Shown: positions 1 through 64,000 of the stretch, piece by piece | Layout of the letters: the number at the start of each line of letters is the position of its first letter | How positions within the stretch are numbered: the first letter of the stretch is position 1 | Assembly (NCBI RefSeq): GCF_900156685.1 | Contig: NZ_FTOJ01000003.1 | Location: 186,001-250,000 of the forward strand | DNA from: Chryseobacterium piscicola | Lineage (GTDB): Bacteria; Bacteroidota; Bacteroidia; Flavobacteriales; Weeksellaceae | Length of the DNA stretch: 64,000 bases | Direction: 5' to 3' | Translations under genes and position numbers: made by a program | Notes under the pieces: model-generated | The model's input: only the letters and a program-made list of their open reading frames with translations | Databases searched by the model: none | Told to the model about the DNA's origin: nothing

Positions 1-488
1 TGGATGTTACCAAAATTCAAAAAGGAAATATTCAAATGAATGAATCTGAATTTAATTTTGATCAACTTATCGATGAAGTGATTGTAGAACAGCAAATGAG
101 TGCAAGACACAAGATTATTCTTAGTTCAGATACCATTGGTAATGTCACTACAGACCGTCACAGAGTTTCGCAGGTAATGAGTAATCTCATAAGCAATGCA
201 ATAAAATATTCGCCGAATGCAGATGAAATAATCGTTACAGTGGAAGTTCGTGATGGTATTATTAAATATTCTGTACGAGATTTCGGGATAGGAATACCAG
301 AAGACAAACAACATAAAGTTTTTGAACAGTATTATCGTGTAAGTGGAAATAAAGAACATACCTTCCCAGGGCTTGGTTTGGGGCTATACATCTCGTCAGA
401 AATCATCAAAAGAATGGGCGGGAAAATTTATGTACTTTCCACAGAAGGAAAAGGGTCTGAATTTTGCTTCGAAATACCAAACGTATAA
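1..488 (+). CDS. Sensor histidine kinase, C-terminal part (5' end outside window)
   Basis: The reading frame is open from base 3, so the ATG at 36 is internal and the gene starts upstream of the window. What is visible is the end of the dimerisation region and a full HATPase_c domain that phosphorylates a partner regulator. The N box is seen as SNLISNAIKYSP, the G1 box as DFGIGIPED and the G2 box as GLGLGLYIS. The residues before the N box (DVTKIQKGNIQM) are typical of PAS- or GAF-linked hybrid-type kinases of this phylum. The stop lies 9 bp before the response regulator, so the two are probably co-transcribed and act together. The sensory domain and ligand cannot be judged from this fragment. 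Confidence 0.9.
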   Translation, partial: DVTKIQKGNIQMNESEFNFDQLIDEVIVEQQMSARHKIILSSDTIGNVTTDRHRVSQVMSNLISNAIKYSPNADEIIVTVEVRDGIIKYSVRDFGIGIPEDKQHKVFEQYYRVSGNKEHTFPGLGLGLYISSEIIKRMGGKIYVLSTEGKGSEFCFEIPNV

Positions 489-497
489 TTTTTAATT

Positions 498-866
498 ATG
501 TCTACCGCCACACAAATTGTAGTTTTGGACGACAGTCCTGCGATTGTTGATTCAATAGAGCTAATGATGGAACTTGAAGGACTTTCAATTTCTAAGTTTT
601 ATAAAGGAACAGATATGCTTGATGCATTAAATGTAAAAGAAAAGCCAAAAGTTATTTTGATGGATATGTGGCTTTCTGGTGAAGATGGAAGAGACATTTG
701 TAGACATATAAAAGCTGACGAATATTTGAAAGACATACCAGTGGTCATCATGTCTGCAAGTAGAGGTCTTGGGCAATCGGCACTAGATGCGGGTGCAAAC
801 GATTTTATTGCAAAACCTTTTGATATGGAGGATATTATTGAAAGATTAAGGGTTTATATAAAATAA
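498..866 (+). CDS. Single-domain response regulator (CheY-like receiver)
   Basis: A stand-alone receiver domain of 122 residues. The acidic pocket is D11-D12, the phospho-acceptor is D56 (KVILMD), the switch Ser is S86 (IMSAS) and the conserved Lys is K106 (AKPF). There is no output domain, so it must act by protein contact, either as a phosphorelay intermediate or on a target protein. It follows the histidine kinase by 9 bp and is its likely partner. Single-domain receivers beside hybrid-like kinases are common in flavobacteria. The downstream target is not evident here. Confidence 0.92.
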   Translation: MSTATQIVVLDDSPAIVDSIELMMELEGLSISKFYKGTDMLDALNVKEKPKVILMDMWLSGEDGRDICRHIKADEYLKDIPVVIMSASRGLGQSALDAGANDFIAKPFDMEDIIERLRVYIK

Positions 867-908
867 TTTTGATGAGGAAATAAAATAATTTAATCAACCG
901 AAGAAATA

Positions 909-1387
909 TTACTTAGCTTTTTTTTCTATCTCTAGATTATTTTTTAAGCTGTAAATGTCAGTAAAAAAAGTTTTTTTTCTTAATTTTTGATACTGATTTC
1001 TGCTATTATTTTCGGGTGTTTTATTATATTTTTTCAATGCAAAAAAAATGAATGCCTAGTCACGTATATTCGTTGGTTCACTTTTAGAACTTTTGATTTT
1101 TATGATTTTAAAATTTTCACCATTTTGCAATAATTCTATATTTTCATAAATCACTCCTAATCTTTCAAAATAAAAACCATTTACTTGGTGGAATATTTCA
1201 TTTGTTTTTTCATCTAAAGTTTCTCCAAAGTCGGTTAAAGTATAAAATAATTTTGCTTCTCTGATGCAGCTTCTGAACAAAATAGAAATGATTTCCTTAT
1301 TTCAGGAATTATTTTTTGAATTTCGCTTTCCAATTTTTTATAACTTTAATTTGAAATGCAATTCCGGGATTTTCTATCGCCAATTAC
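909..1387 (-). pseudogene. Decayed gene, unknown product
   Basis: Read on the minus strand, protein-like sequence runs through several frames. AIENPGIAFQIKVI (about 1385-1340) shifts frame to KKLESEIQKIIPEIRKSFLF (about 1340-1280). It shifts again to a 74-codon segment that ends at an in-frame TAG at 1056-1058 and contains REAKLFYTLTDFGETLDEK. The same frame then continues past the TAG with ALKKYNKTPENNSRNQYQK until a TAA at 909-911. Two frameshifts and one in-frame stop in otherwise coding-like sequence indicate a degraded gene. The segment 1056-1280 could be called as a small ORF with a TTG start, but it is better seen as a fragment. I recognise no family. Confidence 0.5.
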
Positions 1388-1452
1388 TTATAAAAATCTC
1401 ATTATTTATTATAACTTTTTTTATGAATACTTAGTTTTATTTTTAGTATTTA

Positions 1453-1460
1453 TAAATTTG
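1453..1460 (+). promoter_or_regulatory. Putative -7 promoter box for nhaA
   Basis: TAAATTTG matches the Bacteroidota -7 consensus TAnnTTTG exactly and ends 19 bp before the nhaA ATG. No clear TTG at the -33 position is visible, so only the -7 element is supported. Confidence 0.5.
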
Positions 1461-1479
1461 CACCAACTATTAAAAAAAC

Positions 1480-2823
1480 ATGATCAAAAATTATCCTACC
1501 AAACCGATTGACAAAATCACACAGCCTGTACAGCGGTTTATAGAGCAAGAAAAATCAGGGGGATTACTTTTGGGGATTAGTGTTATTATTGCATTGGTAC
1601 TTGCTAATTCTCCTTTGTCAGCGGCATACCATCATTTTCTTGAGCAGACATTTGGATTTCGCTGGAATGGCAAAGTTTTTTTTGATTTTACTCTTCATCA
1701 TTGGATTAATGATGGATTGATGTCTATCTTTTTTTTTGTAGTAGGTTTAGAACTCAAGCGCGAGATCATTGGCGGCGAACTTTCCAACCCCCGAAAAGCC
1801 ATGTTACCAATCGTAGCTGCAATCGGTGGAATGGTAATGCCTGCTTTAATCTTTTTATTGCTTAATCCTAGTGGAGAAATGCATAAGGGTTGGGGAATAC
1901 CCATGGCTACCGATATTGCTTTTGCATTAGGTGTTCTTTTTCTGTTAGGCAAAAAAATACCACTTTCTTTAAAAGTCTTCTTAACTGCATTAGCCATTGT
2001 GGATGATCTGGGAGCGGTTCTTGTAATTGCATTTTTCTACACAGCAGATATTGAAATGACTTATTTATTGATCGGTCTTTTCATTCTTGCCATAATGTAT
2101 CTAGGAAATAAGCTAGGAGTAAGATCTATATTTTTCTTTGCATTTCTTGGTATTTGCGGAGTATGGACTTGTTTTGTGATTTCAGGTGTTCATGCAACAA
2201 TTGCTGCCGTTTTAGCAGCATTTACCATTCCCGCAGATGTAAAAATTAAGGAAACTATTTTTATTTCTAAAATTACCAATTATCTAGAAGCATTTAAAAA
2301 TATTGATCCTACAGAAAATAATCCTACTTTAACCAACGATCAGCTTCATGTATTAGAAAAAATCAATGTGGCTACTATTGCCGCAACTCCTCCACTTCAA
2401 AGACTTGAACATGCTATGCATCCTATTGTAACTTTCGTAATCATCCCTGTTTTTGCCATAGCCAATGCTGGTGTTTCACTGGATATTGACTTTTACAGTT
2501 TGTTGGATACCAATATTGCATTGGGAGTGGCTTTAGGTCTGTTGGTAGGAAAGGTTTTGGGTGTAGTAGGATTTACAGCAATTTTCATAAAACTAAAAAT
2601 CGCAAAAGTGCCTGAAGGAATGACGATTAAGAATCTCTTTGGTCTAGGCTTTCTTGCTTCCATTGGTTTTACTATGTCATTATTTGTAACTTCATTGGCC
2701 TTCACAGAGGAAGAGTATCAAACCCAAGCCAAAATAGGAATTTTTGCAGCATCTATTATTGGCGGGATCTTAGGTTATATTATTCTTAATAAAAACACTG
2801 AATCATCAGATGACAATGAATAG
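1480..2823 (+). CDS. nhaA: Na+/H+ antiporter NhaA
   Basis: An inner-membrane antiporter that expels Na+ (or Li+) in exchange for protons and serves pH and salt homeostasis. The 447-residue chain has the multi-pass NhaA pattern, including SIFFFVVGLELKREI near residues 82-96. The signature LAIVDDLGAVLVIAFFYT carries D175-D176, the equivalent of the paired ion-binding aspartates (163/164) of the E. coli protein. It is about 60 residues longer than E. coli NhaA; much of the extra length lies in a hydrophilic loop around residues 255-300 and in a charged tail. It stands alone between two decayed genes and has its own TAnnTTTG box. Assignment to the family is secure. Confidence 0.96.
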   Translation: MIKNYPTKPIDKITQPVQRFIEQEKSGGLLLGISVIIALVLANSPLSAAYHHFLEQTFGFRWNGKVFFDFTLHHWINDGLMSIFFFVVGLELKREIIGGELSNPRKAMLPIVAAIGGMVMPALIFLLLNPSGEMHKGWGIPMATDIAFALGVLFLLGKKIPLSLKVFLTALAIVDDLGAVLVIAFFYTADIEMTYLLIGLFILAIMYLGNKLGVRSIFFFAFLGICGVWTCFVISGVHATIAAVLAAFTIPADVKIKETIFISKITNYLEAFKNIDPTENNPTLTNDQLHVLEKINVATIAATPPLQRLEHAMHPIVTFVIIPVFAIANAGVSLDIDFYSLLDTNIALGVALGLLVGKVLGVVGFTAIFIKLKIAKVPEGMTIKNLFGLGFLASIGFTMSLFVTSLAFTEEEYQTQAKIGIFAASIIGGILGYIILNKNTESSDDNE

Positions 2824-2844
2824 TATTTTCAATTTCATCAATCT

Positions 2845-3234
2845 TTAATAAACGATAAGATATAGGGAAATATTACTCGTAAAACTACTTTTGATTAGGC
2901 AAAGCAGCTGTTTCTTTTCAATTATAGAAAGATTCAGTTTTTCATTCAAAAGCGTTTGTTTTTCATCAGTAAACCAAGCCTCTCCTCTATCTTCCATTAT
3001 AAAATTCAATCATTTCTTCTGATGCATTTTTTTTTTAGAAAATTGTTAATAGTCTTTATTTCTTCTTTCTTAGTTCGTGTTTCTTTAGAAAAAAAACCAA
3101 TTCATTTAAAACCTGTAACTCTTCTGGTGGCAATGTATTGGCTCTGGTTGCGGATGTATTGAGGTGAATTTTGGTAAATTCTGAATAATATGAAGATGCA
3201 AAAAAATCGGTTTCTTCAGATTAATTTCTGGCAT
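2845..3234 (-). pseudogene. Decayed gene, unknown product
   Basis: This 550-bp stretch has no intact long gene, but the minus strand carries coding-like pieces in shifting frames. It opens with an ATG at 3234 (MPEIN). After a one-base shift it continues as SEETDFFASSYYSEFTK, KIHLNTSATRANTLPPEEL and VLNELVFFLKKHELRKK, ending at a stop near 3075. After further shifts come NASEEMIEFYNGR and a terminal 50-residue piece (2997 to 2845) with MEDRGEAWFTDEKQTLLNEK. The pieces read as one protein broken by at least two or three indels. The terminal piece could survive as a small ORF. Family not recognised. Confidence 0.45.
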
Positions 3235-3375
3235 TTTTAATATTTCAATGATGTTTTTCAGAGGATATTTTATATTAATAGAATAATTTAATGAATATTT
3301 TAACTATAAATTAAATAATGTTTACATCTCGTTTACGTCAATTTTAGTATTTTTAGAAACAGAAAAATAATTATT

Positions 3376-4230
3376 ATGTTTAATCAACTTGCAGATTCAG
3401 AACTTATTTTAAATGAAGACGGTAGCATTTATCATCTTAATCTTTTACCCGAAGATATTGCCGAAAAAATCATTCTTGTAGGAGATCCAGACCGTGTAGC
3501 AAAGGTTTCTAAACATTTTGACAAGGTAGAAATTAAGAAAAACAAAAGAGAGTTTTATACTCACACCGGAATTTTAAGAGGAGAAAGAATCACGGTAATG
3601 TCTACGGGAATTGGTACTGAAAACATTGATATTGTGATGAATGAGCTGGATGCTTTAGTTAATATTGATCTTCAAAAGAAAGAAATAAAATCTCAAAAAA
3701 CTTCCCTAAAACTTTTCAGAATGGGAACATGCGGTAGTGTAAATCCAGATGTTGAGGTAGATAATATGCTTGTAACACAAAATGTAGTAGGACTTGACGG
3801 ACTGATGAATTTTTACAAAGATTATCAATTCGAGAATGAATTTTCAAGGAGTTTTTATCAAAAATTCCCTTACGATAAAATAAAATCAATGCTTTATTTC
3901 TCAGAATGGTCTGAAGAATTGGGCAATTTGTATAAAGATGCAAAATACCATGGAAATACAGCTACTTTCCCAGGTTTTTATGCTCCACAAGGCAGGCAAT
4001 TACGTTTGGAAGCTACAGATGAAAAGTTTTTGGAAACTTTAAATGATTTGGGAATTACCAATTTCGAAATGGAAACTTCTGCTATTTATGCTTTTTCAAA
4101 ATTACTGGGTCATCAAGCTATTACAGTTAATAATGTGATTGCAAATAGACGAAGAGGCGAATTTTCTAAAGATCACCATGCTTCCGAACAAAATTTGATT
4201 GAATGGGTTTTGGAAAGAGTTGTAAAATAA
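3376..4230 (+). CDS. Nucleoside phosphorylase (uridine phosphorylase-like)
   Basis: A member of the PNP_UDP_1 family, which splits nucleosides with phosphate to give ribose-1-phosphate and free base in the cytoplasm. Visible family motifs are the phosphate-binding GDPDRV (about residues 36-41), STGIGTEN (about 75-82), RMGTCGS (about 115) and the ribose/base-binding FEMETSAIYA near the C-terminus. At 284 residues it is longer than E. coli Udp (253), with an N-terminal extension of about 25 residues. Its nearest match by motif is the uridine phosphorylase-like branch found in flavobacteria, but purine specificity cannot be excluded. It is monocistronic, with a strong hairpin directly after its stop. 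Confidence 0.85.
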   Translation: MFNQLADSELILNEDGSIYHLNLLPEDIAEKIILVGDPDRVAKVSKHFDKVEIKKNKREFYTHTGILRGERITVMSTGIGTENIDIVMNELDALVNIDLQKKEIKSQKTSLKLFRMGTCGSVNPDVEVDNMLVTQNVVGLDGLMNFYKDYQFENEFSRSFYQKFPYDKIKSMLYFSEWSEELGNLYKDAKYHGNTATFPGFYAPQGRQLRLEATDEKFLETLNDLGITNFEMETSAIYAFSKLLGHQAITVNNVIANRRRGEFSKDHHASEQNLIEWVLERVVK

Positions 4231-4267
4231 GTAAAAAAGGATTTCATATTTTGAAATCCTTTTTTAC
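4231..4267. terminator. Rho-independent terminator after the nucleoside phosphorylase
   Basis: A near-perfect inverted repeat, AAAAAAGGATTTCA against TGAAATCCTTTTTT with a 5-nt loop, starts at the stop codon. The A and T runs make it usable on both strands. Confidence 0.85.
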
Positions 4268-4556
4268 TTATTAATACTCGTGTATAGTGACGAAAAATAT
4301 CTAGAATACAAACTCGCATAGCTTTCTAATAGATTTGTAACATTAATTTTTTATTGGAGATGTTGAAGACATTCTCGCATTGGAAAATTCTCGACAATTT
4401 CATCATAATTATACCTTTTAAAGTGAACGGAATTAATTTTGGTGAAAATTAAAACATTTTTTTACAGTAATAAAATATTGGGAAAACTTTAACATCATAG
4501 AATTATTTTAGGAATACTTCTTGTTTATTCTTTATCACACAATAAAATATTACATT
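4268..4556. other. Intergenic, no gene seen
   Basis: Very AT-rich sequence between the terminator and the LEA-like gene. I see no ORF, structured RNA or clear TAnnTTTG box. It presumably holds the promoter of the downstream gene. Confidence 0.4.
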
Positions 4557-4856
4557 ATGAATAATTCAGATTACAACAAAGCAGAAAACGCAGTAGACAA
4601 CACCAAAGATTCTTTGAAAGATGCTGCTAACAACACAAAATGGAAAGTTGAAGAATTGGCAGATAAAGCCAAGGAGTATATCAACGAAAGAAGAAATAAT
4701 GATGAAGAAGCTACAAACGAAGGTTGGCTAGATAAAGTAAAATCAAATGCAGCAGATGCGTGGGAAGACATTAAAGATGGTGCAAATGATGCTTGGGAGA
4801 AAACCAAAGATGCTGCAGAAGATGTGAAAGCAGAATGGAATAAAAAAACGAATTAA
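4557..4856 (+). CDS. Small LEA/CsbD-like hydrophilic stress protein
   Basis: A 99-residue, highly charged protein with no signal peptide or membrane segment. It is built of amphipathic helical repeats: DNTKDSLKDAANN, WKVEELADKAKEY, WLDKVKSNAADAWEDIKD, and DAWEKTKDAAEDVKAEW. Such repeats are typical of the YtxH/CsbD/late-embryogenesis-abundant type proteins that accumulate under stress. The frame opens upstream at 4521, but those 12 codons (FILYHTIKYYI) are unlike the family, so the ATG at 4557 (MNNSDYNKAE) is chosen. It is monocistronic, with its own terminator. The molecular role is unknown; the stress link is from family resemblance only. Confidence 0.75.
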   Translation: MNNSDYNKAENAVDNTKDSLKDAANNTKWKVEELADKAKEYINERRNNDEEATNEGWLDKVKSNAADAWEDIKDGANDAWEKTKDAAEDVKAEWNKKTN

Positions 4857-4880
4857 AATTCAGTCTTATAAATATATCAA

Positions 4881-4918
4881 AAAAAACGAAGTCTTTTATA
4901 TAAGGCTTCGTTTTTTTT
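4881..4918 (+). terminator. Rho-independent terminator
   Basis: The arms AAAAACGAAGtC and GgCTTCGTTTTT pair across a short AT loop and are followed by a T tract, 25 bp after the LEA-like gene. Confidence 0.8.
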
Positions 4919-4941
4919 ATGTTTTAAACACAAATAATCGT

Positions 4942-4949
4942 TACATTTG
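4942..4949 (+). promoter_or_regulatory. Putative -7 promoter box for fabI
   Basis: TACATTTG fits TAnnTTTG and lies 25 bp before the fabI ATG, downstream of the preceding terminator. No good -33 TTG is visible. Confidence 0.5.
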
Positions 4950-4974
4950 TGAGATTAATAAACATTAAAATACT

Positions 4975-5784
4975 ATGTCATACGGTTTACTTAAAGGCAA
5001 GAAGGGAATTATTTTTGGAGCCCTTAATGAACAATCAATCGCTTGGAAAGTTGCAGAAAGATGTCATGAAGAAGGTGCAGAATTTATTTTATCAAACGCT
5101 CCTATTGCACTAAGAATGGGGGAATTAAATGCATTAGCAGAGAAAACAGGTTCTGATGTGATTGGTGCAGATGCAACATCTATTGAAGATCTCGAAAAAC
5201 TTTTTGATGCTGCTGTTGAAAAATTTGGTAAAATCGATTTTATCCTCCACTCAATTGGGATGTCTATCAACGTGAGAAAAGGAAAGCATTATACAGAGAT
5301 GAACTACGACTGGTTAGAAAAAGGTTGGGATATATCAGCGGTTTCTTTCCACAAAGTAATGAGGGTTGCTTACGAAAAAGATTGTATGAACGAATGGGGA
5401 AGCATCTTGGCACTTACCTATATTGCAGCTCAAAGAACATTTCCAGATTACAACGATATGTCTGACAATAAAGCTTATCTTGAAAGTATTGCGAGAACTT
5501 TCGGGAACTATTGGGGACAAAGAAAAGTACGTGTAAATACGGTTTCTCAATCTCCAACTCCTACCACTGCAGGAAGCGGCGTGAAAGGTTTTGGCGGATT
5601 TATGGGTTACGCTGAAGATATGTCTCCACTAGGAAATGCTACAGCTTTGGAATGTGCAGATTACTGTGTAACTCTTTTCTCTGATTTAACTAAAAAAGTA
5701 ACGATGCAGAATCTTTTCCATGATGGAGGATTCAGCAGCTCGGGTGTTACCCAAAAAGTAATCAGCAAATATGATGTTGAATAA
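4975..5784 (+). CDS. fabI: Enoyl-[acyl-carrier-protein] reductase FabI
   Basis: An SDR-fold enzyme that reduces enoyl-ACP with NAD(P)H in the last step of each fatty-acid elongation cycle. The FabI-type cofactor motif is seen as GALNEQSIAWKVA (residues 15-27). The catalytic pattern is Y159-x6-K166, with the partner tyrosine Y149, as in FabI rather than classical SDRs. The C-terminal substrate lid begins at SQSPTPTTAGSG, and the length (269) is that of FabI. It is flanked by terminators and so transcribed alone. FabI is the known target of triclosan-class inhibitors. Confidence 0.95.
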   Translation: MSYGLLKGKKGIIFGALNEQSIAWKVAERCHEEGAEFILSNAPIALRMGELNALAEKTGSDVIGADATSIEDLEKLFDAAVEKFGKIDFILHSIGMSINVRKGKHYTEMNYDWLEKGWDISAVSFHKVMRVAYEKDCMNEWGSILALTYIAAQRTFPDYNDMSDNKAYLESIARTFGNYWGQRKVRVNTVSQSPTPTTAGSGVKGFGGFMGYAEDMSPLGNATALECADYCVTLFSDLTKKVTMQNLFHDGGFSSSGVTQKVISKYDVE

Positions 5785-5809
5785 GTGAAATTTTCACTAT
5801 AAATAATTT

Positions 5810-5843
5810 AATCCGAAACATTTTTTTGTTTCGGATTTTTTTT
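5810..5843 (+). terminator. Rho-independent terminator after fabI
   Basis: ATCCGAAACA pairs perfectly with TGTTTCGGAT over a T-rich loop and is followed by eight T. Confidence 0.88.
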
Positions 5844-6147
5844 GATAGCTTTTGTATGCCTTGTTTTGAAAAATAAATTCGGCAAAACCAAAGGTACTGC
5901 CGATTTTTAATTAAAAATATTGATATGAAATTTGCTGTGTATTAAAGTTTAGAATTTTAAAATTTATGTTACGATCTATATTGTTTTTTTTAACATAAAG
6001 TTTTAGTTCAAAAAAAATATGACTGTCTTGTTCTCACGAAAGAAGAATCTTAATTATTAACTTTTGAAGAAAACCTGTTGATATGCACCAATTTTTTCAG
6101 ATTGACAGAAGGGATGTTTACACTCATTAAGAAGAATGTTTTTTTAC
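5844..6147. other. Convergent intergenic region with two inverted repeats
   Basis: No gene seen between fabI and the oppositely directed GH3 gene. TCGGCA...TGCCGA (about 5879-5903) followed by T5 could be a second terminator. TTATGTTA...TAACATAA (5964-5998) is an inverted repeat of unknown meaning. Confidence 0.4.
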
Positions 6148-6173
6148 CAAAAAAAGCGGGTTTTATTCCGCTC
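6148..6173 (-). terminator. Terminator of the polysaccharide-utilisation operon
   Basis: On the minus strand AGCGG...CCGCT forms a hairpin followed by six or more T, about 20 bp after the stop of the GH3 gene. Confidence 0.7.
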
Positions 6174-6192
6174 TTAGTGATGAAAACTAATA

Positions 6193-8415
6193 TTATTTTG
6201 ACCAATAAATCCTTTTTGTCTGAACATTTTGAGAATCGGTTCCCACCATGATATCGAAATCACCTTCTTCCCAATCATAGTTTAATTCATCATCATAAAA
6301 TTTCAAATTTTCGGGAGTTAAGGTGAAATTTACGGATTTAGTTTCTCCTTTTTTAATGAATATTTTTTGGAAACCTTTTAATTCTTTTACAGGTCTTATT
6401 ACCTTTCCAAATAAATCTCTGATGTACAACTGCACCACTTCTTCCCCATCATAATTTCCCGTGTTTGAAATATCTACAATGATATTTAAAGTCTGATTTC
6501 CTTTAAGATTTGTAGAACTTAAATTGATTTCAGAATATTTAAACTGAGTATAACTTAAACCATACCCAAAAGGGAATTTCGGGTCATTATCCAAATCAAT
6601 GTATGCGGAAACATAATTTCTGTCTTTGTTGCTTTTTGCGGGTCTTCCTGTGTTATAATAATTGTAATAAGCAGGAATCTGTCCTTCGGTTCTAGGGAAA
6701 GTCATTGGAAGTTTTCCACCAGGGTTTACGTTTCCGAAAAGAACATCTGCGATAGAATTTCCGGCTTCAGTTCCCAACCACCAAGTATAAACAATAGCTG
6801 GAATGTTGTCTGCAGCCCAATCAAAAACCAAAGGTCTTCCTGCATTGATCATTAAAATAATTGGTTTTCCGGTTTTCGCAACTTCTTTTAAAAGATCCTC
6901 CTGAACTCCTGAAAAACGAATATTACTTCTGCTTTTCGCCTCACCACTCATGGCGTGACCTTCACCTAAAGTCATAATCACAACGTCTGCTTTTTTTGCC
7001 GTTTCTATAGCTTCTGCAAACATCGATTGGTCTTGGTCGTCAACATTTGCACCTTTTGCATACAATAAAGTGGAATTTTTATCTAATTGATTTTTAATTC
7101 CGTCAAATTGAGTAACAATTCTTTGATTATCATCTTTAAATGCAATAGACCAGAAACCATGATTGGCAACGGTTTCTTTTCCGAAAGGACCAATTAGCGC
7201 CACGGTTTTAATAGATTTTGAAAGTGGAAGAATATTCTTTTCATTCTTAAGCAAAACAATAGATTTCGAACCAAATTCTCTCCCAAATTTTCTATTTTCC
7301 TGATTGTTCAGTTGTTCTTTTTGCCTTTTTTCGTTACTAAATCTGTAAGGATCATCAAATAATCCCATTTCAAACTTTTTAAGCAAAATCCTTCTTGCTG
7401 CATCATCAATAAGCTTAGGATCAACTTTTCCTTCTTTAACCAATTTTGGAAGTTCAGCCATGTAAGCACGGCTTTCCATATCCATATCTGTTCCTGCATT
7501 AATCGCTTTTTCTGCTGCCTCTTTATAATCTTTCGCATAACCGTGAGGAATCATTTCGCCAATACTTCCCCAGTCTGAAACCACAAAACCTTTATATTTC
7601 CATTGGTTTTTTAAAAGATTTCTTACAATATATTGGTTTGCTGTTGCCGGAATTCCATTGATGTCGTTAAAAGAATTCATAAAAGTAGCAACTCCGGCTT
7701 CTGCAGCCGCTTTGAATGGCGGTAAATACGTTTCGTGAAGTTGTCTTAAGCTCATGTCTACGGAATTGTAATCTCTTCCACCTATCGCTGCTCCATACGC
7801 TGCGAAATGTTTTGCGCATGCCATAATTGCATCAAGATTTCCAAGACCTTTTCCCTGAAAACCTTTAATTCTTGCCATACCAATTTGACTTCCTAAATAG
7901 GTGTCTTCTCCCGAACCTTCCATTACTCTTCCCCATCTTGGGTCTCTTGTAATGTCTACCATTGGTGCAAAAGTCCAGTGAATACCGTAAGCTGAAGCTT
8001 CCGTTGCGGCAATTCTTTCAGATTTTTCAATTAATTTTAAATCCCAACTTGCCGCTTGACCTAAATTCACCGGGAATGTTGTTCTATAACCATGAATCAC
8101 GTCCTGACCAAACAGTAATGGTATTTTCAATCTTGATTTTAAAGCTAATTCCTGAAATTTTTTTGTTTCTTGTGCTCCTGCTACGTTGAGCATAGATCCT
8201 ACTTTTCCTTTTTTTATTTCTTCTAAAACCGTTGCAGAACTTGAATTTTGCGGACCAGTTGCATAGTCAAAACCGCTGTATTGAATGAGCTGTCCTACTT
8301 TTTCTTCCAAAGTCATTTCAGACAATAATTCAGAAACTCTCTGGTCAATTGTTTTTTGACCAAAAGCGTTGAATCCGAATGCTGTAAATGCTAATATAAA
8401 ATAAAGTTTTCTCAT
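6193..8415 (-). CDS. bglX: Glycoside hydrolase family 3 beta-glucosidase (BglX-like)
   Basis: A secreted or periplasmic exo-acting beta-glucosidase that releases glucose from the non-reducing end of oligosaccharides. The 740-residue chain starts with a signal peptide (MRKLYFILAFTAFGFNAFGQ). It continues with the GH3 barrel carrying AKHFAAYG (about 201-208) and the nucleophile region GFVVSDWGS, where D281 is the expected nucleophile. The GH3 C-terminal sandwich and a fibronectin-III-like domain follow. It is the last gene of the susC-susD-GH30-GH3 series, 139 bp after the GH30 gene, so it probably finishes oligosaccharides made by the GH30 enzyme. Linkage specificity is inferred from context only. 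Confidence 0.93.
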   Translation of the reverse strand: MRKLYFILAFTAFGFNAFGQKTIDQRVSELLSEMTLEEKVGQLIQYSGFDYATGPQNSSSATVLEEIKKGKVGSMLNVAGAQETKKFQELALKSRLKIPLLFGQDVIHGYRTTFPVNLGQAASWDLKLIEKSERIAATEASAYGIHWTFAPMVDITRDPRWGRVMEGSGEDTYLGSQIGMARIKGFQGKGLGNLDAIMACAKHFAAYGAAIGGRDYNSVDMSLRQLHETYLPPFKAAAEAGVATFMNSFNDINGIPATANQYIVRNLLKNQWKYKGFVVSDWGSIGEMIPHGYAKDYKEAAEKAINAGTDMDMESRAYMAELPKLVKEGKVDPKLIDDAARRILLKKFEMGLFDDPYRFSNEKRQKEQLNNQENRKFGREFGSKSIVLLKNEKNILPLSKSIKTVALIGPFGKETVANHGFWSIAFKDDNQRIVTQFDGIKNQLDKNSTLLYAKGANVDDQDQSMFAEAIETAKKADVVIMTLGEGHAMSGEAKSRSNIRFSGVQEDLLKEVAKTGKPIILMINAGRPLVFDWAADNIPAIVYTWWLGTEAGNSIADVLFGNVNPGGKLPMTFPRTEGQIPAYYNYYNTGRPAKSNKDRNYVSAYIDLDNDPKFPFGYGLSYTQFKYSEINLSSTNLKGNQTLNIIVDISNTGNYDGEEVVQLYIRDLFGKVIRPVKELKGFQKIFIKKGETKSVNFTLTPENLKFYDDELNYDWEEGDFDIMVGTDSQNVQTKRIYWSK

Positions 8416-8554
8416 TTTGATGTATTTTTTATTGAAGCTTTACATTAATTTAAACGCAAAAGACACAAAGAATTTTTTAAAGCTTATGTATATTTTTAAC
8501 TTAGGAAAGCCGTTCTACCTAGGAAAGGAAAAAAAATAATTTAAAAATTGTATT

Positions 8555-9985
8555 TTAAAAAATATAAGTAGCAACAGAACTTCCAGGGATGTTTATAGGA
8601 GCTGTTTTATTTTTAAATTTAATATTAAAATTTTCGTCTGTTTTGCTGTAATTCTGAACAATCAAAACTGTTTTTCCTTCGGGAGTTTTAAAAGCAACTG
8701 TAGACAAGTTTTCGGTTTGTGTAGAAGCTATTCTCTGAGAATTTGCCGGAACAAATTTTGAAGCATGGGCAATTATATAATACGCAACATTTCTTGTGAA
8801 ATTTTCACTGTCTGAAACCGTAATTGCACCTTTACATTCTGTGCAGCCTCCCGGAGTATGAGGTTTGTATTCCGGATCATTGGCAAGGTTCCATTCTAAA
8901 GCGATTTTGCTCCAATTTCTCATCGAGCCAATGACTACGTTTTTGGTATGCCAGTTTAAATCTTCATTGAAAGTTCCTTTTGCACCCGTCCATTGCTCTG
9001 TAAAATAAAGATTTTTATTTGGATGAGCATTATGAACTGTACTCAAAGCTGAAATATCGCCTTCATATAAATGAAAAGCCGAACCGTCAATGTATTGGTT
9101 AGCTTCAGTATCATTCAAAATATTGATAGCGTATTCCGGTTTATTGCAATTGTGATCGTAAACAACAATTTTGGTTTTAATATTATTTGATTTAAAAATA
9201 GGACCTAAACTTTGCTTAATAAAATCTCTTTGCTGATCTGAAATCATTAGCAAACTCGGATTATTTCCGGGATGTAAAGGTTCATTTTGAGGAGTAATTG
9301 CATCAATTGTAATTCCCTCTTTCTGCATTCCTTGTATATATTTTACGAAATATTTTGCGTATACATCATAAAATTCAGTTTTTAAACTTCCTCCAACTGA
9401 TTTCCCATTGTCTTTCATCCAAACCGGAGGCGACCATGGAGCAGCAATGATTTTGATTTTCGGATTGATGGCTAAAATTTCTTTTAACATCACGATTAAA
9501 TCTTTATCTCTCGCCAGACTAAATTTTGATAAAGTTGGGTCAGTTTGACCTTGGGGTATATCATTATAAGAAAAAACTTCACCATCTAGATCGGATGCAC
9601 CAATACTTAATCTTAAATAATTGATGGAAATTGAGTTCTTATCATTACCGAAAAGTTCATTTAAAAGTGCTTTTCTTTTGGAAGTTGAGAGACGATTGAT
9701 TACTTCTACACTTCCACCAGTTAAAGTATACCCAAAACCATCAATATATTGAAACTTTTGAGCGTCATCAATTTCAATATTCTGAAAGGTATTAGAAATA
9801 TTTACAAACGCTGCTGCATTTTGTTGCTGTAATTTTACACTTTCATCACCTTTTGTCATCCAGCTTTGTATTTTTTCATCTGTATTGGCTACAGATATAC
9901 AGGAAGATAAAGGCAAAAGTACCACACCGCTAAATAGCAGTGCAGTACTTTTTAAAAAGAAACTATAAGAATTTTTATTTAGCAT
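8555..9985 (-). CDS. Glycoside hydrolase family 30 lipoprotein (probable endo-beta-1,6-glucanase)
   Basis: A GH30 retaining hydrolase of 476 residues, exported as a lipoprotein: a hydrophobic leader is followed by the lipobox LSSC, with C29. Catalytic residues are visible as the acid/base E235 in TPQNEP and the nucleophile E330 in YFTEQWTG, both in the usual GH30 contexts. The C-terminal small beta domain follows (for example TVLIVQNYSKTDENF). The gene starts 2 bp after the susD stop. GH30 members include glucosylceramidases, xylanases and beta-1,6-glucanases. Pairing with SusCD and GH3 favours a beta-1,6-glucanase (subfamily 3), which is inference; the GH30 fold itself is secure. Confidence 0.9.
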   Translation of the reverse strand: MLNKNSYSFFLKSTALLFSGVVLLPLSSCISVANTDEKIQSWMTKGDESVKLQQQNAAAFVNISNTFQNIEIDDAQKFQYIDGFGYTLTGGSVEVINRLSTSKRKALLNELFGNDKNSISINYLRLSIGASDLDGEVFSYNDIPQGQTDPTLSKFSLARDKDLIVMLKEILAINPKIKIIAAPWSPPVWMKDNGKSVGGSLKTEFYDVYAKYFVKYIQGMQKEGITIDAITPQNEPLHPGNNPSLLMISDQQRDFIKQSLGPIFKSNNIKTKIVVYDHNCNKPEYAINILNDTEANQYIDGSAFHLYEGDISALSTVHNAHPNKNLYFTEQWTGAKGTFNEDLNWHTKNVVIGSMRNWSKIALEWNLANDPEYKPHTPGGCTECKGAITVSDSENFTRNVAYYIIAHASKFVPANSQRIASTQTENLSTVAFKTPEGKTVLIVQNYSKTDENFNIKFKNKTAPINIPGSSVATYIF

Positions 9986-9987
9986 AT

Positions 9988-11451
9988 TTAATATCCAGGA
10001 TTTTGAGTTAAATTCGGGTTATTATCCAATTGGGTTTGCGGAATTGGCCATAGTAATCTGTTTTGATTTAGATTATTCACATACGGCAGAAGATTTCCTT
10101 GAGCATTTTTTTGTTGTGAAAGTATAGATATTGCTTTTCCTGTACGTTTCAAATCAAACCATCGATGGCCTTCGAAAGCTAACTCTAATTTTCTTTCTTT
10201 TAGAATTTTATTGATTCCATCATCTGTATTGGCAATTGTAATAGGCGCTAAAGTTGAGCTCGCTCTTGCTCTCACTTGGTTCACCAAAGCTGCAGCCTCT
10301 GTGAAATTTCCTTGTCGAACTAAAGCTTCCGCTCTGATTAGTAATAAATCTGCATACCTCATCACGTAGAAATTTTGATGTCCTGAAGTAATTCTCATTT
10401 TATACATGAAAGGGAAATTATTACTCTGCCAGTAATTATCTGACCAGTTTACTGTATTGGTTGAGAATAGGATACTGGCGTTTTTTCTAACATTATCATT
10501 TTCTGTATTGAATGTGTTTACGATGTCATAAGACGGGGTATTAAATTTTTTCCAATCTGTTCCGTAAAACATTAAAGATCCCCATGCCCAAAGATTTCCT
10601 GCATTTCCGTTGGACTCGAAAATAGATTCTGCATTGGCTTCGTGGTTTCCATCAAAAAGGTGATCGTAATTTGGAAGTAAAGAATATCCTTCTCCCATTA
10701 ATTGTGTTGTATAATCAATCACTTTTGCATAATCCGGATTTGGTTTTGTTGCATGCACTTTTGCCAATAATGATAACGCTAGACCTTTGGTTGCTTTATA
10801 TTTGTTTGAGCTTGCAGGTGCACTTGCTAAAGCCCCTTCCAAATCAGCGATAATTTGAGAGTAAACTTCGTTAACAGATTTTCTTTTAGGATAAATCTGC
10901 TCATAAACTTCATCAAAGTTTTCGTCATTTACACCAATTACTGCCTTGGTTACCAAAGGAAAATCTCCCCATAATTGCACACCATGAAAGTTATACATTG
11001 CACGCATAATGGCTGCTTCAGCCTTCATTTCAGCTTTACGTGAATTTGTAAGTGCAGTATCTGGTATGTTATCTACGTAATTTAATATTTTATTACAGTT
11101 ATTGATCAACGTAAAAAGATAATTCCAATCTCTGTTTACGTTTGAATTGGTAGCAATAATTCTATATTCATCAATTTGAAAATTTTGAACATTATCACTT
11201 CCAGCGTGGGCAATGTCTGTTTGTGCATCACCATTGAAAAAATAATCCAGTTGCCAGTATTCATTACCCAAATCAACGTAAATAGCAGTCATTAAACCCT
11301 CTGCTTCTGAGGCTGTTTTGTATGGAGTGTCGGTTAGTGGAATAATTTTGTCGGTTAATGGCTCAGTATCAAGATAATCACTGCAAGAAGTGGCTGTAAT
11401 TGTAAAAGTTGCACCAAGCAAAAAATAATATATTGTTTTATTAAGTTTCAT
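9988..11451 (-). CDS. SusD/RagB-type surface glycan-binding lipoprotein
   Basis: The lid lipoprotein that captures glycan at the cell surface and passes it to the partner SusC channel. The start at 11451 (MKLNKTIYYFLLGATF) is chosen because it gives a clean lipoprotein leader ending in the lipobox TATSC (C23). The frame opens 12 codons earlier. The N-terminal SusD signature SDYLDTEPLTD and the helical TPR-like core are present. So is the C-terminal RagB region, with LKERKLELAFEGHRWFDLKR, which is highly typical. It lies 13 bp after susC and 2 bp before GH30, so the genes are one transcript. Confidence 0.95.
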   Translation of the reverse strand: MKLNKTIYYFLLGATFTITATSCSDYLDTEPLTDKIIPLTDTPYKTASEAEGLMTAIYVDLGNEYWQLDYFFNGDAQTDIAHAGSDNVQNFQIDEYRIIATNSNVNRDWNYLFTLINNCNKILNYVDNIPDTALTNSRKAEMKAEAAIMRAMYNFHGVQLWGDFPLVTKAVIGVNDENFDEVYEQIYPKRKSVNEVYSQIIADLEGALASAPASSNKYKATKGLALSLLAKVHATKPNPDYAKVIDYTTQLMGEGYSLLPNYDHLFDGNHEANAESIFESNGNAGNLWAWGSLMFYGTDWKKFNTPSYDIVNTFNTENDNVRKNASILFSTNTVNWSDNYWQSNNFPFMYKMRITSGHQNFYVMRYADLLLIRAEALVRQGNFTEAAALVNQVRARASSTLAPITIANTDDGINKILKERKLELAFEGHRWFDLKRTGKAISILSQQKNAQGNLLPYVNNLNQNRLLWPIPQTQLDNNPNLTQNPGY

Positions 11452-11464
11452 AATATTAGGTTTA

Positions 11465-14254
11465 TTAAAAATTAGCTTTAAGACCAAAAATAAATGTTCT
11501 TACTTGCGGATAAGTGCCATAATCAACGCCAGAAACACCGGCTGTTGTATTGAAAGCATTTACTTCAGGGTCAAAACCTGTATATTCTGTCCAAGTCAAT
11601 AGATTTTGTCCTGTTATATATAGATTGATTTTACTTACGCCTTTAAATGGACTTAAAAAGTTATAACCCAAAGTTGCACTCTTTATTTTAAGAAACGAAC
11701 CGTCTTCTACAAATCGATCAGATACAAATTGTGAATTTGCAGAATTAGCTCTTGGGGTATTGGTGATTTGTCCGGGAGTCGTCCATCTGTTGAGAACAGC
11801 CGTTGATTGATTTTTAAAATCGTTCATCATTTCAAGATCGAATCTTGAGGCATTGTAAATTTCTCCGCCATAAGATCCTGTAACTAAAACATCTAAATAC
11901 CAATTTTTAAGTGAAAAACTATTATTAAAACCAAAAGAGAAATCAGGATTTGGATTTCCAATTATCGTTCTATCATTTGGGTCAAATATTCCGTTTCCAT
12001 TATTATCTTTATAAACAAGATTACCTGTTTGGGGATCTACATAATCCACCTGATATCCATAAAAAGAACTTATTGCTTGCCCGGGGGTGAATCTTACTAA
12101 ATTAGCTCCTACTGTTTCTATATTTGCTTTATCAATATTTGGTTGATATTTTAGGCTTGTAACTTGGTTTTTCGTAAAAGAAATATTGAAGTTAGTATTC
12201 CATGTAAATTCTCCTTTAAAATTTTGGGTATTTAATCCAAATTCTACACCTTTATTTTGCATACTTCCTACATTTTTAAGAATATTGGGAATTGTAGGTC
12301 CCATTGAAATTGGAACTATTAAATCTTTCGTATTTCTCTTGTAAGCATCTACACTTAATTTCACTCTATTGCTTAAAAAACCAAAATCAACACCTATATT
12401 AGCATCGCTGGTAACTTCCCAGCCTAGATCCCCGCTATCCCATTGATAAGTATAGGGCGTTCCTGCTGCACCAAGTCGTGTTAATCTCTCCAAATTATAA
12501 TGAGAATATGGTGGTATTCCTGATGCATTTCCACTTTGTCCCCATCCTCCTCTAAATTTCAGTTCAGAGAAAATTTTGTTATCAGACATAAAATCTTCGT
12601 TAGAAACCGTCCATGCGGCAGAAACTCCTGGAAAGAATCCCCACTTATTTCCTGGTGCTAAAGCTGAACTTCCATTGTACCTGAAAACTCCCATGATGGT
12701 GTACTTGTTATCATAAGTATAAAGTGCACGCCCGAAAAACGAAAGTTCTCTTAAATGCTCTTTCACCAAAGTTTCTTGTCTGTTATCAATGGCAGCATTA
12801 AAATTGAAGGCTGTAGTACCTTCTGCAAAATTGTTACCCGAAAAATTATTCCACGAATTTCTTTTCTCGTGAATCTGGTTCCCTCCTAGTAAAGCCAAAT
12901 CATGAACTCCAGATTTTATGATATATGTTAAAGTATTTTCAATATTCAAATCCTGATACGTAGATAAATATTTGCCACCTATACCTTTTTGCTGTCTTCC
13001 ATAACTTGTTTGGTAGCCATCGGTAAATTGATCATTAGTAACATCAATTAAGTCAAAAGAAACGGTTGGTTTCCAGATTAAATTTTTCAGCAAATTTACT
13101 TCCAATCCCAAGTTACTCATGAAACGTTGTGTCTGAGTTTCATTTTTTCTTGATTGATATGCAATAGGATTTTCCCAAGAAGATTGGAACGGATTTAAAG
13201 CAAATTGCCCATCTTTAGAACCATCAATATAGTTTCCGGAAGCATCTGTATCTCTTATAGTAAGTTGATTGCCGTAAACAGGAAGAAACGCAGGTGTATT
13301 TAAAGCACTAAGAATAACGCCACCTCTTGAAGTTCCCAAATTATCATTGGTGTTTTTAAGCGTGGTATTAATGTAGTTGAAATTCCCTGTTAGCTTTATC
13401 CAATTGGCGAGTTTAGCGTCTAGGTTTATCTTTGCCGATACTCTATCAAATCTCGCTGGGTTGATAATACCGTCAATACCTTGATAGCCTAATGCAGTGT
13501 AGGCTCTTACTTTTTCGTTTCCGAAAGAATAATTTACATTGTAATTTTGGTCAAAACCTGTTCTGAAAACTTCATCTCTCCAATTGGTATTGATTCCTGC
13601 GTATTTAGGATTGTTAATGGTCGGTAGATAATTTGTGCCTCCGTTGGCAGCAATATTTTCCATTAAAGATTTGTACTGATCTAAATTTAAAACATCAATA
13701 TTACTTACTGTTTTAGACATTCCCCAATATGCATTAAATGCCAATTGTGGTTTGTTGGCTTTCCCTCTTTTGGTAGTAACTATTACCACACCAGAAGAAC
13801 CGTTGATTCCGTAGATAGCAGCAGAAGTTGCATCTTTTAAAACCGTTAAATCTACAATATCATCAGGATTTATTCCACTGATGTCAAAGGTTTGAATTCC
13901 GTCTACTACATACAGCGGGTTTACACTTGAAGAAATAGAATTGTTTCCTCTGATTTTTACATCAATTGCAGCTCCTGGTTTTCCTGAAGACTGAATTACG
14001 TTAACACCTGCCGCATTTCCTTGTAAAGCTTGTCCTACATTGTAAATAGGTCTGTCATCAAATGTTTCAGCCTTTACGGTAGATACAGCACTTGTAAGGT
14101 TAGATTTTTTTACAGAACCATAGCCGATTACCACAACTTCTTCAATGTTTTTTTCTTTTTGAAGAGTGTCTGAAATTGCTGTTTGTGCACTGAAATTTGC
14201 AGTAAAATAAAGTGCAGCGATAATTCCTAAACTTCTAGATAGTTGTACATTCAT
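11465..14254 (-). CDS. SusC/RagA-type TonB-dependent outer-membrane transporter
   Basis: An outer-membrane barrel that imports oligosaccharide, powered by TonB and capped by the SusD partner. The ATG at 14254 (MNVQLSRSLGIIAALYF) gives a normal signal peptide ending at FSAQ; the frame opens 8 codons earlier. The TonB-box-like segment EEVVVIGYG is followed by a complete plug (VKIRGNNSISSSVNPLYVVDG, TSAAIYGINGSSGVVIVTTK) and a long barrel ending in a terminal Phe. The N-terminal carboxypeptidase-like regulatory domain common in SusC proteins is absent: the plug begins soon after the signal peptide. It is the first gene of the PUL. No regulator (HTCS, AraC, sigma/anti-sigma) lies beside it. Confidence 0.95.
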   Translation of the reverse strand: MNVQLSRSLGIIAALYFTANFSAQTAISDTLQKEKNIEEVVVIGYGSVKKSNLTSAVSTVKAETFDDRPIYNVGQALQGNAAGVNVIQSSGKPGAAIDVKIRGNNSISSSVNPLYVVDGIQTFDISGINPDDIVDLTVLKDATSAAIYGINGSSGVVIVTTKRGKANKPQLAFNAYWGMSKTVSNIDVLNLDQYKSLMENIAANGGTNYLPTINNPKYAGINTNWRDEVFRTGFDQNYNVNYSFGNEKVRAYTALGYQGIDGIINPARFDRVSAKINLDAKLANWIKLTGNFNYINTTLKNTNDNLGTSRGGVILSALNTPAFLPVYGNQLTIRDTDASGNYIDGSKDGQFALNPFQSSWENPIAYQSRKNETQTQRFMSNLGLEVNLLKNLIWKPTVSFDLIDVTNDQFTDGYQTSYGRQQKGIGGKYLSTYQDLNIENTLTYIIKSGVHDLALLGGNQIHEKRNSWNNFSGNNFAEGTTAFNFNAAIDNRQETLVKEHLRELSFFGRALYTYDNKYTIMGVFRYNGSSALAPGNKWGFFPGVSAAWTVSNEDFMSDNKIFSELKFRGGWGQSGNASGIPPYSHYNLERLTRLGAAGTPYTYQWDSGDLGWEVTSDANIGVDFGFLSNRVKLSVDAYKRNTKDLIVPISMGPTIPNILKNVGSMQNKGVEFGLNTQNFKGEFTWNTNFNISFTKNQVTSLKYQPNIDKANIETVGANLVRFTPGQAISSFYGYQVDYVDPQTGNLVYKDNNGNGIFDPNDRTIIGNPNPDFSFGFNNSFSLKNWYLDVLVTGSYGGEIYNASRFDLEMMNDFKNQSTAVLNRWTTPGQITNTPRANSANSQFVSDRFVEDGSFLKIKSATLGYNFLSPFKGVSKINLYITGQNLLTWTEYTGFDPEVNAFNTTAGVSGVDYGTYPQVRTFIFGLKANF

Positions 14255-14278
14255 ATACAGTATTTTATTAATTCTCAA

Positions 14279-14684
14279 ATTGAGACAATAAAATTATATT
14301 TTTTTTGTTTACTGTTACCAAAAAAATAAAAATTATTTTAAAATTTAAATTTTTTACTCAAAATCAACAATATTTACAGTTTTAATGATTTAATTTTATA
14401 AAAAATTTAAAATAATATCAATATTTATTCACTTTTAATAATGGGTAATTTGGGCGTGGAGTTGATTTGAATATTATTTAGTGAAAAATAGTCACCAAAA
14501 AAATTAGATGAGTTAGAATAAATCTTGTAATCTTAAGACATAATGAATTTTGAAAGTTGTAGTCTCTATACTTTACAATTGAATCAAGGTATAATTTGAT
14601 TTATGTGTATTACAAATCGGCTTTTAAAATAAAATCTATTTTAAACGTTATAAAAAAATTAATTCTTCGAAAAAAAAATGGAAA
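14279..14684. other. Leader/promoter region of the PUL, no gene seen
   Basis: Extremely AT-rich DNA upstream of susC. I found no TAnnTTTG box facing susC and no convincing ORF. The regulatory signals of the PUL must lie here but are not recognisable by eye. Confidence 0.4.
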
Positions 14685-15041
14685 TTATACAGCTTCCCCG
14701 AAAGTTAAAAGATTAAAATCTGGATCTAGAAGAGCAAATTCTTTTTGTCCCCAAGGTTTTTTCTGTAAACTTCCGTTGGGATGAATGGCGACTTTTGTAT
14801 CTAATAGTGTTTGATATTGCGCTTCAATATCTGCTACTCTAATGTAGACCATTCCGTAATTTTCTTCTGGTTTTAAGTCTTTAAACAAAAAAAAATGAAT
14901 TTCAATTTCATCTTTTTTCAGCATTAAATAATCGGGAAAATCATCTGAACCTATTTGCTCAAAACCAAGATTTTCGATGTAATATTTTTTAGTTGCCGTT
15001 TTATCTCGCATCGGCAGTTTGGGGTGAATTTTTGTAAGCAT
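14685..15041 (-). CDS. VOC-superfamily (glyoxalase/bleomycin-resistance-like) protein
   Basis: A 118-residue single VOC module-pair protein. The beta-alpha-beta-beta-beta pattern is seen in KLPMRDKTATKKYYIENLGF (about 8-27) and again in the C-terminal half (VYIRVADIEAQYQTLLDT, FALLDPDFNLLTFGE). Conserved edge residues E47/H49 (EIEIHFF) and the terminal Glu are placed as in bleomycin-binding proteins, which sequester the drug without catalysis. Glyoxalase-type enzymes share the fold, so the substrate cannot be given. It is monocistronic, reading toward the ppc terminator region. Confidence 0.8.
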   Translation of the reverse strand: MLTKIHPKLPMRDKTATKKYYIENLGFEQIGSDDFPDYLMLKKDEIEIHFFLFKDLKPEENYGMVYIRVADIEAQYQTLLDTKVAIHPNGSLQKKPWGQKEFALLDPDFNLLTFGEAV

Positions 15042-15245
15042 TATTTTTAAAATTTAAAATAAAAAAAGTCTGAATTTTAAAAGTTGTATTTTGCAATTAG
15101 ATTTTAAACATTTTTTAAAAGTCTGTTTAAGAATGATTAAAAAATTTCGTTCTTTAGAGTTGGAGGAAAATTTTGCGGAAATTGAAACAAGCTCTAAGAT
15201 TATTTTCTGAGTTTTAATTAATTTCTAAATGGATTTTTATAACAG

Positions 15246-15277
15246 AACCCCTTTTTTAATATTTTAAAAAAGGGGTT
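15246..15277. terminator. Bidirectional terminator between VOC gene and ppc
   Basis: A perfect 14-bp inverted repeat, AACCCCTTTTTTAA against TTAAAAAAGGGGTT with a 4-nt loop, lies 25 bp after the ppc stop. Confidence 0.75.
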
Positions 15278-15301
15278 GTTTCAATAGTATTAAAAAATAT
15301 G

Positions 15302-17836
15302 TTATGCCGAGTTTCTGCTTGCATTAATATTCCCAAACAGCGATCTCGTAACTAGTTTTTCATAAGCCTCTTTGTTGCCTTCGCCTTTTTGAATCTTCAT
15401 TAAAGCATATTGCTGAATACTCAATAGAGGTAAAACAATTTTCTCACGTATTTTTACAGATTTTCTGGATAAAGGATCTTCTTCTTGCAACATTTTAAAT
15501 CCGGTTAATTCAAGCATAATATCGCGTGAAAGCTGGTATTCATCAAAAAGAATGGTCCAGAATTCGCCAAATTTCGGGTTGTTTTTAATATAATAAGTGA
15601 GCGGGAAATATGTTTTATTCATACTCATCATAGAGTTGAGAACTAAAGTTTTAAAGAAATCTGAACCTGCATACAGTTCTTTAATTTCATTAAATCTTCC
15701 GTTTTCTTTCAATTTATTCATTGCAAAACCAAAACCGAAAAATCCGGGAACATTTTGTTTCAACTGTGCCCATGATCCTACAAAAGGAATGGCTCTGAGG
15801 TCTTCAAATTTAAGCTCATTACCACTTCCTCTTTTTGAAGGACGGCTTCCAATATTGGTTTTGCCGTAGTATTGTAAAGTACTCATTTCCTGTAGATAAG
15901 GAACGAACATTTGATGTGCTTTTAAGTCTGAATATTTTTTGAAGCTACTATCAGCCAGCTCAGAAATTAATATTCTCTCTTTTTCAGTTAAATCTTTTTT
16001 ACTGCTTTTAAAAACATCATTTTCTACACCTGCACTCAAAAGTTGCTCAAAATTGAAAGACGCCTGCTCTTTATTTCCGAAAATACTTGTAATGGTTTGC
16101 CCTTGAATGGTTAATTCAATTTTATTATTGGCAATGGTTTTACCTTGAGATGCATAGAAATCATGCGTCTTACCACCACCTCTTGCGGGCGGACCGCCTC
16201 TGCCATCGAAAAATATTACTTTTATTCCGTTTTTTTCGGATATTGTAGTAAGTACTTCTTTAGCTTTATAGATTTCCCAATTGGCTTTCAAGTAGCCTCC
16301 GTCTTTAGTTCCGTCTGAAAAACCAAGCATGATGGTCTGTTGATTTCCACGATTTCCGATATGTTTTTTATAAATAGGATGGCTGTACAGAGCTGTCATT
16401 ACAGATTCTGCATTTGCAAGACCTTCCATGGTTTCAAATAAAGGAACGATATCCATTTTGATGTCGTTTTCCTTGTAACCACAAATTTTGAAAAAAGCGT
16501 AGACATTCATCACATCTTTCACATCGTCAGAATTAGAAATAATATAACGATTCATTCCTCTCCAACCGTTTTGTTTCTGTATTTCAGTGATTTGTGAGAC
16601 TGTTTCTAAAGTATCTTTTACAATATCTTGAAAATTGTCTGCATTTACTTTTTCAGAAACTTCTATTAGTTTAGAATACTTGGTTTTGTTATCAACTTCC
16701 TGGTTGGGAAATAATTTAGAATAAACTTCATCAATAACTTGCTGATGAACTCTGCTGTCTTGTCTTATATCTAAGGTTGCGAAATGGGTTCCGAAAATTT
16801 TTACTCTATCTTTAAAACTATAAAGAATATCAAGGAAAAGACCGTTGTGATGCTTAATCAGTATATCTTCTGCTTCATCAATTTTATTTAAAATCTGCTC
16901 AGAACTTATGTCGTTTTCTTTAAATATGGCATCATAAAGTATTTCACTTAAATCTTTTAGGATTTCTGATACATCTCTGAAGCTCAATCTTCTTCTCACA
17001 AATTTTAGATGATTGTAATAAGATTTTAAAATAGCTGAGCGTAATTCGTAAGCTACTTTTTTAGTTACCTCGGCAGTTACAAAAGGATTTCCGTCACGGT
17101 CACCACCTGGCCAAAAACCGAGCTGAATAATATCTTCATGCAACTGAAAATTTTCGTTATTAAATGTTTTCTTTATCTTCGTAAACAAGTCTCCAACGGT
17201 TTCGTAATACACAAACCTCAAGTAAGTTATGATACTCAGAGCCTCATCAATAGGTGTAGGTTTTTCTTTATTTACAAAAGGAGTTTTCCCCAGTTGCTGA
17301 AGTAAAGTATCAATTTGAGTTATAGAATCTGCAGTAATTGCAGCTCTTAAGTCATGAATGATTTTTTGAACAGAATTGGGGTAAAATTGTGTAGGGTGCG
17401 CTGTGAAAACTACTTTTACATTAAAATCTTCCAGTTTTTCTCTTACTTTGTCTAGTTGATGATTATTGATAGCCTTTTCGTACATATTACCTACCGTTCC
17501 GTTATCATTTTCAGAATGCAAACTTGGGAATGCGGCATCTTCAATACTATCAAACAAAACAACTTGTCTTTCAATATATTGAATGATTTTAAAAAGGAGT
17601 TCTAGTTTTTGATCTTCGGTTTTAAGATCTGTATGGCTTGTAAAAAATTCTTCAACGATTTCTTCGGGAGTTTTTCCAGCTTCATAGCCTGTTTTGCTTT
17701 CTTCGTATAGAAATGGAAGGAGCATCCCTATATTGGTCATTTTATCATAAGGCAAACTCATAAAAAGTGAGTTGTAGATTTGAAATTTATTTTCGACGAT
17801 TTGTCTAAATTTTTCAGCGCGGTTCTCATGTATCAT
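15302..17836 (-). CDS. ppc: Phosphoenolpyruvate carboxylase
   Basis: This cytoplasmic anaplerotic enzyme adds bicarbonate to PEP to give oxaloacetate. The 844-residue protein shows VVFTAHPTQ with the essential His at H147, GFWPGGDRDGNPFVT, MLGFSDGTKDGGYL and a catalytic loop. That loop reads FFDGRGGPPARGGG instead of the textbook F-H-G-R-G-G; the His is replaced by D544, while the two arginines (R546, R552) are kept. The usual C-terminal Gly is also replaced: the chain ends ...ASRNSA. These differences suggest a phylum-specific subtype rather than an inactive enzyme, because the other motifs are intact. A -7 box lies only 4 bp before the ATG, so the transcript may be leaderless. Confidence 0.93.
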   Translation of the reverse strand: MIHENRAEKFRQIVENKFQIYNSLFMSLPYDKMTNIGMLLPFLYEESKTGYEAGKTPEEIVEEFFTSHTDLKTEDQKLELLFKIIQYIERQVVLFDSIEDAAFPSLHSENDNGTVGNMYEKAINNHQLDKVREKLEDFNVKVVFTAHPTQFYPNSVQKIIHDLRAAITADSITQIDTLLQQLGKTPFVNKEKPTPIDEALSIITYLRFVYYETVGDLFTKIKKTFNNENFQLHEDIIQLGFWPGGDRDGNPFVTAEVTKKVAYELRSAILKSYYNHLKFVRRRLSFRDVSEILKDLSEILYDAIFKENDISSEQILNKIDEAEDILIKHHNGLFLDILYSFKDRVKIFGTHFATLDIRQDSRVHQQVIDEVYSKLFPNQEVDNKTKYSKLIEVSEKVNADNFQDIVKDTLETVSQITEIQKQNGWRGMNRYIISNSDDVKDVMNVYAFFKICGYKENDIKMDIVPLFETMEGLANAESVMTALYSHPIYKKHIGNRGNQQTIMLGFSDGTKDGGYLKANWEIYKAKEVLTTISEKNGIKVIFFDGRGGPPARGGGKTHDFYASQGKTIANNKIELTIQGQTITSIFGNKEQASFNFEQLLSAGVENDVFKSSKKDLTEKERILISELADSSFKKYSDLKAHQMFVPYLQEMSTLQYYGKTNIGSRPSKRGSGNELKFEDLRAIPFVGSWAQLKQNVPGFFGFGFAMNKLKENGRFNEIKELYAGSDFFKTLVLNSMMSMNKTYFPLTYYIKNNPKFGEFWTILFDEYQLSRDIMLELTGFKMLQEEDPLSRKSVKIREKIVLPLLSIQQYALMKIQKGEGNKEAYEKLVTRSLFGNINASRNSA

Positions 17837-17840
17837 ATAA

Positions 17841-17848
17841 CAAATGTA
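17841..17848 (-). promoter_or_regulatory. Putative -7 box immediately before ppc
   Basis: Minus-strand TACATTTG fits TAnnTTTG. It ends 4 bp before the ppc ATG, so a start site at the usual distance would fall on the initiation codon. No -33 TTG is evident. Confidence 0.4.
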
Positions 17849-17981
17849 GTAGAATTATCTTTAAAATTGTAATTTTTGAAGTTTAAAAGTTATTAAATTT
17901 TCATAAAATTATTGACTTAAATTATCAAATTAGCTATTAAATTCTTAATTTTAAAAATGAATCAGTTGATGAATGTTTTTT

Positions 17982-18581
17982 ATGAAAAAATCAGGATTAC
18001 TATTTATTTTTTTTTGTCAATTATTTTTTTCTCAATCAGAGATTCCGAAAGATTTTTTGAAAATCCCAGAGGTTTTTGATACCACAGAGAACCTTTATGC
18101 TTTTATACAGCCTGGCGAAGACGTTGCTTATTGGAAAGCATTCATTAATAATAGTGATTCTGAAAAAGCGGTTTTGTATGAAAGCCAAGCACCTGTTTCT
18201 ATGACGATTTTGGAGCCTATTCCAGAAAAAGGATTTTTTCAAAATTGTCTTGGTGAAAATTGCTTTAATTATATTATTGCTTGCAAAAACGGAAGATCTG
18301 TATTCTTTTTAACAGAGAAAAATCTCATTCAATTTATAGGAAAAATAGACAATGTTGCTGAAGCGATCTTAGTAGCGAAGACTCAAGGTTTTTTGGTGGA
18401 TACTAGTGATTTGAGAGGTGGATCATTTACAAAAGATGATGAAAATTTTTATTTAAAATTATACAAGCAAAAAAAATGTTCAGAAGTGAAAGAATCTTTT
18501 ACAATTACAATAGGAAGAAATAATTCTAACCTGACATATAAAACCAACACTATTTATAGCATAAAAAAGGCGTGTGATTGA
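17982..18581 (+). CDS. Secreted protein of unknown function
   Basis: A protein of about 199 residues with a classical signal peptide (MKKSGLLFIFFCQLFFSQ). The ATG at 17982 is preferred over the one three codons upstream because it starts directly with the basic n-region. The mature part has no motif I recognise. It contains several cysteines (NCLGENCFNYIIAC, KKCSEVK, KKACD) that could form disulfides in the periplasm or outside the cell. It stands alone between ppc (divergent) and a lipocalin-like lipoprotein. Translation is credible from its regular codon pattern, but function is unknown. Confidence 0.7.
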   Translation: MKKSGLLFIFFCQLFFSQSEIPKDFLKIPEVFDTTENLYAFIQPGEDVAYWKAFINNSDSEKAVLYESQAPVSMTILEPIPEKGFFQNCLGENCFNYIIACKNGRSVFFLTEKNLIQFIGKIDNVAEAILVAKTQGFLVDTSDLRGGSFTKDDENFYLKLYKQKKCSEVKESFTITIGRNNSNLTYKTNTIYSIKKACD

Positions 18582-18697
18582 ATAAAAACTCAGAAATTAT
18601 AATCGAAAAAGTTTTATTTCTAAATTTTCGTCTAAAAAACGCGATGTTCTTTACAAATATTTCAAATTTATTTATATTTTAGCATATTCTTAAAATT

Positions 18698-19162
18698 GTG
18701 AAAATGAAAAAACACCTACTTTTATTTGCCTTTTCTGTATTAGCACTGAATTCTTGTAAAGAAGACGACGTTTTTGGATATGAATTAGATATGCTAAAAG
18801 GTAATTGGAAGACAGAAAAAACCGAAATCATATCGGGAGCAGATAATACAACAGTATTAAATACTGATATACCCAATTTTTGCAGTTCAAAAAGTATAAC
18901 TGCTTTCAGCATAGATTTATCTACAAGCTATCAATCTTACTCAGGATCTGGTACTACTTGTGCAATGACCTATACAAAAGGAACCTATACCTATAATGCG
19001 GAAACAAAAGAAATGATAATTAGCTACGAAAAAGACACACCTCGACCTTATGAAGTTGTAATATTAAGCAGTTCTGAGCTTAGATTAAAGCAAAAAACAG
19101 GTAACATTGATATCAACGGAGATCAAAAAATTGATGTTTCTTACATCACCTTTAAAAGATAA
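18698..19162 (+). CDS. Lipocalin-like lipoprotein
   Basis: A 154-residue lipoprotein: the leader MKMKKHLLLFAFSVLALNSC ends in a lipobox with C20. The mature part opens with MLKGNWKTEKTEI, the Gly-x-Trp strand typical of lipocalin-like (lipocalin_4/5) domains of this phylum. It closes with the ELRLKQKTGNIDINGDQ pattern (RL in the last strands). It probably sits in the inner or outer membrane facing the periplasm and may bind a small hydrophobic ligand, but no ligand can be named. It is single, with a strong terminator 5 bp after the stop. Confidence 0.72.
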   Translation: MKMKKHLLLFAFSVLALNSCKEDDVFGYELDMLKGNWKTEKTEIISGADNTTVLNTDIPNFCSSKSITAFSIDLSTSYQSYSGSGTTCAMTYTKGTYTYNAETKEMIISYEKDTPRPYEVVILSSSELRLKQKTGNIDINGDQKIDVSYITFKR

Positions 19163-19166
19163 ATAC

Positions 19167-19196
19167 AAAACTCCCGAAAAGTCGGGAGTTTTTTTT
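19167..19196 (+). terminator. Rho-independent terminator
   Basis: AAAACTCCCGA pairs with TCGGGAGTTTT (4-nt loop) and is followed by a T tract. Confidence 0.9.
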
Positions 19197-19229
19197 ATTA
19201 CCTTTAGCTGAATTATAATTCAGATATTT

Positions 19230-19886
19230 ATGAAGAAGATTTTTTCAGTATTTCTTTTGCTGACTTTAGCCGTGGTTTTCGCTCAGGAAAAACAGCCCAT
19301 GTTCTGGGAAGATATTCAAAGTTTTAAAAAATTAGACCAGCAAACTGCACCACCTAAAAATTCTATACTTCTTATCGGAAGTTCTTCATTTACAAAATGG
19401 GTTGATGTAAATGATTATTTTCTTGGAAAAACTATTATAAACAGAGGTTTTGGAGGTTCCAGACTTATTGATCTTAATTTTTATTCTGAAGATTTACTAT
19501 CTCCTTATCAGCCAAAACAAATTATCATCTATTGTGGTGAAAATGATTTTTCAGACAGTCCTAAACTTGATGCAGAAGTGGTAGTCGATAGATTTAAATC
19601 TTTTTACAAAAAAATTCGCAAAAAATATCCCAATATAGAAGTTGATTATATCTCAATAAAATATTCTCCGAGCAGGGAAAATCTTTGGCCACAAATGAAA
19701 GAAGCCAATAAACAAATTGCAAAATTCATGTTAAAAGAAAAAAATGCTGAGTTTATAGATATCACCAAAGTAATGAATGATCAAAACGGAAAAACCAGAA
19801 AAGAACTTTTCGTAGAAGACTTGCTTCACATGACGCCGGAAGGCTACAGACTTTGGACTTTGGTAATGACTCCTTACATGAAATAA
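19230..19886 (+). CDS. Secreted SGNH/GDSL-family hydrolase
   Basis: A 218-residue exported esterase/lipase-type hydrolase. After the signal peptide (MKKIFSVFLLLTLAVVFAQ) the four SGNH blocks are visible: block I as LLIGSSSFTKW (nucleophile Ser near residue 51), block II as NRGFGGSRL, block III as YCGENDF, and block V as DLLHMTPEGY with the catalytic Asp/His pair. The GDS motif is altered to GSS, which is frequent in the GDSL-like Lipase/Acylhydrolase_2 branch. Likely substrates are esters or acetyl groups on glycans, but this cannot be decided. It is monocistronic. Confidence 0.85.
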   Translation: MKKIFSVFLLLTLAVVFAQEKQPMFWEDIQSFKKLDQQTAPPKNSILLIGSSSFTKWVDVNDYFLGKTIINRGFGGSRLIDLNFYSEDLLSPYQPKQIIIYCGENDFSDSPKLDAEVVVDRFKSFYKKIRKKYPNIEVDYISIKYSPSRENLWPQMKEANKQIAKFMLKEKNAEFIDITKVMNDQNGKTRKELFVEDLLHMTPEGYRLWTLVMTPYMK

Positions 19887-20049
19887 ATGTTGTAAGTAAG
19901 GGAATTGAAACTGTAACTTACGCATAAATTATGATGCAGTATTGGGCGAAAATATAGAAATTGTTGGCCTTACTCAAATAGAATTGAAGTTCACAAGTTA
20001 AAGATGACGGAGTAAAATGATAATGTAATTTTCGTGATGACGAAATAAA

Positions 20050-20079
20050 AAAAACACTTCCGATTGGAAGTGTTTTTTT
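20050..20079. terminator. Bidirectional terminator
   Basis: AAAACACTTCC pairs with GGAAGTGTTTT (4-nt loop), with A and T runs on both sides. It serves the convergent SGNH and helicase genes. Confidence 0.85.
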
Positions 20080-20082
20080 ATA

Positions 20083-21435
20083 CTATTTTTTACGTTTCGA
20101 TTTAGAAATTGCTTTTTGTTGAGCTCTATTGGCTCCGAATTTTTTTGGAGTTTTTCTTTTCGTTGGTCCGCCCCAGTTTTCTTTCTTGTTCTTATCTTTT
20201 TTCTCGTGAAAAGCACCGCCGCCTTCAAATAATTTTCCGTGTGCCGGATTTTTCATCACGATTAAATCTTCTTCAGATGCTATTTTCTTTGGATTAATTT
20301 TCACCTCTTCAGGGAAATCGATGTAGGCCAATTCTTTATCCATCAAAAATTCGATTTCTAAAGCAGATTCTTCTTCACTTTTAGCCACAAATGTGATGGC
20401 AATACCATCTTTATCTGCTCTACCGGTTCTACCGATTCTGTGAATATATTGTTCTGGAACTTCAGGAGTTTCAAAATTGATAACATGAGTAATATTTGAA
20501 ATATCAAGACCTCTGGCCATAACATCTGTGGTGATTAAACCTCTAATTTCTTCATTCTCAAAGCGTTTCATGGCTTTAAGTCTGTAGTTTTGGGATTTAT
20601 TAGAGTGAATAACATCAAACTGCTCCGGAAAAAGCTCGTTAATTTGAGTGAAAAGTAAGTCAGAATGCTTCTTATTATTAGCAAAAATCAACACTTTAGA
20701 CATTTCTTCTTTGCTTTTCAACAAATGCTCAAGCAAATTGATTTTGGTATTGAAATTTTCAACTTTATAGGCAGTCTGCTCAATTTTCTCAAGCGGAGTT
20801 CCAGATTTTGCCAATGAAATTTCAATGGGACCTGCAAAATACTGCTCCAACATTTCGTCAACAGCTTCTGTCATCGTTGCAGAAAAAAGAATATTCTGTC
20901 TTTTATCACGCATCATTTCGAAAATATGCGTCAACTGCGGTCTGAAACCTAGATTCAACATTTCGTCGAATTCATCAATAATCAGTTTTTGAACATCTTT
21001 CAGAGAGATAGCATTGTCAATAGACAAATCCATTATTCTACCAGGAGTTCCTACTAAAATATCACACCCGTTATTAAACAATAGTTTTTGTGTGTTGATA
21101 TTTTTCCCACCATATATTCCGATTACTCTTGCAGTAAGATTTTCTGTCAGTTTCTCTATGATTTCGGTAACTTGAACCACCAATTCTCTTGTAGGAACCA
21201 AAACGACAATGGTAGGATTTCCATTTTTATTGTATTTCCAAGTTTTTAAAACCGGCAACAAATACGCTAAAGTTTTTCCCGTTCCCGTCTGTGCAATTCC
21301 CATCACATCTCTTCCCGAAAGAATCGGGCCGATACTTTTTTCCTGAATTGGAGTGGGCTCAAATAAATTTAAATCTGCTAAAACATCAAGAACCTTCACT
21401 GGAAGGTCAAAGTCTGCAAAAGTGAGTTTTTCCAT
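20083..21435 (-). CDS. DEAD-box-family ATP-dependent RNA helicase (RhlE/CshA-like)
   Basis: An RNA helicase of 450 residues for RNA unwinding in decay or ribosome assembly. All core motifs are present: Q motif FEPTPIQEKS, Walker A AQTGTGKT (48-55), PTRELV, TPGR, SATMT and HRIGRTGR. Motif II reads D154-E-F-D157 rather than DEAD, so Ala is replaced by Phe. The C-terminal tail of about 70 residues is very basic (KKDKNKKENWGGPTKRK, RAQQKAISKSKRKK) and should bind RNA. A -7 box ends 4 bp before the ATG, suggesting a leaderless mRNA. Confidence 0.93.
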   Translation of the reverse strand: MEKLTFADFDLPVKVLDVLADLNLFEPTPIQEKSIGPILSGRDVMGIAQTGTGKTLAYLLPVLKTWKYNKNGNPTIVVLVPTRELVVQVTEIIEKLTENLTARVIGIYGGKNINTQKLLFNNGCDILVGTPGRIMDLSIDNAISLKDVQKLIIDEFDEMLNLGFRPQLTHIFEMMRDKRQNILFSATMTEAVDEMLEQYFAGPIEISLAKSGTPLEKIEQTAYKVENFNTKINLLEHLLKSKEEMSKVLIFANNKKHSDLLFTQINELFPEQFDVIHSNKSQNYRLKAMKRFENEEIRGLITTDVMARGLDISNITHVINFETPEVPEQYIHRIGRTGRADKDGIAITFVAKSEEESALEIEFLMDKELAYIDFPEEVKINPKKIASEEDLIVMKNPAHGKLFEGGGAFHEKKDKNKKENWGGPTKRKTPKKFGANRAQQKAISKSKRKK

Positions 21436-21439
21436 TTTG

Positions 21440-21447
21440 CAAAGATA
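21440..21447 (-). promoter_or_regulatory. Putative -7 box immediately before the helicase gene
   Basis: Minus-strand TATCTTTG fits TAnnTTTG and ends 4 bp before the ATG, the same tight spacing as at ppc. Confidence 0.45.
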
Positions 21448-21653
21448 GGGAATTAATTGGATTGGTTTTTATGGTTGGAAGATTGATGTTGAATACCACT
21501 AAAATTCAATGTAGATAAGTAGGGAATTATCCAAACCGTTGTTCTCCAGAAGGAATCTAAATGGTAATCTGAAATTTTGTATAGATTGTTTCAGAAGTAG
21601 TAAATTAAATATTTATTTTCCTGAATTTGTAAAAATCTGCATGATTTTCAAAA

Positions 21654-23297
21654 TTACTTCCTCATAATTCTCAACAAAAGAATGATTACCAATAAAACTG
21701 AAAAACAAAATCCAAGAACAGCAATCAAAGACATTTCCCCAATTCTCGGCCCCGATTCTGAAACAAAAACAATTGCCGTTGCAATAATATTTGCTCCTAA
21801 AATCATTGCCAAAATTAAATTGATGATGCTTGATTTGATAAGATTATTGGTCTTTTCAATATTTTTAATTTCACTTGAAATGGTAAATTTATTATCATCC
21901 AACTTTTGTAAAACAGAGCGAAGTTCTTTAGGAATTTCATCCACATTGTCTGTGAAAGCCATGATTTTATCCATCCCAGATTTCAAGATTTTCTTTGGAC
22001 TTATCTTTCTGGCCAAGATTTTTTTAGTGTATGGATGAAGGCTTTTTACAATATCCAAGTCAGGATTAATGGTTCTTCCTACACCTTCTATCAAACCAAT
22101 TCCTTTGAATAAAAGATAAAAATAATCTGGCATATACAGCTGGTTATCTTTTAAAACATCTTTCATCTTATTAAGAATGATATTGGGGTCTATATCTTTC
22201 AGTGAAGTGCTGTGAACGAAATTTATAACTTCATCAACATCGTTTTCAAACCTTCTTTCGTCTGGAATTTCGTAGCTGACTGCCATCTTTTTCAGGTAAC
22301 GGACAATTTTAGGAGAATTTTTTGCGACAAAAGCCACAATTAAACTTTCTAAAATCTCCTTGTCATTCGGTTGTATTTTTCCTACAGCACCGAAATCTAT
22401 GAAGACAACTTTTCCGTCTTTTTTCACCAAAATATTTCCGGCGTGTGGATCAGCATGGAAAAAACCGTAATCTAAAATCTGTGATACGAAAAGCCTTAAA
22501 CCTACTTCGGAAACTACTATAGGATTGATATTATGCTTTAAAAGTTCTTCTTTATCTGTCACTTTAATTCCGGCAATAAATTCCATGCAAAGAATATTAT
22601 TGTTGGAGAATTCGTCATAAATAATCGGAACATAAGTTTCTTTATTGTTTTTAAAATTTAAAGCAAATTGTTTGATGTTATTTCTTTCGTTAACCAGTGA
22701 AACTTCTTCTAGTAAAGACTTTTCGAAAGTTGCAACCGCTTGTTTTAAATTTAATTTTGAGCCAATTTCAGAATACGTAGAAATGAGTTTTACCAAATCT
22801 TTGATGAGCAGCAAATCATCTTCAATTACACTGAGAACATCAGGTTTTTTGATTTTTAAAATGACTTCTTCTCCCGTCGTTAAAGTAGCTTTGTATACCT
22901 GTGCAATAGAGGCTGTTGCTAAAGGCTTATGAATAATATCTGCAAAATGTTCTTTAACAACAATATTAAATTCATTTTCAAGAATTTCTTCAACGTTCAT
23001 TTCTACCACTTCTACTCTATCCTGAAGCTTCTGCAACTCTTTAATGAGTTCCGGAGGAAGCAAATCTTCACGGTTGCTGAATGTTTGTCCGAGCTTCACA
23101 AAAGTGGGACCGAGTTCTTCTAAAACAAGCCTAATTCTTTCGTATACGGTTCCTTTGGAAATAATTTCTTCAAACTGTGCAGAGTTTTCCTCCGATTTTT
23201 TGCCCATTCTGGCGATGATGTCTTTGAAGCCATATTTGCTTAAAACGGATATTAGGCGGGCAGATCTTTTCAGCTTTCGCTGCTGTTTGTCGAACAT
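21654..23297 (-). CDS. ABC1/AarF/UbiB-family atypical kinase
   Basis: A 547-residue member of the UbiB-type protein-kinase-like family, linked in other bacteria to isoprenoid quinone homeostasis. Motifs are the family KxGQ in FVKLGQTFSNR (K68-Q71), the ATASIAQVYKA loop that replaces the glycine-rich loop, the catalytic region YGFFHADPHAGNI and the metal-binding VFIDFGAVGKI. Two hydrophobic segments at the C-terminus (INLILAMILGANIIATAIVF, MSLIAVLGFCFSVLLVII) anchor it in the inner membrane, as in UbiB. It has no operon partner. This organism would use menaquinone, so a role in menaquinone or lipid metabolism is inference. Confidence 0.9.
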   Translation of the reverse strand: MFDKQQRKLKRSARLISVLSKYGFKDIIARMGKKSEENSAQFEEIISKGTVYERIRLVLEELGPTFVKLGQTFSNREDLLPPELIKELQKLQDRVEVVEMNVEEILENEFNIVVKEHFADIIHKPLATASIAQVYKATLTTGEEVILKIKKPDVLSVIEDDLLLIKDLVKLISTYSEIGSKLNLKQAVATFEKSLLEEVSLVNERNNIKQFALNFKNNKETYVPIIYDEFSNNNILCMEFIAGIKVTDKEELLKHNINPIVVSEVGLRLFVSQILDYGFFHADPHAGNILVKKDGKVVFIDFGAVGKIQPNDKEILESLIVAFVAKNSPKIVRYLKKMAVSYEIPDERRFENDVDEVINFVHSTSLKDIDPNIILNKMKDVLKDNQLYMPDYFYLLFKGIGLIEGVGRTINPDLDIVKSLHPYTKKILARKISPKKILKSGMDKIMAFTDNVDEIPKELRSVLQKLDDNKFTISSEIKNIEKTNNLIKSSIINLILAMILGANIIATAIVFVSESGPRIGEMSLIAVLGFCFSVLLVIILLLRIMRK

Positions 23298-23487
23298 AAT
23301 TTTGAGTATGAATTGAATTAAAAAGTAAGTTCAAAAATTATTCCTACTAGAAATTAATTTAAGTAAAGAATGCTTTTTATAACTAAAAAAAAACATTTCT
23401 TAAAGCTAAATTTATAGATTGTATTTAAATGTTACTTTATTTTAAAATAGAGCCTGCTTTAGAGATAAATTATTTTCAACTGAATTT

Positions 23488-24990
23488 TTATTTCAAATAA
23501 ATTTCATAGAGATCAGTTCTGCGGTCTTTCAAAATTTGAACAGATCCGTTGTGGTGAAGGTCTTTCAAGAGATTTAAATCTACATCTACAATCAGTGTCA
23601 TTTCGGTGTTTGGAGTAGCTTCACCCTTTACAGCATTCGATGGGAAAGCGAAATCTGAGGGTGTAAAAACAGCGGCCTGCCCAAACTGAATATCCATATT
23701 ATTCACTCCCGGAAGATTTCCTACGCAACCAGCAATGGCAACGTAACATTCGTTTTCAATGGCTCTTGCAGCGGCACAATGGCGAACTCTCATGTAGGCA
23801 TTCTGAGTGTCTGTAAGATAAGGCACAAATAGAATTTTCATGCCTTGATCGGCTAAAATCCTTGGTAATTCAGGAAACTCTACATCATAGCATATAACAA
23901 GACCAATTTTTCCACAATCGGTATCAAATGATCTTATTTCGCTTCCACCTTTCATTCCGTAATATTTTTTTTCATTCGGGGTGATATGAATTTTTCTGTA
24001 TTCATCAATTTTGCCGTCACGATGCATTAGATATGAGATGTTATACAAATCGTTATCGTCGTAGTAAGGCATACTTCCGGATATGATATTTACATTGTAA
24101 CTGATGGCAAGTTCAGAAATTTTCGTTCTGATGTCTTCTGTTAGTTTTGCTAGCTCTATCATGCTGTCTCTTTCAGATAGATGGTTGAAAGGAGCCAATA
24201 AAGGCGTGTTGAATAATTCTGGAAAAAGCACAAAATCTGCTTTGTAGTCTCCCATTACATTGACGAAAAATTCAACTTGTTCATAAAAAGCGTCAATATC
24301 TTTAAATTGCCTCATCTGCCATTGCACCAAACCAAGACGGATAACGCTGTCCTGCATTGTGTTGGGTTTTTTGCTGTAATAAATGTTGTTCCATTGCAAA
24401 AGAACAGCGTTTTCTTTAGATGATTCATCTTCAAGAAGATATTTTTTAAGAACTTTTATTGGTAGAAAATTATTAGACAATTGAAAAGAAAGTACTGGAT
24501 CGTAGATTTCTTTATCTCTTACTTTTCTAATATAGTCTCTTGCAGATAACTCATCACTGTACTTGTGATAATGAGGAATTCTTCCTCCCAGAACAATCGC
24601 TCTTAGATTAAGCTGTTCACAAAGCTCTTTTCTGAGATCGTATAATCTTCGTCCTAATCTTAGTTCACGATACTCGGGATCTACAAAAACTTCGATTCCG
24701 TAAAGTACATTTCCGGAATTTGTGTGGGTGCTGAAAGTATAATTTCCTGTAATATCTTTATAGGTATGATCGTCGCCAAAATCATCATAATCAACGATGA
24801 TTGACAGTGCAACTGCAGCCAATTTTCCGTCTACAGTGATGCAGATTTGTCCTTGCGGAAATATTTTTGTGAGTTTTTCTATGCTTTTTTTTGGCCATAT
24901 ATATTCAGACATTGTGGGATACGCTCTTTTCATCGTACCTACCAATTCGTCGTGATCGTCTACACTTAGATTTCTTGCGTCTATTTGCAT
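23488..24990 (-). CDS. GNAT acetyltransferase-carbon-nitrogen hydrolase fusion
   Basis: A bifunctional cytoplasmic protein of 500 residues. Residues 1 to about 195 form a GNAT domain (YGIEVFVDPEYRELRLGRRL holds the acetyl-CoA loop). Residues about 220-490 form a nitrilase-superfamily domain with the catalytic triad visible as Glu in LFPELFNTP, Lys in YRKIHITPNE and Cys in GLVICYDVEFPE. This fusion recurs in Bacteroidota and other phyla; the amide or nitrile substrate and the acetyl acceptor are unknown. The gene is monocistronic, with long AT-rich non-coding DNA upstream. Confidence 0.92.
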   Translation of the reverse strand: MQIDARNLSVDDHDELVGTMKRAYPTMSEYIWPKKSIEKLTKIFPQGQICITVDGKLAAVALSIIVDYDDFGDDHTYKDITGNYTFSTHTNSGNVLYGIEVFVDPEYRELRLGRRLYDLRKELCEQLNLRAIVLGGRIPHYHKYSDELSARDYIRKVRDKEIYDPVLSFQLSNNFLPIKVLKKYLLEDESSKENAVLLQWNNIYYSKKPNTMQDSVIRLGLVQWQMRQFKDIDAFYEQVEFFVNVMGDYKADFVLFPELFNTPLLAPFNHLSERDSMIELAKLTEDIRTKISELAISYNVNIISGSMPYYDDNDLYNISYLMHRDGKIDEYRKIHITPNEKKYYGMKGGSEIRSFDTDCGKIGLVICYDVEFPELPRILADQGMKILFVPYLTDTQNAYMRVRHCAAARAIENECYVAIAGCVGNLPGVNNMDIQFGQAAVFTPSDFAFPSNAVKGEATPNTEMTLIVDVDLNLLKDLHHNGSVQILKDRRTDLYEIYLK

Positions 24991-25519
24991 TTATTTTCTT
25001 TTAAAATTAATTCTTTTACAATTTAAAACTTTGTTTTGAGCCTTTATTTAAACAAGATTTAAACCAGACTGTATCGTTTTTGTATTGATAATGTAAAGTA
25101 TGAAAAATATCTAGATAATGCTCACTTTCTTTCTTGTTTTTTATTGTTTAAAAGATAAAATGTTATTTCAATCTAAAAAAAATAAAAATTTCGGTAAAAC
25201 CATAAATTCTAAGATTATTATAGAAGTTTTTCAATTTTTTCAAAAGAGGATATTAAAGAATATACTTAAATTCAAAATGAGATAGAAAAAATGAATTAAT
25301 AGATAATATGAAAAACCGAAATTATAGTTTTTGCATGTTGAAGTGATTAATATTGCGAAAAAGAATTACATCAAAAATTCTAATTCTAGGGAAATACCAG
25401 ATTTATAAAAAAATCAAATCAAAATAGTATCTTTCTAAGTTTGCTGATCTGCTCTTAGAATTGAAGAAGTTTGCTGAGCATAAAAGTGATATAACCAATC
25501 TTAAAATTGTCTTTAAAAC
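24991..25519. other. Intergenic, no gene seen
   Basis: About 530 bp of AT-rich DNA upstream of the GNAT-nitrilase gene and downstream of frr. Both strands are stop-rich. A short pair of inverted words, AATTTCGGT (about 25188) and ACCGAAATT (about 25315), is the only structure noted; its meaning is unknown. Confidence 0.4.
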
Positions 25520-25555
25520 AAAAAAAAGAGACCTCCAAATTGGAAAATCTCTTTT
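25520..25555 (-). terminator. Terminator of the pyrH-frr operon
   Basis: On the minus strand AAAGAGA...TCTCTTT, with an inner CCAATTTGG, forms a hairpin followed by a T run, about 25 bp after the frr stop. Confidence 0.75.
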
Positions 25556-25578
25556 ATATTTAAATGAATTAATGAAGA

Positions 25579-26133
25579 TTAAACCTTCATAATTTCAGCT
25601 TCTTTATTTTTAAGGTGTTCATCACAGATTTTGGAGAACTTGTCGGTTAGTTCTTGTACGCTGCCTTCAGAATCTTTAATAATATCTTCAGAAACACCTT
25701 CTAACTTCTTAAGTTCTTTAATACCATTTTGTCTTGCATTTCTGATTACAATTTTGGTATCCTCAGTTTCACCTTTAGCTTGTTTTGCAAGCTCTTTTCT
25801 TCTTTCCTCCGTCAATGGCGGAACATTCAGAATGATATTTTCACCATTATTAGAAGGCGCAAAACCTAAATTTGAATTGATAATTGCTTTTTCAATAGCA
25901 TTGATGGCAGTTCTGTCCCAAGGCTGAATAGCTATCGTCATCGCATCTGGCACAGAAACATTGGCAACTTGATTAAGTGGCGTGGGCGCACCGTAATATT
26001 CTACCATTACATCTTGCACCATAGACGTAGAAGCACGTCCTGCTCTAATTCTTTGAAATGCATGATCCAAATGCTTTACTGCCGCGTCCATGTCATGTTT
26101 TACAGATTCTAATATAAGATCTAATTCTTCCAT
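25579..26133 (-). CDS. frr: Ribosome recycling factor
   Basis: RRF splits the post-termination ribosome together with EF-G. The protein has 184 residues from the ATG at 26133 (MEELDLILESVKHDM), the canonical start; ten extra upstream codons (CNFSNFKY) are excluded. Family features are HAFQRIRAGRAST (about 20-32), the tip region with YYGAPTPLNQVANVS, PPLTEERRKELAKQAK, and a C-terminal helix. It lies 141 bp after pyrH, the conserved pyrH-frr order. The spacer contains a degenerate TAATGAGT-like repeat. Confidence 0.96.
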   Translation of the reverse strand: MEELDLILESVKHDMDAAVKHLDHAFQRIRAGRASTSMVQDVMVEYYGAPTPLNQVANVSVPDAMTIAIQPWDRTAINAIEKAIINSNLGFAPSNNGENIILNVPPLTEERRKELAKQAKGETEDTKIVIRNARQNGIKELKKLEGVSEDIIKDSEGSVQELTDKFSKICDEHLKNKEAEIMKV

Positions 26134-26274
26134 TATATATTTAAAATTTGAAAAGTTACACATTTTTAATGAGTGATAAGTGTTGGGTAATGAGTAATGT
26201 ATAATCAGTAATAAACTTCTTTACTTTCATTTAATTATCCCTACTTGGCTCTTTTTTACTTTTTTCTTTGGTTT

Positions 26275-26982
26275 CTACAAATTAACCAATGTTCCTACAT
26301 TTTCTCCCTCCACAATTTTAAGAAGATTTCCTTCTTTATTCATGTCAAAAACTATGATTGGAAGCTTATTTTCGTGGCTTAGTGTAAAGGCAGTCATATC
26401 CATTACTTTTAGGTCTTTTTCAAAAACTTCTTCAAACGTCAAGGAGTTGTATTTTACAGCATTTGAATTTTTCTCAGGATCACTGTCGTATATTCCGTCT
26501 ACTCTTGTCCCTTTTAAAATGACATCGGCATCAATTTCTATTGCTCTTAAAGTGGCTGCTGTATCTGTTGTGAAATAAGGATTTCCTGTTCCTGCTCCGA
26601 AGATTACAACTCTTCCTTTTTCAAGGTGCCTTACCGCTCTTCTTTTGATGAAAGGTTCAGCAACTTTATCCATCTCAATTGCAGACTGAAGTCTTGTTTT
26701 TATTCCTGCATCTTCTAAAGCGCCTTGCAATGCCATACCGTTAATCACAGTAGCAAGCATTCCCATATAATCACCTTGTACTCTATCCATTCCTTTTGCA
26801 GCACCTGCTACGCCACGGAAAATATTTCCTCCTCCTATTACAATTGCCATCTCACAACCTTTCTCAACTACTTTTTTTATCTCTGCAGCATATTCCTGAA
26901 GTCTTTCTGTGTCAATACCGTATTGCTTATCTCCCATTAGGGCTTCACCACTCAATTTTAGAAGGATTCTTTTATATTTCAT
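26275..26982 (-). CDS. pyrH: UMP kinase
   Basis: Phosphorylates UMP to UDP in pyrimidine nucleotide synthesis. It has 235 residues from the ATG at 26982 ([17 protein letters not shown]), where the canonical amino-acid-kinase start lies; the frame opens 24 hydrophobic codons upstream that no family member has. Motifs include [11 protein letters not shown] (about 46-56), [29 protein letters not shown] and [14 protein letters not shown]. It is first in the pyrH-frr operon, with a TAnnTTTG box about 50 bp upstream, diverging from porQ. Confidence 0.96.
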
Positions 26983-27032
26983 GTTTTTTAATAATAATTT
27001 TAAAACATTAATTTTTTTGAAAATTAACACTG

Positions 27033-27040
27033 CAAATATA
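27033..27040 (-). promoter_or_regulatory. Putative -7 box for pyrH-frr
   Basis: Minus-strand TATATTTG fits TAnnTTTG, 50 bp upstream of the pyrH ATG. No good -33 element seen. Confidence 0.45.
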
Positions 27041-27248
27041 AACATTAATAGCAATTATTTTTTAGAAATTTTCATGCTTCAAAAGTTTTAATTTTAGATT
27101 GAATTATAATGATATTTAAGAAAAAAACTTTGAAAATTAAATCAAATAAGCTTCATTTAATTTTCGAAAAAAAAGTAAAAAAACGATACATTAATCTTAA
27201 ACTTCAATATATTTAACAAATAATAGCGTAAATACTTAAACAAATATT

Positions 27249-27277
27249 TTGATAAGTACTAAAAAGGATTATTTTTG
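27249..27277 (+). promoter_or_regulatory. Bacteroidota-type promoter of porQ-cmk
   Basis: TTG at 27249-27251, an 18-bp spacer and TATTTTTG at 27270-27277 satisfy TTG-N17-23-TAnnTTTG in full. The start codon follows 18 bp after the -7 box. Confidence 0.65.
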
Positions 27278-27295
27278 CATTAATTATATAATGAA

Positions 27296-28288
27296 TTGAA
27301 GAAAGTTTTATTTTTCCCTCTCGTGCTCGCAGGTTTTGTTTCGTTTGCACAAAACGGAATGAATGTATATCCTTTCTTAAACATTCCAGTGTCTGCCAGA
27401 CAAGCAGCTTTGGGTGGTGATGCGATATCTGTAAGAGATCAAGATGTGTCGTTTGCAATTGCCAATCCTTCTTTGTTAAATAAAGATTCTGATATGCAAC
27501 TTGCTATAAATGCGACCGCCTACCTAGCAGATTCAAAATACGGAACCGTTGCTTTTGCAAAAGATATGGATAATGGTCATTTTTTGACTGCTAATGCAAG
27601 ATACCTAAGCTACGGAAATATCCCAAGAACTGACGAAAGCGGTTTCGAAATGGGGGAATTCTCCGCTTCTGATGTTGCCGTAGGTGCAGGATATGCTTAC
27701 CAATTTGAGGAAAACTGGACGATAGGTGGAGGTTTAAATTTCATCACTTCAAAGATAGATACTTACTCATCTTCTGCGATTTCAGGAACTGGTGGTATTA
27801 CCTATCATCACAAAAAAAATAAAGAAACGGCTTCTTTGGTTTTTAGAAATTTCGGATATCAGTTTAAATCATTTAACGGAGTAAGAGAAAATTTACCTTT
27901 CAGAATTGATCTTGGGTACACAAGAATTGTTCCTAACTTTCCTCTAGCTGTAACGATTACAGTACATGACCTTCAGCAGTTTGACATCTCCTCAGAACTT
28001 AACGCCAACGGGCAAGAAGTGAATATCGGGAGAAAAATTGCGGATCACTTTTCTCTGGGTGCCGAACTTTTCCCAGAAAGAAGCTTCAATATCCGTTTAG
28101 GGTACAATGTCAGAAGAGGAAGCGAACTTACTGTAACAGATCAAAGAAGTTTTTCGGGTCTTTCCGGAGGTTTTGGAATTAAACTTTCAAGATTTCGTTT
28201 AGATTATGCTCATATCAGATATCATAATTCTGCCAACGTCAATCAACTCGGTGTTTCTGTTGATCTCACAAGTCGTAGTGGAGAATGA
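27296..28288 (+). CDS. porQ: Type IX secretion system protein PorQ
   Basis: An outer-membrane beta-barrel protein of about 330 residues of the PorV/PorQ (FadL-like) group. PorQ is needed in known systems for handling T9SS cargo at the cell surface, with PorU, PorV and PorZ. It starts with a signal peptide (KKVLFFPLVLAGFVSFAQ) followed by the family opening GMNVYPFLNIPVSARQAALG. Later glycine-rich strands (GGGLNFITSKIDT, LGYNVRRGSELT) are barrel-like. The only in-frame start after the upstream TAA (27281) is TTG at 27296; the nearby ATG at 27291 is out of frame and meets TGA at once. cmk follows 80 bp later, an order common in this phylum. Confidence 0.88.
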   Translation: MKKVLFFPLVLAGFVSFAQNGMNVYPFLNIPVSARQAALGGDAISVRDQDVSFAIANPSLLNKDSDMQLAINATAYLADSKYGTVAFAKDMDNGHFLTANARYLSYGNIPRTDESGFEMGEFSASDVAVGAGYAYQFEENWTIGGGLNFITSKIDTYSSSAISGTGGITYHHKKNKETASLVFRNFGYQFKSFNGVRENLPFRIDLGYTRIVPNFPLAVTITVHDLQQFDISSELNANGQEVNIGRKIADHFSLGAELFPERSFNIRLGYNVRRGSELTVTDQRSFSGLSGGFGIKLSRFRLDYAHIRYHNSANVNQLGVSVDLTSRSGE

Positions 28289-28368
28289 AATCTATTTAAG
28301 ATTTAAGAAAATGATATTTACCGTACTCATTTTTTGATTTTTTAATAATATTCTTGAAATTTGCATTT

Positions 28369-29043
28369 ATGAAAAAACCGGTAATTGCCATTGATGGATT
28401 TTCTTCTACAGGGAAAAGTTCAATATCTAAAATAATTGCTCAAAAACTTAATCTTGTACATTTAGACACAGGCGCATTATATAGAGGTGTAACTTGGTTT
28501 GCGCTTCAGAATTGCTGCAAAGAAGACGGAACAGTTGATGTAAATAATTTATTCAAAAACTTTGATCATATTCATCTTGAATTTAAAAGTATTGAAAACG
28601 AAATGGTTCTCTTCCTGAATGAAATCAATATTACCAAAGAAATAAGAAGCAATGAAGTGTCTGAAAATGTAAGTAACGTTGCAAAACAGCCAGAAGTGCG
28701 CTACTTTTTGCTTGGCTACCAAAGAAAACTAGCAGAAAAAGGCGGAATCATTATGGATGGAAGAGACATCGGAACTGTGGTTTTACCAAATGCAGACTTC
28801 AAATTTTTTCTTACTGCAAGCCTAGAAGAGCGTACAAGAAGAAGATATCAGGAACTTTTGGGTCTTGGTATTGCGACTGATGAAAAGCAGGTGGCAGAAA
28901 ATTTAGCAGAAAGAGACCGTATAGATAGCGAAAGAGAGGTAGCACCACTTAGGCAGGCAGACGATGCAATTGTTATTGATAATACTGAGATGACAAAGAA
29001 AGAAACTATCGAGGCAATATTGAACTATGTGAACAACTTTTAA
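28369..29043 (+). CDS. cmk: Cytidylate kinase
   Basis: Phosphorylates CMP and dCMP. The ATG at 28369 (MKKPVIAIDGFSSTGKSS) places the P-loop GFSSTGKSS at residues 9-17, as in the family; the frame opens five codons earlier. Also visible are HLDTGALYRGVTW, the CMP-binding region and lid (IIMDGRDIGTVVLPNAD, EERTRRRYQEL), and 224 residues in all. It follows porQ and is probably in the same transcript. A near-match -7 box (GAAATTTG) sits 5 bp before the ATG. Confidence 0.95.
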   Translation: MKKPVIAIDGFSSTGKSSISKIIAQKLNLVHLDTGALYRGVTWFALQNCCKEDGTVDVNNLFKNFDHIHLEFKSIENEMVLFLNEINITKEIRSNEVSENVSNVAKQPEVRYFLLGYQRKLAEKGGIIMDGRDIGTVVLPNADFKFFLTASLEERTRRRYQELLGLGIATDEKQVAENLAERDRIDSEREVAPLRQADDAIVIDNTEMTKKETIEAILNYVNNF

Positions 29044-29137
29044 CAGTTTTTATAATTCATTTCAATTGATTGGTATATTAATTGCAAACTTTAAAAACAT
29101 TAAACCGAATATATTAACCATTTAAAAAAAACAAAAA

Positions 29138-29482
29138 ATGTCTAAAAAAGGAAATACAGCAGGAATTTTAGCAGGATTATTAGCAGGAGCCGCAGCTGGC
29201 GTGGTTTTAGGAATGCTTTATGCACCTGAAGAAGGTAAAGAAACAAGAAAAAAAATCAAAACTAAAGCTGATGATCTTAAAGATCAAGCAAAAAATAAAT
29301 ACGGCGAAGTTTCTGACAAAATGAAAGAGCAATATGACAATATTTCTTCCACTTTCAAAGATACTGCCAATAATGTTGCAAATACTGTAAAAGATGGTTA
29401 TGATAAGTACAAAGATCAAATCGTATCTAAAACTACTGATGTAGTAAAAGATGTAGAAGCGGGTCTAAATGACTTAAAATAA
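29138..29482 (+). CDS. YtxH-domain protein
   Basis: A 114-residue protein with a glycine/alanine-rich membrane segment at 8-28 (GILAGLLAGAAAGVVLGMLY) followed by the YtxH signature APEEGKETRKK. A charged amphipathic tail follows, built of KxKADDLKDQAKNKYGE-like repeats. YtxH proteins are small membrane-anchored stress proteins. It heads a group of three with a holin-like membrane protein and a helical protein, though a terminator separates it from the other two. That trio occurs together in many flavobacteria. Biochemical role unknown. Confidence 0.85.
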   Translation: MSKKGNTAGILAGLLAGAAAGVVLGMLYAPEEGKETRKKIKTKADDLKDQAKNKYGEVSDKMKEQYDNISSTFKDTANNVANTVKDGYDKYKDQIVSKTTDVVKDVEAGLNDLK

Positions 29483-29506
29483 CGTACTTTTTACATTAAA
29501 ATAGTT

Positions 29507-29538
29507 AAAGGAACTTTCATTTAAAAGTTCCTTTTTTT
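29507..29538 (+). terminator. Rho-independent terminator
   Basis: AAAGGAACTTT pairs with AAAGTTCCTTT (6-nt loop) and is followed by T. It ends the ytxH transcript or attenuates read-through to the next genes. Confidence 0.85.
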
Positions 29539-29561
29539 GTAACTTTCAAAAAACAAAAATA

Positions 29562-29870
29562 ATGGTAGAAACTCTAAAAGAATATGCAACCAAAAGGCTA
29601 GATCTTATCAAGATACAGGCTACCGAAAAGACCTCAATTTCTGCAGGAATTATTGCCTTTTTAATTATCTTTCTTATAGCTTTTGCTTTTTTTATTATAC
29701 TATTTAATTTTGGCCTTGCTTTTTTAATTGGTAATGCATTAAATAATACTTCGTACGGTTTTCTGATTGTTGCGGCGTTTTATATCGTCGTGATGATTGT
29801 TGTCGTTATTTTTAAGAAAAAAATTGTAAATTTAATTGCCAATAAAGTAGTGCAATTTATAAACCATTAA
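29562..29870 (+). CDS. Phage_holin_3_6/DUF1469-type membrane protein
   Basis: A 102-residue inner-membrane protein. A cytoplasmic amphipathic start (VETLKEYATKRLDLIKIQ) leads into two strongly hydrophobic hairpins, at about 26-57 and 66-84. The layout matches the Phage_holin_3_6 (holin-X-like) family, which despite its name is chromosomal and not tied to phage lysis. There are no phage genes around. It lies between YtxH and a coiled-coil-like protein with only 4 bp to the latter, so these two are translated from one mRNA. An envelope-stress role is inference. Confidence 0.75.
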   Translation: MVETLKEYATKRLDLIKIQATEKTSISAGIIAFLIIFLIAFAFFIILFNFGLAFLIGNALNNTSYGFLIVAAFYIVVMIVVVIFKKKIVNLIANKVVQFINH

Positions 29871-29874
29871 GCTC

Positions 29875-30372
29875 ATGAGTGTAAATTACAATAGTCTTGA
29901 AGAACTAAAAAGAAAAAAGAAACTTTTGCAAGCAGAAGTAAATGACCTTGAGGCAATTCTTACATTTAAAAATGCCAAAGAAAGCTTGAGTGCATTTACC
30001 AATGGTTTTACAGATCAGTATCTAAAAGAAAAAACAGATGAAGATGGTGAAGAAGTGACGGTTTTACGAAAAGACGTAATTGCCAAACAGGTTTCTTCTG
30101 AATTCAAGAATATGATTTTTAATAAAAATACTGCCATTGGTATAGCAAATAGTGCTTTCAAAGGAGATGCTATTGAAGGATTGATTAAGTTGGGAACCAC
30201 TGCATTGGTTGCCAACTATGCCAAAAAAAATTTGAAAAGCAGCAATTGGAAGAAAAAAGCTATTGGTGTTGCAATGATTTATCTTGCGCCTGTAGCTCTA
30301 AAATTTTTGAGAGGAAAACTAGAAGCTTATCAAAAAACAAAAAGTGTATCTAGCATGGAACAGCTGATTTGA
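29875..30372 (+). CDS. Conserved helical protein, unknown function
   Basis: A 165-residue protein. The N-terminal region (EELKRKKKLLQAEVNDLEA, 9-27) is coiled-coil-like. The middle has an acidic loop (KTDEDGEEVT), and the C-terminal part has moderately hydrophobic helices (AIEGLIKLGTTALVANYA, AIGVAMIYLAPVALKFL) that could insert in or lie on the membrane. It starts 4 bp after the holin-like gene and ends before a strong convergent terminator. I do not recognise the family, but the ytxH-holin-like-helical order is familiar in flavobacteria. Confidence 0.7.
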   Translation: MSVNYNSLEELKRKKKLLQAEVNDLEAILTFKNAKESLSAFTNGFTDQYLKEKTDEDGEEVTVLRKDVIAKQVSSEFKNMIFNKNTAIGIANSAFKGDAIEGLIKLGTTALVANYAKKNLKSSNWKKKAIGVAMIYLAPVALKFLRGKLEAYQKTKSVSSMEQLI

Positions 30373-30394
30373 TGTTTCATTAGATTATATTGAC

Positions 30395-30446
30395 AGCTGA
30401 AATTAAGAAAAAATGAAAATTTAATCCTTAATTTCAGCTTTTTTTT
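30395..30446. terminator. Terminator between convergent genes
   Basis: A perfect 13-bp inverted repeat, AGCTGAAATTAAG against CTTAATTTCAGCT, is followed by eight T and ends the ytxH-cluster transcript. On the other strand it can also serve the methyltransferase gene. Confidence 0.82.
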
Positions 30447-30463
30447 AAGACAAAAACTCTTAT

Positions 30464-31189
30464 TTATTTCGAGAATAATTGTCCAAGAATAATTCCGGCC
30501 GCCATAGAAACATTCAAGCTTTCTGTAGATTGAGATGTTCCAAATCTTGGGATGCAAACGCTTTCTGAAAGATATTTTTCGGTTTCTGGGCGCATTCCGT
30601 TGCCCTCATTTCCTAAAATTAGATTCAGTTTTTCTGGTTTTTTAAATGTATATATATTTTCTCCTGCCATATCAGTTCCAATATTCTGGTTTTGAGTATT
30701 GGCTAAATATTCCGGAAGATTTGTATAAACAATATTTACTCTGGTAAAAGAACCCATGGTAGCCTGAATTACTTTTGGATTATAAAAATCTACAGTATCT
30801 TCACTACAAATAATTTGCTCAATACCAAACCAATCCGCCAAGCGGATAATTGTTCCAAGATTACCAGGGTCTTGTATTCCATCTAAAATAATTTGAAAAT
30901 CTTTCTCCTGAAATTCATTTTTTTCTGATAGGTAACATACGGCCACAGAATCTTTTGGATGCTGCAGGAAACTGATTTTTTTTAATTCACTTTCGGTAAC
31001 CGATATGCCAGAAATACCTTTTAACATTAATTTTTCTGGATCAGTAGAAAATATTTCTTTAATTTTATAGTTAGAATGCGGAAGTTCGGAAATGATTTTG
31101 TTGCCTTCAACCAAAAACAAATTGTATTTTTGCCTGAACTTCTTTTTATCAAGAGACTGTAAAACTTTTATTGTATGAGCTGTAAGCAT
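30464..31189 (-). CDS. TrmH/SpoU-family RNA methyltransferase
   Basis: A SPOUT-class 2'-O-ribose methyltransferase of 241 residues. The N-terminal RNA-binding part (KKKFRQKYNLFLVEGNKII, about 14-32) precedes the knotted catalytic domain with FQIILDGIQDPGNLGTIIR, the motif 2 region LILGNEGNGM and motif 3 CIPRFGTSQSTESLNVSMAA. The start at 31189 (MLTAHTIKVLQSL) is preferred over one 6 codons upstream. Its first 15 bp overlap head-to-head with the TamL gene. The target, 23S rRNA or tRNA, cannot be decided. Confidence 0.92.
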   Translation of the reverse strand: MLTAHTIKVLQSLDKKKFRQKYNLFLVEGNKIISELPHSNYKIKEIFSTDPEKLMLKGISGISVTESELKKISFLQHPKDSVAVCYLSEKNEFQEKDFQIILDGIQDPGNLGTIIRLADWFGIEQIICSEDTVDFYNPKVIQATMGSFTRVNIVYTNLPEYLANTQNQNIGTDMAGENIYTFKKPEKLNLILGNEGNGMRPETEKYLSESVCIPRFGTSQSTESLNVSMAAGIILGQLFSK

Positions 31190-33772
31190 TATAAGAAATC
31201 TCCTCAAAAGTATTATAAAATTCTTTCATTTGCAACATTTATTATTTTGCATTATGCCTGCAGCACAACCAAAAAGGTACCAGATGGGCAATATCTTCTT
31301 ACACGTAATAATTTTGAATTTGAAGATTCAAAACAGCCTTTCGATGATGAGCTCAAAGACTATGTGCAGCAAAAACCCAACAAAAAGCAATTGCTATTTC
31401 TTCCACTTGGTCTCTGGTTTTATAATGCTGCAGACCCAAAATACGATACGGTTTTTACTGAATATATGAGCTATCCAGGTGAAATGAGAAATCAAAAACT
31501 CAGAGATTCTCTTTTTACTAAATACAATATGCAAAGCAGTGTTGGAAAAAGCCTTTTTTTAGACAGGCTTTATCATAATTGGGGAACTGCTCCAGTGATT
31601 TTTGATGAAACTAAAACAGAAAAAAGTGCAGAATCTATCGAAAAAAGACTTACATACAGAGGCTTTTGGGATGGAGAAGTAAAAGCCAGCGATAAAAAAG
31701 ATTCGGCTAATAAAAAAGCAACTGTAAATTATACTGTAAAACACAATAGCCCTACAATCATCAAAGATTATTATTACAATATTCCTGATTTGGCAATTAA
31801 ATTACATTTCAAAGATAATATATCTAAATCTGCTATTAAAAAAGGCGATATTTTAGATCAGACCAATCTTGAGAAAGAAGTTTCTAGGCTAAACGAAATC
31901 ATGAGAAGCCGTGGCTATTATAGATTCAATAATGCCAATAATGAAATATTCTTTGTTGCTGATTCCTTAAAAAACAGAAAAGAAATCCCTCTGACTCTAG
32001 AGATACACAAAGATTCCGTAGATACACGTTACAAAGTAGCAACCATAGGAAATATTGATGTTGCCGTAGTAAATAATATTTCAGATTATTATGAAAAGCG
32101 TACAACAAAAGATAGTCTTCGTAGAATAAATTTTCATAAAGTTGATAATAAATACAAAAGCCAAGCTTTGTGGCGTGCTGTAATTGAAGACAATAAATCG
32201 GTTTATGACCAGCAAAAGCTTAATCTTACCAAAAGAAATTTTCTTGCGATGAACAACTTTAGCATTCTAAAAGCTGAAGACGATTATAGAAAAAATGAAG
32301 GTGGAGTGAAAAGCGATAGTATTATTGATCTTTTATACATTTTAAAACCACTAGACAAATACGAACTAAAATTGGGAACAGATGTTAATTATTCCCAACT
32401 TTTAAACTTGGGTATTTCCCCGTCAATTGATCTTACAACGAGAAATCTTTTTGGAGGAGCAGAAAACCTTTCTACAAGTCTTTCAGGAACTTTTGGGAGA
32501 ATTGTAAATCCACGAGACATCAGCAAAAGAATCGGTGCTTATGAAATCTCAGCACAAGCATCACTTCAGTTTCCCAGATTACTTTTGCCATTTTCTTACT
32601 ATAAACTAATTCCTAAAAGATATACCCCTACTTCATCCATTGTTTTAGGAACTTCGGTACAAAACAATATCGGCTTGGGTAGAGTCAATTTTAATACAGG
32701 ATTAAACTATTTTGCGAATGTTAATGATAAAGTTTCGCACAGACTTACTTTGTTCAATACACAATTTAGTTTAACCAAAAATAAAGATAGCTATTACGAT
32801 TTCTTTGTTGGAGATGACAACATTCGAAAAGCGGCATTTAATGATTATTTTGCCTATAATCCGCAATTGGGTCAGCAATTCACATCAGGAGAGATTTCTA
32901 GAGATCAGGTTTCTCAGATGATTATTGAAGATCAAAAATACGTTTTAACTCTAGATAAAGAGAAAGCAGATCGTCTTTTAGCTTTTAGCGGAACTTTGGT
33001 AAACAAAGACAGGCAAACACAAGATGTTTTAATATCTTCGCTAGTTTACAATTTTGTGTATAACGAAATTGGTAAAAAAGATTATCCCAATGCTTTCTAT
33101 TTCAACGGTAAAGTAGAATTAGCAGGAAATATTCCAAATATTTTTAATCAGAAAAGAGATGATGGTGGAATTGTCTCAAGTCCTCAAAAAACTATTTTCG
33201 GGATACCTTACGCACAATTTGTAAAGTTTGATTTTGATATTAGAAAATATTATAAATTTAACGGAAATCAAACACTTGCACTTAGGCAATTCATTGGAAT
33301 AGGAATTCCTTACGGAAACTCTTCTACAATGCCTTTTGTAAGATCCTATTTTAACGGAGGATCAAACGACATCAGAGCATGGGTGGCTTTCGGAGGGTTA
33401 GGTCCTGCAGATTCTCAGATTGACAACCGTGTAAGAACTTATTTGATGGGTAATATTAAGCTAACTACTAATATAGAGTATCGTATGCCTTTCAACGACA
33501 TGTATGAAGGAGCCTTATTTACCGACATCGGAAACATCTGGAACATAGAAGACAGTGGGTTTGATGATCAGTTTAAGTTTAATAAATTTATTCGTCAAAT
33601 GGGTGTAGGAAGTGGTTTCGGATTAAGGGTAAACGTTGCATATATTACTTTGAGACTAGATTTTGCATACAAAATATATGACCCAAATAGACCAGATGCT
33701 GAAAGATGGAGATTAAAATATTTCCAACCGTTGAAACCCACAATGAATATCGCATTTGGGTATCCATTTTAA
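31175..33772 (+). CDS. tamL: BamA/TamA-like outer-membrane assembly lipoprotein (TamL)
   Basis: An Omp85-superfamily protein of 865 residues, the TamL type found in Bacteroidota, which combines a lipoprotein leader with POTRA domains and a 16-strand barrel. The leader ends in the lipobox HYAC (C29) followed by STTKKVPDGQYLL, a typical TamL start. POTRA-like segments occupy about 150-400. The barrel region holds GGSNDIRAWVAFGGLGP, whose RAW corresponds to the conserved Omp85 L6 loop, and the last strand ends in Phe (MNIAFGYPF). The usual partner tamB is not downstream: a convergent sanA follows after 4 bp. Confidence 0.9.
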   Translation: MSCKHYKKSPQKYYKILSFATFIILHYACSTTKKVPDGQYLLTRNNFEFEDSKQPFDDELKDYVQQKPNKKQLLFLPLGLWFYNAADPKYDTVFTEYMSYPGEMRNQKLRDSLFTKYNMQSSVGKSLFLDRLYHNWGTAPVIFDETKTEKSAESIEKRLTYRGFWDGEVKASDKKDSANKKATVNYTVKHNSPTIIKDYYYNIPDLAIKLHFKDNISKSAIKKGDILDQTNLEKEVSRLNEIMRSRGYYRFNNANNEIFFVADSLKNRKEIPLTLEIHKDSVDTRYKVATIGNIDVAVVNNISDYYEKRTTKDSLRRINFHKVDNKYKSQALWRAVIEDNKSVYDQQKLNLTKRNFLAMNNFSILKAEDDYRKNEGGVKSDSIIDLLYILKPLDKYELKLGTDVNYSQLLNLGISPSIDLTTRNLFGGAENLSTSLSGTFGRIVNPRDISKRIGAYEISAQASLQFPRLLLPFSYYKLIPKRYTPTSSIVLGTSVQNNIGLGRVNFNTGLNYFANVNDKVSHRLTLFNTQFSLTKNKDSYYDFFVGDDNIRKAAFNDYFAYNPQLGQQFTSGEISRDQVSQMIIEDQKYVLTLDKEKADRLLAFSGTLVNKDRQTQDVLISSLVYNFVYNEIGKKDYPNAFYFNGKVELAGNIPNIFNQKRDDGGIVSSPQKTIFGIPYAQFVKFDFDIRKYYKFNGNQTLALRQFIGIGIPYGNSSTMPFVRSYFNGGSNDIRAWVAFGGLGPADSQIDNRVRTYLMGNIKLTTNIEYRMPFNDMYEGALFTDIGNIWNIEDSGFDDQFKFNKFIRQMGVGSGFGLRVNVAYITLRLDFAYKIYDPNRPDAERWRLKYFQPLKPTMNIAFGYPF

Positions 33773-33776
33773 TAAT

Positions 33777-34394
33777 TTAATCCCGAGAAATTCCTAAAGT
33801 AAAATAAACTACGGCAACCACTCTTGCCAAAATTTCTCTGGATTGATTTCTATAAAAACTTTCTGGTTTATTAACATCTTGGGCATCAAAACCCAAAGCA
33901 TTCATAGAGTTATTTCTCGCAAAAAACAATGCTCTAAGATTGTGAAACCCTTGCGAAACAATGATTACATTTTTCTTTTTATAAGTGTTTTTGCAGCGGA
34001 GAATACTTTTGTAAGTATTAAAACCTTTCGGGTCTTCTACAATAATGTGCTCGGGAACACCTTCTTGATAAATAAGGTAATTTTTCATGGCAGCAGGTTC
34101 GTCGTAACCTTTGCTTTTTTCGCCACTTACAATTATTGTTTTTATTTTTCCATGATGATAAAGCAAAGCTGCAGCATCCATTCTTTTCGTAAAATAAGGA
34201 TTTGAAATACCAGACCTCATTCTTGGAGATGTTCCCAATACGAGAGCCACTTCTCGGGGAGGTATTTTTGATATCTTGGTGTATGTTCTTCCGTTGGTAA
34301 GCCCAAAAACCCAGGCATTGCAAATACACATCAAAAGAATTACAACTTCTGATGACAGAAAAATAAATTTAAATATGTTTTTAATGATTTTCAA
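33777..34394 (-). CDS. SanA/YdcF-like DUF218 membrane protein
   Basis: A 205-residue envelope protein with one N-terminal membrane helix (FIFLSSEVVILLMCICNAWVFGL, about 11-33). The periplasmic DUF218 domain carries VALVLGTSPRM, IIVSGEKSKGYDEPAAM, EDPKGFNTYKSILRC and IIVSQGFHNLRALFFARN. SanA of E. coli contributes to the envelope barrier against vancomycin at high temperature. Its start overlaps the stop of the upstream reductase by 4 bp, so the two are translationally coupled. The enzymatic activity is unknown. Confidence 0.85.
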   Translation of the reverse strand: MKIIKNIFKFIFLSSEVVILLMCICNAWVFGLTNGRTYTKISKIPPREVALVLGTSPRMRSGISNPYFTKRMDAAALLYHHGKIKTIIVSGEKSKGYDEPAAMKNYLIYQEGVPEHIIVEDPKGFNTYKSILRCKNTYKKKNVIIVSQGFHNLRALFFARNNSMNALGFDAQDVNKPESFYRNQSREILARVVAVVYFTLGISRD

Positions 34395-35515
34395 TTGAAA
34401 TCAAAATTAAGCTTTATTTTCTTAGTTTTAGCAATAGACATGCAAGCTAAAATTTTTCCCTGCAATTCTTCTTTTTCTGTTAAATATTCATTTTCTAAAA
34501 GCTCAACTTCCCCTTCTTCCAAAAAGCACTCACAGCTTCCACAAATTCCTGATTTACAAGAATAAGGAACTTTAAATTTTTGAATTAAAAGCTGCTGTAA
34601 AATTTTCTCACTGTTACTAGGAAGTTCTGCATTGAATGTTTCATTATTGATTTTAAATTCCACCTGAACATTTTCAATTAAAGAAAAATCTTTCTCAATA
34701 GGATAAATATCTTCATTAAATTCTTCAAAAAGCTCAAAATGAATATTTTTCTTTGGAATCCCGTGATAATAACAAGCATTTGCCAAAGTTTTTATCATCT
34801 CTCCCTTTCCACAAATTAAAACTTCATCTACCGAATCCCAAATTGTAGATTCTTCATCGGTATCATCTAAGTGTAAAATTTGATTAATAATTAAATTTAA
34901 TTTTTTTTCATCAAGTCTTCCTAAGAAAAAAGGATTGTAATTTTTTTCTTCAGAAAAAAAGTAAAAAATTTGTAATCTATCTCCATAAAACCGCGTAATT
35001 TGATCTAGTTCTTCACGGTAAGCCAGATTTTCAAAATTTTTGTTCCCATAGAAAAGAAAAAGACGGGCTCTGGGCTCATTGTGAAGGATATTTTTGAAAT
35101 GACTTAAAATTGGGGTAATTCCTATTCCTGCTGCAAAACCTACAATCGTTCTGAATTCACTTGGTTTTGAACCTAAAGTAAATCTTCCTGATGGTTTACT
35201 CACAAACAACAAGTCGCCTTCATTAAAATTTTTGTAAAGTTTTGAAGCGCTGCTGTTTCCAGAATTCATTTTGATTCCTAAAGTTATTTTTTTTTCAAAA
35301 GGAGCTGAAGTTATTGAATAATCATTAATAAATTCTGCACCATCTACTTCAAAAAAAACACTTACAAACTGTCCTGAATCAAATGAAAAAAAAGACATAC
35401 AATCCACCGGAATTTCAAATTCTAGAGAGAAAGTATTTTTGGTCAGGTCTCGCTTTTTAGCTATTTTTAACGGATGAAATTCCGTAGGTTTTCCTTTGTG
35501 AATTTGCTGTTTCAT
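34391..35515 (-). CDS. FAD/NAD(P)H oxidoreductase with C-terminal 2Fe-2S ferredoxin domain (PaaE-like)
   Basis: A 374-residue electron-transfer protein. An N-terminal ferredoxin-NADP-reductase-type FAD domain (FINDYSITSAPFE, about 76-88) precedes an NAD domain (VGFAAGIGITPILSHF, LICGKGEMIKTL). The C-terminal plant-type 2Fe-2S domain has three cysteines in CKSGICGSCECF and the fourth in ILACMS. It resembles the reductase subunits of phenylacetyl-CoA epoxidase or related oxygenases, but no oxygenase genes are nearby, so the partner is unknown. It overlaps sanA by 4 bp and diverges from a TlpA-like gene. Confidence 0.88.
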   Translation of the reverse strand: MKQQIHKGKPTEFHPLKIAKKRDLTKNTFSLEFEIPVDCMSFFSFDSGQFVSVFFEVDGAEFINDYSITSAPFEKKITLGIKMNSGNSSASKLYKNFNEGDLLFVSKPSGRFTLGSKPSEFRTIVGFAAGIGITPILSHFKNILHNEPRARLFLFYGNKNFENLAYREELDQITRFYGDRLQIFYFFSEEKNYNPFFLGRLDEKKLNLIINQILHLDDTDEESTIWDSVDEVLICGKGEMIKTLANACYYHGIPKKNIHFELFEEFNEDIYPIEKDFSLIENVQVEFKINNETFNAELPSNSEKILQQLLIQKFKVPYSCKSGICGSCECFLEEGEVELLENEYLTEKEELQGKILACMSIAKTKKIKLNFDFN

Positions 35516-35525
35516 AAGTTCATCT

Positions 35526-35533
35526 CAAAAATA
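35526..35533 (-). promoter_or_regulatory. Putative -7 box for the reductase-sanA operon
   Basis: Minus-strand TATTTTTG fits TAnnTTTG and ends 10 bp before the ATG. Confidence 0.4.
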
Positions 35534-35545
35534 AATAAAAAAAAT

Positions 35546-36100
35546 ATGAAGACAATCATTTTGTCCGCATTTGTTTTATGTGCATTATCAGCCTGTAAAA
35601 AGCAGACCACAAATACAGAAAATAATTCTGAAACTAAAGATACGGTTTCAAATATAGTACAAAAACCAGTAGCAAAACCTCTACCAATAGTTAGTGCAGC
35701 AAATACTGCAGATTTTTTAGGAAAGAAAAATGATACGCTTTATGTTACCAATTTTTTTGCAACATGGTGTGGGCCGTGTGTGGAAGAAATTCCACATTTT
35801 AAAAAGAAAATAGAAGAACTAAAAGATCAACCTGTAAAAATTACTTTTGTAAGCTTGGATCAGAAAGAAATTTGGGATTCTAAAGTTCCAATTTTCGCTC
35901 AAGAACAAGGAATTGAAAATCATACAGTTTTATTGGATGCTCAGCTTCTGGATGCTAATTTTTTTAACTCTAATTTTAAAGAATGGACTGGCGGTGAAAT
36001 TCCCTTTACCTTCATGAGAAAAGGCGATACTACTGAAGAAACCTTAGGAAATATAAGCGAAAAGCAACTGACCGAAAAGATAGCCAAGCTTTTAAAATAA
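35546..36100 (+). CDS. TlpA/ResA-like thioredoxin-fold lipoprotein
   Basis: A periplasm-facing thiol-disulfide protein of 184 residues. The ATG at 35546 (MKTIILSAFVLCALSAC) gives a lipoprotein leader with C17; the frame opens 24 codons earlier inside the divergent gene's coding DNA and is not used. After an Asn/Thr/Lys-rich linker the thioredoxin domain shows the active site ATWCGPCVEE and the cis-Pro region GEIPFTFM. ResA/TlpA proteins reduce disulfides of exported proteins such as cytochrome c apoproteins. The ABC permease gene follows 15 bp later, so they may be co-transcribed. Confidence 0.9.
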   Translation: MKTIILSAFVLCALSACKKQTTNTENNSETKDTVSNIVQKPVAKPLPIVSAANTADFLGKKNDTLYVTNFFATWCGPCVEEIPHFKKKIEELKDQPVKITFVSLDQKEIWDSKVPIFAQEQGIENHTVLLDAQLLDANFFNSNFKEWTGGEIPFTFMRKGDTTEETLGNISEKQLTEKIAKLLK

Positions 36101-36115
36101 ATTTTTAGATTAGAA

Positions 36116-37087
36116 ATGCCGAAAAACTTCAAAATCTTGTGTTCAATTTTAATTTTAGCAATCGCAATTGTTTCAATAATAAATCTGAATACAGGATTTT
36201 TAAATTTAAATTTCAATGATTTTTTTAGTAATTCAACCAATAGTCAAATTGCAGAAATTCGCGTAAATCGTGTTTTAGCAATGATTTTGGCGGGTATTTC
36301 AATTCCAAGCTCGGGATTCTTGATGCAGGAGTATTTTCAAAACCCGCTTGCCGGACCAGACATTTTAGGAATTACGTCAGTAGCGAGTCTATCCGTAGCG
36401 TTTTATATTTTTTTTTCAAACAGTATTTTACTACCAGAATTTTTGCAAAATAGTTTTTTAAGTCTATCTTCAATTATTGGGAGTTTAGTTTTGATGCTTG
36501 TTTTGCTGTCTATATCAAATAAATTTCAAGATAAATCATATTTAATAATTTTTGGATTTTTAGTTTCAGCTTTTGCGGGAGCTATTGTTTCTCTGCTTCA
36601 GTTTTATGCAGAAAATCAAAGTTTAAAAAACTATATTTTATGGTCATTTGGAGCTAATAATATGGTTTCTAAAAATCAAATTATTGTATTGTCTATTTTG
36701 GTTGTAATTGGATTGTTTTTTTGTTTTAAAACCATCAAACCTTTAATAGGAAATTCGTTTGGAAGTTCATATGCCAAAAGTTTAGGAGTAAATTTAAATC
36801 ATCTGAAGCTGCTGATTATACTAACTTCTTCCCTACTTTCAGCTTCTATCACTGCTTTTTTAGGCCCTATTTTATTTATAGGAATTATTGTTCCCCATTT
36901 TTGTAGGTTAATTTACAATCCTGCAAAATTATGGCAACAATGGATTTTAAATATGTTTTTAGGAATGTTAATCATGTTGCTATTTTCGATTGCAGCTGAA
37001 AAAAGTCAAATTCCTTTAAATGTGATCAGCTCAATTTTTGGAATTCCTGTAATTTTGATGATGCTTTTGAAGCAGAATAGAGTTTAA
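36116..37087 (+). CDS. FecCD-family ABC transporter permease
   Basis: An inner-membrane permease of 323 residues for iron-siderophore, haem or cobalamin import. Family features include RVNRVLAMILAGISIPSSGFLMQ (about 47-69), the motif NPLAGPDILGITSVAS, the coupling region SYAKSLGVNLNHLK, and SASITAFLGPILFIGIIVPH near the C-terminus, the FecCD signature. About eight to ten membrane segments are apparent. It works with the ATPase encoded 1.3 kb downstream. No periplasmic binding protein or TonB-dependent receptor is encoded beside it, so the substrate is not defined. Confidence 0.9.
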   Translation: MPKNFKILCSILILAIAIVSIINLNTGFLNLNFNDFFSNSTNSQIAEIRVNRVLAMILAGISIPSSGFLMQEYFQNPLAGPDILGITSVASLSVAFYIFFSNSILLPEFLQNSFLSLSSIIGSLVLMLVLLSISNKFQDKSYLIIFGFLVSAFAGAIVSLLQFYAENQSLKNYILWSFGANNMVSKNQIIVLSILVVIGLFFCFKTIKPLIGNSFGSSYAKSLGVNLNHLKLLIILTSSLLSASITAFLGPILFIGIIVPHFCRLIYNPAKLWQQWILNMFLGMLIMLLFSIAAEKSQIPLNVISSIFGIPVILMMLLKQNRV

Positions 37088-37162
37088 AAGTAAAAATGTT
37101 AGTTTGGTAGCAATTCCTTAAAATAAAATACTATAATTGTGATAATTCAGGAATCATAAACT

Positions 37163-37450
37163 ATGAATATCAAAATAACACAAAAACAATTAATTATTAC
37201 AAACATCATTTTGTTTGTAATAAGTCTCGTTTTTCTAGAATATTCTAAGATTTTTAGGATAAGCCAAGAAAAGCATTGGATCTATTCATTTGGTCATAAT
37301 TGGTGGTTTATAATTAGTATTCCTTTTGCTTTTTGGGGATCTCTTATTTTAGGTAGTTATAGCTTATTGAAACTCAAACAAAATAAATTTTTATATTTTA
37401 TATTTAGTATTATACCGCTCCTATTATTTATCATTTTTATTTCTATATAA
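37163..37450 (+). CDS. Small membrane protein of unknown function
   Basis: A 95-residue protein with three predicted membrane segments (about 10-25, 46-66 and 74-95) and a short basic loop (LLKLKQNKF). It lies between the FecCD permease and its ATPase and ends 3 bp before the ATPase start, so it is translated with the transporter. It could be an accessory subunit or an insertion into the operon. I recognise no family. Confidence 0.6.
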   Translation: MNIKITQKQLIITNIILFVISLVFLEYSKIFRISQEKHWIYSFGHNWWFIISIPFAFWGSLILGSYSLLKLKQNKFLYFIFSIIPLLLFIIFISI

Positions 37451-37453
37451 AAT

Positions 37454-38377
37454 ATGCACCTACAAATCAACCAAGCCTACATTGGCTATGACACAGCCTT
37501 AATTTCAAATGCAAACGCCTCTCTGAACTTAGGTGAAGTTTGCCTCTTAATTGGAAATAATGGTGTAGGAAAAACTACTTTAATAAAATCCATACTTCAT
37601 CAAAATCCTTTATTAAATGGAGAAATTTTAATTGATCAAAAAAATATACAAGACTTATCCGTAAAAGAAATTGCAAAAAAGATTGCGATTGTCTTTTCTA
37701 AAGCTGTCATTCCACAAAATTATACGGTAGAAGACTTAATTTCTTTGGGAAAATACATTTACTATCCCTATTATTTTGAGCTTAAACAAGAAGACAGAAA
37801 TGAGGTTTCGTATATAATAGACGAACTGAATTTGAATCAATACAAAAACACACCGCTCAAAAATCTATCAGACGGAAATCTACAGAAAGCTTTCATTGGT
37901 CGTGCTTTAACACAGAATTCACCAATTATTGTTTTAGATGAACCAACAACACATTTAGATGAAAAAAATAAAATTATTATTCTAAAGACTCTTAGAAAAC
38001 TCTCTAAAGAACAAAATAAGCTTATTCTTTTTTCTTCTCATGACTGGCGTTTAGCAAAGGAGTTTGCAGACAAAATTTGGTATATAAAAAATCAACAATT
38101 ATTCTCTGGAATTGTTGAAGATGTTCTTCTTCAACATGATGAATTAACCAATGCTTCTCTTTTCCAAGTTAATGAAAACTTTGTGGCTCCCTCAATAAAC
38201 TCTCCACAAATTCACAAAGAAATGTTGTATTCTTTACTTCAAAAAAACTTTCAAAGAGATTTATCATCGTTTGTTTTTAGCTTTAATGGATTAAATTGGG
38301 AGATTTCACACGATAAAAAAGTATACCAATGTGAATCTTTTGAAAAAATAGTCAAATTAATCACAAACCTTCATTAA
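37454..38377 (+). CDS. ABC transporter ATP-binding protein, siderophore/cobalamin type
   Basis: The 307-residue ATPase of the FecCD-type importer. Walker A is GNNGVGKTT (about 34-42), the Q-loop region follows, the ABC signature is LSDGNLQKAFIGRAL (variant of LSGGE), Walker B is IIVLDEPTTHLD and the switch His is in LFSSHDW. About 70 residues beyond the normal end (from about 235) form an extra C-terminal region without a recognised domain. The signature change from LSGG to LSDG is tolerated in this subfamily. It belongs with the permease at 36116. Confidence 0.9.
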   Translation: MHLQINQAYIGYDTALISNANASLNLGEVCLLIGNNGVGKTTLIKSILHQNPLLNGEILIDQKNIQDLSVKEIAKKIAIVFSKAVIPQNYTVEDLISLGKYIYYPYYFELKQEDRNEVSYIIDELNLNQYKNTPLKNLSDGNLQKAFIGRALTQNSPIIVLDEPTTHLDEKNKIIILKTLRKLSKEQNKLILFSSHDWRLAKEFADKIWYIKNQQLFSGIVEDVLLQHDELTNASLFQVNENFVAPSINSPQIHKEMLYSLLQKNFQRDLSSFVFSFNGLNWEISHDKKVYQCESFEKIVKLITNLH

Positions 38378-38403
38378 ATCAAAGTTTTAATTATTTATTT
38401 CAC

Positions 38404-38423
38404 ATACTATGCATGCATAGTAT
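38404..38423. promoter_or_regulatory. Palindromic operator 1 (distal) of the MarR-type regulator
   Basis: A perfect 20-bp palindrome whose core is TACTATGCATGCATAGTA. It lies 26 bp after the ABC ATPase stop, centred 83 bp upstream of the second copy. That distance is close to eight helical turns and would put both sites on the same DNA face. Confidence 0.65.
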
Positions 38424-38485
38424 TATGCTAATCATACATTTTAATCATTTATAAATCAGGATGTTAACAAATTTTAACATTCAAT

Positions 38486-38507
38486 AATACTATGCATGCA
38501 TAATATT
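38486..38507. promoter_or_regulatory. Palindromic operator 2 (proximal) of the MarR-type regulator
   Basis: A second copy of the same palindrome, 22 bp with one mismatched pair, sharing the core ACTATGCATGCATA. It lies between the expected -33 position and the -7 box, so bound repressor would block the promoter. Confidence 0.68.
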
Positions 38508-38510
38508 TAC

Positions 38511-38518
38511 TACATTTG
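38511..38518 (+). promoter_or_regulatory. Putative -7 box of the marR-fad cluster
   Basis: TACATTTG fits TAnnTTTG, 3 bp after operator 2 and 26 bp before the marR ATG. Confidence 0.6.
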
Positions 38519-38544
38519 ATAAAACCGTTTAGGAAAAAAATAAG

Positions 38545-38994
38545 ATGGATAATAATAAAGACAAAACAGAAAACGTTGATCTCATTTTGAAGCAGACCTG
38601 GTTGGCTGTCTCTAAAATGTATACGGAACTTGCGCAAGAACATGATTCTACGGCAGTACAAGCTTTAACTTTATTAAAAATTGACCCAAAAGAAGGTACA
38701 AGAAGCACCAATTTAGGTCCTAAAATGGCAATTGAGCCTACTTCTCTCACAAGGATTATTAAACTCCTTGAAGACAACGGATATATTTACAAAGAAAAAA
38801 CGACTACTGATAAAAGAGAAGTAATCATCAAGCTTACCGACAAGGGATTGAGCTCAAGAAATATGTCGAAAGAAGTTGTTGTCAATTTTAATAAAAAAGT
38901 GATGGAAAAAATTGCTCCAGATAAGCTAGAAACCTTTAAAGAAGTAATGACCGAAATTATGAAAATAGCCAACGATTTAAATAACAGAAAATAA
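38545..38994 (+). CDS. MarR-family transcriptional regulator of the beta-oxidation cluster
   Basis: A dimeric winged-helix repressor of 149 residues. The winged-helix core is seen in STAVQALTLLKIDPKEG, the recognition helix region LGPKMAIEPTSLTRIIKLL and the wing IYKEKTTTDKREVIIKL (the D-x-R-x4-L signature of MarR wings). It is first in the cluster, 64 bp before the hydroxyacyl-CoA dehydrogenase gene, and faces two palindromes in its own promoter. Autoregulation and control of the fatty-acid genes follow from this layout. The effector is probably an acyl-CoA or fatty acid (inference). Confidence 0.9.
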   Translation: MDNNKDKTENVDLILKQTWLAVSKMYTELAQEHDSTAVQALTLLKIDPKEGTRSTNLGPKMAIEPTSLTRIIKLLEDNGYIYKEKTTTDKREVIIKLTDKGLSSRNMSKEVVVNFNKKVMEKIAPDKLETFKEVMTEIMKIANDLNNRK

Positions 38995-39058
38995 TTACTT
39001 TCCTAAATGTAGGAAACAAATAATTTCATCAAACAATCAAAAGAAATAATAGTAATAT

Positions 39059-41452
39059 ATGAAAAGAAGAATCAAACACGTTACAGTTTTAGGTTCAGGA
39101 ATCATGGGAAGCGGTATTGCTGCACACTTTGCCAACATAGGCGTGCAGGTTTCTCTTCTAGACATTGTTCCGTTTGAATTGAACGAATCCGAACAGAAAA
39201 AAGGTTTGACCAAAGATGACAAAGCCGTTCGAAACAGAATTGCTTCTGAAAACTTTGAAAAACTGAAAAAATCAAGTCCGGCACTACTCTATTCTCCAAA
39301 ATTTGCGGAGCGTATTAAAGTAGGAAACTTTGATGATGATTTAAAGAAAATAAAAGACACCGACTGGATTATTGAGGTTGTTGTTGAAAGATTGGATATT
39401 AAAAAATCAGTTTATGAAAAAATAGAACAATTCAGAAAACCTGGAACTTTAGTTTCATCTAATACTTCAGGAATCCCCATCAATATGTTGGTGGAAGGAA
39501 GAAGCGATGATTTCAAAAAATACTTTGCAGGAACTCACTTTTTCAATCCCGTAAGATATCTTCCGCTTTTGGAAGTGATACCAACCAAAGAGACTGATCC
39601 AGAAATTGCCGAATTCTACATGAATTATGGTGCTAAATTCTTAGGAAAAACTACGGTTTTAGCTAAAGATACACCTGCGTTTATTGCCAACAGAATTGGA
39701 GTTTTCTCGATGATGGATTTGCTTCACAATGTTCAGAAATTAGGTTTAAATGTTTCTGATGTTGATAAATTAACAGGTCCTGTTATCGGTAGACCAAAAT
39801 CTGCAACCTTCAGAACAGCCGATGTTGTTGGTCTAGATACTTTGGTAATGGTTGCCAATGGCGTTCGTAACAGCGGTGCTGAAGCGAATGATTTCAACAA
39901 TGTTTTCGCTCTTCCTGATTATATTCAGAAAATGGTTGATAACAAATGGTTGGGATCAAAAACTGAACAAGGTTTCTATAAAAAAGTAAAAGCTGCCGAT
40001 GGAAAATCTGAAATTCACGGTTTAAATCTTGATACTTTAGAATACGAACTTCAAGGAAAATCTTCTTTCCCGACTTTAGAATTAACTAAAAATATTGATA
40101 AACCAATTGACAGATTCAAAGTTTTGATTGGTGGAAAAGATAAAGCTGGTGAGCTTTACAGAAAATCTTTGGGAGCATTATTCGCTTACGTTTCTCATAA
40201 AGTTCCTGAAATTTCTGATGAAGTTTACAAAATCGATGATGCGATGAGAGCAGGTTTCGGTTGGGAAAACGGACCTTTCGAAATTTGGGATGCAGTTGGC
40301 GTTCAAAAAGGAATCGAATTGGCGAAAGAAGCCGGTTATGAAGTTTCTGATTGGGTTAAAAATGTAGAATCTTTTTACAAAGTAAATGAAGACGGACAAA
40401 GTATTTTCTTCGATAAAAATTCAGGAAACTATAATAATATTCCGGGGCAAGAATCATTTATTATTTTAGATAATATCAGAAAAAACAAAACGCTTTGGAG
40501 TAATTCAGGTTCTTCCATTGAAGATTTGGGTGATGGAATTATCAATTTCGAGATTCGTTCTAAAATGAATTCTCTTGGAGGTGAAGTTCTCGATGGATTA
40601 AACAGAGCGATTGATTTAGCCGAAAAAGAATATGATGGTTTAGTTATTGGAAATCAAGGTGCAAATTTCTCTGTCGGAGCCAATTTAGCGATGATTTTAA
40701 TGATGGCAATCGAACAAGATTGGGATGATTTGAATATGGCGATTGCGTATTTCCAAAAGTCGATGATGAGAGTTCGTTACTCTTCAATTCCTGTCGTGGT
40801 TGCTCCTCACGGAATGACTCTCGGTGGCGGTTGCGAAATGACAATGCACGCAGACAGAGTGGTTGCAGCAGCAGAAACCTATATAGGATTGGTTGAGACA
40901 GGAGTCGGCGTAATTCCTGGAGGTGGTGGAACGAAAGAATTTGCCTTAAGAACTTCTAGAGAATTCCACAGCGATGATGTGAAAAACAACCGTCTCCGTG
41001 AAGCTTTCATGAACATTGCAATGGGTAAAGTAGCAACTTCAGCCTACGAAGCTTACGACATGGGAATTCTGGAAAAAGGAAAAGATGTTGTTGTAGTTGA
41101 TAAAAAACGTCAGATTATGACCGCAAAAATGATGGCTAAAAGTTTGGCAGAGCATGGTTACACACAACCAATCGAACAAACCGTAAAAGTTCTCGGAAAA
41201 GATGCGCTCGGCATGTTCTATGTGGGAACTGATCAGATGTTAACAGGGAATTTCATTTCTAAACACGATAAATTAATTGCTGATAAATTAGCCAATGTTT
41301 TGGTAGGCGGAAATCTTTCTGAACCAACCGTTGTGACCGAACAATATTTATTAAATCTTGAAAGAGAAACATTCCTTCAGCTTTGTGGTGAAAGAAAAAC
41401 TTTGGAAAGAATCCAGTTTATGTTACAGAAAGGAAAACCGTTGAGAAATTAA
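39059..41452 (+). CDS. 3-hydroxyacyl-CoA dehydrogenase/enoyl-CoA hydratase fusion (FadB/FadJ-like)
   Basis: A bifunctional beta-oxidation enzyme of 797 residues. The domain order is reversed relative to E. coli FadB: the NAD-binding dehydrogenase comes first (VLGSGIMGSGIAAHF, 10-24), with FFNPVRYLPLLEVIPT and DTPAFIANRIGVF. The enoyl-CoA hydratase/crotonase part is C-terminal (GANFSVGANL, HGMTLGGGCEMTMHADRVVA, ETGVGVIPGGGGT). This arrangement is usual in Bacteroidota. Its stop lies 6 bp before the first REP-like hairpin, so any cluster-long mRNA must pass through the repeat array to reach the thiolase gene. Confidence 0.94.
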   Translation: MKRRIKHVTVLGSGIMGSGIAAHFANIGVQVSLLDIVPFELNESEQKKGLTKDDKAVRNRIASENFEKLKKSSPALLYSPKFAERIKVGNFDDDLKKIKDTDWIIEVVVERLDIKKSVYEKIEQFRKPGTLVSSNTSGIPINMLVEGRSDDFKKYFAGTHFFNPVRYLPLLEVIPTKETDPEIAEFYMNYGAKFLGKTTVLAKDTPAFIANRIGVFSMMDLLHNVQKLGLNVSDVDKLTGPVIGRPKSATFRTADVVGLDTLVMVANGVRNSGAEANDFNNVFALPDYIQKMVDNKWLGSKTEQGFYKKVKAADGKSEIHGLNLDTLEYELQGKSSFPTLELTKNIDKPIDRFKVLIGGKDKAGELYRKSLGALFAYVSHKVPEISDEVYKIDDAMRAGFGWENGPFEIWDAVGVQKGIELAKEAGYEVSDWVKNVESFYKVNEDGQSIFFDKNSGNYNNIPGQESFIILDNIRKNKTLWSNSGSSIEDLGDGIINFEIRSKMNSLGGEVLDGLNRAIDLAEKEYDGLVIGNQGANFSVGANLAMILMMAIEQDWDDLNMAIAYFQKSMMRVRYSSIPVVVAPHGMTLGGGCEMTMHADRVVAAAETYIGLVETGVGVIPGGGGTKEFALRTSREFHSDDVKNNRLREAFMNIAMGKVATSAYEAYDMGILEKGKDVVVVDKKRQIMTAKMMAKSLAEHGYTQPIEQTVKVLGKDALGMFYVGTDQMLTGNFISKHDKLIADKLANVLVGGNLSEPTVVTEQYLLNLERETFLQLCGERKTLERIQFMLQKGKPLRN

Positions 41453-41457
41453 GCGAA

Positions 41458-41994
41458 GCTCCGTAGGAGCGACCTGTTAATAGCAGAATGATTTGGAAAT
41501 CACAATCAAGCCTCCTAGAGGCGACCTGTTAATAGAATTATATGCGGATTTTTAATCCAGCTCCATAGGAGCGACCTGTTAATAGCAGAATGATTAGGAA
41601 ATCACAATCAAGCCTCCTAGAGGCGACCTGTTAATAGAATGTTGAATCAATTTTAATTTTAGCTCCATAGGAGCGACCTGTTAATAGCAGAATGATTTGG
41701 AAATCACAATCAAGCCTCCTAGAGGCGACCTGTTAATAGAATGTTGAACCAATTTTAATTTTAGCTCCGTAGGAGCGACCTGTTAATAGCAGAATGATTT
41801 GGAAATCACAATCAAGCCTCCTAGAGGCGACCTGTTAATAGAATGTTGAACCAATTTTAATTTTAGCTCCGTAGGAGCGACCTGTTAATAGCAGAATGAT
41901 TAAAGATTTCTTATCCAAAGCCTCGTAGAGGCGATCTGTTAATAGAATTAGATGCGAATTTTTAATCTAGCTCCGTAGGAGCGACCTGTTAATG
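41458..41994 (+). repeat. Array of 11 alternating REP-like hairpin repeats
   Basis: Two hairpin types alternate in the same orientation. Type A has the stem GCTCC-(G/A)TA-GGAGC and starts at 41458, 41560, 41662, 41764, 41866 and 41970. Type B has the stem GCCTC-(C/G)TA-GAGGC and starts at 41510, 41612, 41714, 41816 and 41920. Each is followed by the conserved tail GACCTGTTAATAG (one copy GATCTG..., the last copy shortened). A repeats every 102 bp (104 for the last), and B follows A by 50-54 bp. The A-to-B spacers are nearly identical (CAGAATGATTTGGAAATCAC); the B-to-A spacers vary slightly. The two stems differ by compensated base pairs, which supports real hairpins. This is not a CRISPR, since the spacers repeat. 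Confidence 0.92.
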
Positions 41995-42026
41995 AATGAT
42001 TTACCAATGTTTAATTTTAAATATTA

Positions 42027-42497
42027 ATGATGGCAAACACTTATACACAAATTTATATTCAAATTGTTTTCGCTGTAAAAGGAAGACAAAACCTGATTTC
42101 AAAAGAAAACAGAGAAGAATTACATAAATTCATTACAGGAATTGTTTCTAACAGAGGTCAGAAATTATTTGCAGTTTTTGCGATGCCCGATCACGTTCAT
42201 ATCCTTGTAAGTATAAATCCTAATATTTCGATTTCAGATTTAGTTAGAGATATTAAAGCAGGTTCTTCAAAATTTATTAATGATAAAAAATGGATGACCG
42301 AAAAATTCAATTGGCAGGAAGGATATGGAGCTTTCTCTTATTCTAAAAGCAATGTTGATTTGGTTGTGAAATATATTTTAAATCAGGAAGAACATCATAA
42401 GAACAAATCATTTAAAAATGAATATTTGGAATTTTTAGAAAAATTTGAAATTGAATATGATTCAAAATATTTATTTGAATGGATTGAAAATAATTAA
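42027..42497 (+). mobile_element. IS200/RAYT-type Y1 transposase gene
   Basis: A single-domain HUH-superfamily transposase of 156 residues (155 if the second Met at 42030 is used). The HUH motif is PDHVHILVS (H56, H58) and the catalytic tyrosine is Y116 in VVKYILNQEEHHK. No TnpB-like partner is present. It lies between the direct REP-like array and inverted copies of both repeat types, the usual layout for REP-associated tyrosine transposases that maintain such repeats. It could instead be a plain IS200 element next to unrelated repeats. Its stop overlaps the tail of the inverted A copy, which argues that gene and repeats belong together. Confidence 0.85.
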
Positions 42498-42564
42498 CAG
42501 ACCGCTCCTACGGAGCTCCGCAAAACACAAACAAATTGCTATTAACAGTTTGCCTCTGCGAGGC
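42494..42564 (-). repeat. Inverted A and B REP-like hairpins closing the cassette
   Basis: Read on the minus strand, the same two elements occur once each: stem A (42504-42516) with tail GGTCTGTTAA reaching 42494, and stem B (42552-42564) with loop GCA and tail CTGTTAATAG. Their orientation is opposite to the array at 41458-41994, so the transposase gene is bracketed by inverted repeats. The thiolase ATG follows 30 bp later. Confidence 0.85.
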
Positions 42565-42593
42565 ATTAAAATAATTTTAATAAATAAAAAAAT

Positions 42594-43775
42594 ATGTCAA
42601 AACAAGCATACATCATAAAAGGATTCCGAACTGCCGTTGGAAAAGCTCCAAAAGGTAGTTTGAGATTTACAAGACCCGACGTAATGGCAGCAACCGTCAT
42701 CGAAAAACTCATGGCAGCCGTTCCGCAGCTAGACAAAAACAGAATCGACGATTTAATTGTAGGTAACGCAATGCCGGAAGCTGAACAAGGCTTAAATGTG
42801 GCGCGTTTAATTTCTTTGATGGGATTACAAACCGACAAAGTTCCGGGAGTAACTGTGAATAGATATTGCGCTTCTGGAAGTGAAGCGATTGCCATTGCTT
42901 CGGCAAAAATACAGGCAGGAATGGCCGACTGCATCATCGCAGGTGGTACAGAATCTATGTCTTACATTCCGATGGGTGGTTACAAACCAGTTCCCGAAAC
43001 AGAAATCGCAAAATCAAATCCTGATTATTATTGGGGAATGGGTTATACTGCGGAAGAAGTTGCGAAACAATTTAATATTTCAAGAGAAGAACAAGATCAG
43101 TTTGCTTTTGAATCTCATCAAAAAGCTTTAAAAGCAAATCAGGAAGGAAAATTTGCCAATCAAATCGTATCAATTCCTGTAGAATATAATTTCTTGGATG
43201 AAAACCAGAAAATGCAGACTAAAAAGTTTGATTTTTCTGTAGATGAAGGCCCAAGATTAGACACATCTTTGGAAGGTTTAGCTAAATTAAAGCCCGTTTT
43301 TGCAAACGGAGGAAGCGTAACCGCAGGAAATTCTTCTCAAATGAGTGACGGTGCAGCTTTCGTGATCGTGATGTCTGAAGAAATGGTAAAAGAATTAGGA
43401 TTGGAGCCTGAAGCAAGATTGGTTGCTTATGCTGCAGCGGGACTTGAGCCAAGAATCATGGGAATGGGACCAATTTATGCAATTCCAAAAGCTTTAAAAC
43501 AGGCAGGTTTAGAATTGAAAGATATTGAATTGATTGAATTAAATGAAGCTTTCGCTTCTCAATCGGTTGCTATCAAAAAAGAATTAGGTTTAAATCCTGA
43601 TATTCTGAATGTAAACGGTGGTGCAATCGCTCTTGGCCATCCACTTGGTTGTACCGGAACGAAATTGACCGTTCAACTCCTTGACGAAATGAGAAAACGC
43701 GGAAATAAATACGGAATGGTTTCGATGTGCGTGGGAACTGGACAGGGAGCAGCTTCAATCTTTGAACTTCTATAG
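42594..43775 (+). CDS. Acetyl-CoA C-acyltransferase (3-ketoacyl-CoA thiolase, FadA-like)
   Basis: A thiolase of 393 residues that cleaves 3-ketoacyl-CoA in the last beta-oxidation step. The active sites are C92 in NRYCASGSEA, the His in ALGHPLGCTG and the second Cys in MCVGTGQG. Other thiolase signatures are ELNEAFASQS and VNGGAIALGHP. It belongs functionally with the dehydrogenase/hydratase gene upstream and the acyl-CoA dehydrogenase downstream, but the REP/transposase cassette separates it from the former and the four-helix-bundle cassette from the latter. Its leader contains the inverted hairpins, which may affect its translation or mRNA stability. Confidence 0.95.
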   Translation: MSKQAYIIKGFRTAVGKAPKGSLRFTRPDVMAATVIEKLMAAVPQLDKNRIDDLIVGNAMPEAEQGLNVARLISLMGLQTDKVPGVTVNRYCASGSEAIAIASAKIQAGMADCIIAGGTESMSYIPMGGYKPVPETEIAKSNPDYYWGMGYTAEEVAKQFNISREEQDQFAFESHQKALKANQEGKFANQIVSIPVEYNFLDENQKMQTKKFDFSVDEGPRLDTSLEGLAKLKPVFANGGSVTAGNSSQMSDGAAFVIVMSEEMVKELGLEPEARLVAYAAAGLEPRIMGMGPIYAIPKALKQAGLELKDIELIELNEAFASQSVAIKKELGLNPDILNVNGGAIALGHPLGCTGTKLTVQLLDEMRKRGNKYGMVSMCVGTGQGAASIFELL

Positions 43776-43782
43776 ACAATGA

Positions 43783-43807
43783 GATAATAGACAGATAGAT
43801 AATAGAT
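43783..43807 (+). repeat. Left 25-bp inverted repeat of the four-helix-bundle cassette
   Basis: Begins GATAATAGACAGATAGAT. It matches the reverse complement of 44233-44257 at 23 of 25 positions and lies just after the thiolase stop. Its last 15 bases (AGATAGATAATAGAT) recur directly at 44206-44220. Confidence 0.7.
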
Positions 43808-43824
43808 AATAAAGCACACAAGAA

Positions 43825-44193
43825 ATGATGAATGATTTTAAAAGGCATAATTTTAAAAAACTTAAAATTTGGCAAATGAGTATGGAATTATCAAAATTTA
43901 CATTAGATCTTACAGATACTTTTCCAGCTTATGAAAAATATGGTTTGAAGAGTCAAATGGACAGATGTTCAATCTCAATCCCATCAAATATAGCTGAAGG
44001 TTCAAGCAGAACAAATAAGTCTTTTAGTCATTTTTTAGATATTTCTTTAGGCTCATCATTTGAATTGCAAACACAAATACTGCTGGCAAATCATAGAAAA
44101 TATTTATCTGATGAAAGAAGTGAATTTTTTGAAATTAAAATTGAAGAATTTCAAAAAGCAACAATGGTATTTCAGAACACATTAAAAGACTAA
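43825..44193 (+). CDS. Four-helix-bundle protein (S23/23S rRNA-intervening-sequence-protein family)
   Basis: A 122-residue protein of the IVP/S23 family, which also resembles the Avd accessory fold. Family features are LKIWQMSMELSKFTLDLT (about 13-30), the segment FPAYEKYGLKSQMDRCSISI and the hallmark SIPSNIAEGSSR (about 53-64). The C-terminal helix pair follows. Such proteins were first seen inside 23S rRNA intervening sequences, but most, as here, are elsewhere in the genome; they form pentamers and their function is unclear. The gene is bracketed by imperfect inverted repeats and interrupts the beta-oxidation cluster, so it looks like an inserted cassette. Confidence 0.88.
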   Translation: MMNDFKRHNFKKLKIWQMSMELSKFTLDLTDTFPAYEKYGLKSQMDRCSISIPSNIAEGSSRTNKSFSHFLDISLGSSFELQTQILLANHRKYLSDERSEFFEIKIEEFQKATMVFQNTLKD

Positions 44194-44205
44194 AAGAATA
44201 TAGAA

Positions 44206-44257
44206 AGATAGATAATAGATTAGCCTATCAAAATCTATCATCTATTTGTCTATTATC
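44206..44257 (-). repeat. Right inverted repeat of the four-helix-bundle cassette, with local hairpin
   Basis: 44233-44257 is the reverse complement of 43783-43807 with two mismatches. A direct copy of AGATAGATAATAGAT at 44206-44220 precedes it, so the right end alone can also fold as a hairpin and may act as a terminator or mRNA barrier. Confidence 0.7.
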
Positions 44258-44293
44258 TATCCGTCTTAAACAAAAAATAAAAAAATAAATAAT

Positions 44294-46069
44294 ATGTCAA
44301 ATTTAAAAGGTGGCGAATTCCTAATCAAAGAAATTCCAGCAAACGAAATCTTCACTTTAGAAGAACTTTCAGAAGAACAAAAAATGCTTCGTGATTCTGC
44401 GAAAGAATTTATCGACAGAGAAGTCATTCCGCATCATGATCGTTTTGAGAAAAAAGATTATGCATTGACGGAAGAAACAATGCGCAAATTAGGCGAAATG
44501 GGACTTCTGGGAATCACCGTTCCTGAGGAATACGGAGGTCTTGGGATGGGATTCGTAAGTACAATGTTGGCTTGCGATTACGTTTCAGGAGGAAATGGTT
44601 CATTAGCAACAGCTTATGGAGCACATACCGGAATTGGAACACTACCCACTCTTCTTTATGGAAGTGAAGAATTGAAAAAGAAATATCTTCCAGATCTGGC
44701 TACAGGAACAAAATTCGGAGCGTATTGTTTGACTGAGCCAGATGCTGGTTCAGACGCGAATTCAGGGAAAACAAGAGCAAAATTATCTGAAGATGGAAAA
44801 CATTACATCATCAACGGACAAAAAATGTGGATTTCAAACGCAGGTTTTGCAGATACTTTTACATTGTTCGCAAAAATTGATGATGACAAAAACATTACAG
44901 GTTTTGTGATCAACCGTTCAGAATTGGAAGATCCAAACAGCCTAACTTTTGGTGAAGAAGAGCACAAATTGGGTATCCGTTCGTCTTCTACCCGTCAGGT
45001 TTTCTTCAATGACATGAAAATTCCTGTTGAAAATATGCTGGGTGAAAGAAACAATGGTTTTAAAATCGCTTTGAATGCATTGAATGTGGGTAGAATAAAA
45101 TTAGCTGCTGCAAACCTTGATGGACAAAGAAGAATCTTGAACCATTCGATTCAATATTCAAATGAAAGAAAACAATTTGGGGTTTCTATTTCAACTTTCG
45201 GAGCCATCAGAAAGAAATTGGCAGAAATGGCAACCGGAGTTTTCGTGAGTGAAGCTGGTTCTTACCGTTTAGCAAAAAATGTTGAAGATAAGATTGAAGA
45301 ATTGGTTTCTGGAGGAATGAATCATCAACAAGCAGAATTGAAAGGTGTTGAAGAGTTCGCAGTAGAAGCTTCTATTCTTAAAGTTTTCGTTTCAGATCTT
45401 ACTCAGGTTACTGCCGATGAAGGAATTCAGATTTATGGTGGAATGGGATTCTCAGAAGATACGCCAATGGAAGCAGCATGGAGAGATGCCAGAATTGGAA
45501 GAATCTATGAAGGAACCAACGAGATCAATCGTCTTTTAGCTGTCGGAATGTTAATCAAAAAAGCAATGAAAGGTGAATTGGATTTACTTTCTCCAGCAAT
45601 GGCAATTTCTAAAGAATTAATGGGAATTCCGTCATTTGAAGTTCCTGATTATTCTGAATTAATGAGCGAAGAAAAAGCAATTTTGGCAAATCTTAAAAAA
45701 GTATTTTTAATGGTTTCAGGAGCTGCTCTTCAAAAATACATGATGGATATTGAGAAGCAACAGCATTTATTATTAAATGCTTCTGAAATTCTTAACCAAA
45801 TCTACATGGCAGAATCTGCTGTTTTAAGAGCTGGAAAACACTTCTCTGCTGATTCTGTAGAAGTTGCAATGTCTCAATTGAATCTTTACAAAGCAATCGA
45901 AAAAATAATTTCAGCTGCCAAAGAAGGAATTGTTTCTTTCGCAGAAGGCGACGAACAAAGAATGATGCTTTCAGGTTTAAGAAGATTTACAAAATACACC
46001 AATAACCCAAATGTGGTGGCGTTGACTGAAAAGGTTGCCGCGCATTATATTGGGAAAGGACATTATTAA
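44294..46069 (+). CDS. Acyl-CoA dehydrogenase, long form
   Basis: An FAD enzyme of 591 residues that introduces the trans-2 double bond in acyl-CoA. The core is normal: GITVPEEYGGLGMGFVST, FGAYCLTEPDAGSDANS (FAD/substrate loop), MWISNAGFADTF, QIYGGMGFSEDTPMEAAWRD and the catalytic Glu region RIYEGTNEINR. About 170 extra C-terminal residues form a second helical domain, as in very-long-chain enzymes. It starts after the four-helix-bundle cassette and ends the cluster with a terminator. It should feed the electron-transfer flavoprotein. Confidence 0.95.
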   Translation: MSNLKGGEFLIKEIPANEIFTLEELSEEQKMLRDSAKEFIDREVIPHHDRFEKKDYALTEETMRKLGEMGLLGITVPEEYGGLGMGFVSTMLACDYVSGGNGSLATAYGAHTGIGTLPTLLYGSEELKKKYLPDLATGTKFGAYCLTEPDAGSDANSGKTRAKLSEDGKHYIINGQKMWISNAGFADTFTLFAKIDDDKNITGFVINRSELEDPNSLTFGEEEHKLGIRSSSTRQVFFNDMKIPVENMLGERNNGFKIALNALNVGRIKLAAANLDGQRRILNHSIQYSNERKQFGVSISTFGAIRKKLAEMATGVFVSEAGSYRLAKNVEDKIEELVSGGMNHQQAELKGVEEFAVEASILKVFVSDLTQVTADEGIQIYGGMGFSEDTPMEAAWRDARIGRIYEGTNEINRLLAVGMLIKKAMKGELDLLSPAMAISKELMGIPSFEVPDYSELMSEEKAILANLKKVFLMVSGAALQKYMMDIEKQQHLLLNASEILNQIYMAESAVLRAGKHFSADSVEVAMSQLNLYKAIEKIISAAKEGIVSFAEGDEQRMMLSGLRRFTKYTNNPNVVALTEKVAAHYIGKGHY

Positions 46070-46090
46070 GATGTTTCTTTTTTAAAATTA

Positions 46091-46124
46091 AACCTAACAG
46101 ATTTTAGATTTGTTAGGTTTTTTT
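46091..46124 (+). terminator. Terminator of the beta-oxidation cluster
   Basis: AACCTAACA pairs with TGTTAGGTT (11-nt loop), followed by a T run, 22 bp after the acyl-CoA dehydrogenase stop. Confidence 0.82.
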
Positions 46125-46434
46125 ATTTTTATAATAGACATTTTTTGTTTTTGTATATTCCAATAAAGATAAATTTCATGAAAACTCTTTTCAAAATAAA
46201 TTTTATCATTTTTCTAATGACTACAAACAACTAGCATCAGTTTAGGATAAAGAAGGGTAAAATATCATTTTCACATATTGTTATTGCAAAAGCAATCATT
46301 TAAAAGAAAGTTACATATTTTATTTTTCTATGAAGTACAAGGAAATAGCAATACTTCTTTACTAGATGAAATCGTTAGATTCGTCCCTGTTTTCTGCCAC
46401 TTTATTTTATCTTTACATTTTAAAAATAAAAAAA
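46125..46434. other. Intergenic with a possible gene remnant
   Basis: A signal-peptide-like start (MKTLFKINFIIFLMTTNN) runs from 46178 to a TAG at 46234. The same frame continues HQFRIKKGKISFSHIVIAK before another stop. This may be a decayed small secreted protein. Nothing else seen. Confidence 0.3.
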
Positions 46435-47127
46435 ATGAAAATTGAAATCTGGTCTGATGTGATGTGTCCTTTTTGCTACATCGGAAAAAAGAATTTTGAA
46501 AATGCTTTGGAAGAGCTTTCATTAAAAGATAAAATTGATGTAGAATGGAAAAGTTTTCAGCTTGATCCAAGTCTTGAAATGGGCGAAGCAATTACTACAG
46601 CTCAGTATTTTAAAGAAAAAAAAGGCTTTCCCGAAAATCAGGCAAAGCAAATGACTGCACAGGTTACCGAAATGGGAAAATCTGCGGGTATTGATTTTAA
46701 TTTTGAAAAGGCAATTATTACCAACACTTTTCAGGCTCACAAGCTCATTCATTTAGCTAAAAAAAATGATTTGGGTTCTGAAATGGAAGAAGAACTATTC
46801 AAAACTCATTTTCTTGAAGGAAAAAATATTGGAGACTCGGAAACACTCATCAATCTGGGAAAAAAAATAGATTTAGATTCTGATATGATTAAAGAAGCAC
46901 TTTCCAGTAAAGTTTTGGATCTCGAGGTAAAACATGAAATTATTGAAGCTTCTCAACTCGGAATTTCAGGAGTTCCTTTCTTTGTCATCAACCAAAAATA
47001 TGGTGTTTCTGGCGCACAACCCGTCGAAACCTTTAAGGAAGCGATAACTCAGGCTTATAATGAAAGTAGTTTTACATCTAATGATAATAAAGATCTTTCT
47101 TGCAGTGAGGATGATTGTAGTATTTAA
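46435..47127 (+). CDS. DsbA-family oxidoreductase (FrnE-like)
   Basis: A cytoplasmic thioredoxin-fold protein of 230 residues in the FrnE/2-hydroxychromene-2-carboxylate isomerase-like branch. The active site is CPFC (C11, C14) in WSDVMCPFCYIG, and the cis-Pro segment is LGISGVPFFVINQKYGVSGA. The start at 46435 (MKIEIWSDVMC) is chosen since the family begins there; the frame opens 23 codons earlier with sequence unlike it. There is no signal peptide. The C-terminus carries two extra cysteines (LSCSEDDCSI). Possible roles are thiol redox or glutathione-dependent chemistry. Confidence 0.88.
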   Translation: MKIEIWSDVMCPFCYIGKKNFENALEELSLKDKIDVEWKSFQLDPSLEMGEAITTAQYFKEKKGFPENQAKQMTAQVTEMGKSAGIDFNFEKAIITNTFQAHKLIHLAKKNDLGSEMEEELFKTHFLEGKNIGDSETLINLGKKIDLDSDMIKEALSSKVLDLEVKHEIIEASQLGISGVPFFVINQKYGVSGAQPVETFKEAITQAYNESSFTSNDNKDLSCSEDDCSI

Positions 47128-47428
47128 TAGTATAAACGCAGATGAAATGTAAAGTGTGTTTAAAAATGATTCTATAATTATATTTTATAGCCATTCTTTA
47201 GGTTTTAGGAAAATAATTTTGATGAAATTTAAACAGATACTTAATTTTAAATTATAATCTATTCGTCCTGATTTTTGCATCGTTTTTCTAAATATTTTAG
47301 ATGGATAAAGATGTGAAAAGTAGTTATACTGAGTATAGTTTTAACTTGCAGTGGCAAGTTTCCATCAGGTAAAATAATAATTTCAAATGAGCAGGCTAAA
47401 CTAATAACAACAACCCTACCCTAAAAAA
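47128..47428. other. Intergenic with a GC-richer hairpin
   Basis: No gene seen. A perfect 7-bp hairpin, AACTTGC-agtg-GCAAGTT (about 47343-47360), lies about 70 bp before the nucleosidase gene. It has no T tract and so could be a leader structure rather than a terminator. Confidence 0.4.
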
Positions 47429-48028
47429 ATGATTAAATTAAACAAAAACCAAATCTATAATTTAGAAGATATTTTATTCGTTTTCGCTTTAGAATTTGAA
47501 GCAAAAGAAATGTTTAATCACACCCAAAAACTCATTACAGGAATCGGAAAAGTAACCGCAGCAATCAGTCTTACAAAGGCAATTATTGAGAAAAAACCAA
47601 AGCTTATCATTAATCTTGGTTCGGCGGGTGGTTTTGGTTTCAAAAAAGGAGATGTGGTTTGTTGTACAAAATTTATCCAGCGTGATATGGATGTGAGAGG
47701 TCTTGGGTTTCAGAAATTTGAAACACCTCTTTCCAATATTCCCATCATTCTTGAAAATGGGATTGAAGTTGAAAATTTACCAGTAGGAATTTGCGGAACC
47801 GGAGATAGTTTTGAAACCAATCATCTCAATACAGAATACAACGTTATCGATATGGAAGCCTATGCATTAGCATTGGTTGCATGGAAAGAAAACATACCAT
47901 TTGTATCTCTCAAATATATTTCTGATGACGCCAATAGCGACGCGGCAGACGATTGGGCTGTGCAGGTACACCTTGCTGCAGAAGCTTTTAAAAATATTTT
48001 ATTTAGAGAAGAACAAGTTTCAAATTAA
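47429..48028 (+). CDS. MTA/SAH-nucleosidase-like protein
   Basis: A compact PNP_UDP-superfamily protein of 199 residues. Hallmarks are a short N-terminal strand (ILFVFALEFEAKE), GIGKVTAAISLTKAI (about 39-53), NLGSAGGF and the nucleoside-binding VIDMEAYALA, as in methylthioadenosine/S-adenosylhomocysteine nucleosidases. FVSLKYISDDAN carries the probable catalytic Asp. It is about 30 residues shorter than E. coli MtnN. The reaction expected is hydrolysis of the glycosidic bond of MTA or SAH, but substrate choice is not proven. Confidence 0.82.
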   Translation: MIKLNKNQIYNLEDILFVFALEFEAKEMFNHTQKLITGIGKVTAAISLTKAIIEKKPKLIINLGSAGGFGFKKGDVVCCTKFIQRDMDVRGLGFQKFETPLSNIPIILENGIEVENLPVGICGTGDSFETNHLNTEYNVIDMEAYALALVAWKENIPFVSLKYISDDANSDAADDWAVQVHLAAEAFKNILFREEQVSN

Positions 48029-48086
48029 TTTAAACTAATCTTTTAGAGCAAATAAATCAATTATTCATTTTTAATAGAAAATATTG

Positions 48087-48094
48087 TAATTTTG
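48087..48094 (+). promoter_or_regulatory. Putative -7 box
   Basis: TAATTTTG fits TAnnTTTG, 12 bp before the ATG of the gene at 48107. Confidence 0.45.
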
Positions 48095-48106
48095 TTGCCT
48101 TAAATT

Positions 48107-48619
48107 ATGACTGAACTAATAGAATATTTACCCTACGCTTTTGCATTGATTGTGGCGATTCCGTTTTTGGTATTGCTGAGACAGTTTGTGTACACTTATA
48201 TCAACTTAAAAAATAAGGAATTACAGCTTCTTAGCGTAAAATCAAATTCAGAAAACAAAACTCACTCTTACGAAAGAATGACTCTCTTTTTAGAAAGAAT
48301 AAAACCTTCAAATATCATTCAGAAATTTGATAAAGATTTGGCTATACACGAGTTTATATTCCTTACAGAAAAGTCGATTACCGAAGAGTTTGAATACAAC
48401 GCTTCTCAACAGCTTTATATCACTAGAAATTCTTGGAAAAACATCGTTGATTCTAAAAATGCCGTTGTAGAACTTTTGCATAAAACCTACAACAGTATGA
48501 ATAACAATGCTTCTTTAAGCGACTTTAAAACTGTTTTTCTAATGAACTATATGGGCGAAAACGACTATATAGCAGAAACCATCGAAGACTTGAGAAAAGA
48601 AATTTTACTTATTGCATAA
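48107..48619 (+). CDS. Membrane-anchored conserved protein, unknown function
   Basis: A 170-residue protein with one N-terminal membrane helix (YAFALIVAIPFLVLLRQFVY, about 10-29) and a cytoplasmic helical part containing SYERMTLFLERIKPSN and FDKDLAIHEFIFLTEKSI. It ends 25 bp before the pyrophosphatase gene, so it probably shares its transcript. This gene beside ppa is, from memory, a common arrangement in flavobacteria. I do not recognise a functional domain. Confidence 0.72.
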   Translation: MTELIEYLPYAFALIVAIPFLVLLRQFVYTYINLKNKELQLLSVKSNSENKTHSYERMTLFLERIKPSNIIQKFDKDLAIHEFIFLTEKSITEEFEYNASQQLYITRNSWKNIVDSKNAVVELLHKTYNSMNNNASLSDFKTVFLMNYMGENDYIAETIEDLRKEILLIA

Positions 48620-48644
48620 ACTAAAATATACATATTAATAAATA

Positions 48645-49256
48645 ATGATTCCAAAATTTAAAGCACATCCTTGGCACGGAATCTCCGCTGGAGAAAATGC
48701 ACCAGAAACCGTAAACGTTTTTGTAGAAATTGTACCTACAGATACTATAAAATACGAAATCGATAAAGAAACTGGTTTTCTAAAAGTAGACAGACCTCAA
48801 AAATTTTCTAATATTATTCCTGCACTTTACGGGTTTGTTCCTAGAACTTACTGTGATGCTAGAGTAATGAAATTGGCGGTTGACTGTGGCTCTACAGATG
48901 TTACAATGGGAGATCTAGATCCTTTGGATATCTGTGTATTGAGTTCTCATAACTTCAACTCTGGAGGAATTTTGATGGAAGCCCGCCCAATTGGTGGATT
49001 CAAAATGATTGATGGTGGTGAAGCTGATGATAAAATTGTAGCTGTTTTGATCGGAGATCACGCTTTTGGCCATTTTACAGATATTTCTCAACTTCCTGAA
49101 GCTGAAGTGAATAGATTAATGCATTATTTCCTTACTTACAAAAATTTACCAAACGAACCTGCAAAATGCAGAATCGATGAAGTATACGGAGTAGAACATG
49201 CCAGAGAAGTAATAACTGCTTCTATGGAAGACTATAACGAAAAATACACACACTAA
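48645..49256 (+). CDS. ppa: Inorganic pyrophosphatase, family I
   Basis: Hydrolyses pyrophosphate to phosphate and drives biosynthesis. The 203-residue protein has the metal-binding core DLDPLDICVLS (variant of D-G-D-P-x-D), YGFVPRTYCD, and later GGEADDKIVAVL (the usual D-x-K-D-K region, here D-D-K). It is slightly longer than E. coli Ppa (175), in line with Bacteroidota enzymes. It follows the membrane-anchored gene and has a terminator directly behind it. Confidence 0.93.
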   Translation: MIPKFKAHPWHGISAGENAPETVNVFVEIVPTDTIKYEIDKETGFLKVDRPQKFSNIIPALYGFVPRTYCDARVMKLAVDCGSTDVTMGDLDPLDICVLSSHNFNSGGILMEARPIGGFKMIDGGEADDKIVAVLIGDHAFGHFTDISQLPEAEVNRLMHYFLTYKNLPNEPAKCRIDEVYGVEHAREVITASMEDYNEKYTH

Positions 49257-49275
49257 TTTTAGCGTTTATGATATT

Positions 49276-49305
49276 AAAGCAGGCATTTTTGTCTGCTTTT
49301 TTTTT
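49276..49305. terminator. Terminator between ppa and the aminotransferase
   Basis: AAAGCAG pairs with CTGCTTT (10-nt loop) and is followed by a run of T. It sits between convergent genes. Confidence 0.82.
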
Positions 49306-49307
49306 CT

Positions 49308-50447
49308 TCAAAGATGTAATTTTAAATATTGCATTGCATCATAAATAATTTCATCTTTTTTCACAAAACTAAAACGGATAAAATCTGAATCATTCTTATT
49401 CTGATAAAAGGCTGATAACGGCAAACAAGACACTTTTTTCTCAACCGTAAGCCATTTTGAAAACTCAACATCAGTCATCGTTTTAGAAATATTTCTGAAA
49501 TTGACTATCTGAAAAAAACCACCTTGGGACTTTTTATTTAAAATAAATGGCGTTTCTGAAATCATTTCACAAAAAACATCTCTCTTATTCTGCATGATTT
49601 TTCTATTGGTTTCAGGATCAAAAACATCAAGATATTTCGCTATCGCGTACTGGCATGGTACATTGGTACCATAAGAAATATATTGTTGATGATTTCTGAA
49701 TGATTGAAGCAAGTCAGGAGTTGCTAATAGATAACTAACTTTCCAGCCTGTAGAATGAAACATTTTCCCGAAAGAAAAAATACTAAAAGTTCTTTTTCTA
49801 AGTTCAGGATGCAAAAATGCACTGTAATGTGAATGATTATCATAACAGTAAATGTCGTAAATCTCCTCTGAAATCACATAAATTTCTTGTTCCTTTATTA
49901 AATCATATAGATTTTGCCAATCGTCTGATGACCAGATTTTTCCAGTAGGATTTTGTGGGGTGTTAACGATTATTGCTTTTGTTTTATCTGTAATTAAAAG
50001 CTTTAATTTTTCCCAACAAATACTGAAATCTTCTTCAACTTCGTAATAAACAGGAACACCACCATTAATCACAATTGAAGGAGCATAAGTGTAATAAGAC
50101 GGCTGAATAATGATAACTTCTTCTCCAAATTTTAAAATTGATTTTAAAGAAGTATACAATGCAAAAGTAGAACAAGGAACAACGTTTACTTCTTCATTGC
50201 AGATAAGAACTTGATTTTTTCTTGAGGCATTAAACTCAACAATCTTATTTATTAACAAAGGATTTCCAGCAAGAGATTCGTAACTGTGAGAAATGCTGTC
50301 TGCAGATTCTTTAAGGTAAAACCTAAGTCGTGCATCAACCTCAAAATCTGGTAAACCTAATGACAAATCAAAACTTTGATGTTTCTGAGCTAGCAAAGAC
50401 ATTTGTGTAAAAAACGAATAATCAGTAAATTGTAAATTTGTTTCCAT
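49308..50447 (-). CDS. PLP-dependent aminotransferase class I (methionine/kynurenine aminotransferase-like)
   Basis: A fold-type I aminotransferase of 379 residues. SLGLPDFEVD (about 30) matches the opening of the YbdL/kynurenine group. NTPQNPTGKIW carries the conserved Asn. The PLP Lys lies in SIFSFGKMFHSTGWKVSY, and an Arg near the C-terminus (DFIRFSFVKK) should bind the carboxylate. The ATG at 50447 (METNLQFTDYSFF) is preferred because a -7 box sits 9 bp upstream; the frame opens 14 codons earlier, ahead of that box. A methionine-salvage or amino-acid role is likely. Confidence 0.9.
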   Translation of the reverse strand: METNLQFTDYSFFTQMSLLAQKHQSFDLSLGLPDFEVDARLRFYLKESADSISHSYESLAGNPLLINKIVEFNASRKNQVLICNEEVNVVPCSTFALYTSLKSILKFGEEVIIIQPSYYTYAPSIVINGGVPVYYEVEEDFSICWEKLKLLITDKTKAIIVNTPQNPTGKIWSSDDWQNLYDLIKEQEIYVISEEIYDIYCYDNHSHYSAFLHPELRKRTFSIFSFGKMFHSTGWKVSYLLATPDLLQSFRNHQQYISYGTNVPCQYAIAKYLDVFDPETNRKIMQNKRDVFCEMISETPFILNKKSQGGFFQIVNFRNISKTMTDVEFSKWLTVEKKVSCLPLSAFYQNKNDSDFIRFSFVKKDEIIYDAMQYLKLHL

Positions 50448-50456
50448 AGTTTCTAT

Positions 50457-50464
50457 CAAATATA
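50457..50464 (-). promoter_or_regulatory. Putative -7 box for the aminotransferase
   Basis: Minus-strand TATATTTG fits TAnnTTTG and ends 9 bp before the chosen ATG. This supports the shorter start. Confidence 0.5.
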
Positions 50465-50526
50465 ATAAAAAACTTAATTCGTCTATCATTTTAGATTTTT
50501 TTCTTAATTTTAAGAAAATATTTTAC

Positions 50527-51582
50527 ATGATTAAAATTCTGTTACCTCTTTTATCCGCGGTTATCCTTTCTTCTTGTGGAAGTACAAAATCTACGGTTAT
50601 AAAAAATAATTCTACAACTGCAGTCTCTACAAAATCTGCAAAAGAAGACAAGGTTTATAAATCTGCATACCAAAGCATTAGCTTAGAAAGTCTGAAAAAA
50701 AATCTTACAGTGATTGCGTCTGACGAGATGGGAGGACGAGACACCGGAAGCCCTGGGCAAAAGAAAGCCGGTGAATACATGATTAATTTTTACAAGCAAA
50801 ACGGAATTTCGTTCCCAAAAGTTTTAGGATCATTTTACCAGAAAGTTCCGGCATCTTACATGGCAAAACGTGGTGGTGGAAGTCTTCCTGATTCTGAAAA
50901 TATTTTAGCCTTCATTGAAGGAAGTGAAAAACCAGATGAGATAATTGTAATTTCAGGTCACTACGATCATGTTGGCACCCGAAAGGGAGTGGTTTACAAC
51001 GGTGCAGACGATGACGGAAGCGGAACTGTTGCCGTAATGGAAATCGCCAAAGCCTTTGAAACAGCTAAAAAAGAAGGTCATGGGCCAAAGCGTTCAATTT
51101 TATTTCTTCACGTAACAGGCGAAGAACACGGGCTTTTTGGTTCTGAATTTTATACAGATAATCCTGTTTTTCCTTTAGCTAATACCGTTGCTGATCTTAA
51201 TATTGATATGATTGGTCGTGATGATCCAGAAAATCGTGGTAAGCAGTATGTTTACGTCATCGGTTCAGAAATGCTAAGTTCCCAACTGAAAATAATTACA
51301 GAAGCTGCTAATAAAAATACGAACAAACTTGAATTAAACTATAAATATGACGATCCCGCAGATACAGAAAGATTATATTATAGATCAGACCACTACAACT
51401 TTGCTAAAAATAATATTCCGGTAGCGTTTTTCTTCGATGGTATTCATGAAGATTATCATAAACCAACGGATGATGTTGATAAGATTGATTTTCCTTTATT
51501 GCAAAAAAGAACGCAGCTAGTTTTTGCTACCGCGTGGGAATTAGCCAATAGAGCAGAAAGAATTGTTGTTGATAAAAAGTAA
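50527..51582 (+). CDS. M28-family zinc aminopeptidase lipoprotein
   Basis: An exported metallopeptidase of 351 residues. The leader MIKILLPLLSAVILSSC ends in a lipobox with C17, then a Ser/Thr/Lys-rich linker leads to the M28 domain. Zinc ligands are visible in ISGHYDHVGTR (His and, next, Asp), NGADDDGSGTVAVME (bridging Asp), TGEEHGLFGSEF (Glu-Glu) and, further on, DMIGRDD and FDGIHEDYHKPTDD (His). The protein probably trims peptides at the cell envelope. It is monocistronic. Confidence 0.93.
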   Translation: MIKILLPLLSAVILSSCGSTKSTVIKNNSTTAVSTKSAKEDKVYKSAYQSISLESLKKNLTVIASDEMGGRDTGSPGQKKAGEYMINFYKQNGISFPKVLGSFYQKVPASYMAKRGGGSLPDSENILAFIEGSEKPDEIIVISGHYDHVGTRKGVVYNGADDDGSGTVAVMEIAKAFETAKKEGHGPKRSILFLHVTGEEHGLFGSEFYTDNPVFPLANTVADLNIDMIGRDDPENRGKQYVYVIGSEMLSSQLKIITEAANKNTNKLELNYKYDDPADTERLYYRSDHYNFAKNNIPVAFFFDGIHEDYHKPTDDVDKIDFPLLQKRTQLVFATAWELANRAERIVVDKK

Positions 51583-51692
51583 TCATCTAGAAAAATAGTC
51601 TCTCCCAGAATAAACAGATTACTTGAATCTATGCATTAAGTAGATTTTTATAATCTTGAAAATTACCAAGAGTTTCTAAATTTTAGTAAATT
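51583..51692. other. Intergenic, no gene seen
   Basis: AT-rich DNA after the M28 gene. Together with 51822-51962 it forms a 400-bp stretch whose only candidate gene is the small ORF at 51693. Confidence 0.35.
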
Positions 51693-51821
51693 ATGAATAA
51701 AAAAAGTTTGCAAATTTGGTTTTACAGACTTTTTTTATACTTAGCGGAAAAAAAAATATATTCGAAGAGAATTGATTCTAGCAAAAAAATGTATAAAAGA
51801 CATCAAAAACTTTTGAAATGA
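51693..51821 (+). CDS. Possible small basic protein (42 aa)
   Basis: An ORF of 42 codons with an aromatic/hydrophobic first half (QIWFYRLFLYLAEKK) and a lysine/arginine-rich second half (SKRIDSSKKMYKRHQKLLK). It could be a short membrane-surface or nucleic-acid-binding peptide. There is no clear promoter and no recognised family. Amino-acid composition alone supports it, so it may be chance. Confidence 0.3.
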   Translation: MNKKSLQIWFYRLFLYLAEKKIYSKRIDSSKKMYKRHQKLLK

Positions 51822-51962
51822 TTTTTATTCTTACATAAGTTTTAGAACGAAAACCAGGTCTTTAAAATCAAAAAACGAATACAAACCAACCTCAAAGCCC
51901 ATAAATGCACATATTTGTGTTAAATTTTTGTAACGAAGTTATGCTTATATTATCTGAAACCA

Positions 51963-51970
51963 TATATTTG
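51963..51970 (+). promoter_or_regulatory. Putative -7 box of the histone-H1-like gene
   Basis: TATATTTG fits TAnnTTTG, 20 bp before the ATG at 51991. No -33 TTG is seen at the right distance. Confidence 0.5.
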
Positions 51971-51990
51971 CAACCTAAATTTTATTAGAC

Positions 51991-52167
51991 ATGAAAGAAC
52001 TTATTGAAAAAATCAACGCAGAATTTGAAGCGTTCACAACAGAAGCTAATCAACAAGCTGAGAAAGGAAACAAAGCAGCAGGTACTAGAGCTCGTAAATC
52101 AGCTTTAGAATTAAGCAAACTCTTCAAAGACTTCAGAAAAGTTTCTGTAGAAGAATCTAAAAAATAA
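51991..52167 (+). CDS. Histone H1-like (Hc1-type) small DNA-binding protein
   Basis: A 58-residue protein (MKELIEKINAEFEAFTTEA at the start) matching the short histone H1-like proteins widespread in Bacteroidota. An acidic N-terminal helix is followed by the basic segment KGNKAAGTRARKSALELSKL and a C-terminal FKDFRKVSVEESKK. It is a nucleoid-associated protein by family resemblance. It has its own -7 box and a strong terminator, so it is a single, probably highly expressed gene. Confidence 0.85.
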   Translation: MKELIEKINAEFEAFTTEANQQAEKGNKAAGTRARKSALELSKLFKDFRKVSVEESKK

Positions 52168-52178
52168 TCAGAATTTTT

Positions 52179-52206
52179 AACCGGTTTTATTAACCGGTTT
52201 TTTTTT
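52179..52206 (+). terminator. Terminator of the histone-H1-like gene
   Basis: AACCGG...CCGGTT (the two arms are near-direct copies of AACCGGTT) is followed by nine T, 11 bp after the stop. Confidence 0.88.
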
Positions 52207-52508
52207 GCCTTTTTTTGGGGTTTTGTGAAAAATGTTTTTAAAAGACAGCATACATTTAATGAATAAATAAAGTTTGACATAGATTTAAAATCCTCTTAAA
52301 GAAATGCAATTATTTTATAAACCTATGTTGAAATCACTACCCTTCTGCGTTATCAAAAAAATATATTTTCTTTCTTAAAACTATTCCTTCCGACATAGCA
52401 TTGAAAAAATATATAAAACAAAATTTCACTATTTTCAGTGATTTTTAAGTTTGTTTAAAATCTAAGCATAAAAATTTTTAACTTAGTGTATAAAAACAAA
52501 ACTAAATC
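52207..52508. other. Upstream region of the hydrolase-caspase operon
   Basis: About 300 bp of AT-rich DNA with no gene seen and no exact TAnnTTTG box before the ATG at 52509. The promoter must lie here but is atypical. Confidence 0.4.
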
Positions 52509-54017
52509 ATGGGAATTCAAGACATTACACTAAACCGTAATAATTATATAAATGTAGGCAAAGAAGGAAGTTTTCTTTCGGGAAATGACCCCATCTTCAA
52601 CAGTACTCCACAAGAGATAGATCAGCTTTTCAAGGAGCTGAAAGATAATAATAAAACAAAAATTGTTCTTTACTTCCACGGTGGGCTTGTTCCTGCCAAA
52701 GACGGTATGGATACTGCCAAACGAATAGTACATTATGTAGAAAAAAATACAGACGCACACCCAATTTGTTTTATTTGGGAGACCGGCTTGTACAAAACTG
52801 TTATGCACAACTTGTCTATCGTAGAAAAGTCCGAATTTTTTAAAAAACTGATGGTGAAAGTCATCAAAATAGCTGGAAAAAAATTAGGAATTGAAGCGAT
52901 TGACGGTATCGGCAACTCAAAAGGGGTGGAAACAATGAAAGAAGCTGAAATACAAAATGAGTTGGATAAAGAAGAACCTTTTCAAAATTATCATGTCAAT
53001 GTTTCATCCAAATCTGCTTCTGTAATTGATGCTGAAACGGTAAAGACGGAAATTGAACTAGAAGCCCGACTATTACCAGAAATAGAAGCTGAGCTTGAAG
53101 AAGAAATTGAAAGTGATGATGAGTTTAAAAGAATTGCTGCAGAAGAAAAATCTGATGAAGAAACAAAACTAATGAATCCTCTATACCAGGAAGCTGAAAT
53201 TACAGAAGGAAAAGGCATCATTAGTTCGGCAAAACTCATTACTGCATCAGTGAAAATTACATACAATGTTATCAAAAGACATATCCAGAAACGGGATCAC
53301 GATTTTTATCCTACAGTAATTGAAGAAATTCTGCGTGAAGTTTACGTTTCAAATATTGGTAACTGGCTTTGGGGAAGCATGAAGAAGAAAGCTGCTGATA
53401 TGTGGAAACCATCAAATTTCACAGGAGATTATCAAAACTGGCATGTAGGTTCTTATTTTGTAAAAAAAATAGAAGAATATCAGAAAGAAATTGGAAAACC
53501 TTTAACGATAGACCTTGTAGGTCACTCTGCAGGATCCATTGTTATTTGTGAATTATTTAAAATAGTAAAGTCTGAAAAGAGTAATTTGAAATTCAGAAAT
53601 ATTATGTTTTTTGCACCCGCTTGTAGATGTGATTTGTTTGATGAAGCCATTCTTAGTTCACAGGAAAGATTTTCTTCATTCAGGATTTTTACTATGAAAG
53701 ATGACCTAGAAAAGCAAGATCATTTGGTTAAATTTCTTTATCCAAGATCACTTTTATATCTTATCTCTGGTATTTTAGAAGAAGAGAGGGATGCTTGTAT
53801 TTTAGGATTACAAAGACATATTACAGGAAATCTACCCTACCTTGGTGATCTGTTTACCAGAATTAAAACATTTTTGGCAGATGATGGTAAAATTGTTTAT
53901 TCGAAATCTGATGATACTGCATTAAGCGGTTTCAAAACCGGTTCACTTTCACACGGCGGGTTCGATGATGACAAAGAAACAACTTTAGACAGCATGGTTT
54001 ACATTATCAATCAGTAA
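52509..54017 (+). CDS. Cytoplasmic alpha/beta-hydrolase-fold protein with large insertion
   Basis: A 502-residue protein without a signal peptide. KIVLYFHGGLVPAK (51-64) is the oxyanion-hole HGG strand, and LVGHSAGSIV (336-345) is the nucleophile elbow with S340. Candidate triad partners are D398 or D399 (FTMKDD) and H482 (SLSHGG). Between the two core parts, residues about 105-310 form an insertion rich in charged helices, including a very acidic stretch (EIEAELEEEIESDDEFK). Ser hydrolases of this kind include lipases and esterases. The gene ends 3 bp before the caspase gene and is clearly co-transcribed with it. The family is not one I can name. Confidence 0.72.
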   Translation: MGIQDITLNRNNYINVGKEGSFLSGNDPIFNSTPQEIDQLFKELKDNNKTKIVLYFHGGLVPAKDGMDTAKRIVHYVEKNTDAHPICFIWETGLYKTVMHNLSIVEKSEFFKKLMVKVIKIAGKKLGIEAIDGIGNSKGVETMKEAEIQNELDKEEPFQNYHVNVSSKSASVIDAETVKTEIELEARLLPEIEAELEEEIESDDEFKRIAAEEKSDEETKLMNPLYQEAEITEGKGIISSAKLITASVKITYNVIKRHIQKRDHDFYPTVIEEILREVYVSNIGNWLWGSMKKKAADMWKPSNFTGDYQNWHVGSYFVKKIEEYQKEIGKPLTIDLVGHSAGSIVICELFKIVKSEKSNLKFRNIMFFAPACRCDLFDEAILSSQERFSSFRIFTMKDDLEKQDHLVKFLYPRSLLYLISGILEEERDACILGLQRHITGNLPYLGDLFTRIKTFLADDGKIVYSKSDDTALSGFKTGSLSHGGFDDDKETTLDSMVYIINQ

Positions 54018-54020
54018 TTT

Positions 54021-55049
54021 ATGATTAAAAACAATACAGATTTTGCTGTTGTAATCGGTGTAAGTCATTATAAAGGGCTTAGCAAACTTCAAGGTCCGGA
54101 TGAAGATGCGCAAAAATTCTATCAATGGTTGACCAACGAAACTGAAGGAAGTATACCTGCAGAAAACTGTCATTTGATTTTGTCTAAAGAAGACCCTTTA
54201 TCGCCTATTCAAGACTCCATTGACACTGCATTTGCCATAATTCTTGAAGGTTTCAAATCTGGTAGAAAAGAAGGAAGAAGACTTTACTTTTACTTCTCTG
54301 GTCACGGTTTAGGGATTGACTGGAACGAGACGGCTTTGGTTTTACCACCATGGACAGATATTTTGAGAAATTATGCATTATCATCTTCGGGATATTTAAA
54401 AACATTAATTCAGTGCGGATATTTTAAAGAAGTCTTTTTCTTTTTAGACTGTTGCCGAAACAGAATGGTAGGAGTAAACGGTGTACAGCCGCTTTTCGCC
54501 AATATAAAACCTGCAGCTGGAACGGCAGAATGTGTTTCGTTTGTATTTTCAGCAACAGAGTTTGATAATAAAGCTTTCGAAGCCGTTATACAGCCTGGTA
54601 ATGGAAGTTTACTTGATAATAACAGAACTCAAGGATTATTTACAACTTCTTTAATGAATGGGTTGAAAGGTGCAGCTGCCGAAAATGGAAAAGTTACAAC
54701 GTCATCACTTACCAATTATCTTAAACTCAATCTTCCCGAACTTGCAAAATCTGTTCAGAAAATTCAGATTCCAAGATTTCATGCGGATAATGCGGGAAAT
54801 GATGTAACGATTATTGAGGGTTTTAGTCCTCAGGAAATTTCACTTGTAATATCTTTTAAGGGAAATAACAGAACTGTGATTTTAGAGGATTCTAATTTAA
54901 ATATCATCAAAGAAGGCAATACAGAAAATGGAAGCTGGACGGTTTCTGTAAAGAAAAGCTCCTACGCAATTTATAACAAAGGCGAAGCAGACCTTGCCCG
55001 ATCAATAAGAATAGACGGAAGTAAAAAAGATGTACATTATGAATTCTAA
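54021..55049 (+). CDS. Caspase-family (peptidase C14) protease
   Basis: A 342-residue caspase-like protein, cytoplasmic. The p20-like domain begins with FAVVIGVSHYKGLSKLQG (8-25). The catalytic His is H95 in YFYFSGHGLG and the catalytic Cys is C145 in FFFLDCCRNRMV. Residues about 170-225 (FVFSATEFDNKAFEA, GLFTTSLMNGL) match the rest of the fold. Residues about 272-342 are an added beta-rich tail ending RSIRIDGSKKDVHYEF. It follows the serine hydrolase by 3 bp and overlaps the next gene by 11 to 20 bp. Bacterial caspases act in signalling and in immunity-related cell death. The activation signal here is unknown. Confidence 0.88.
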   Translation: MIKNNTDFAVVIGVSHYKGLSKLQGPDEDAQKFYQWLTNETEGSIPAENCHLILSKEDPLSPIQDSIDTAFAIILEGFKSGRKEGRRLYFYFSGHGLGIDWNETALVLPPWTDILRNYALSSSGYLKTLIQCGYFKEVFFFLDCCRNRMVGVNGVQPLFANIKPAAGTAECVSFVFSATEFDNKAFEAVIQPGNGSLLDNNRTQGLFTTSLMNGLKGAAAENGKVTTSSLTNYLKLNLPELAKSVQKIQIPRFHADNAGNDVTIIEGFSPQEISLVISFKGNNRTVILEDSNLNIIKEGNTENGSWTVSVKKSSYAIYNKGEADLARSIRIDGSKKDVHYEF

Positions 55050-56496
55050 AGAAAAAGCAGTTTATCAGTTCAATTTCGTTGCAGAAGGTCCGCTGAGTGA
55101 GTTTGTTTTTCTGGAACTCTTCGATGGCGTTGGAAAACTGGTAGCAGAAAAGTATAAAAGTATTTCTGAGCAGCTCGAACGAGGTTTGTATCAAATGAAT
55201 ATTTATTCTAATGAAAAGCTGGAAACACAAACCATTCGCCTAGACAAAGACTATTACGGAAATTATGAAAATAAAGGTTCATACTCATCAATTTCGGGCT
55301 ACTTTCTGGAAAGTTCACATGAATATTACACAGAAACTTCAAAATTTTGGAGTGATCATTTCACTTTAGACGAAAAAAAATATGATGAAGGTTCTTCGGT
55401 TTTTATATTTTTCAGGTATCCAGACAGAGAAATTCGTGATCAGCAGAAAAATGTAGCAGAATCTATGGGTTGGCGTTTTTCGCTTTTAGATAAAAACAGA
55501 AATTTACTTTTTAGATTAAACGAAAATCATATAAAAGAAGATAAGGACGCAGGCTGGCTTGTTTTTCATGCTCCGCTAGATGCGGGGATTTATTATTTGG
55601 TTTACAATGGCCCTGTAAAAAGAGAAATCCCTCTCTATGTTTTTGAAGATTGGCAGACACAATTTTTTTTAACTTTTAAACGAACGCCAATATTTCCTAC
55701 GGCAAGAATTTTATTCAGAAAACCCAATTCTGCTTTCGACATCTTTGAGTATGATAATATGGAGGTGGATAAACTGCTTAGAAATATGCAGAATGCCATT
55801 TATCACGTTCCCAAACAGCTTTTAGAGAAAACAGCTTCCGACAACTGGCAAAACCCGATGTTGGCGATGGTTGTTTGCTATGTTTACCTAATGTGCTCAG
55901 AAGTTGAGCACCACCATTTTATAAAAAAAATACTTGATAATCTAAAATTAAGAATACCAAATGCTTCTTATTGTCCGGATATAAAAGCTATTGAACTTTT
56001 GGCAGCAGTAAGGTTTGAAAAGGAAATTCCAAGTTTAATTCTTGATGAACCTTGTATGTTAAAAGTTGGTTTTAAAACTTTTCTAGAACAGGCAGCAAGA
56101 AATCCTGAAAAAATAAAAATCATTGAATTAAACGAAATCATTACAAGTCTTCACGGCGACATGGTCTGGAGTTCGTACAGGCCGATTGAGAAAAAGAAAT
56201 CCCAGAGATTATCTGGCAATGAAATAGGATTGAAAATGAGCTTTTCAGAATTTGCTGTAGAACCAAAAGATTGGCTGAGCCAAACAATAATGAATCAACT
56301 TTCTTCAGAAAATTCTGGGCAGAATACGGTTGCTGATTTGGCAATTCAGCTTCAGGTAAGTCCGGATATGGTGAAAAGCTGTCTTGTAAATATAGATTCC
56401 TATTTATCAAATTCTGAAGCAGATATTTTTGAAAATTTTAATCCCGTTCAGAAAGTTTTAAAATTAAACATAGAAAAATTGGTAAAAATAAAATAA
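55039..56496 (+). CDS. Third gene of the caspase unit, unrecognised
   Basis: A protein of 485 residues from the ATG at 55039 (MNSKEKAVYQFNFVAEG); another ATG lies three codons upstream. Both overlap the caspase stop, so translation is coupled. Two beta-rich modules are visible (numbered from the upstream ATG): about 11-73, with VFLELFDGVGKLV and RGLYQMNIYSNEK, and about 123-215, with FSLLDKNRNLL and AGIYYLVYNGPVKREIPLYV. Both resemble the caspase's C-terminal tail. The rest (about 230-488) looks helical, with VADLAIQLQVSPDMVKSCL possibly an HTH-like or adaptor segment near the end. It has no signal peptide, no membrane segment and no catalytic motif. It may be a scaffold or sensor for the caspase. 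Confidence 0.7.
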   Translation: MNSKEKAVYQFNFVAEGPLSEFVFLELFDGVGKLVAEKYKSISEQLERGLYQMNIYSNEKLETQTIRLDKDYYGNYENKGSYSSISGYFLESSHEYYTETSKFWSDHFTLDEKKYDEGSSVFIFFRYPDREIRDQQKNVAESMGWRFSLLDKNRNLLFRLNENHIKEDKDAGWLVFHAPLDAGIYYLVYNGPVKREIPLYVFEDWQTQFFLTFKRTPIFPTARILFRKPNSAFDIFEYDNMEVDKLLRNMQNAIYHVPKQLLEKTASDNWQNPMLAMVVCYVYLMCSEVEHHHFIKKILDNLKLRIPNASYCPDIKAIELLAAVRFEKEIPSLILDEPCMLKVGFKTFLEQAARNPEKIKIIELNEIITSLHGDMVWSSYRPIEKKKSQRLSGNEIGLKMSFSEFAVEPKDWLSQTIMNQLSSENSGQNTVADLAIQLQVSPDMVKSCLVNIDSYLSNSEADIFENFNPVQKVLKLNIEKLVKIK

Positions 56497-56657
56497 TTAA
56501 AAATCAGGTTTAGAATTGATTAAAATAAAGCTTTTGTTTCTTTTTTTTAGTTTTAGATTAAAAATTTTCTCTTCTAAAATAAATAGTTCTGCTGATATGA
56601 TACCGTAGTTTTAAAAAAAATAAATGGTTGTAAATATCAATAATTATATCAATTTAT

Positions 56658-56687
56658 ATTGATTTAATTTTTTTTAAATTTATATTT
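56658..56687 (+). promoter_or_regulatory. Bacteroidota-type promoter with palindrome at the start site
   Basis: TTG (56658-56660), a 19-bp spacer and TATATTTG (56680-56687) form a complete consensus promoter. Five bp later CTTACGTAAG (56693-56702) is a perfect 10-bp palindrome at the expected transcription start and could be an operator. Confidence 0.68.
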
Positions 56688-56722
56688 GTCTTACTTACGT
56701 AAGAATCGAAAAATTCTGTTTT

Positions 56723-57868
56723 ATGAGATATATTTCAATATTGATTTTATTTTCTGTATCTATTCAGGCGCAAAAATTACAAGTTTTGGATGCTGAAAAT
56801 GGTAAGCCATTGTTTAACGCGCGAATTATTATTCAAGATCAGATTCTATATACCAACGACGACGGTTTTGCACCAGTGGAAAGTACAGCTGCTAATATTG
56901 AAGTATCTGCAGTGGGTTACAATAAAGTAAATTTAGCTTTATATAAAAGTACAATTAAACTAAAACCATCTGTAAGAGAGCTTGACGAGGTAAAAATCCG
57001 AAGTGTTGATCTGAAATCTCTATTTGAAGATCTTCACCAGAATTACAACAAACGTTATTATGATAAACCATCTGTATACGATATAACCTACAAATCTAAA
57101 AGTTTTAATAATGACCAATTGTTTTTCATGGTCATTACTGAGGCTAAATTGTGGACAAAAAGCAATTCTTATAATTACAAAGATGGGATAAGAAAAAAGT
57201 ACGACGATATTCTTCAAATACAGCTTAATAATGTAAAATATAAAAAGGAAGCAAAATCTGATGCCCTCTTTAATGCTAAAACTAATGACTTCAATCATGC
57301 TGATATGGGTGATTATTTCTTTTCTTTTGAAGTCAGCAGGATTTTGGGAAATATGAAATTGAAAGAATCTAAAAGTTCTGGTAAAATACTTGCCGAAGAT
57401 GGTGATGAGCAATTAATAAAAGTGAAAGTAAAATCTGAAAATGGCATCATCATAGAAGGGGAATTTAAATACAACAAAGCGGATAAAGCAATTACTTTTT
57501 TCAGCATGAATTATCAACAGGCTGGTTACAAACCTTACAACCGAACAAATACAGACGGTAAAGAATTCCAATATCAGCTAGGTGATGTTTTGGTAACGTA
57601 CGAATTTTATAAGAAAAATGGGACTTATCTGCCTTCAATGAAAAGAAAAGAAGGAAGCAAATTTTATGTCATCTACGAAGATAAAAAAGATGAGAGAAAA
57701 GCTGTAACCGAAATCATCTACAACACTTTCAGAGAATCTACCAAAAAAGGTCTTGAAAACAGAGTAGATTTTAGCAAAAGCATTTGGGAAAATATTCTTG
57801 TAAAAGATGATAAAGAAAATACTATTTTACTTTCAAAAGAAGAACAAGAATTTGTAGACAGAATGTAG
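56723..57868 (+). CDS. Secreted protein with CarboxypepD_reg-like N-terminal domain
   Basis: A 381-residue exported protein. After the signal peptide (MRYISILILFSVSIQAQ) the mature chain opens with LQVLDAENGKPLFNARIIIQ and NDDGFAPVESTAANIEVSAVGY. This is the beta-sandwich repeat seen at the N-termini of SusC-like and other cell-envelope proteins (CarboxypepD_reg_2). The remaining 280 residues have alternating strands and charged loops with no motif I know. Similar proteins are often called carboxypeptidase-like regulatory domain-containing proteins. It has a complete promoter of its own and follows the caspase unit by 226 bp, so it is probably independent of it. Confidence 0.75.
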   Translation: MRYISILILFSVSIQAQKLQVLDAENGKPLFNARIIIQDQILYTNDDGFAPVESTAANIEVSAVGYNKVNLALYKSTIKLKPSVRELDEVKIRSVDLKSLFEDLHQNYNKRYYDKPSVYDITYKSKSFNNDQLFFMVITEAKLWTKSNSYNYKDGIRKKYDDILQIQLNNVKYKKEAKSDALFNAKTNDFNHADMGDYFFSFEVSRILGNMKLKESKSSGKILAEDGDEQLIKVKVKSENGIIIEGEFKYNKADKAITFFSMNYQQAGYKPYNRTNTDGKEFQYQLGDVLVTYEFYKKNGTYLPSMKRKEGSKFYVIYEDKKDERKAVTEIIYNTFRESTKKGLENRVDFSKSIWENILVKDDKENTILLSKEEQEFVDRM

Positions 57869-57950
57869 CCTAGGTATGTAAGAATAAATCTGCATGATTG
57901 TAGAGAAAATTAATTATCTTAACCATGCAGATTGATAAAATTTTGAAGTT

Positions 57951-59012
57951 TTAAAATTGATAAACAATTGCATTTACATTCATCCCAGCTCCTACAGATG
58001 CAAATAAAACGATGTCGCCTTTTTCAATTTTATGAGATTCTAATTCATCTTGCATAATCATGGTGAGAAGCGAAGGAATGGTAGCCACGCTGCTGTTCCC
58101 GAGTTTATTAATGACCATTGGCATAATCTCCGGAGGAGTAGAAATACCGTACAATTCGTAAAAACGATTAACAATGGCTTCATCCATTTTTTCATTTGCT
58201 TGATGAATAATGATTTTATTGAGTTTATTGATTGCGAAACCACTCTCATCAAAACATTTTTTCATAGCAACAGGAACGTTGAGAAGGGCAAATTCATAGA
58301 TTTTTCTGCCATCCATCTTGATGAATTTTGTATCCTGACAAGCTTCATTGTTATAAGATTTTCCGAAGTATAAATAGTCTTTTTCATTTAAAGTAAAAGA
58401 AGCAGATAAGTGAGATTTTATACCAGAATCATCACTGTCATTGGCTTCAATTATCACTGCACCAGCACCGTCTGCATAGATCATACTATCTCTGTCGTGA
58501 ATGTCAACAACTCTAGAAAGCGTTTCAGCACCTATAACTAAGCACCTTTTTGCAATACCAGATTTGATGAATGCATTGGCTTGAATGACACCTTCAATCC
58601 AACCAGGGCAACCGAATAATAAATCATAACCTACACAAAAATTGTTCTTAATTTTAAGTAAATTCTTCACTCTCGAAGCGAGACTAGGAACCATATCAGA
58701 CTGAATCGTATTGATTTTTACATCTCCAAAATTATGTGCAAAAATAATATAATCTAAAGTTTCAGGATCAATTCCGGAGTTTTCAATCGCTTTCTTTGCA
58801 GCTATAAAACCCAAATCTGAAGTTACTTGGTTGCTTGCAGCGTATCTTCTCTCTTCAATACCGGTAATTTTCATTAATTTACTGGTAATAGTAGCATTGT
58901 CTTCTTTTAAGGTAATGCCATGTTCGTTCATAAAAACATGCTTATCAAAAAATAAATTGGTAATTGTTTCTGAAGGGATGTAGTTGCCCACCCCAATAAT
59001 TTTCCCGGTCAT
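57951..59012 (-). CDS. 3-oxoacyl-[ACP] synthase III-like protein
   Basis: A thiolase-fold condensing enzyme of 353 residues. The active-site triad is visible: Cys (C135) in DLLFGCPGWIEG, His in KIIIHQANEKMD and Asn in INKLGNSSVATIP. GADGAGAV-like glycine regions (MIYADGAGAVIIEA) are also present. It differs from housekeeping FabH in length and in the N-terminal stretch, and is closer to KAS III homologues that make special starters or act in secondary lipids. It stands alone, so its acyl substrate is not indicated. Confidence 0.85.
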   Translation of the reverse strand: MTGKIIGVGNYIPSETITNLFFDKHVFMNEHGITLKEDNATITSKLMKITGIEERRYAASNQVTSDLGFIAAKKAIENSGIDPETLDYIIFAHNFGDVKINTIQSDMVPSLASRVKNLLKIKNNFCVGYDLLFGCPGWIEGVIQANAFIKSGIAKRCLVIGAETLSRVVDIHDRDSMIYADGAGAVIIEANDSDDSGIKSHLSASFTLNEKDYLYFGKSYNNEACQDTKFIKMDGRKIYEFALLNVPVAMKKCFDESGFAINKLNKIIIHQANEKMDEAIVNRFYELYGISTPPEIMPMVINKLGNSSVATIPSLLTMIMQDELESHKIEKGDIVLFASVGAGMNVNAIVYQF

Positions 59013-59341
59013 TTCTTAGTGTAAATTTCTAATTCTTAATATATATAATGAGCTATTTTGCCTAAGTTTTTAAATGCACACTTCTGTGTAAATTTTAAAT
59101 AAAAATAAGTTTGCTCTTGTTCAAATCTTTGTTTATAAGCTTTCAAAAAAGACTATAAATGTTGATGTAATCGTATTTTTACTGATAAAGGTAATCGATT
59201 AAAAATAAATTATACTATAAAAGTGTATTTTTTTTCAATATATTAATAAAACTTAAATTCCATTAAAAAGCTATTTTTCGCATAAGAAATTTATTGATAA
59301 ATAGATAATAATTTTAGCATTTTTATGTGAAATTTTAAAGA
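59013..59341. other. Intergenic, no gene seen
   Basis: AT-rich DNA between the KAS III-like gene (start) and tex (end). It presumably holds the KAS III promoter. No TAnnTTTG box facing it was found. Confidence 0.35.
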
Positions 59342-61465
59342 CTACAAAATCATGCTCAACTGAATTCTCTTTCTTGCCTCATCTACTTCCGTTACTCTTA
59401 CCTGAACGTGCTGATGCAGTTTCACGACTTCGTTTACATCAGAAACAAAACCTTCTTTTAGCTGAGAAATATGTACTAACCCACTTTCTTTAATTCCCAA
59501 ATCTACAAAGCATCCAAAAGCAGTGATATTATTAACAATCCCGGGTAAGATCATGCCGGTTTTCAAATCTGTTATTTTTTTAACATTGGGATCAAACTCA
59601 AATACTTTTGCCGCTTTTCGGGGATCTAATCCTGGTTTTTCTAGTTCCTTTATAATGTCTTTTATTCCTAAAATTCCTACTTCTTCTGTAATGTATTTTT
59701 CAGCTTCAATTAAAGCTATTTTCTCTTTATTGGCAATTAAATCATTAGTTTTTATATCTAAATCTTTTGCCATTTTTTCGATTATTTTATAAGCTTCAGG
59801 GTGTACTGCAGAATTGTCTAAAGGATTTTCTCCATTGGTAATTCTTACGAATGCTGCTGCTTGCTGATAGGCTTTTTCTCCCAATCTCGGAACTTTTTTC
59901 AGTTGTTTTCTGTTTTCATATGCTCCATTTTCAGTGCGGTAATTCACGATGTTTTCAGCCATTTTTTCACCAATCCCAGAAACATAGCTTAATAATGATT
60001 TGCTTGCAGTATTTAAATTAATTCCTACAGAATTTACACATTTCATTACAGTAGAATCTAATTCATTTTTTAGCTGAGTCTGGTCTACATCATGTTGATA
60101 TTGGCCTACACCAATAGATTTAGCATCAATCTTCACCAATTCTGCAAGCGGATCAGAAAGACGTCTACCTATAGAAATAGCACCACGAACCGTCACATCA
60201 AAACTTGGAAATTCGTCTCTGGCAATTTTACTGGCAGAATAAACCGATGCTCCTGCTTCCGAAACCACAAAAACCTGTAAAGGCTTATCAAATGCTATTT
60301 TTTTAATGAAAAATTCTGTTTCACGGCTAGCTGTTCCGTTTCCTATTGAAATAGCCTGAATGTTGTAAGCATTTACCATAGAACGAATTTTTTTCATCGC
60401 CATTCCGCTTTCATTTTGTGGTGCGTGAGGATAAATTGTTTCATTGTGTAGTAAATCTCCTTTTTCGTCTAAACAAACTACTTTACAACCACTTTTATAG
60501 CCCGGATCGATTGCTAAAATTCTTTTTTCACCCAAAGGTGGTGCGAGCAGTAGTTGGCTCAAATTTTCAGAAAATATTTCAATGGCTTTTTTATCTGCTT
60601 TTTCTTTTGCTTCTTGTAGTGTTTCATTTGAAATTGCTGGTTCAAGAAGCCTTTTATAAGAATCTTTTATGGCTAAAACAACCTGTTCCGAACTTTCATT
60701 TTTAGATTTAATAATCGCATGTTTAATAAATTCTAAAGCTTCCTCTTTATCTATTTCGATGTTTATTTTTACAAAACCTTCTTTTTCAGCTCTCAACATT
60801 GCCAAAAGTCTGTGTGATGGGGTTTTGTTCAAACTTTCTTCCCATTCAAAATATTGTGAAAATTTTTGTGCAGCATCCTCATCTTTTTTTGCTTTTACCA
60901 ATTTTGAGTTTACAACCGCTTTTCGCTGAAAAAGTCTACGGAGATTCTTACGGACGTACATATTTTCGTTAATCCATTCTGCCATGATGTCTCTTGCGCC
61001 TTGTAACGCCTCTTCTTCCGAAGTAACTTGATCATTTACATATTTTGAAGCTAAAAACTTAATATCCTGATCTTTTTGAATCATGATGATTTTCGCCAAG
61101 GGCTCAAGACCTTTTTCTTTTGCAGCATCAGCTTTTGTTTTCCTACGTTTTTTGAATGGTAAATACAAATCTTCTAATTCCTGAATATCAAAACTATCTT
61201 CAAGTCTCTGTTTCAATTCTGGAGATAAAGATTCTTGTTCTTCTATTGATTTTATAATACTTTCTTTTCGCTTTATAATATCTTCAAACTGTTTATTGAG
61301 CTTAGATATTTGCTCAATTTCAATTTCATCTAAATTTCCAGTAGCATCTTTCCTATATCTTGAAATGAATGGTATAGTACAGTCTTCTGATAATAATTTT
61401 AGAGTAGCGTTAATGCTTTTATCGGATATATTGAGTTTTTTTTGAATGAAATTTACAGTCTTCAT
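59342..61465 (-). CDS. tex: Tex-family RNA-binding transcription accessory protein
   Basis: A 707-residue cytoplasmic protein of the Tex family, which binds nucleic acid and contributes to transcription fitness. Order of parts: N-terminal helical region (FISRYRKDATGNLDEIEI, about 34-51, is a family hallmark; LYLPFKKRRKTKA, about 96-108), a YqgF-like domain (RILAIDPGYKSGCKVVCLD), and HhH motifs (LLSYVSGIGEKMAENIVNYR, KKVPRLGEKAYQQAA). A C-terminal S1 domain follows (GMILPGIVNNITAFGCFVDL, ESGLVHISQL). It is monocistronic and of normal length. Assignment is secure. Confidence 0.95.
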   Translation of the reverse strand: MKTVNFIQKKLNISDKSINATLKLLSEDCTIPFISRYRKDATGNLDEIEIEQISKLNKQFEDIIKRKESIIKSIEEQESLSPELKQRLEDSFDIQELEDLYLPFKKRRKTKADAAKEKGLEPLAKIIMIQKDQDIKFLASKYVNDQVTSEEEALQGARDIMAEWINENMYVRKNLRRLFQRKAVVNSKLVKAKKDEDAAQKFSQYFEWEESLNKTPSHRLLAMLRAEKEGFVKINIEIDKEEALEFIKHAIIKSKNESSEQVVLAIKDSYKRLLEPAISNETLQEAKEKADKKAIEIFSENLSQLLLAPPLGEKRILAIDPGYKSGCKVVCLDEKGDLLHNETIYPHAPQNESGMAMKKIRSMVNAYNIQAISIGNGTASRETEFFIKKIAFDKPLQVFVVSEAGASVYSASKIARDEFPSFDVTVRGAISIGRRLSDPLAELVKIDAKSIGVGQYQHDVDQTQLKNELDSTVMKCVNSVGINLNTASKSLLSYVSGIGEKMAENIVNYRTENGAYENRKQLKKVPRLGEKAYQQAAAFVRITNGENPLDNSAVHPEAYKIIEKMAKDLDIKTNDLIANKEKIALIEAEKYITEEVGILGIKDIIKELEKPGLDPRKAAKVFEFDPNVKKITDLKTGMILPGIVNNITAFGCFVDLGIKESGLVHISQLKEGFVSDVNEVVKLHQHVQVRVTEVDEARKRIQLSMIL

Positions 61466-61616
61466 GAAGTATTTTTGAAGCTGCTAAAATAGTAAAAATT
61501 CAGTCTAAGAAAGTAGATTTCTCGGTTTGATGTAGATTGTATTAATAATGAAATAAAAAGCCTTTACTAAGATATTTTCTTGATGTATGGTAAGGTTTAT
61601 TTGCTTGCAGACCTAC

Positions 61617-61624
61617 TATCTTTG
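61617..61624 (+). promoter_or_regulatory. Putative -7 box of the yceI-like gene
   Basis: TATCTTTG fits TAnnTTTG. TTG triplets upstream are at unsuitable spacing. The ATG is 84 bp downstream, leaving an untranslated leader of about 80 nt. Confidence 0.5.
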
Positions 61625-61708
61625 CGTCATTAATAACTGAAAGATTGGTAAATAGTATAATTATTATTATATTTATCACTTCTAAAACATTTAAATAATT
61701 AAATTAAT

Positions 61709-62386
61709 ATGAAAAAACTAAGCGTAATCGCATTGGTAGCTGTAGGTTTACTCTCAGCATCTTGTAACAAAGACAAATCAGCAGATGCTGCAAAAACAGG
61801 TACAGAGCAAAACGTTGCAGAGGGCAAAGGAGAAGCTTTGAAAGCTGATGTAGCTGCGTCTAAGGTAAACTGGAAGGCATTTCACAAAGGAGGTTTTGCA
61901 CCAAGATGGGGAACACTTTCTATTCAGTCTGGTGAGTTGAACGTAGATGGTGGGCAACTTACTGCTGGTAACTTTGTAATCGATATGGCTTCTCTTAAAG
62001 TAGACCCTGCATCTGTTACTGAAAAAGATAAAAAACCAGCCGATCTTGAAGGTCACCTTAAAAATCCAGACTTCTTCGACGTTACCAAATTCCCGACTGC
62101 AGATTTCAAAATCACCAGCGTTGCAGATCTTGCTACTGCGCCGGCTGATGCTGTGGCTGGAGCCAACAAAACTGTAAGCGGAAACCTTACACTTCTTGGG
62201 AAAACTGTAAATGTTTCTTTCCCTGCAAAAGTAGATGTTGCTGAAGGTACAGCTGCAGTACAAGCTAAATTTACTGTGAATAGAGCAGATTGGGGAATCA
62301 AATTCGGTACAGACGAAACAGATCCTGCTGAATGGATGATCAGCAAAGACATTGAAATTTCTGTTGACGTGAAAGCTACAAAATAA
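61709..62386 (+). CDS. YceI-family lipoprotein
   Basis: A periplasm-facing lipoprotein of 225 residues: the leader MKKLSVIALVAVGLLSASC has a lipobox with C19, then a Lys/Ala/Asp linker. The YceI beta-barrel shows VNWKAFHKGGFAPRWGTLSI, the segment FVIDMASLKVD, HLKNPDFFDVTKFPTADFKI (the conserved H-L...FFD...P motif) and FTVNRADWGIKFG. YceI proteins bind isoprenoid-type hydrophobic molecules in their barrel. Codon use is more GC-rich and regular than its neighbours', in keeping with high expression. A strong terminator follows. Confidence 0.93.
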   Translation: MKKLSVIALVAVGLLSASCNKDKSADAAKTGTEQNVAEGKGEALKADVAASKVNWKAFHKGGFAPRWGTLSIQSGELNVDGGQLTAGNFVIDMASLKVDPASVTEKDKKPADLEGHLKNPDFFDVTKFPTADFKITSVADLATAPADAVAGANKTVSGNLTLLGKTVNVSFPAKVDVAEGTAAVQAKFTVNRADWGIKFGTDETDPAEWMISKDIEISVDVKATK

Positions 62387-62402
62387 TTTGAATCGTTAAT
62401 AT

Positions 62403-62436
62403 AAAAAGACTCACTTCATAGAAGTGAGTCTTTTTT
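62403..62436 (+). terminator. Terminator of the yceI-like gene
   Basis: A perfect 15-bp stem, AAAAAGACTCACTTC against GAAGTGAGTCTTTTT with a 3-nt loop, 16 bp after the stop. Confidence 0.9.
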
Positions 62437-62663
62437 AATTTATGAATTTGAAAATATCTAAAATGTATAATGTGTAAGAGAAACAGCAGATTGCCAAAAA
62501 TCTCTATGATGTACAAATGAAGATTATAAAAACTATTTGCAAAAGGAAATTGTGTACTATTCCCTAAAATCAGCATTAAAATTCACAATTTCTGAACTGA
62601 AAATTGATCAAAATTGGTATGAAGCCTAACTTCATATCAAAAAGATTCTGAAGAATTCCTGCT

Positions 62664-63110
62664 TTAGTATTTTTCTGAAAGATATCTGTAAGCCTTCAAG
62701 TACTTATTAAAACGTTGAATGTCTTTTGGGGTTAGTTCACGGTTTACACGCCTCAGATCCATATTATCACGAAGATCATTAAGTTTTACTGCAACAGCAA
62801 GAGGTGAACGTTCTGTACGTTTTACAAAATCATCATAAATTTCTTCTGGATCATATTTTGTTAAACAATTGATAGCGAAAAGGATGTATTCGGGAAAGCC
62901 TTCATTTCGTAGGTATTCTATGCTGAACTCGTCGAGGTTATCTTCTACCACATCGTGAAGAACGCCAACTATTTTTTCATCTGTCGTTTTACCGTATTCC
63001 ATCACACGCATTACATGTGCGATGTAAGGCGCGTGGTATTTATCTTTTTGTCCTTTGTGAGCCTTGTCGGCAATCTTTATAGCCTTGTGTAGCAATTCTT
63101 CTTTGGTCAT
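62664..63110 (-). CDS. Small HD-domain hydrolase (SpoT-N/Mesh1-like)
   Basis: A stand-alone HD metal-dependent phosphohydrolase of 148 residues. KGQKDKYHAPYIAHVMRV (19-36) and VGVLHDVVEDNLDEF (48-62) match the hydrolase half of RelA/SpoT proteins, with the HD pair at H52-D53 and H32 as a further ligand. AVAVKLNDLRDNMDL supplies the last Asp. By analogy it could hydrolyse (p)ppGpp or a related nucleotide, but the activity is not proven. It is preceded by its own -7 box and lies downstream of the mreB region on the same strand. Confidence 0.85.
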   Translation of the reverse strand: MTKEELLHKAIKIADKAHKGQKDKYHAPYIAHVMRVMEYGKTTDEKIVGVLHDVVEDNLDEFSIEYLRNEGFPEYILFAINCLTKYDPEEIYDDFVKRTERSPLAVAVKLNDLRDNMDLRRVNRELTPKDIQRFNKYLKAYRYLSEKY

Positions 63111-63132
63111 GAGTTTTGTAGAAATAGAAATG

Positions 63133-63140
63133 CAAAAGTA
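63133..63140 (-). promoter_or_regulatory. Putative -7 box of the HD hydrolase gene
   Basis: Minus-strand TACTTTTG fits TAnnTTTG, 22 bp before the ATG at 63110. Confidence 0.45.
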
Positions 63141-63200
63141 AAAAACAACGTCTAGAAATTCTGTGTTTTTCTAAATAATTTTACAATATATTAATAACAT

Positions 63201-63380
63201 TTAATTCTCTTCTAAAGGGAATCTAGAATCTGTTTTTATCTGTTCAAAATCATCTAAAAGACTTGTTATTTTAAAGTAATCATTGGTTTTTACAGCTAAA
63301 AAAGTGTTATAAAACCTATTCATAGAAAAATAATATACATTAGATAATTTATGCAAAATGCGTAGATTGTATAAATACAT
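63201..63380 (-). CDS. Possible small protein (59 aa) downstream of mreB
   Basis: An ORF of 59 codons, MYLYNLRILHKLSNVYYFSM at the start and SLLDDFEQIKTDSRFPLEEN at the end, 40 bp after the mreB stop on the same strand. Amino-acid order looks protein-like (a FYNTFLAVKTNDYFKITSLL core). It may be a small co-transcribed gene or the tail of a decayed one. A shorter start (MNRFYNTF) is possible at codon 20. No family recognised. Confidence 0.4.
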   Translation of the reverse strand: MYLYNLRILHKLSNVYYFSMNRFYNTFLAVKTNDYFKITSLLDDFEQIKTDSRFPLEEN

Positions 63381-63420
63381 TTTAAATAAGATGAATAAAT
63401 CAGATTGGTAAAACTTCTTT

Positions 63421-64000
63421 CTATTTCATCAAGAATCTAAATTTATTATTATTTTTAAGTGCTATTCCTGTTCCACGAACAACAGCTCTCAAAGGATCTT
63501 CGGCGACGAAGACGGGCAATCCTGTTTTTCTGTGAATTCTATCAGCTAATCCGTTTAGCAATGCGCCACCGCCAGCGAGAAAAATTCCTGTTTTGTAGAT
63601 ATCAGTTGCTAGTTCTGGAGGAGTTATAGACAAGGTTTCCAAAATCGCATCTTCAATTCTCATAATAGATTTATCTAATGCTCTGAAAATTTCCTTATAG
63701 TTTACCATAATTTCTTTTGGCTTACCTGTAATCAAATCTTTTCCTTGAACTGAAATATCATCTAGCGGCACATCTAATTCTTCCAAAGCAGAACCAATTT
63801 CAATCTTAATTCTTTCTGCAGTTCTCTCGCCAATATCCAGATTGTGTTGTGACCTTATAAAATACGAAATATCATTCGTGAAAACATCTCCTGCTAATTT
63901 CAATGATTTATCCACCACTATTCCACCTAACGCAATCACCGCAATTTCTGTAGTACCTCCGCCAATATCTACAATCATGTTACCTTCAGGACTTTCTACA
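63421..64000 (-). CDS. mreB: Rod-shape-determining protein MreB, C-terminal part (5' end outside window)
   Basis: The bacterial actin homologue that guides lateral cell-wall synthesis. The frame is open to the window edge (VESPEGNMIVDIGGGTTEIA), so the first ATG seen at 63978 is internal. Visible actin-fold motifs are phosphate 2 IVDIGGGTTEIAVIALGG and the adenosine motif TGIFLAGGGALLNGLADR. The C-terminal region VAEDPLRAVVRGTGIAL is typical of MreB. The segment covers the last 193 residues or so. mreC does not follow it, unlike the usual mreBCD order; a 59-codon ORF does. Confidence 0.93.
   Translation of the reverse strand, partial: VESPEGNMIVDIGGGTTEIAVIALGGIVVDKSLKLAGDVFTNDISYFIRSQHNLDIGERTAERIKIEIGSALEELDVPLDDISVQGKDLITGKPKEIMVNYKEIFRALDKSIMRIEDAILETLSITPPELATDIYKTGIFLAGGGALLNGLADRIHRKTGLPVFVAEDPLRAVVRGTGIALKNNNKFRFLMK

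Follow-up and report, generated by a model that had tools for sequence, protein, structure and literature searches.

Genes for RAYT transposases are flanked by inverted copies of REPs, which are abundant and usually exceed 100 per genome, as described by Nunvar 2010 (PMC2817692), and class 2 enzymes are described as cutting at CT (Corneloup 2021, PMC8266576). In Pseudomonas fluorescens SBW25 the dispersed unit, the REPIN, is an inverted doublet (Bertels and Rainey 2011, PMC3116915). In Quentin et al. 2018 (PMC6006769), on the other hand, TnpAY1 subclass 1.2 has the entry 'no' for REP in Table 1 and is described in the text as generally lacking the typical terminal structures of IS200. Our literature search, which had partial coverage, found no paper linking subclass 1.2 genes to REPs.

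The window studied here, a 64-kb stretch of Chryseobacterium piscicola DNA, contains a locus that shares features with each of these systems. As in REP-RAYT systems and REPtrons as described in PMC2817692 and PMC8266576, an HUH Y1 gene is flanked by inverted palindromic repeats, relatives of which occur elsewhere in the genome. Unlike in the REP-RAYT systems described there, the protein is of class 1 rather than class 2 type, the tag is an RTAG 9 nt 3′ of the hairpin rather than a GT[AG]G at its 5′ foot, and there are two hairpins per side and few copies; of the RAYT hallmarks, the inverted flanking repeats are present, whereas Y---NP, the 5′ GT[AG]G and a copy number above 100 are not. Ordered tandem clusters, some of them adjoining the transposase gene, recall the SBW25 REPINs as presented in PMC3116915, but the symmetrical dispersed form here has four hairpins in the order <in <out out> in> and reaches tens of copies at most. 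With subclass 1.2 as characterized in PMC6006769 the locus has in common the motifs Y---Q--HH, WQ and DH[IV]H, a length of ~150 aa, low copy number and occurrence in Bacteroidetes; unlike subclass 1.2 as tabulated there, tnpA is framed by hairpin repeats. The Y1 fold and catalytic motifs are those of IS200/IS605 elements such as IS608 and ISDra2, but TnpB is unmatched (PF07282), there is no pair of same-sense ends, and instead of several near-identical mobile copies there is one close copy, inherited with its neighbours. To judge from its sequence, the locus is built like a REP-RAYT unit, with a transposase of another class and a differently made repeat. We think that it is probably a REPtron-like unit, i.e. 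a domesticated, vertically inherited HUH nuclease acting on single-stranded DNA and framed by cognate hairpin repeats.

Organization of the locus in the window

The features of the locus are listed below in window coordinates.

39059-41452, + strand: gene for a FadB-like 3-hydroxyacyl-CoA dehydrogenase / enoyl-CoA hydratase, upstream neighbour of tnpA (family searches)
41458-41995, + strand: tandem array of 11 hairpins, alternately A and B, with a 13-nt tail after each one
41458-41483, + strand: first array unit, A hairpin GCTCCGTAGGAGC and tail GACCTGTTAATAG, that is, hairpin-N9-ATAG
41510-41535, + strand: first B unit, GCCTCCTAGAGGC and tail GACCTGTTAATAG
41970-41995, + strand: final unit of the array, an A hairpin whose tail is the variant GACCTGTTAATGA, occupying the inner-hairpin position adjoining tnpA (comparison with orthologs)
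42027-42497, + strand (second ATG at 42030): tnpA, Y1/HUH nuclease of the TnpAY1 subclass 1.2 type
42493-42516, - strand: inverted inner hairpin A with its tail (hairpin itself 42504-42516)
42539-42564, - strand: outer hairpin B in inverted orientation, its minus-strand tail reading AAACTGTTAATAG (hairpin itself 42552-42564)
42594-43775, + strand: gene for acetyl-CoA C-acyltransferase (thiolase), downstream neighbour of tnpA (family searches)

An earlier note on this DNA had described eleven alternating hairpins with a shared tail next to a Y1 transposase gene, and one inverted copy of each hairpin type beyond that gene; both descriptions hold at the coordinates above. The A hairpin, GCTCC[G/A]TAGGAGC, is present in six copies in the array (41458, 41560, 41662, 41764, 41866 and 41970) and the B hairpin, GCCTC[C/G]TAGAGGC, in five (41510, 41612, 41714, 41816 and 41920), in strict alternation and with a step of ~102 bp per A+B pair. 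Nine of the 11 are followed by the exact tail, the tenth tail being GATCTGTTAATAG and the last the variant already listed. Since GACCTGTTAATAG occurs nine times on the plus strand of the 64 kb, never on the minus strand and nowhere outside the array, the array is not a product of chance. Folded as single-stranded DNA, the first A+B unit is more stable than its dinucleotide shuffles (z -2.67; 4/200 shuffles as stable). Downstream, the tail of the inverted A hairpin overlaps the tnpA stop codon (42495-42497).

The setting between two β-oxidation genes was likewise confirmed, as was the lack of a TnpB partner, in that PF07282, the TnpB zinc-ribbon family and the sole TnpB model searched, had no match in the C. 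piscicola genome. The tnpA ORF itself matches PF01797 (family search, 95 bits). It lies on the same strand as fadB and the thiolase gene, which makes its transcription within a metabolic mRNA plausible. In the following gap, between the thiolase and acyl-CoA dehydrogenase genes, the window carries an ORF of the S23 / 23S rRNA intervening-sequence type (PF05635, 43825-44193), with imperfect inverted repeats in its flanks at 43776-43824 and 44194-44293.

Class and predicted fold of the transposase

Numbered from the ATG at 42030, TnpA has an HuH motif at H55/H57, a catalytic tyrosine Y115 followed by Q119 and HH122-123, and WQ95-96, i.e. the motif Y---Q--HH and not Y---NP. Its score with the IS200 NCBIfam model is above threshold (75 bits, cut-off 55), and that with the RAYT (REP-associated) model NF047646 is below it (38 bits, cut-off 80). 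Membership of the RAYT family was therefore rejected, on that score and on the absence of Y---NP. The REP-RAYT architecture proposed in the earlier note thus survives in the layout (inverted hairpins around the gene, related repeats elsewhere), whereas the RAYT identity of the protein, with its 38 bits and its Y---Q--HH, does not.

The motifs of subclass 1.2 (Y---Q--HH, WQ and HuH) and a length of ~148-155 aa are found in the window protein and its relatives, so that, as judged by motifs and length, it appears to fit TnpAY1 subclass 1.2. Y---NP, the class 2 mark, was found in none of 150 proteins (0/46 orthologs from the fad position, 0/25 from other loci of the genus, 0/79 from named genomes), these being the loci with at least 125 aa open (46/47, 25/27 and 79/80, respectively). 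The stricter form Y--NQ--HH is present in 43/46, 24/25 and 70/79 of them, and 11 of the 13 exceptions differ at the N alone. Subclass 1.2 relatives were also seen, among the best 80 of 570, in MAG records of Ignavibacteria, Planctomycetota, Chloroflexi, Cloacimonadota and Poribacteria, and in Desulfonema magnum. The C. piscicola genome has eight Y1 matches. It also has Y1 proteins (L036 and L037) that carry Y---NP (YVHQNP and YIHLNP) and are of the class 2 type.

An AlphaFold2 model of the window TnpA was confident (pLDDT 91.3), and all 30 Foldseek matches to it at E <=0.001 are Y1 transposases, with ISDra2 and IS608 chains ranked first and the E. coli RAYT-REP complex 4er8 last. By rmsd the order differs, 4er8 lying at 4.0 and the other 29 chains at 4.9-12.9, for a monomer model that cannot decide between a cis and a trans tyrosine. 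The catalytic residues of this predicted HUH Y1 fold are intact.

A kept gene between fadB and thiolase

A close tnpA ortholog is present in 47 of 118 genomes of the genus, at 79-90% identity (orthologs being defined as at least 79% identical in the match table, with a degraded copy in G042 scored as absent). In the 30 loci first fetched, fadB precedes and the thiolase gene follows tnpA in every case, and both neighbours are within reach at 45 of the 47 loci. Side by side, those 30 loci show a usual layout of fadB, A> B>, tnpA, <A <B, thiolase, a few having one hairpin, and in an alignment of 11 loci the stems, loops and tails are near invariant and the linkers variable. The window locus has 12 matches to the repeat pattern, and none of the other 46 orthologous loci has more than four; by this comparison the 11-hairpin array is most simply read as a local expansion of the conserved frame out> in> tnpA <in <out. 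Of the lineage-specificity that the earlier note had assigned to the repeats, the tandem expansion is thus the part that is local; the A/B frame, as described below, is not.

Median dN/dS of tnpA is 0.084, indicating purifying selection (43 orthologs; 846 of 903 pairs, those with pS <0.7). Over 45 loci, its divergence is correlated with that of fadB at a Mantel r of 0.754 and with that of thiolase at 0.635, values comparable to the 0.679 between the two neighbours themselves. Purifying selection and divergence in step with the neighbours argue that tnpA is a domesticated, vertically inherited gene and no active IS. An active IS was rejected as a candidate on those two grounds and on its single close copy. 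A related proposal is that of an ordinary IS200/IS605 insertion sequence that has lost TnpB and is decaying in place. It would account for the pass with the IS200 model, for IS200/IS605 TnpA proteins being the nearest folds and for the unmatched PF07282, but it sits badly with a dN/dS of 0.084, with each genome having a single close copy in the same operon position and with inverted pairs of hairpins in place of a single hairpin per end, and we regard it as very unlikely.

The gap between fadB and thiolase was also read in 30 hand-picked genomes out of the 71 without an ortholog. Seventeen have an S23-like ORF there (L115, L116, L118, L121, L124, L126-L128, L130, L131, L135, L136, L138, L139 and L141-L143), two gaps are 29-30 bp only, some hold REP-like hairpins alone, and one (G042, L137) contains the degraded tnpA. 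The S23 ORFs in this gap have inverted flanks as well, scoring 22-44 versus 12-23 when one side is shuffled, and the same operon gaps are thus used by two unrelated small ORFs, tnpA and the S23-like one, both flanked by repeats.

Three Flavobacterium relatives (L191-L193) also lie between fadB and thiolase; the proteins are 80-81% identical and the flanking genes 68-70%. In the protein tree they fall, together with Epilithonimonas L190, in an unresolved fork that is sister to the clade of the fad slot; L190 itself lies between an oppositely oriented short-chain dehydrogenase gene and a gene for an M16 peptidase. The Flavobacterium genes may be old vertical copies or later arrivals.

Hairpins facing related genes

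In Flavobacterium and Epilithonimonas the relatives have a symmetrical frame, with A inside and B outside on either side of the gene, from which A can be taken as the inner and B as the outer type. A frame of two hairpins per side also surrounds relatives in Chitinophagaceae and in other phyla. The A/B alternation that had been proposed as a trait of this lineage is therefore rejected as such, because the same inner/outer frame is found in other genera. Within the genus, 23 further loci place subclass 1.2 genes between other neighbours, the majority having a private hairpin family on both sides. Neighbours were named first from the translated sequence, and family searches at five loci agree: carA and carB (L043), a MoxR-like AAA_3 gene (L152), and a histidine kinase and a response regulator (L184), and, with partial genes scoring under the cut-off, purL (L158) and a trans-aconitate-type methyltransferase gene (L153). 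Two separate tnpA clades with different tails (L145-L148 and L149-L152) apparently occupy the same gap before the MoxR-like gene in different species.

Counted per 160-nt flank, upstream and downstream, hairpins number 1.81 and 1.02 at the 47 fad orthologs (0.11 in shuffled flanks, 0.12 at a distance of 700 nt), 1.22 and 1.89 at the 27 other loci of the genus (0.17 and 0.38) and 1.62 and 1.77 at 77 loci from named genomes (0.14 and 0.28), i.e. at densities ~7 to 16 times those of the shuffled flanks and 3 to 15 times those at the 700-nt distance. They occur on both sides of the gene at 44/47, 21/27 and 59/77 loci, respectively, and the inverted match between the upstream and downstream flanks exceeds that of 95% of mismatched locus pairs at 32/47, 19/26 and 39/77. 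(For the named genomes, 77 of 80 loci entered both counts, short flanks having been dropped for the density; the inverted match used 26 of the 27 other genus loci.) Distant control windows are largely coding, and for that reason poorer in hairpins, so that comparing the two directions is the fairer control. An RTAG 5-18 nt 3′ of a hairpin points toward the gene rather than away in 48 versus 0 cases at the fad loci, 28 versus 10 at the other loci of the genus and 92 versus 24 in the named genomes (69 of the 80 loci, near relatives of the window being excluded).

The same directional design is evident in 57 representatives sharing <75% identity, drawn from 149 proteins of at least 140 aa. Hairpin-N7-10-RTAG aimed at the gene occurs on either side at 43 of them and on both sides at 20, compared with 3/104 windows 600 nt away, and an RTAG at exactly position 10 follows 52 of 211 hairpins toward the gene and 9 of 227 away from it. 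The hairpins have a spacing peak at 48-55 nt and 59 different stem arms. The repeat design is a GC-rich hairpin with an RTAG ~9 nt on. At 14 of the 57 representatives the signature is absent on both sides, and in the looser tests (flank hairpins, inverted match) 27/77 to 38/77 loci fail one or the other; the frame is general but not universal, being found at most loci, not all. The flanking hairpins contradict the REP 'no' that Table 1 of PMC6006769 gives for subclass 1.2.

This directionality also bears on the idea that the repeats are RNA stem-loops in the fad mRNA, setting stability or translation between the cistrons, with tnpA as a passenger or as a gene itself under such control. That all genes are on one strand, that in most orthologs inspected only a few nt separate the inner tail from the tnpA start and the downstream tail overlaps the stop codon, and that by eye hairpins persist in the slot without tnpA (L117, L120, L122 and L123) would all suit it. 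But the signature is inverted across the gene, its tails pointing inward on opposite strands, and a role in mRNA would need none of that; moreover, where subclass 1.2 genes lie in unrelated gene pairs, they have like frames made of other hairpin families. We consider an explanation by RNA structure unlikely, and keep to that of a nuclease gene with cognate repeats.

Repeats elsewhere in the genome

The repeats are not confined to the locus, the tail pattern having 48 matches across the C. piscicola genome as against five for a reversed control. Included among these matches is a second tandem array at G000:C6:367988-368769 (L001, L047), with 16 A-type hairpins in 51-bp steps; no Y1 gene was seen in the stretch inspected there, and its linkers look able to form small stem-loops that differ from one another. 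Another frequent intergenic repeat of the genus, ~100 bp long, reads GGGCAGC...TCCGTCTTCCACTCCCGCTTTTTTG...AAAAAGAGCTCCGTTCAAGCCGGGCTGC; it is found in many of L275-L293 and at the edge of the C6 array (L001). A search of the same genome with the repeat of the paralog L035 gave three matches, two of them at the L035 locus, so that not every hairpin family is dispersed.

The suggestion that copy number would track the transposase fits in part. Outside the locus, the median number of copies is 4 in the 47 genomes with an ortholog versus 1 in the 71 without, a comparison that ignores shared ancestry and in which copies in the slot stay in the count for the 71; the reversed pattern gives ~0.86 matches per genome. 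With one pattern and up to three mismatches, the 47 genomes range from 0 to 31 copies outside the locus. At least five repeats occur in 16 of the 71 genomes without an ortholog, and at most one outside the locus in 7 of the 47 with one. G026 has 15 matches without an ortholog. The earlier note had named, as evidence against its reading, repeats that abound where no homologous transposase ever was, and this is partly the case: G074 has 39 matches, in clusters, without an ortholog, and some copies have MITE-like carriers. Repeats elsewhere track tnpA loosely.

These carriers were recognized by eye: of eight dispersed elements examined in the C. piscicola genome, at least four sit in a MITE-like repeat ending in TTGTCCGATAAAA. 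At L040, L041, L045 and one element in L046 the order is <in <out out> in>, with whole or partial inverted ends of the TTGTCCGATAAAA type. The MITE-like repeat with TTGTCCGATAAAA-like ends carries four hairpins inside, and a similar end lies beside the L101 element in another genome. Such ends suggest that a different transposase may have spread the dispersed elements, and TnpA is not claimed as the spreader of all copies. It might even be that two unrelated things are being seen together, the repeats having been spread as MITEs by a DDE transposase and by recombination, and the Y1 gene adjoining them by chance, which the MITE-like ends of several dispersed elements and the repeat-rich G074 without an ortholog would favor. 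Chance, however, does not readily place hairpins on both sides of 44 of 47 orthologs, nor the signature beside 43 of 57 divergent representatives, among whose flanking hairpins 59 different stem arms occur. We hold that coincidence to be very unlikely and retain the reading of the repeats as cognate to the gene.

Changes in hairpin number can be followed in the gap between a transporter gene and a xylanase gene, which was inspected in 30 of 57 xylanase-bearing genomes. L268 has a single hairpin there, L265 and L266 have two each and L270 has three, the shared right flank beginning right after TTAATAG. Because the linker of the third L270 unit is a different one, that unit is no plain duplication. 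At other loci the same gap has irregular or other repeats in some cases and an 8-nt gap in four, and the last tail of L273 is TTAATAA.

Possible mechanism and significance

In the mechanism that we propose for the REPtron-like unit, TnpA would bind the hairpin and its tail in single-stranded DNA, the most likely source of which would be the lagging-strand template at replication. It would cut the tail at its RTAG end or close to it and rejoin the ends, such that hairpin units of ~50 nt would be added, lost or, rarely, moved; the one, two and three hairpins of the transporter-xylanase gap support change by whole units. The window array would have arisen recently as the left pair expanded in tandem, whether through recombination, through slippage or through TnpA itself, and since its repeats are nearly identical, recombination or slippage suffices there. 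IS608 uses same-sense left and right ends. Here, the hairpins of the two sides face each other and hence lie on opposite strands, leaving no same-sense left and right ends on either strand, as would suit a gene that remains in place while the repeats around it turn over. The complement of RTAG is CTAY, and by analogy its CT recalls the cut site of class 2 enzymes, which we take as a lead only.

It is a serious possibility, falling a little short of a probable one, that REPtrons arose a second time, or exist in an unrecognized sister form, on the IS200 branch. Subclass 1.2 across Bacteroidota and several further phyla would then keep private families of repeats (hairpin-N9-RTAG, with the tag on the far side and two per side), many of its genes being fixed cistrons in housekeeping pairs such as fadB-thiolase and carA-carB, before purL or before a MoxR-like gene.

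What is new here, as far as the sequences and the published table go, is the presence of hairpin repeats around a class of transposase tabulated as without REP. REP-RAYT systems rank with the best examples of a bacterial transposase that has become a retained host gene. If subclass 1.2 has cognate repeats, of the reverse construction, it would provide a second system, varying separately from the first, for asking which features recognition, cutting and retention need, and its fixed place in metabolic operons would make a physiological role testable. If true, the proposal would also supply a candidate cause for some of the unexplained hairpin repeats in Bacteroidota genomes.
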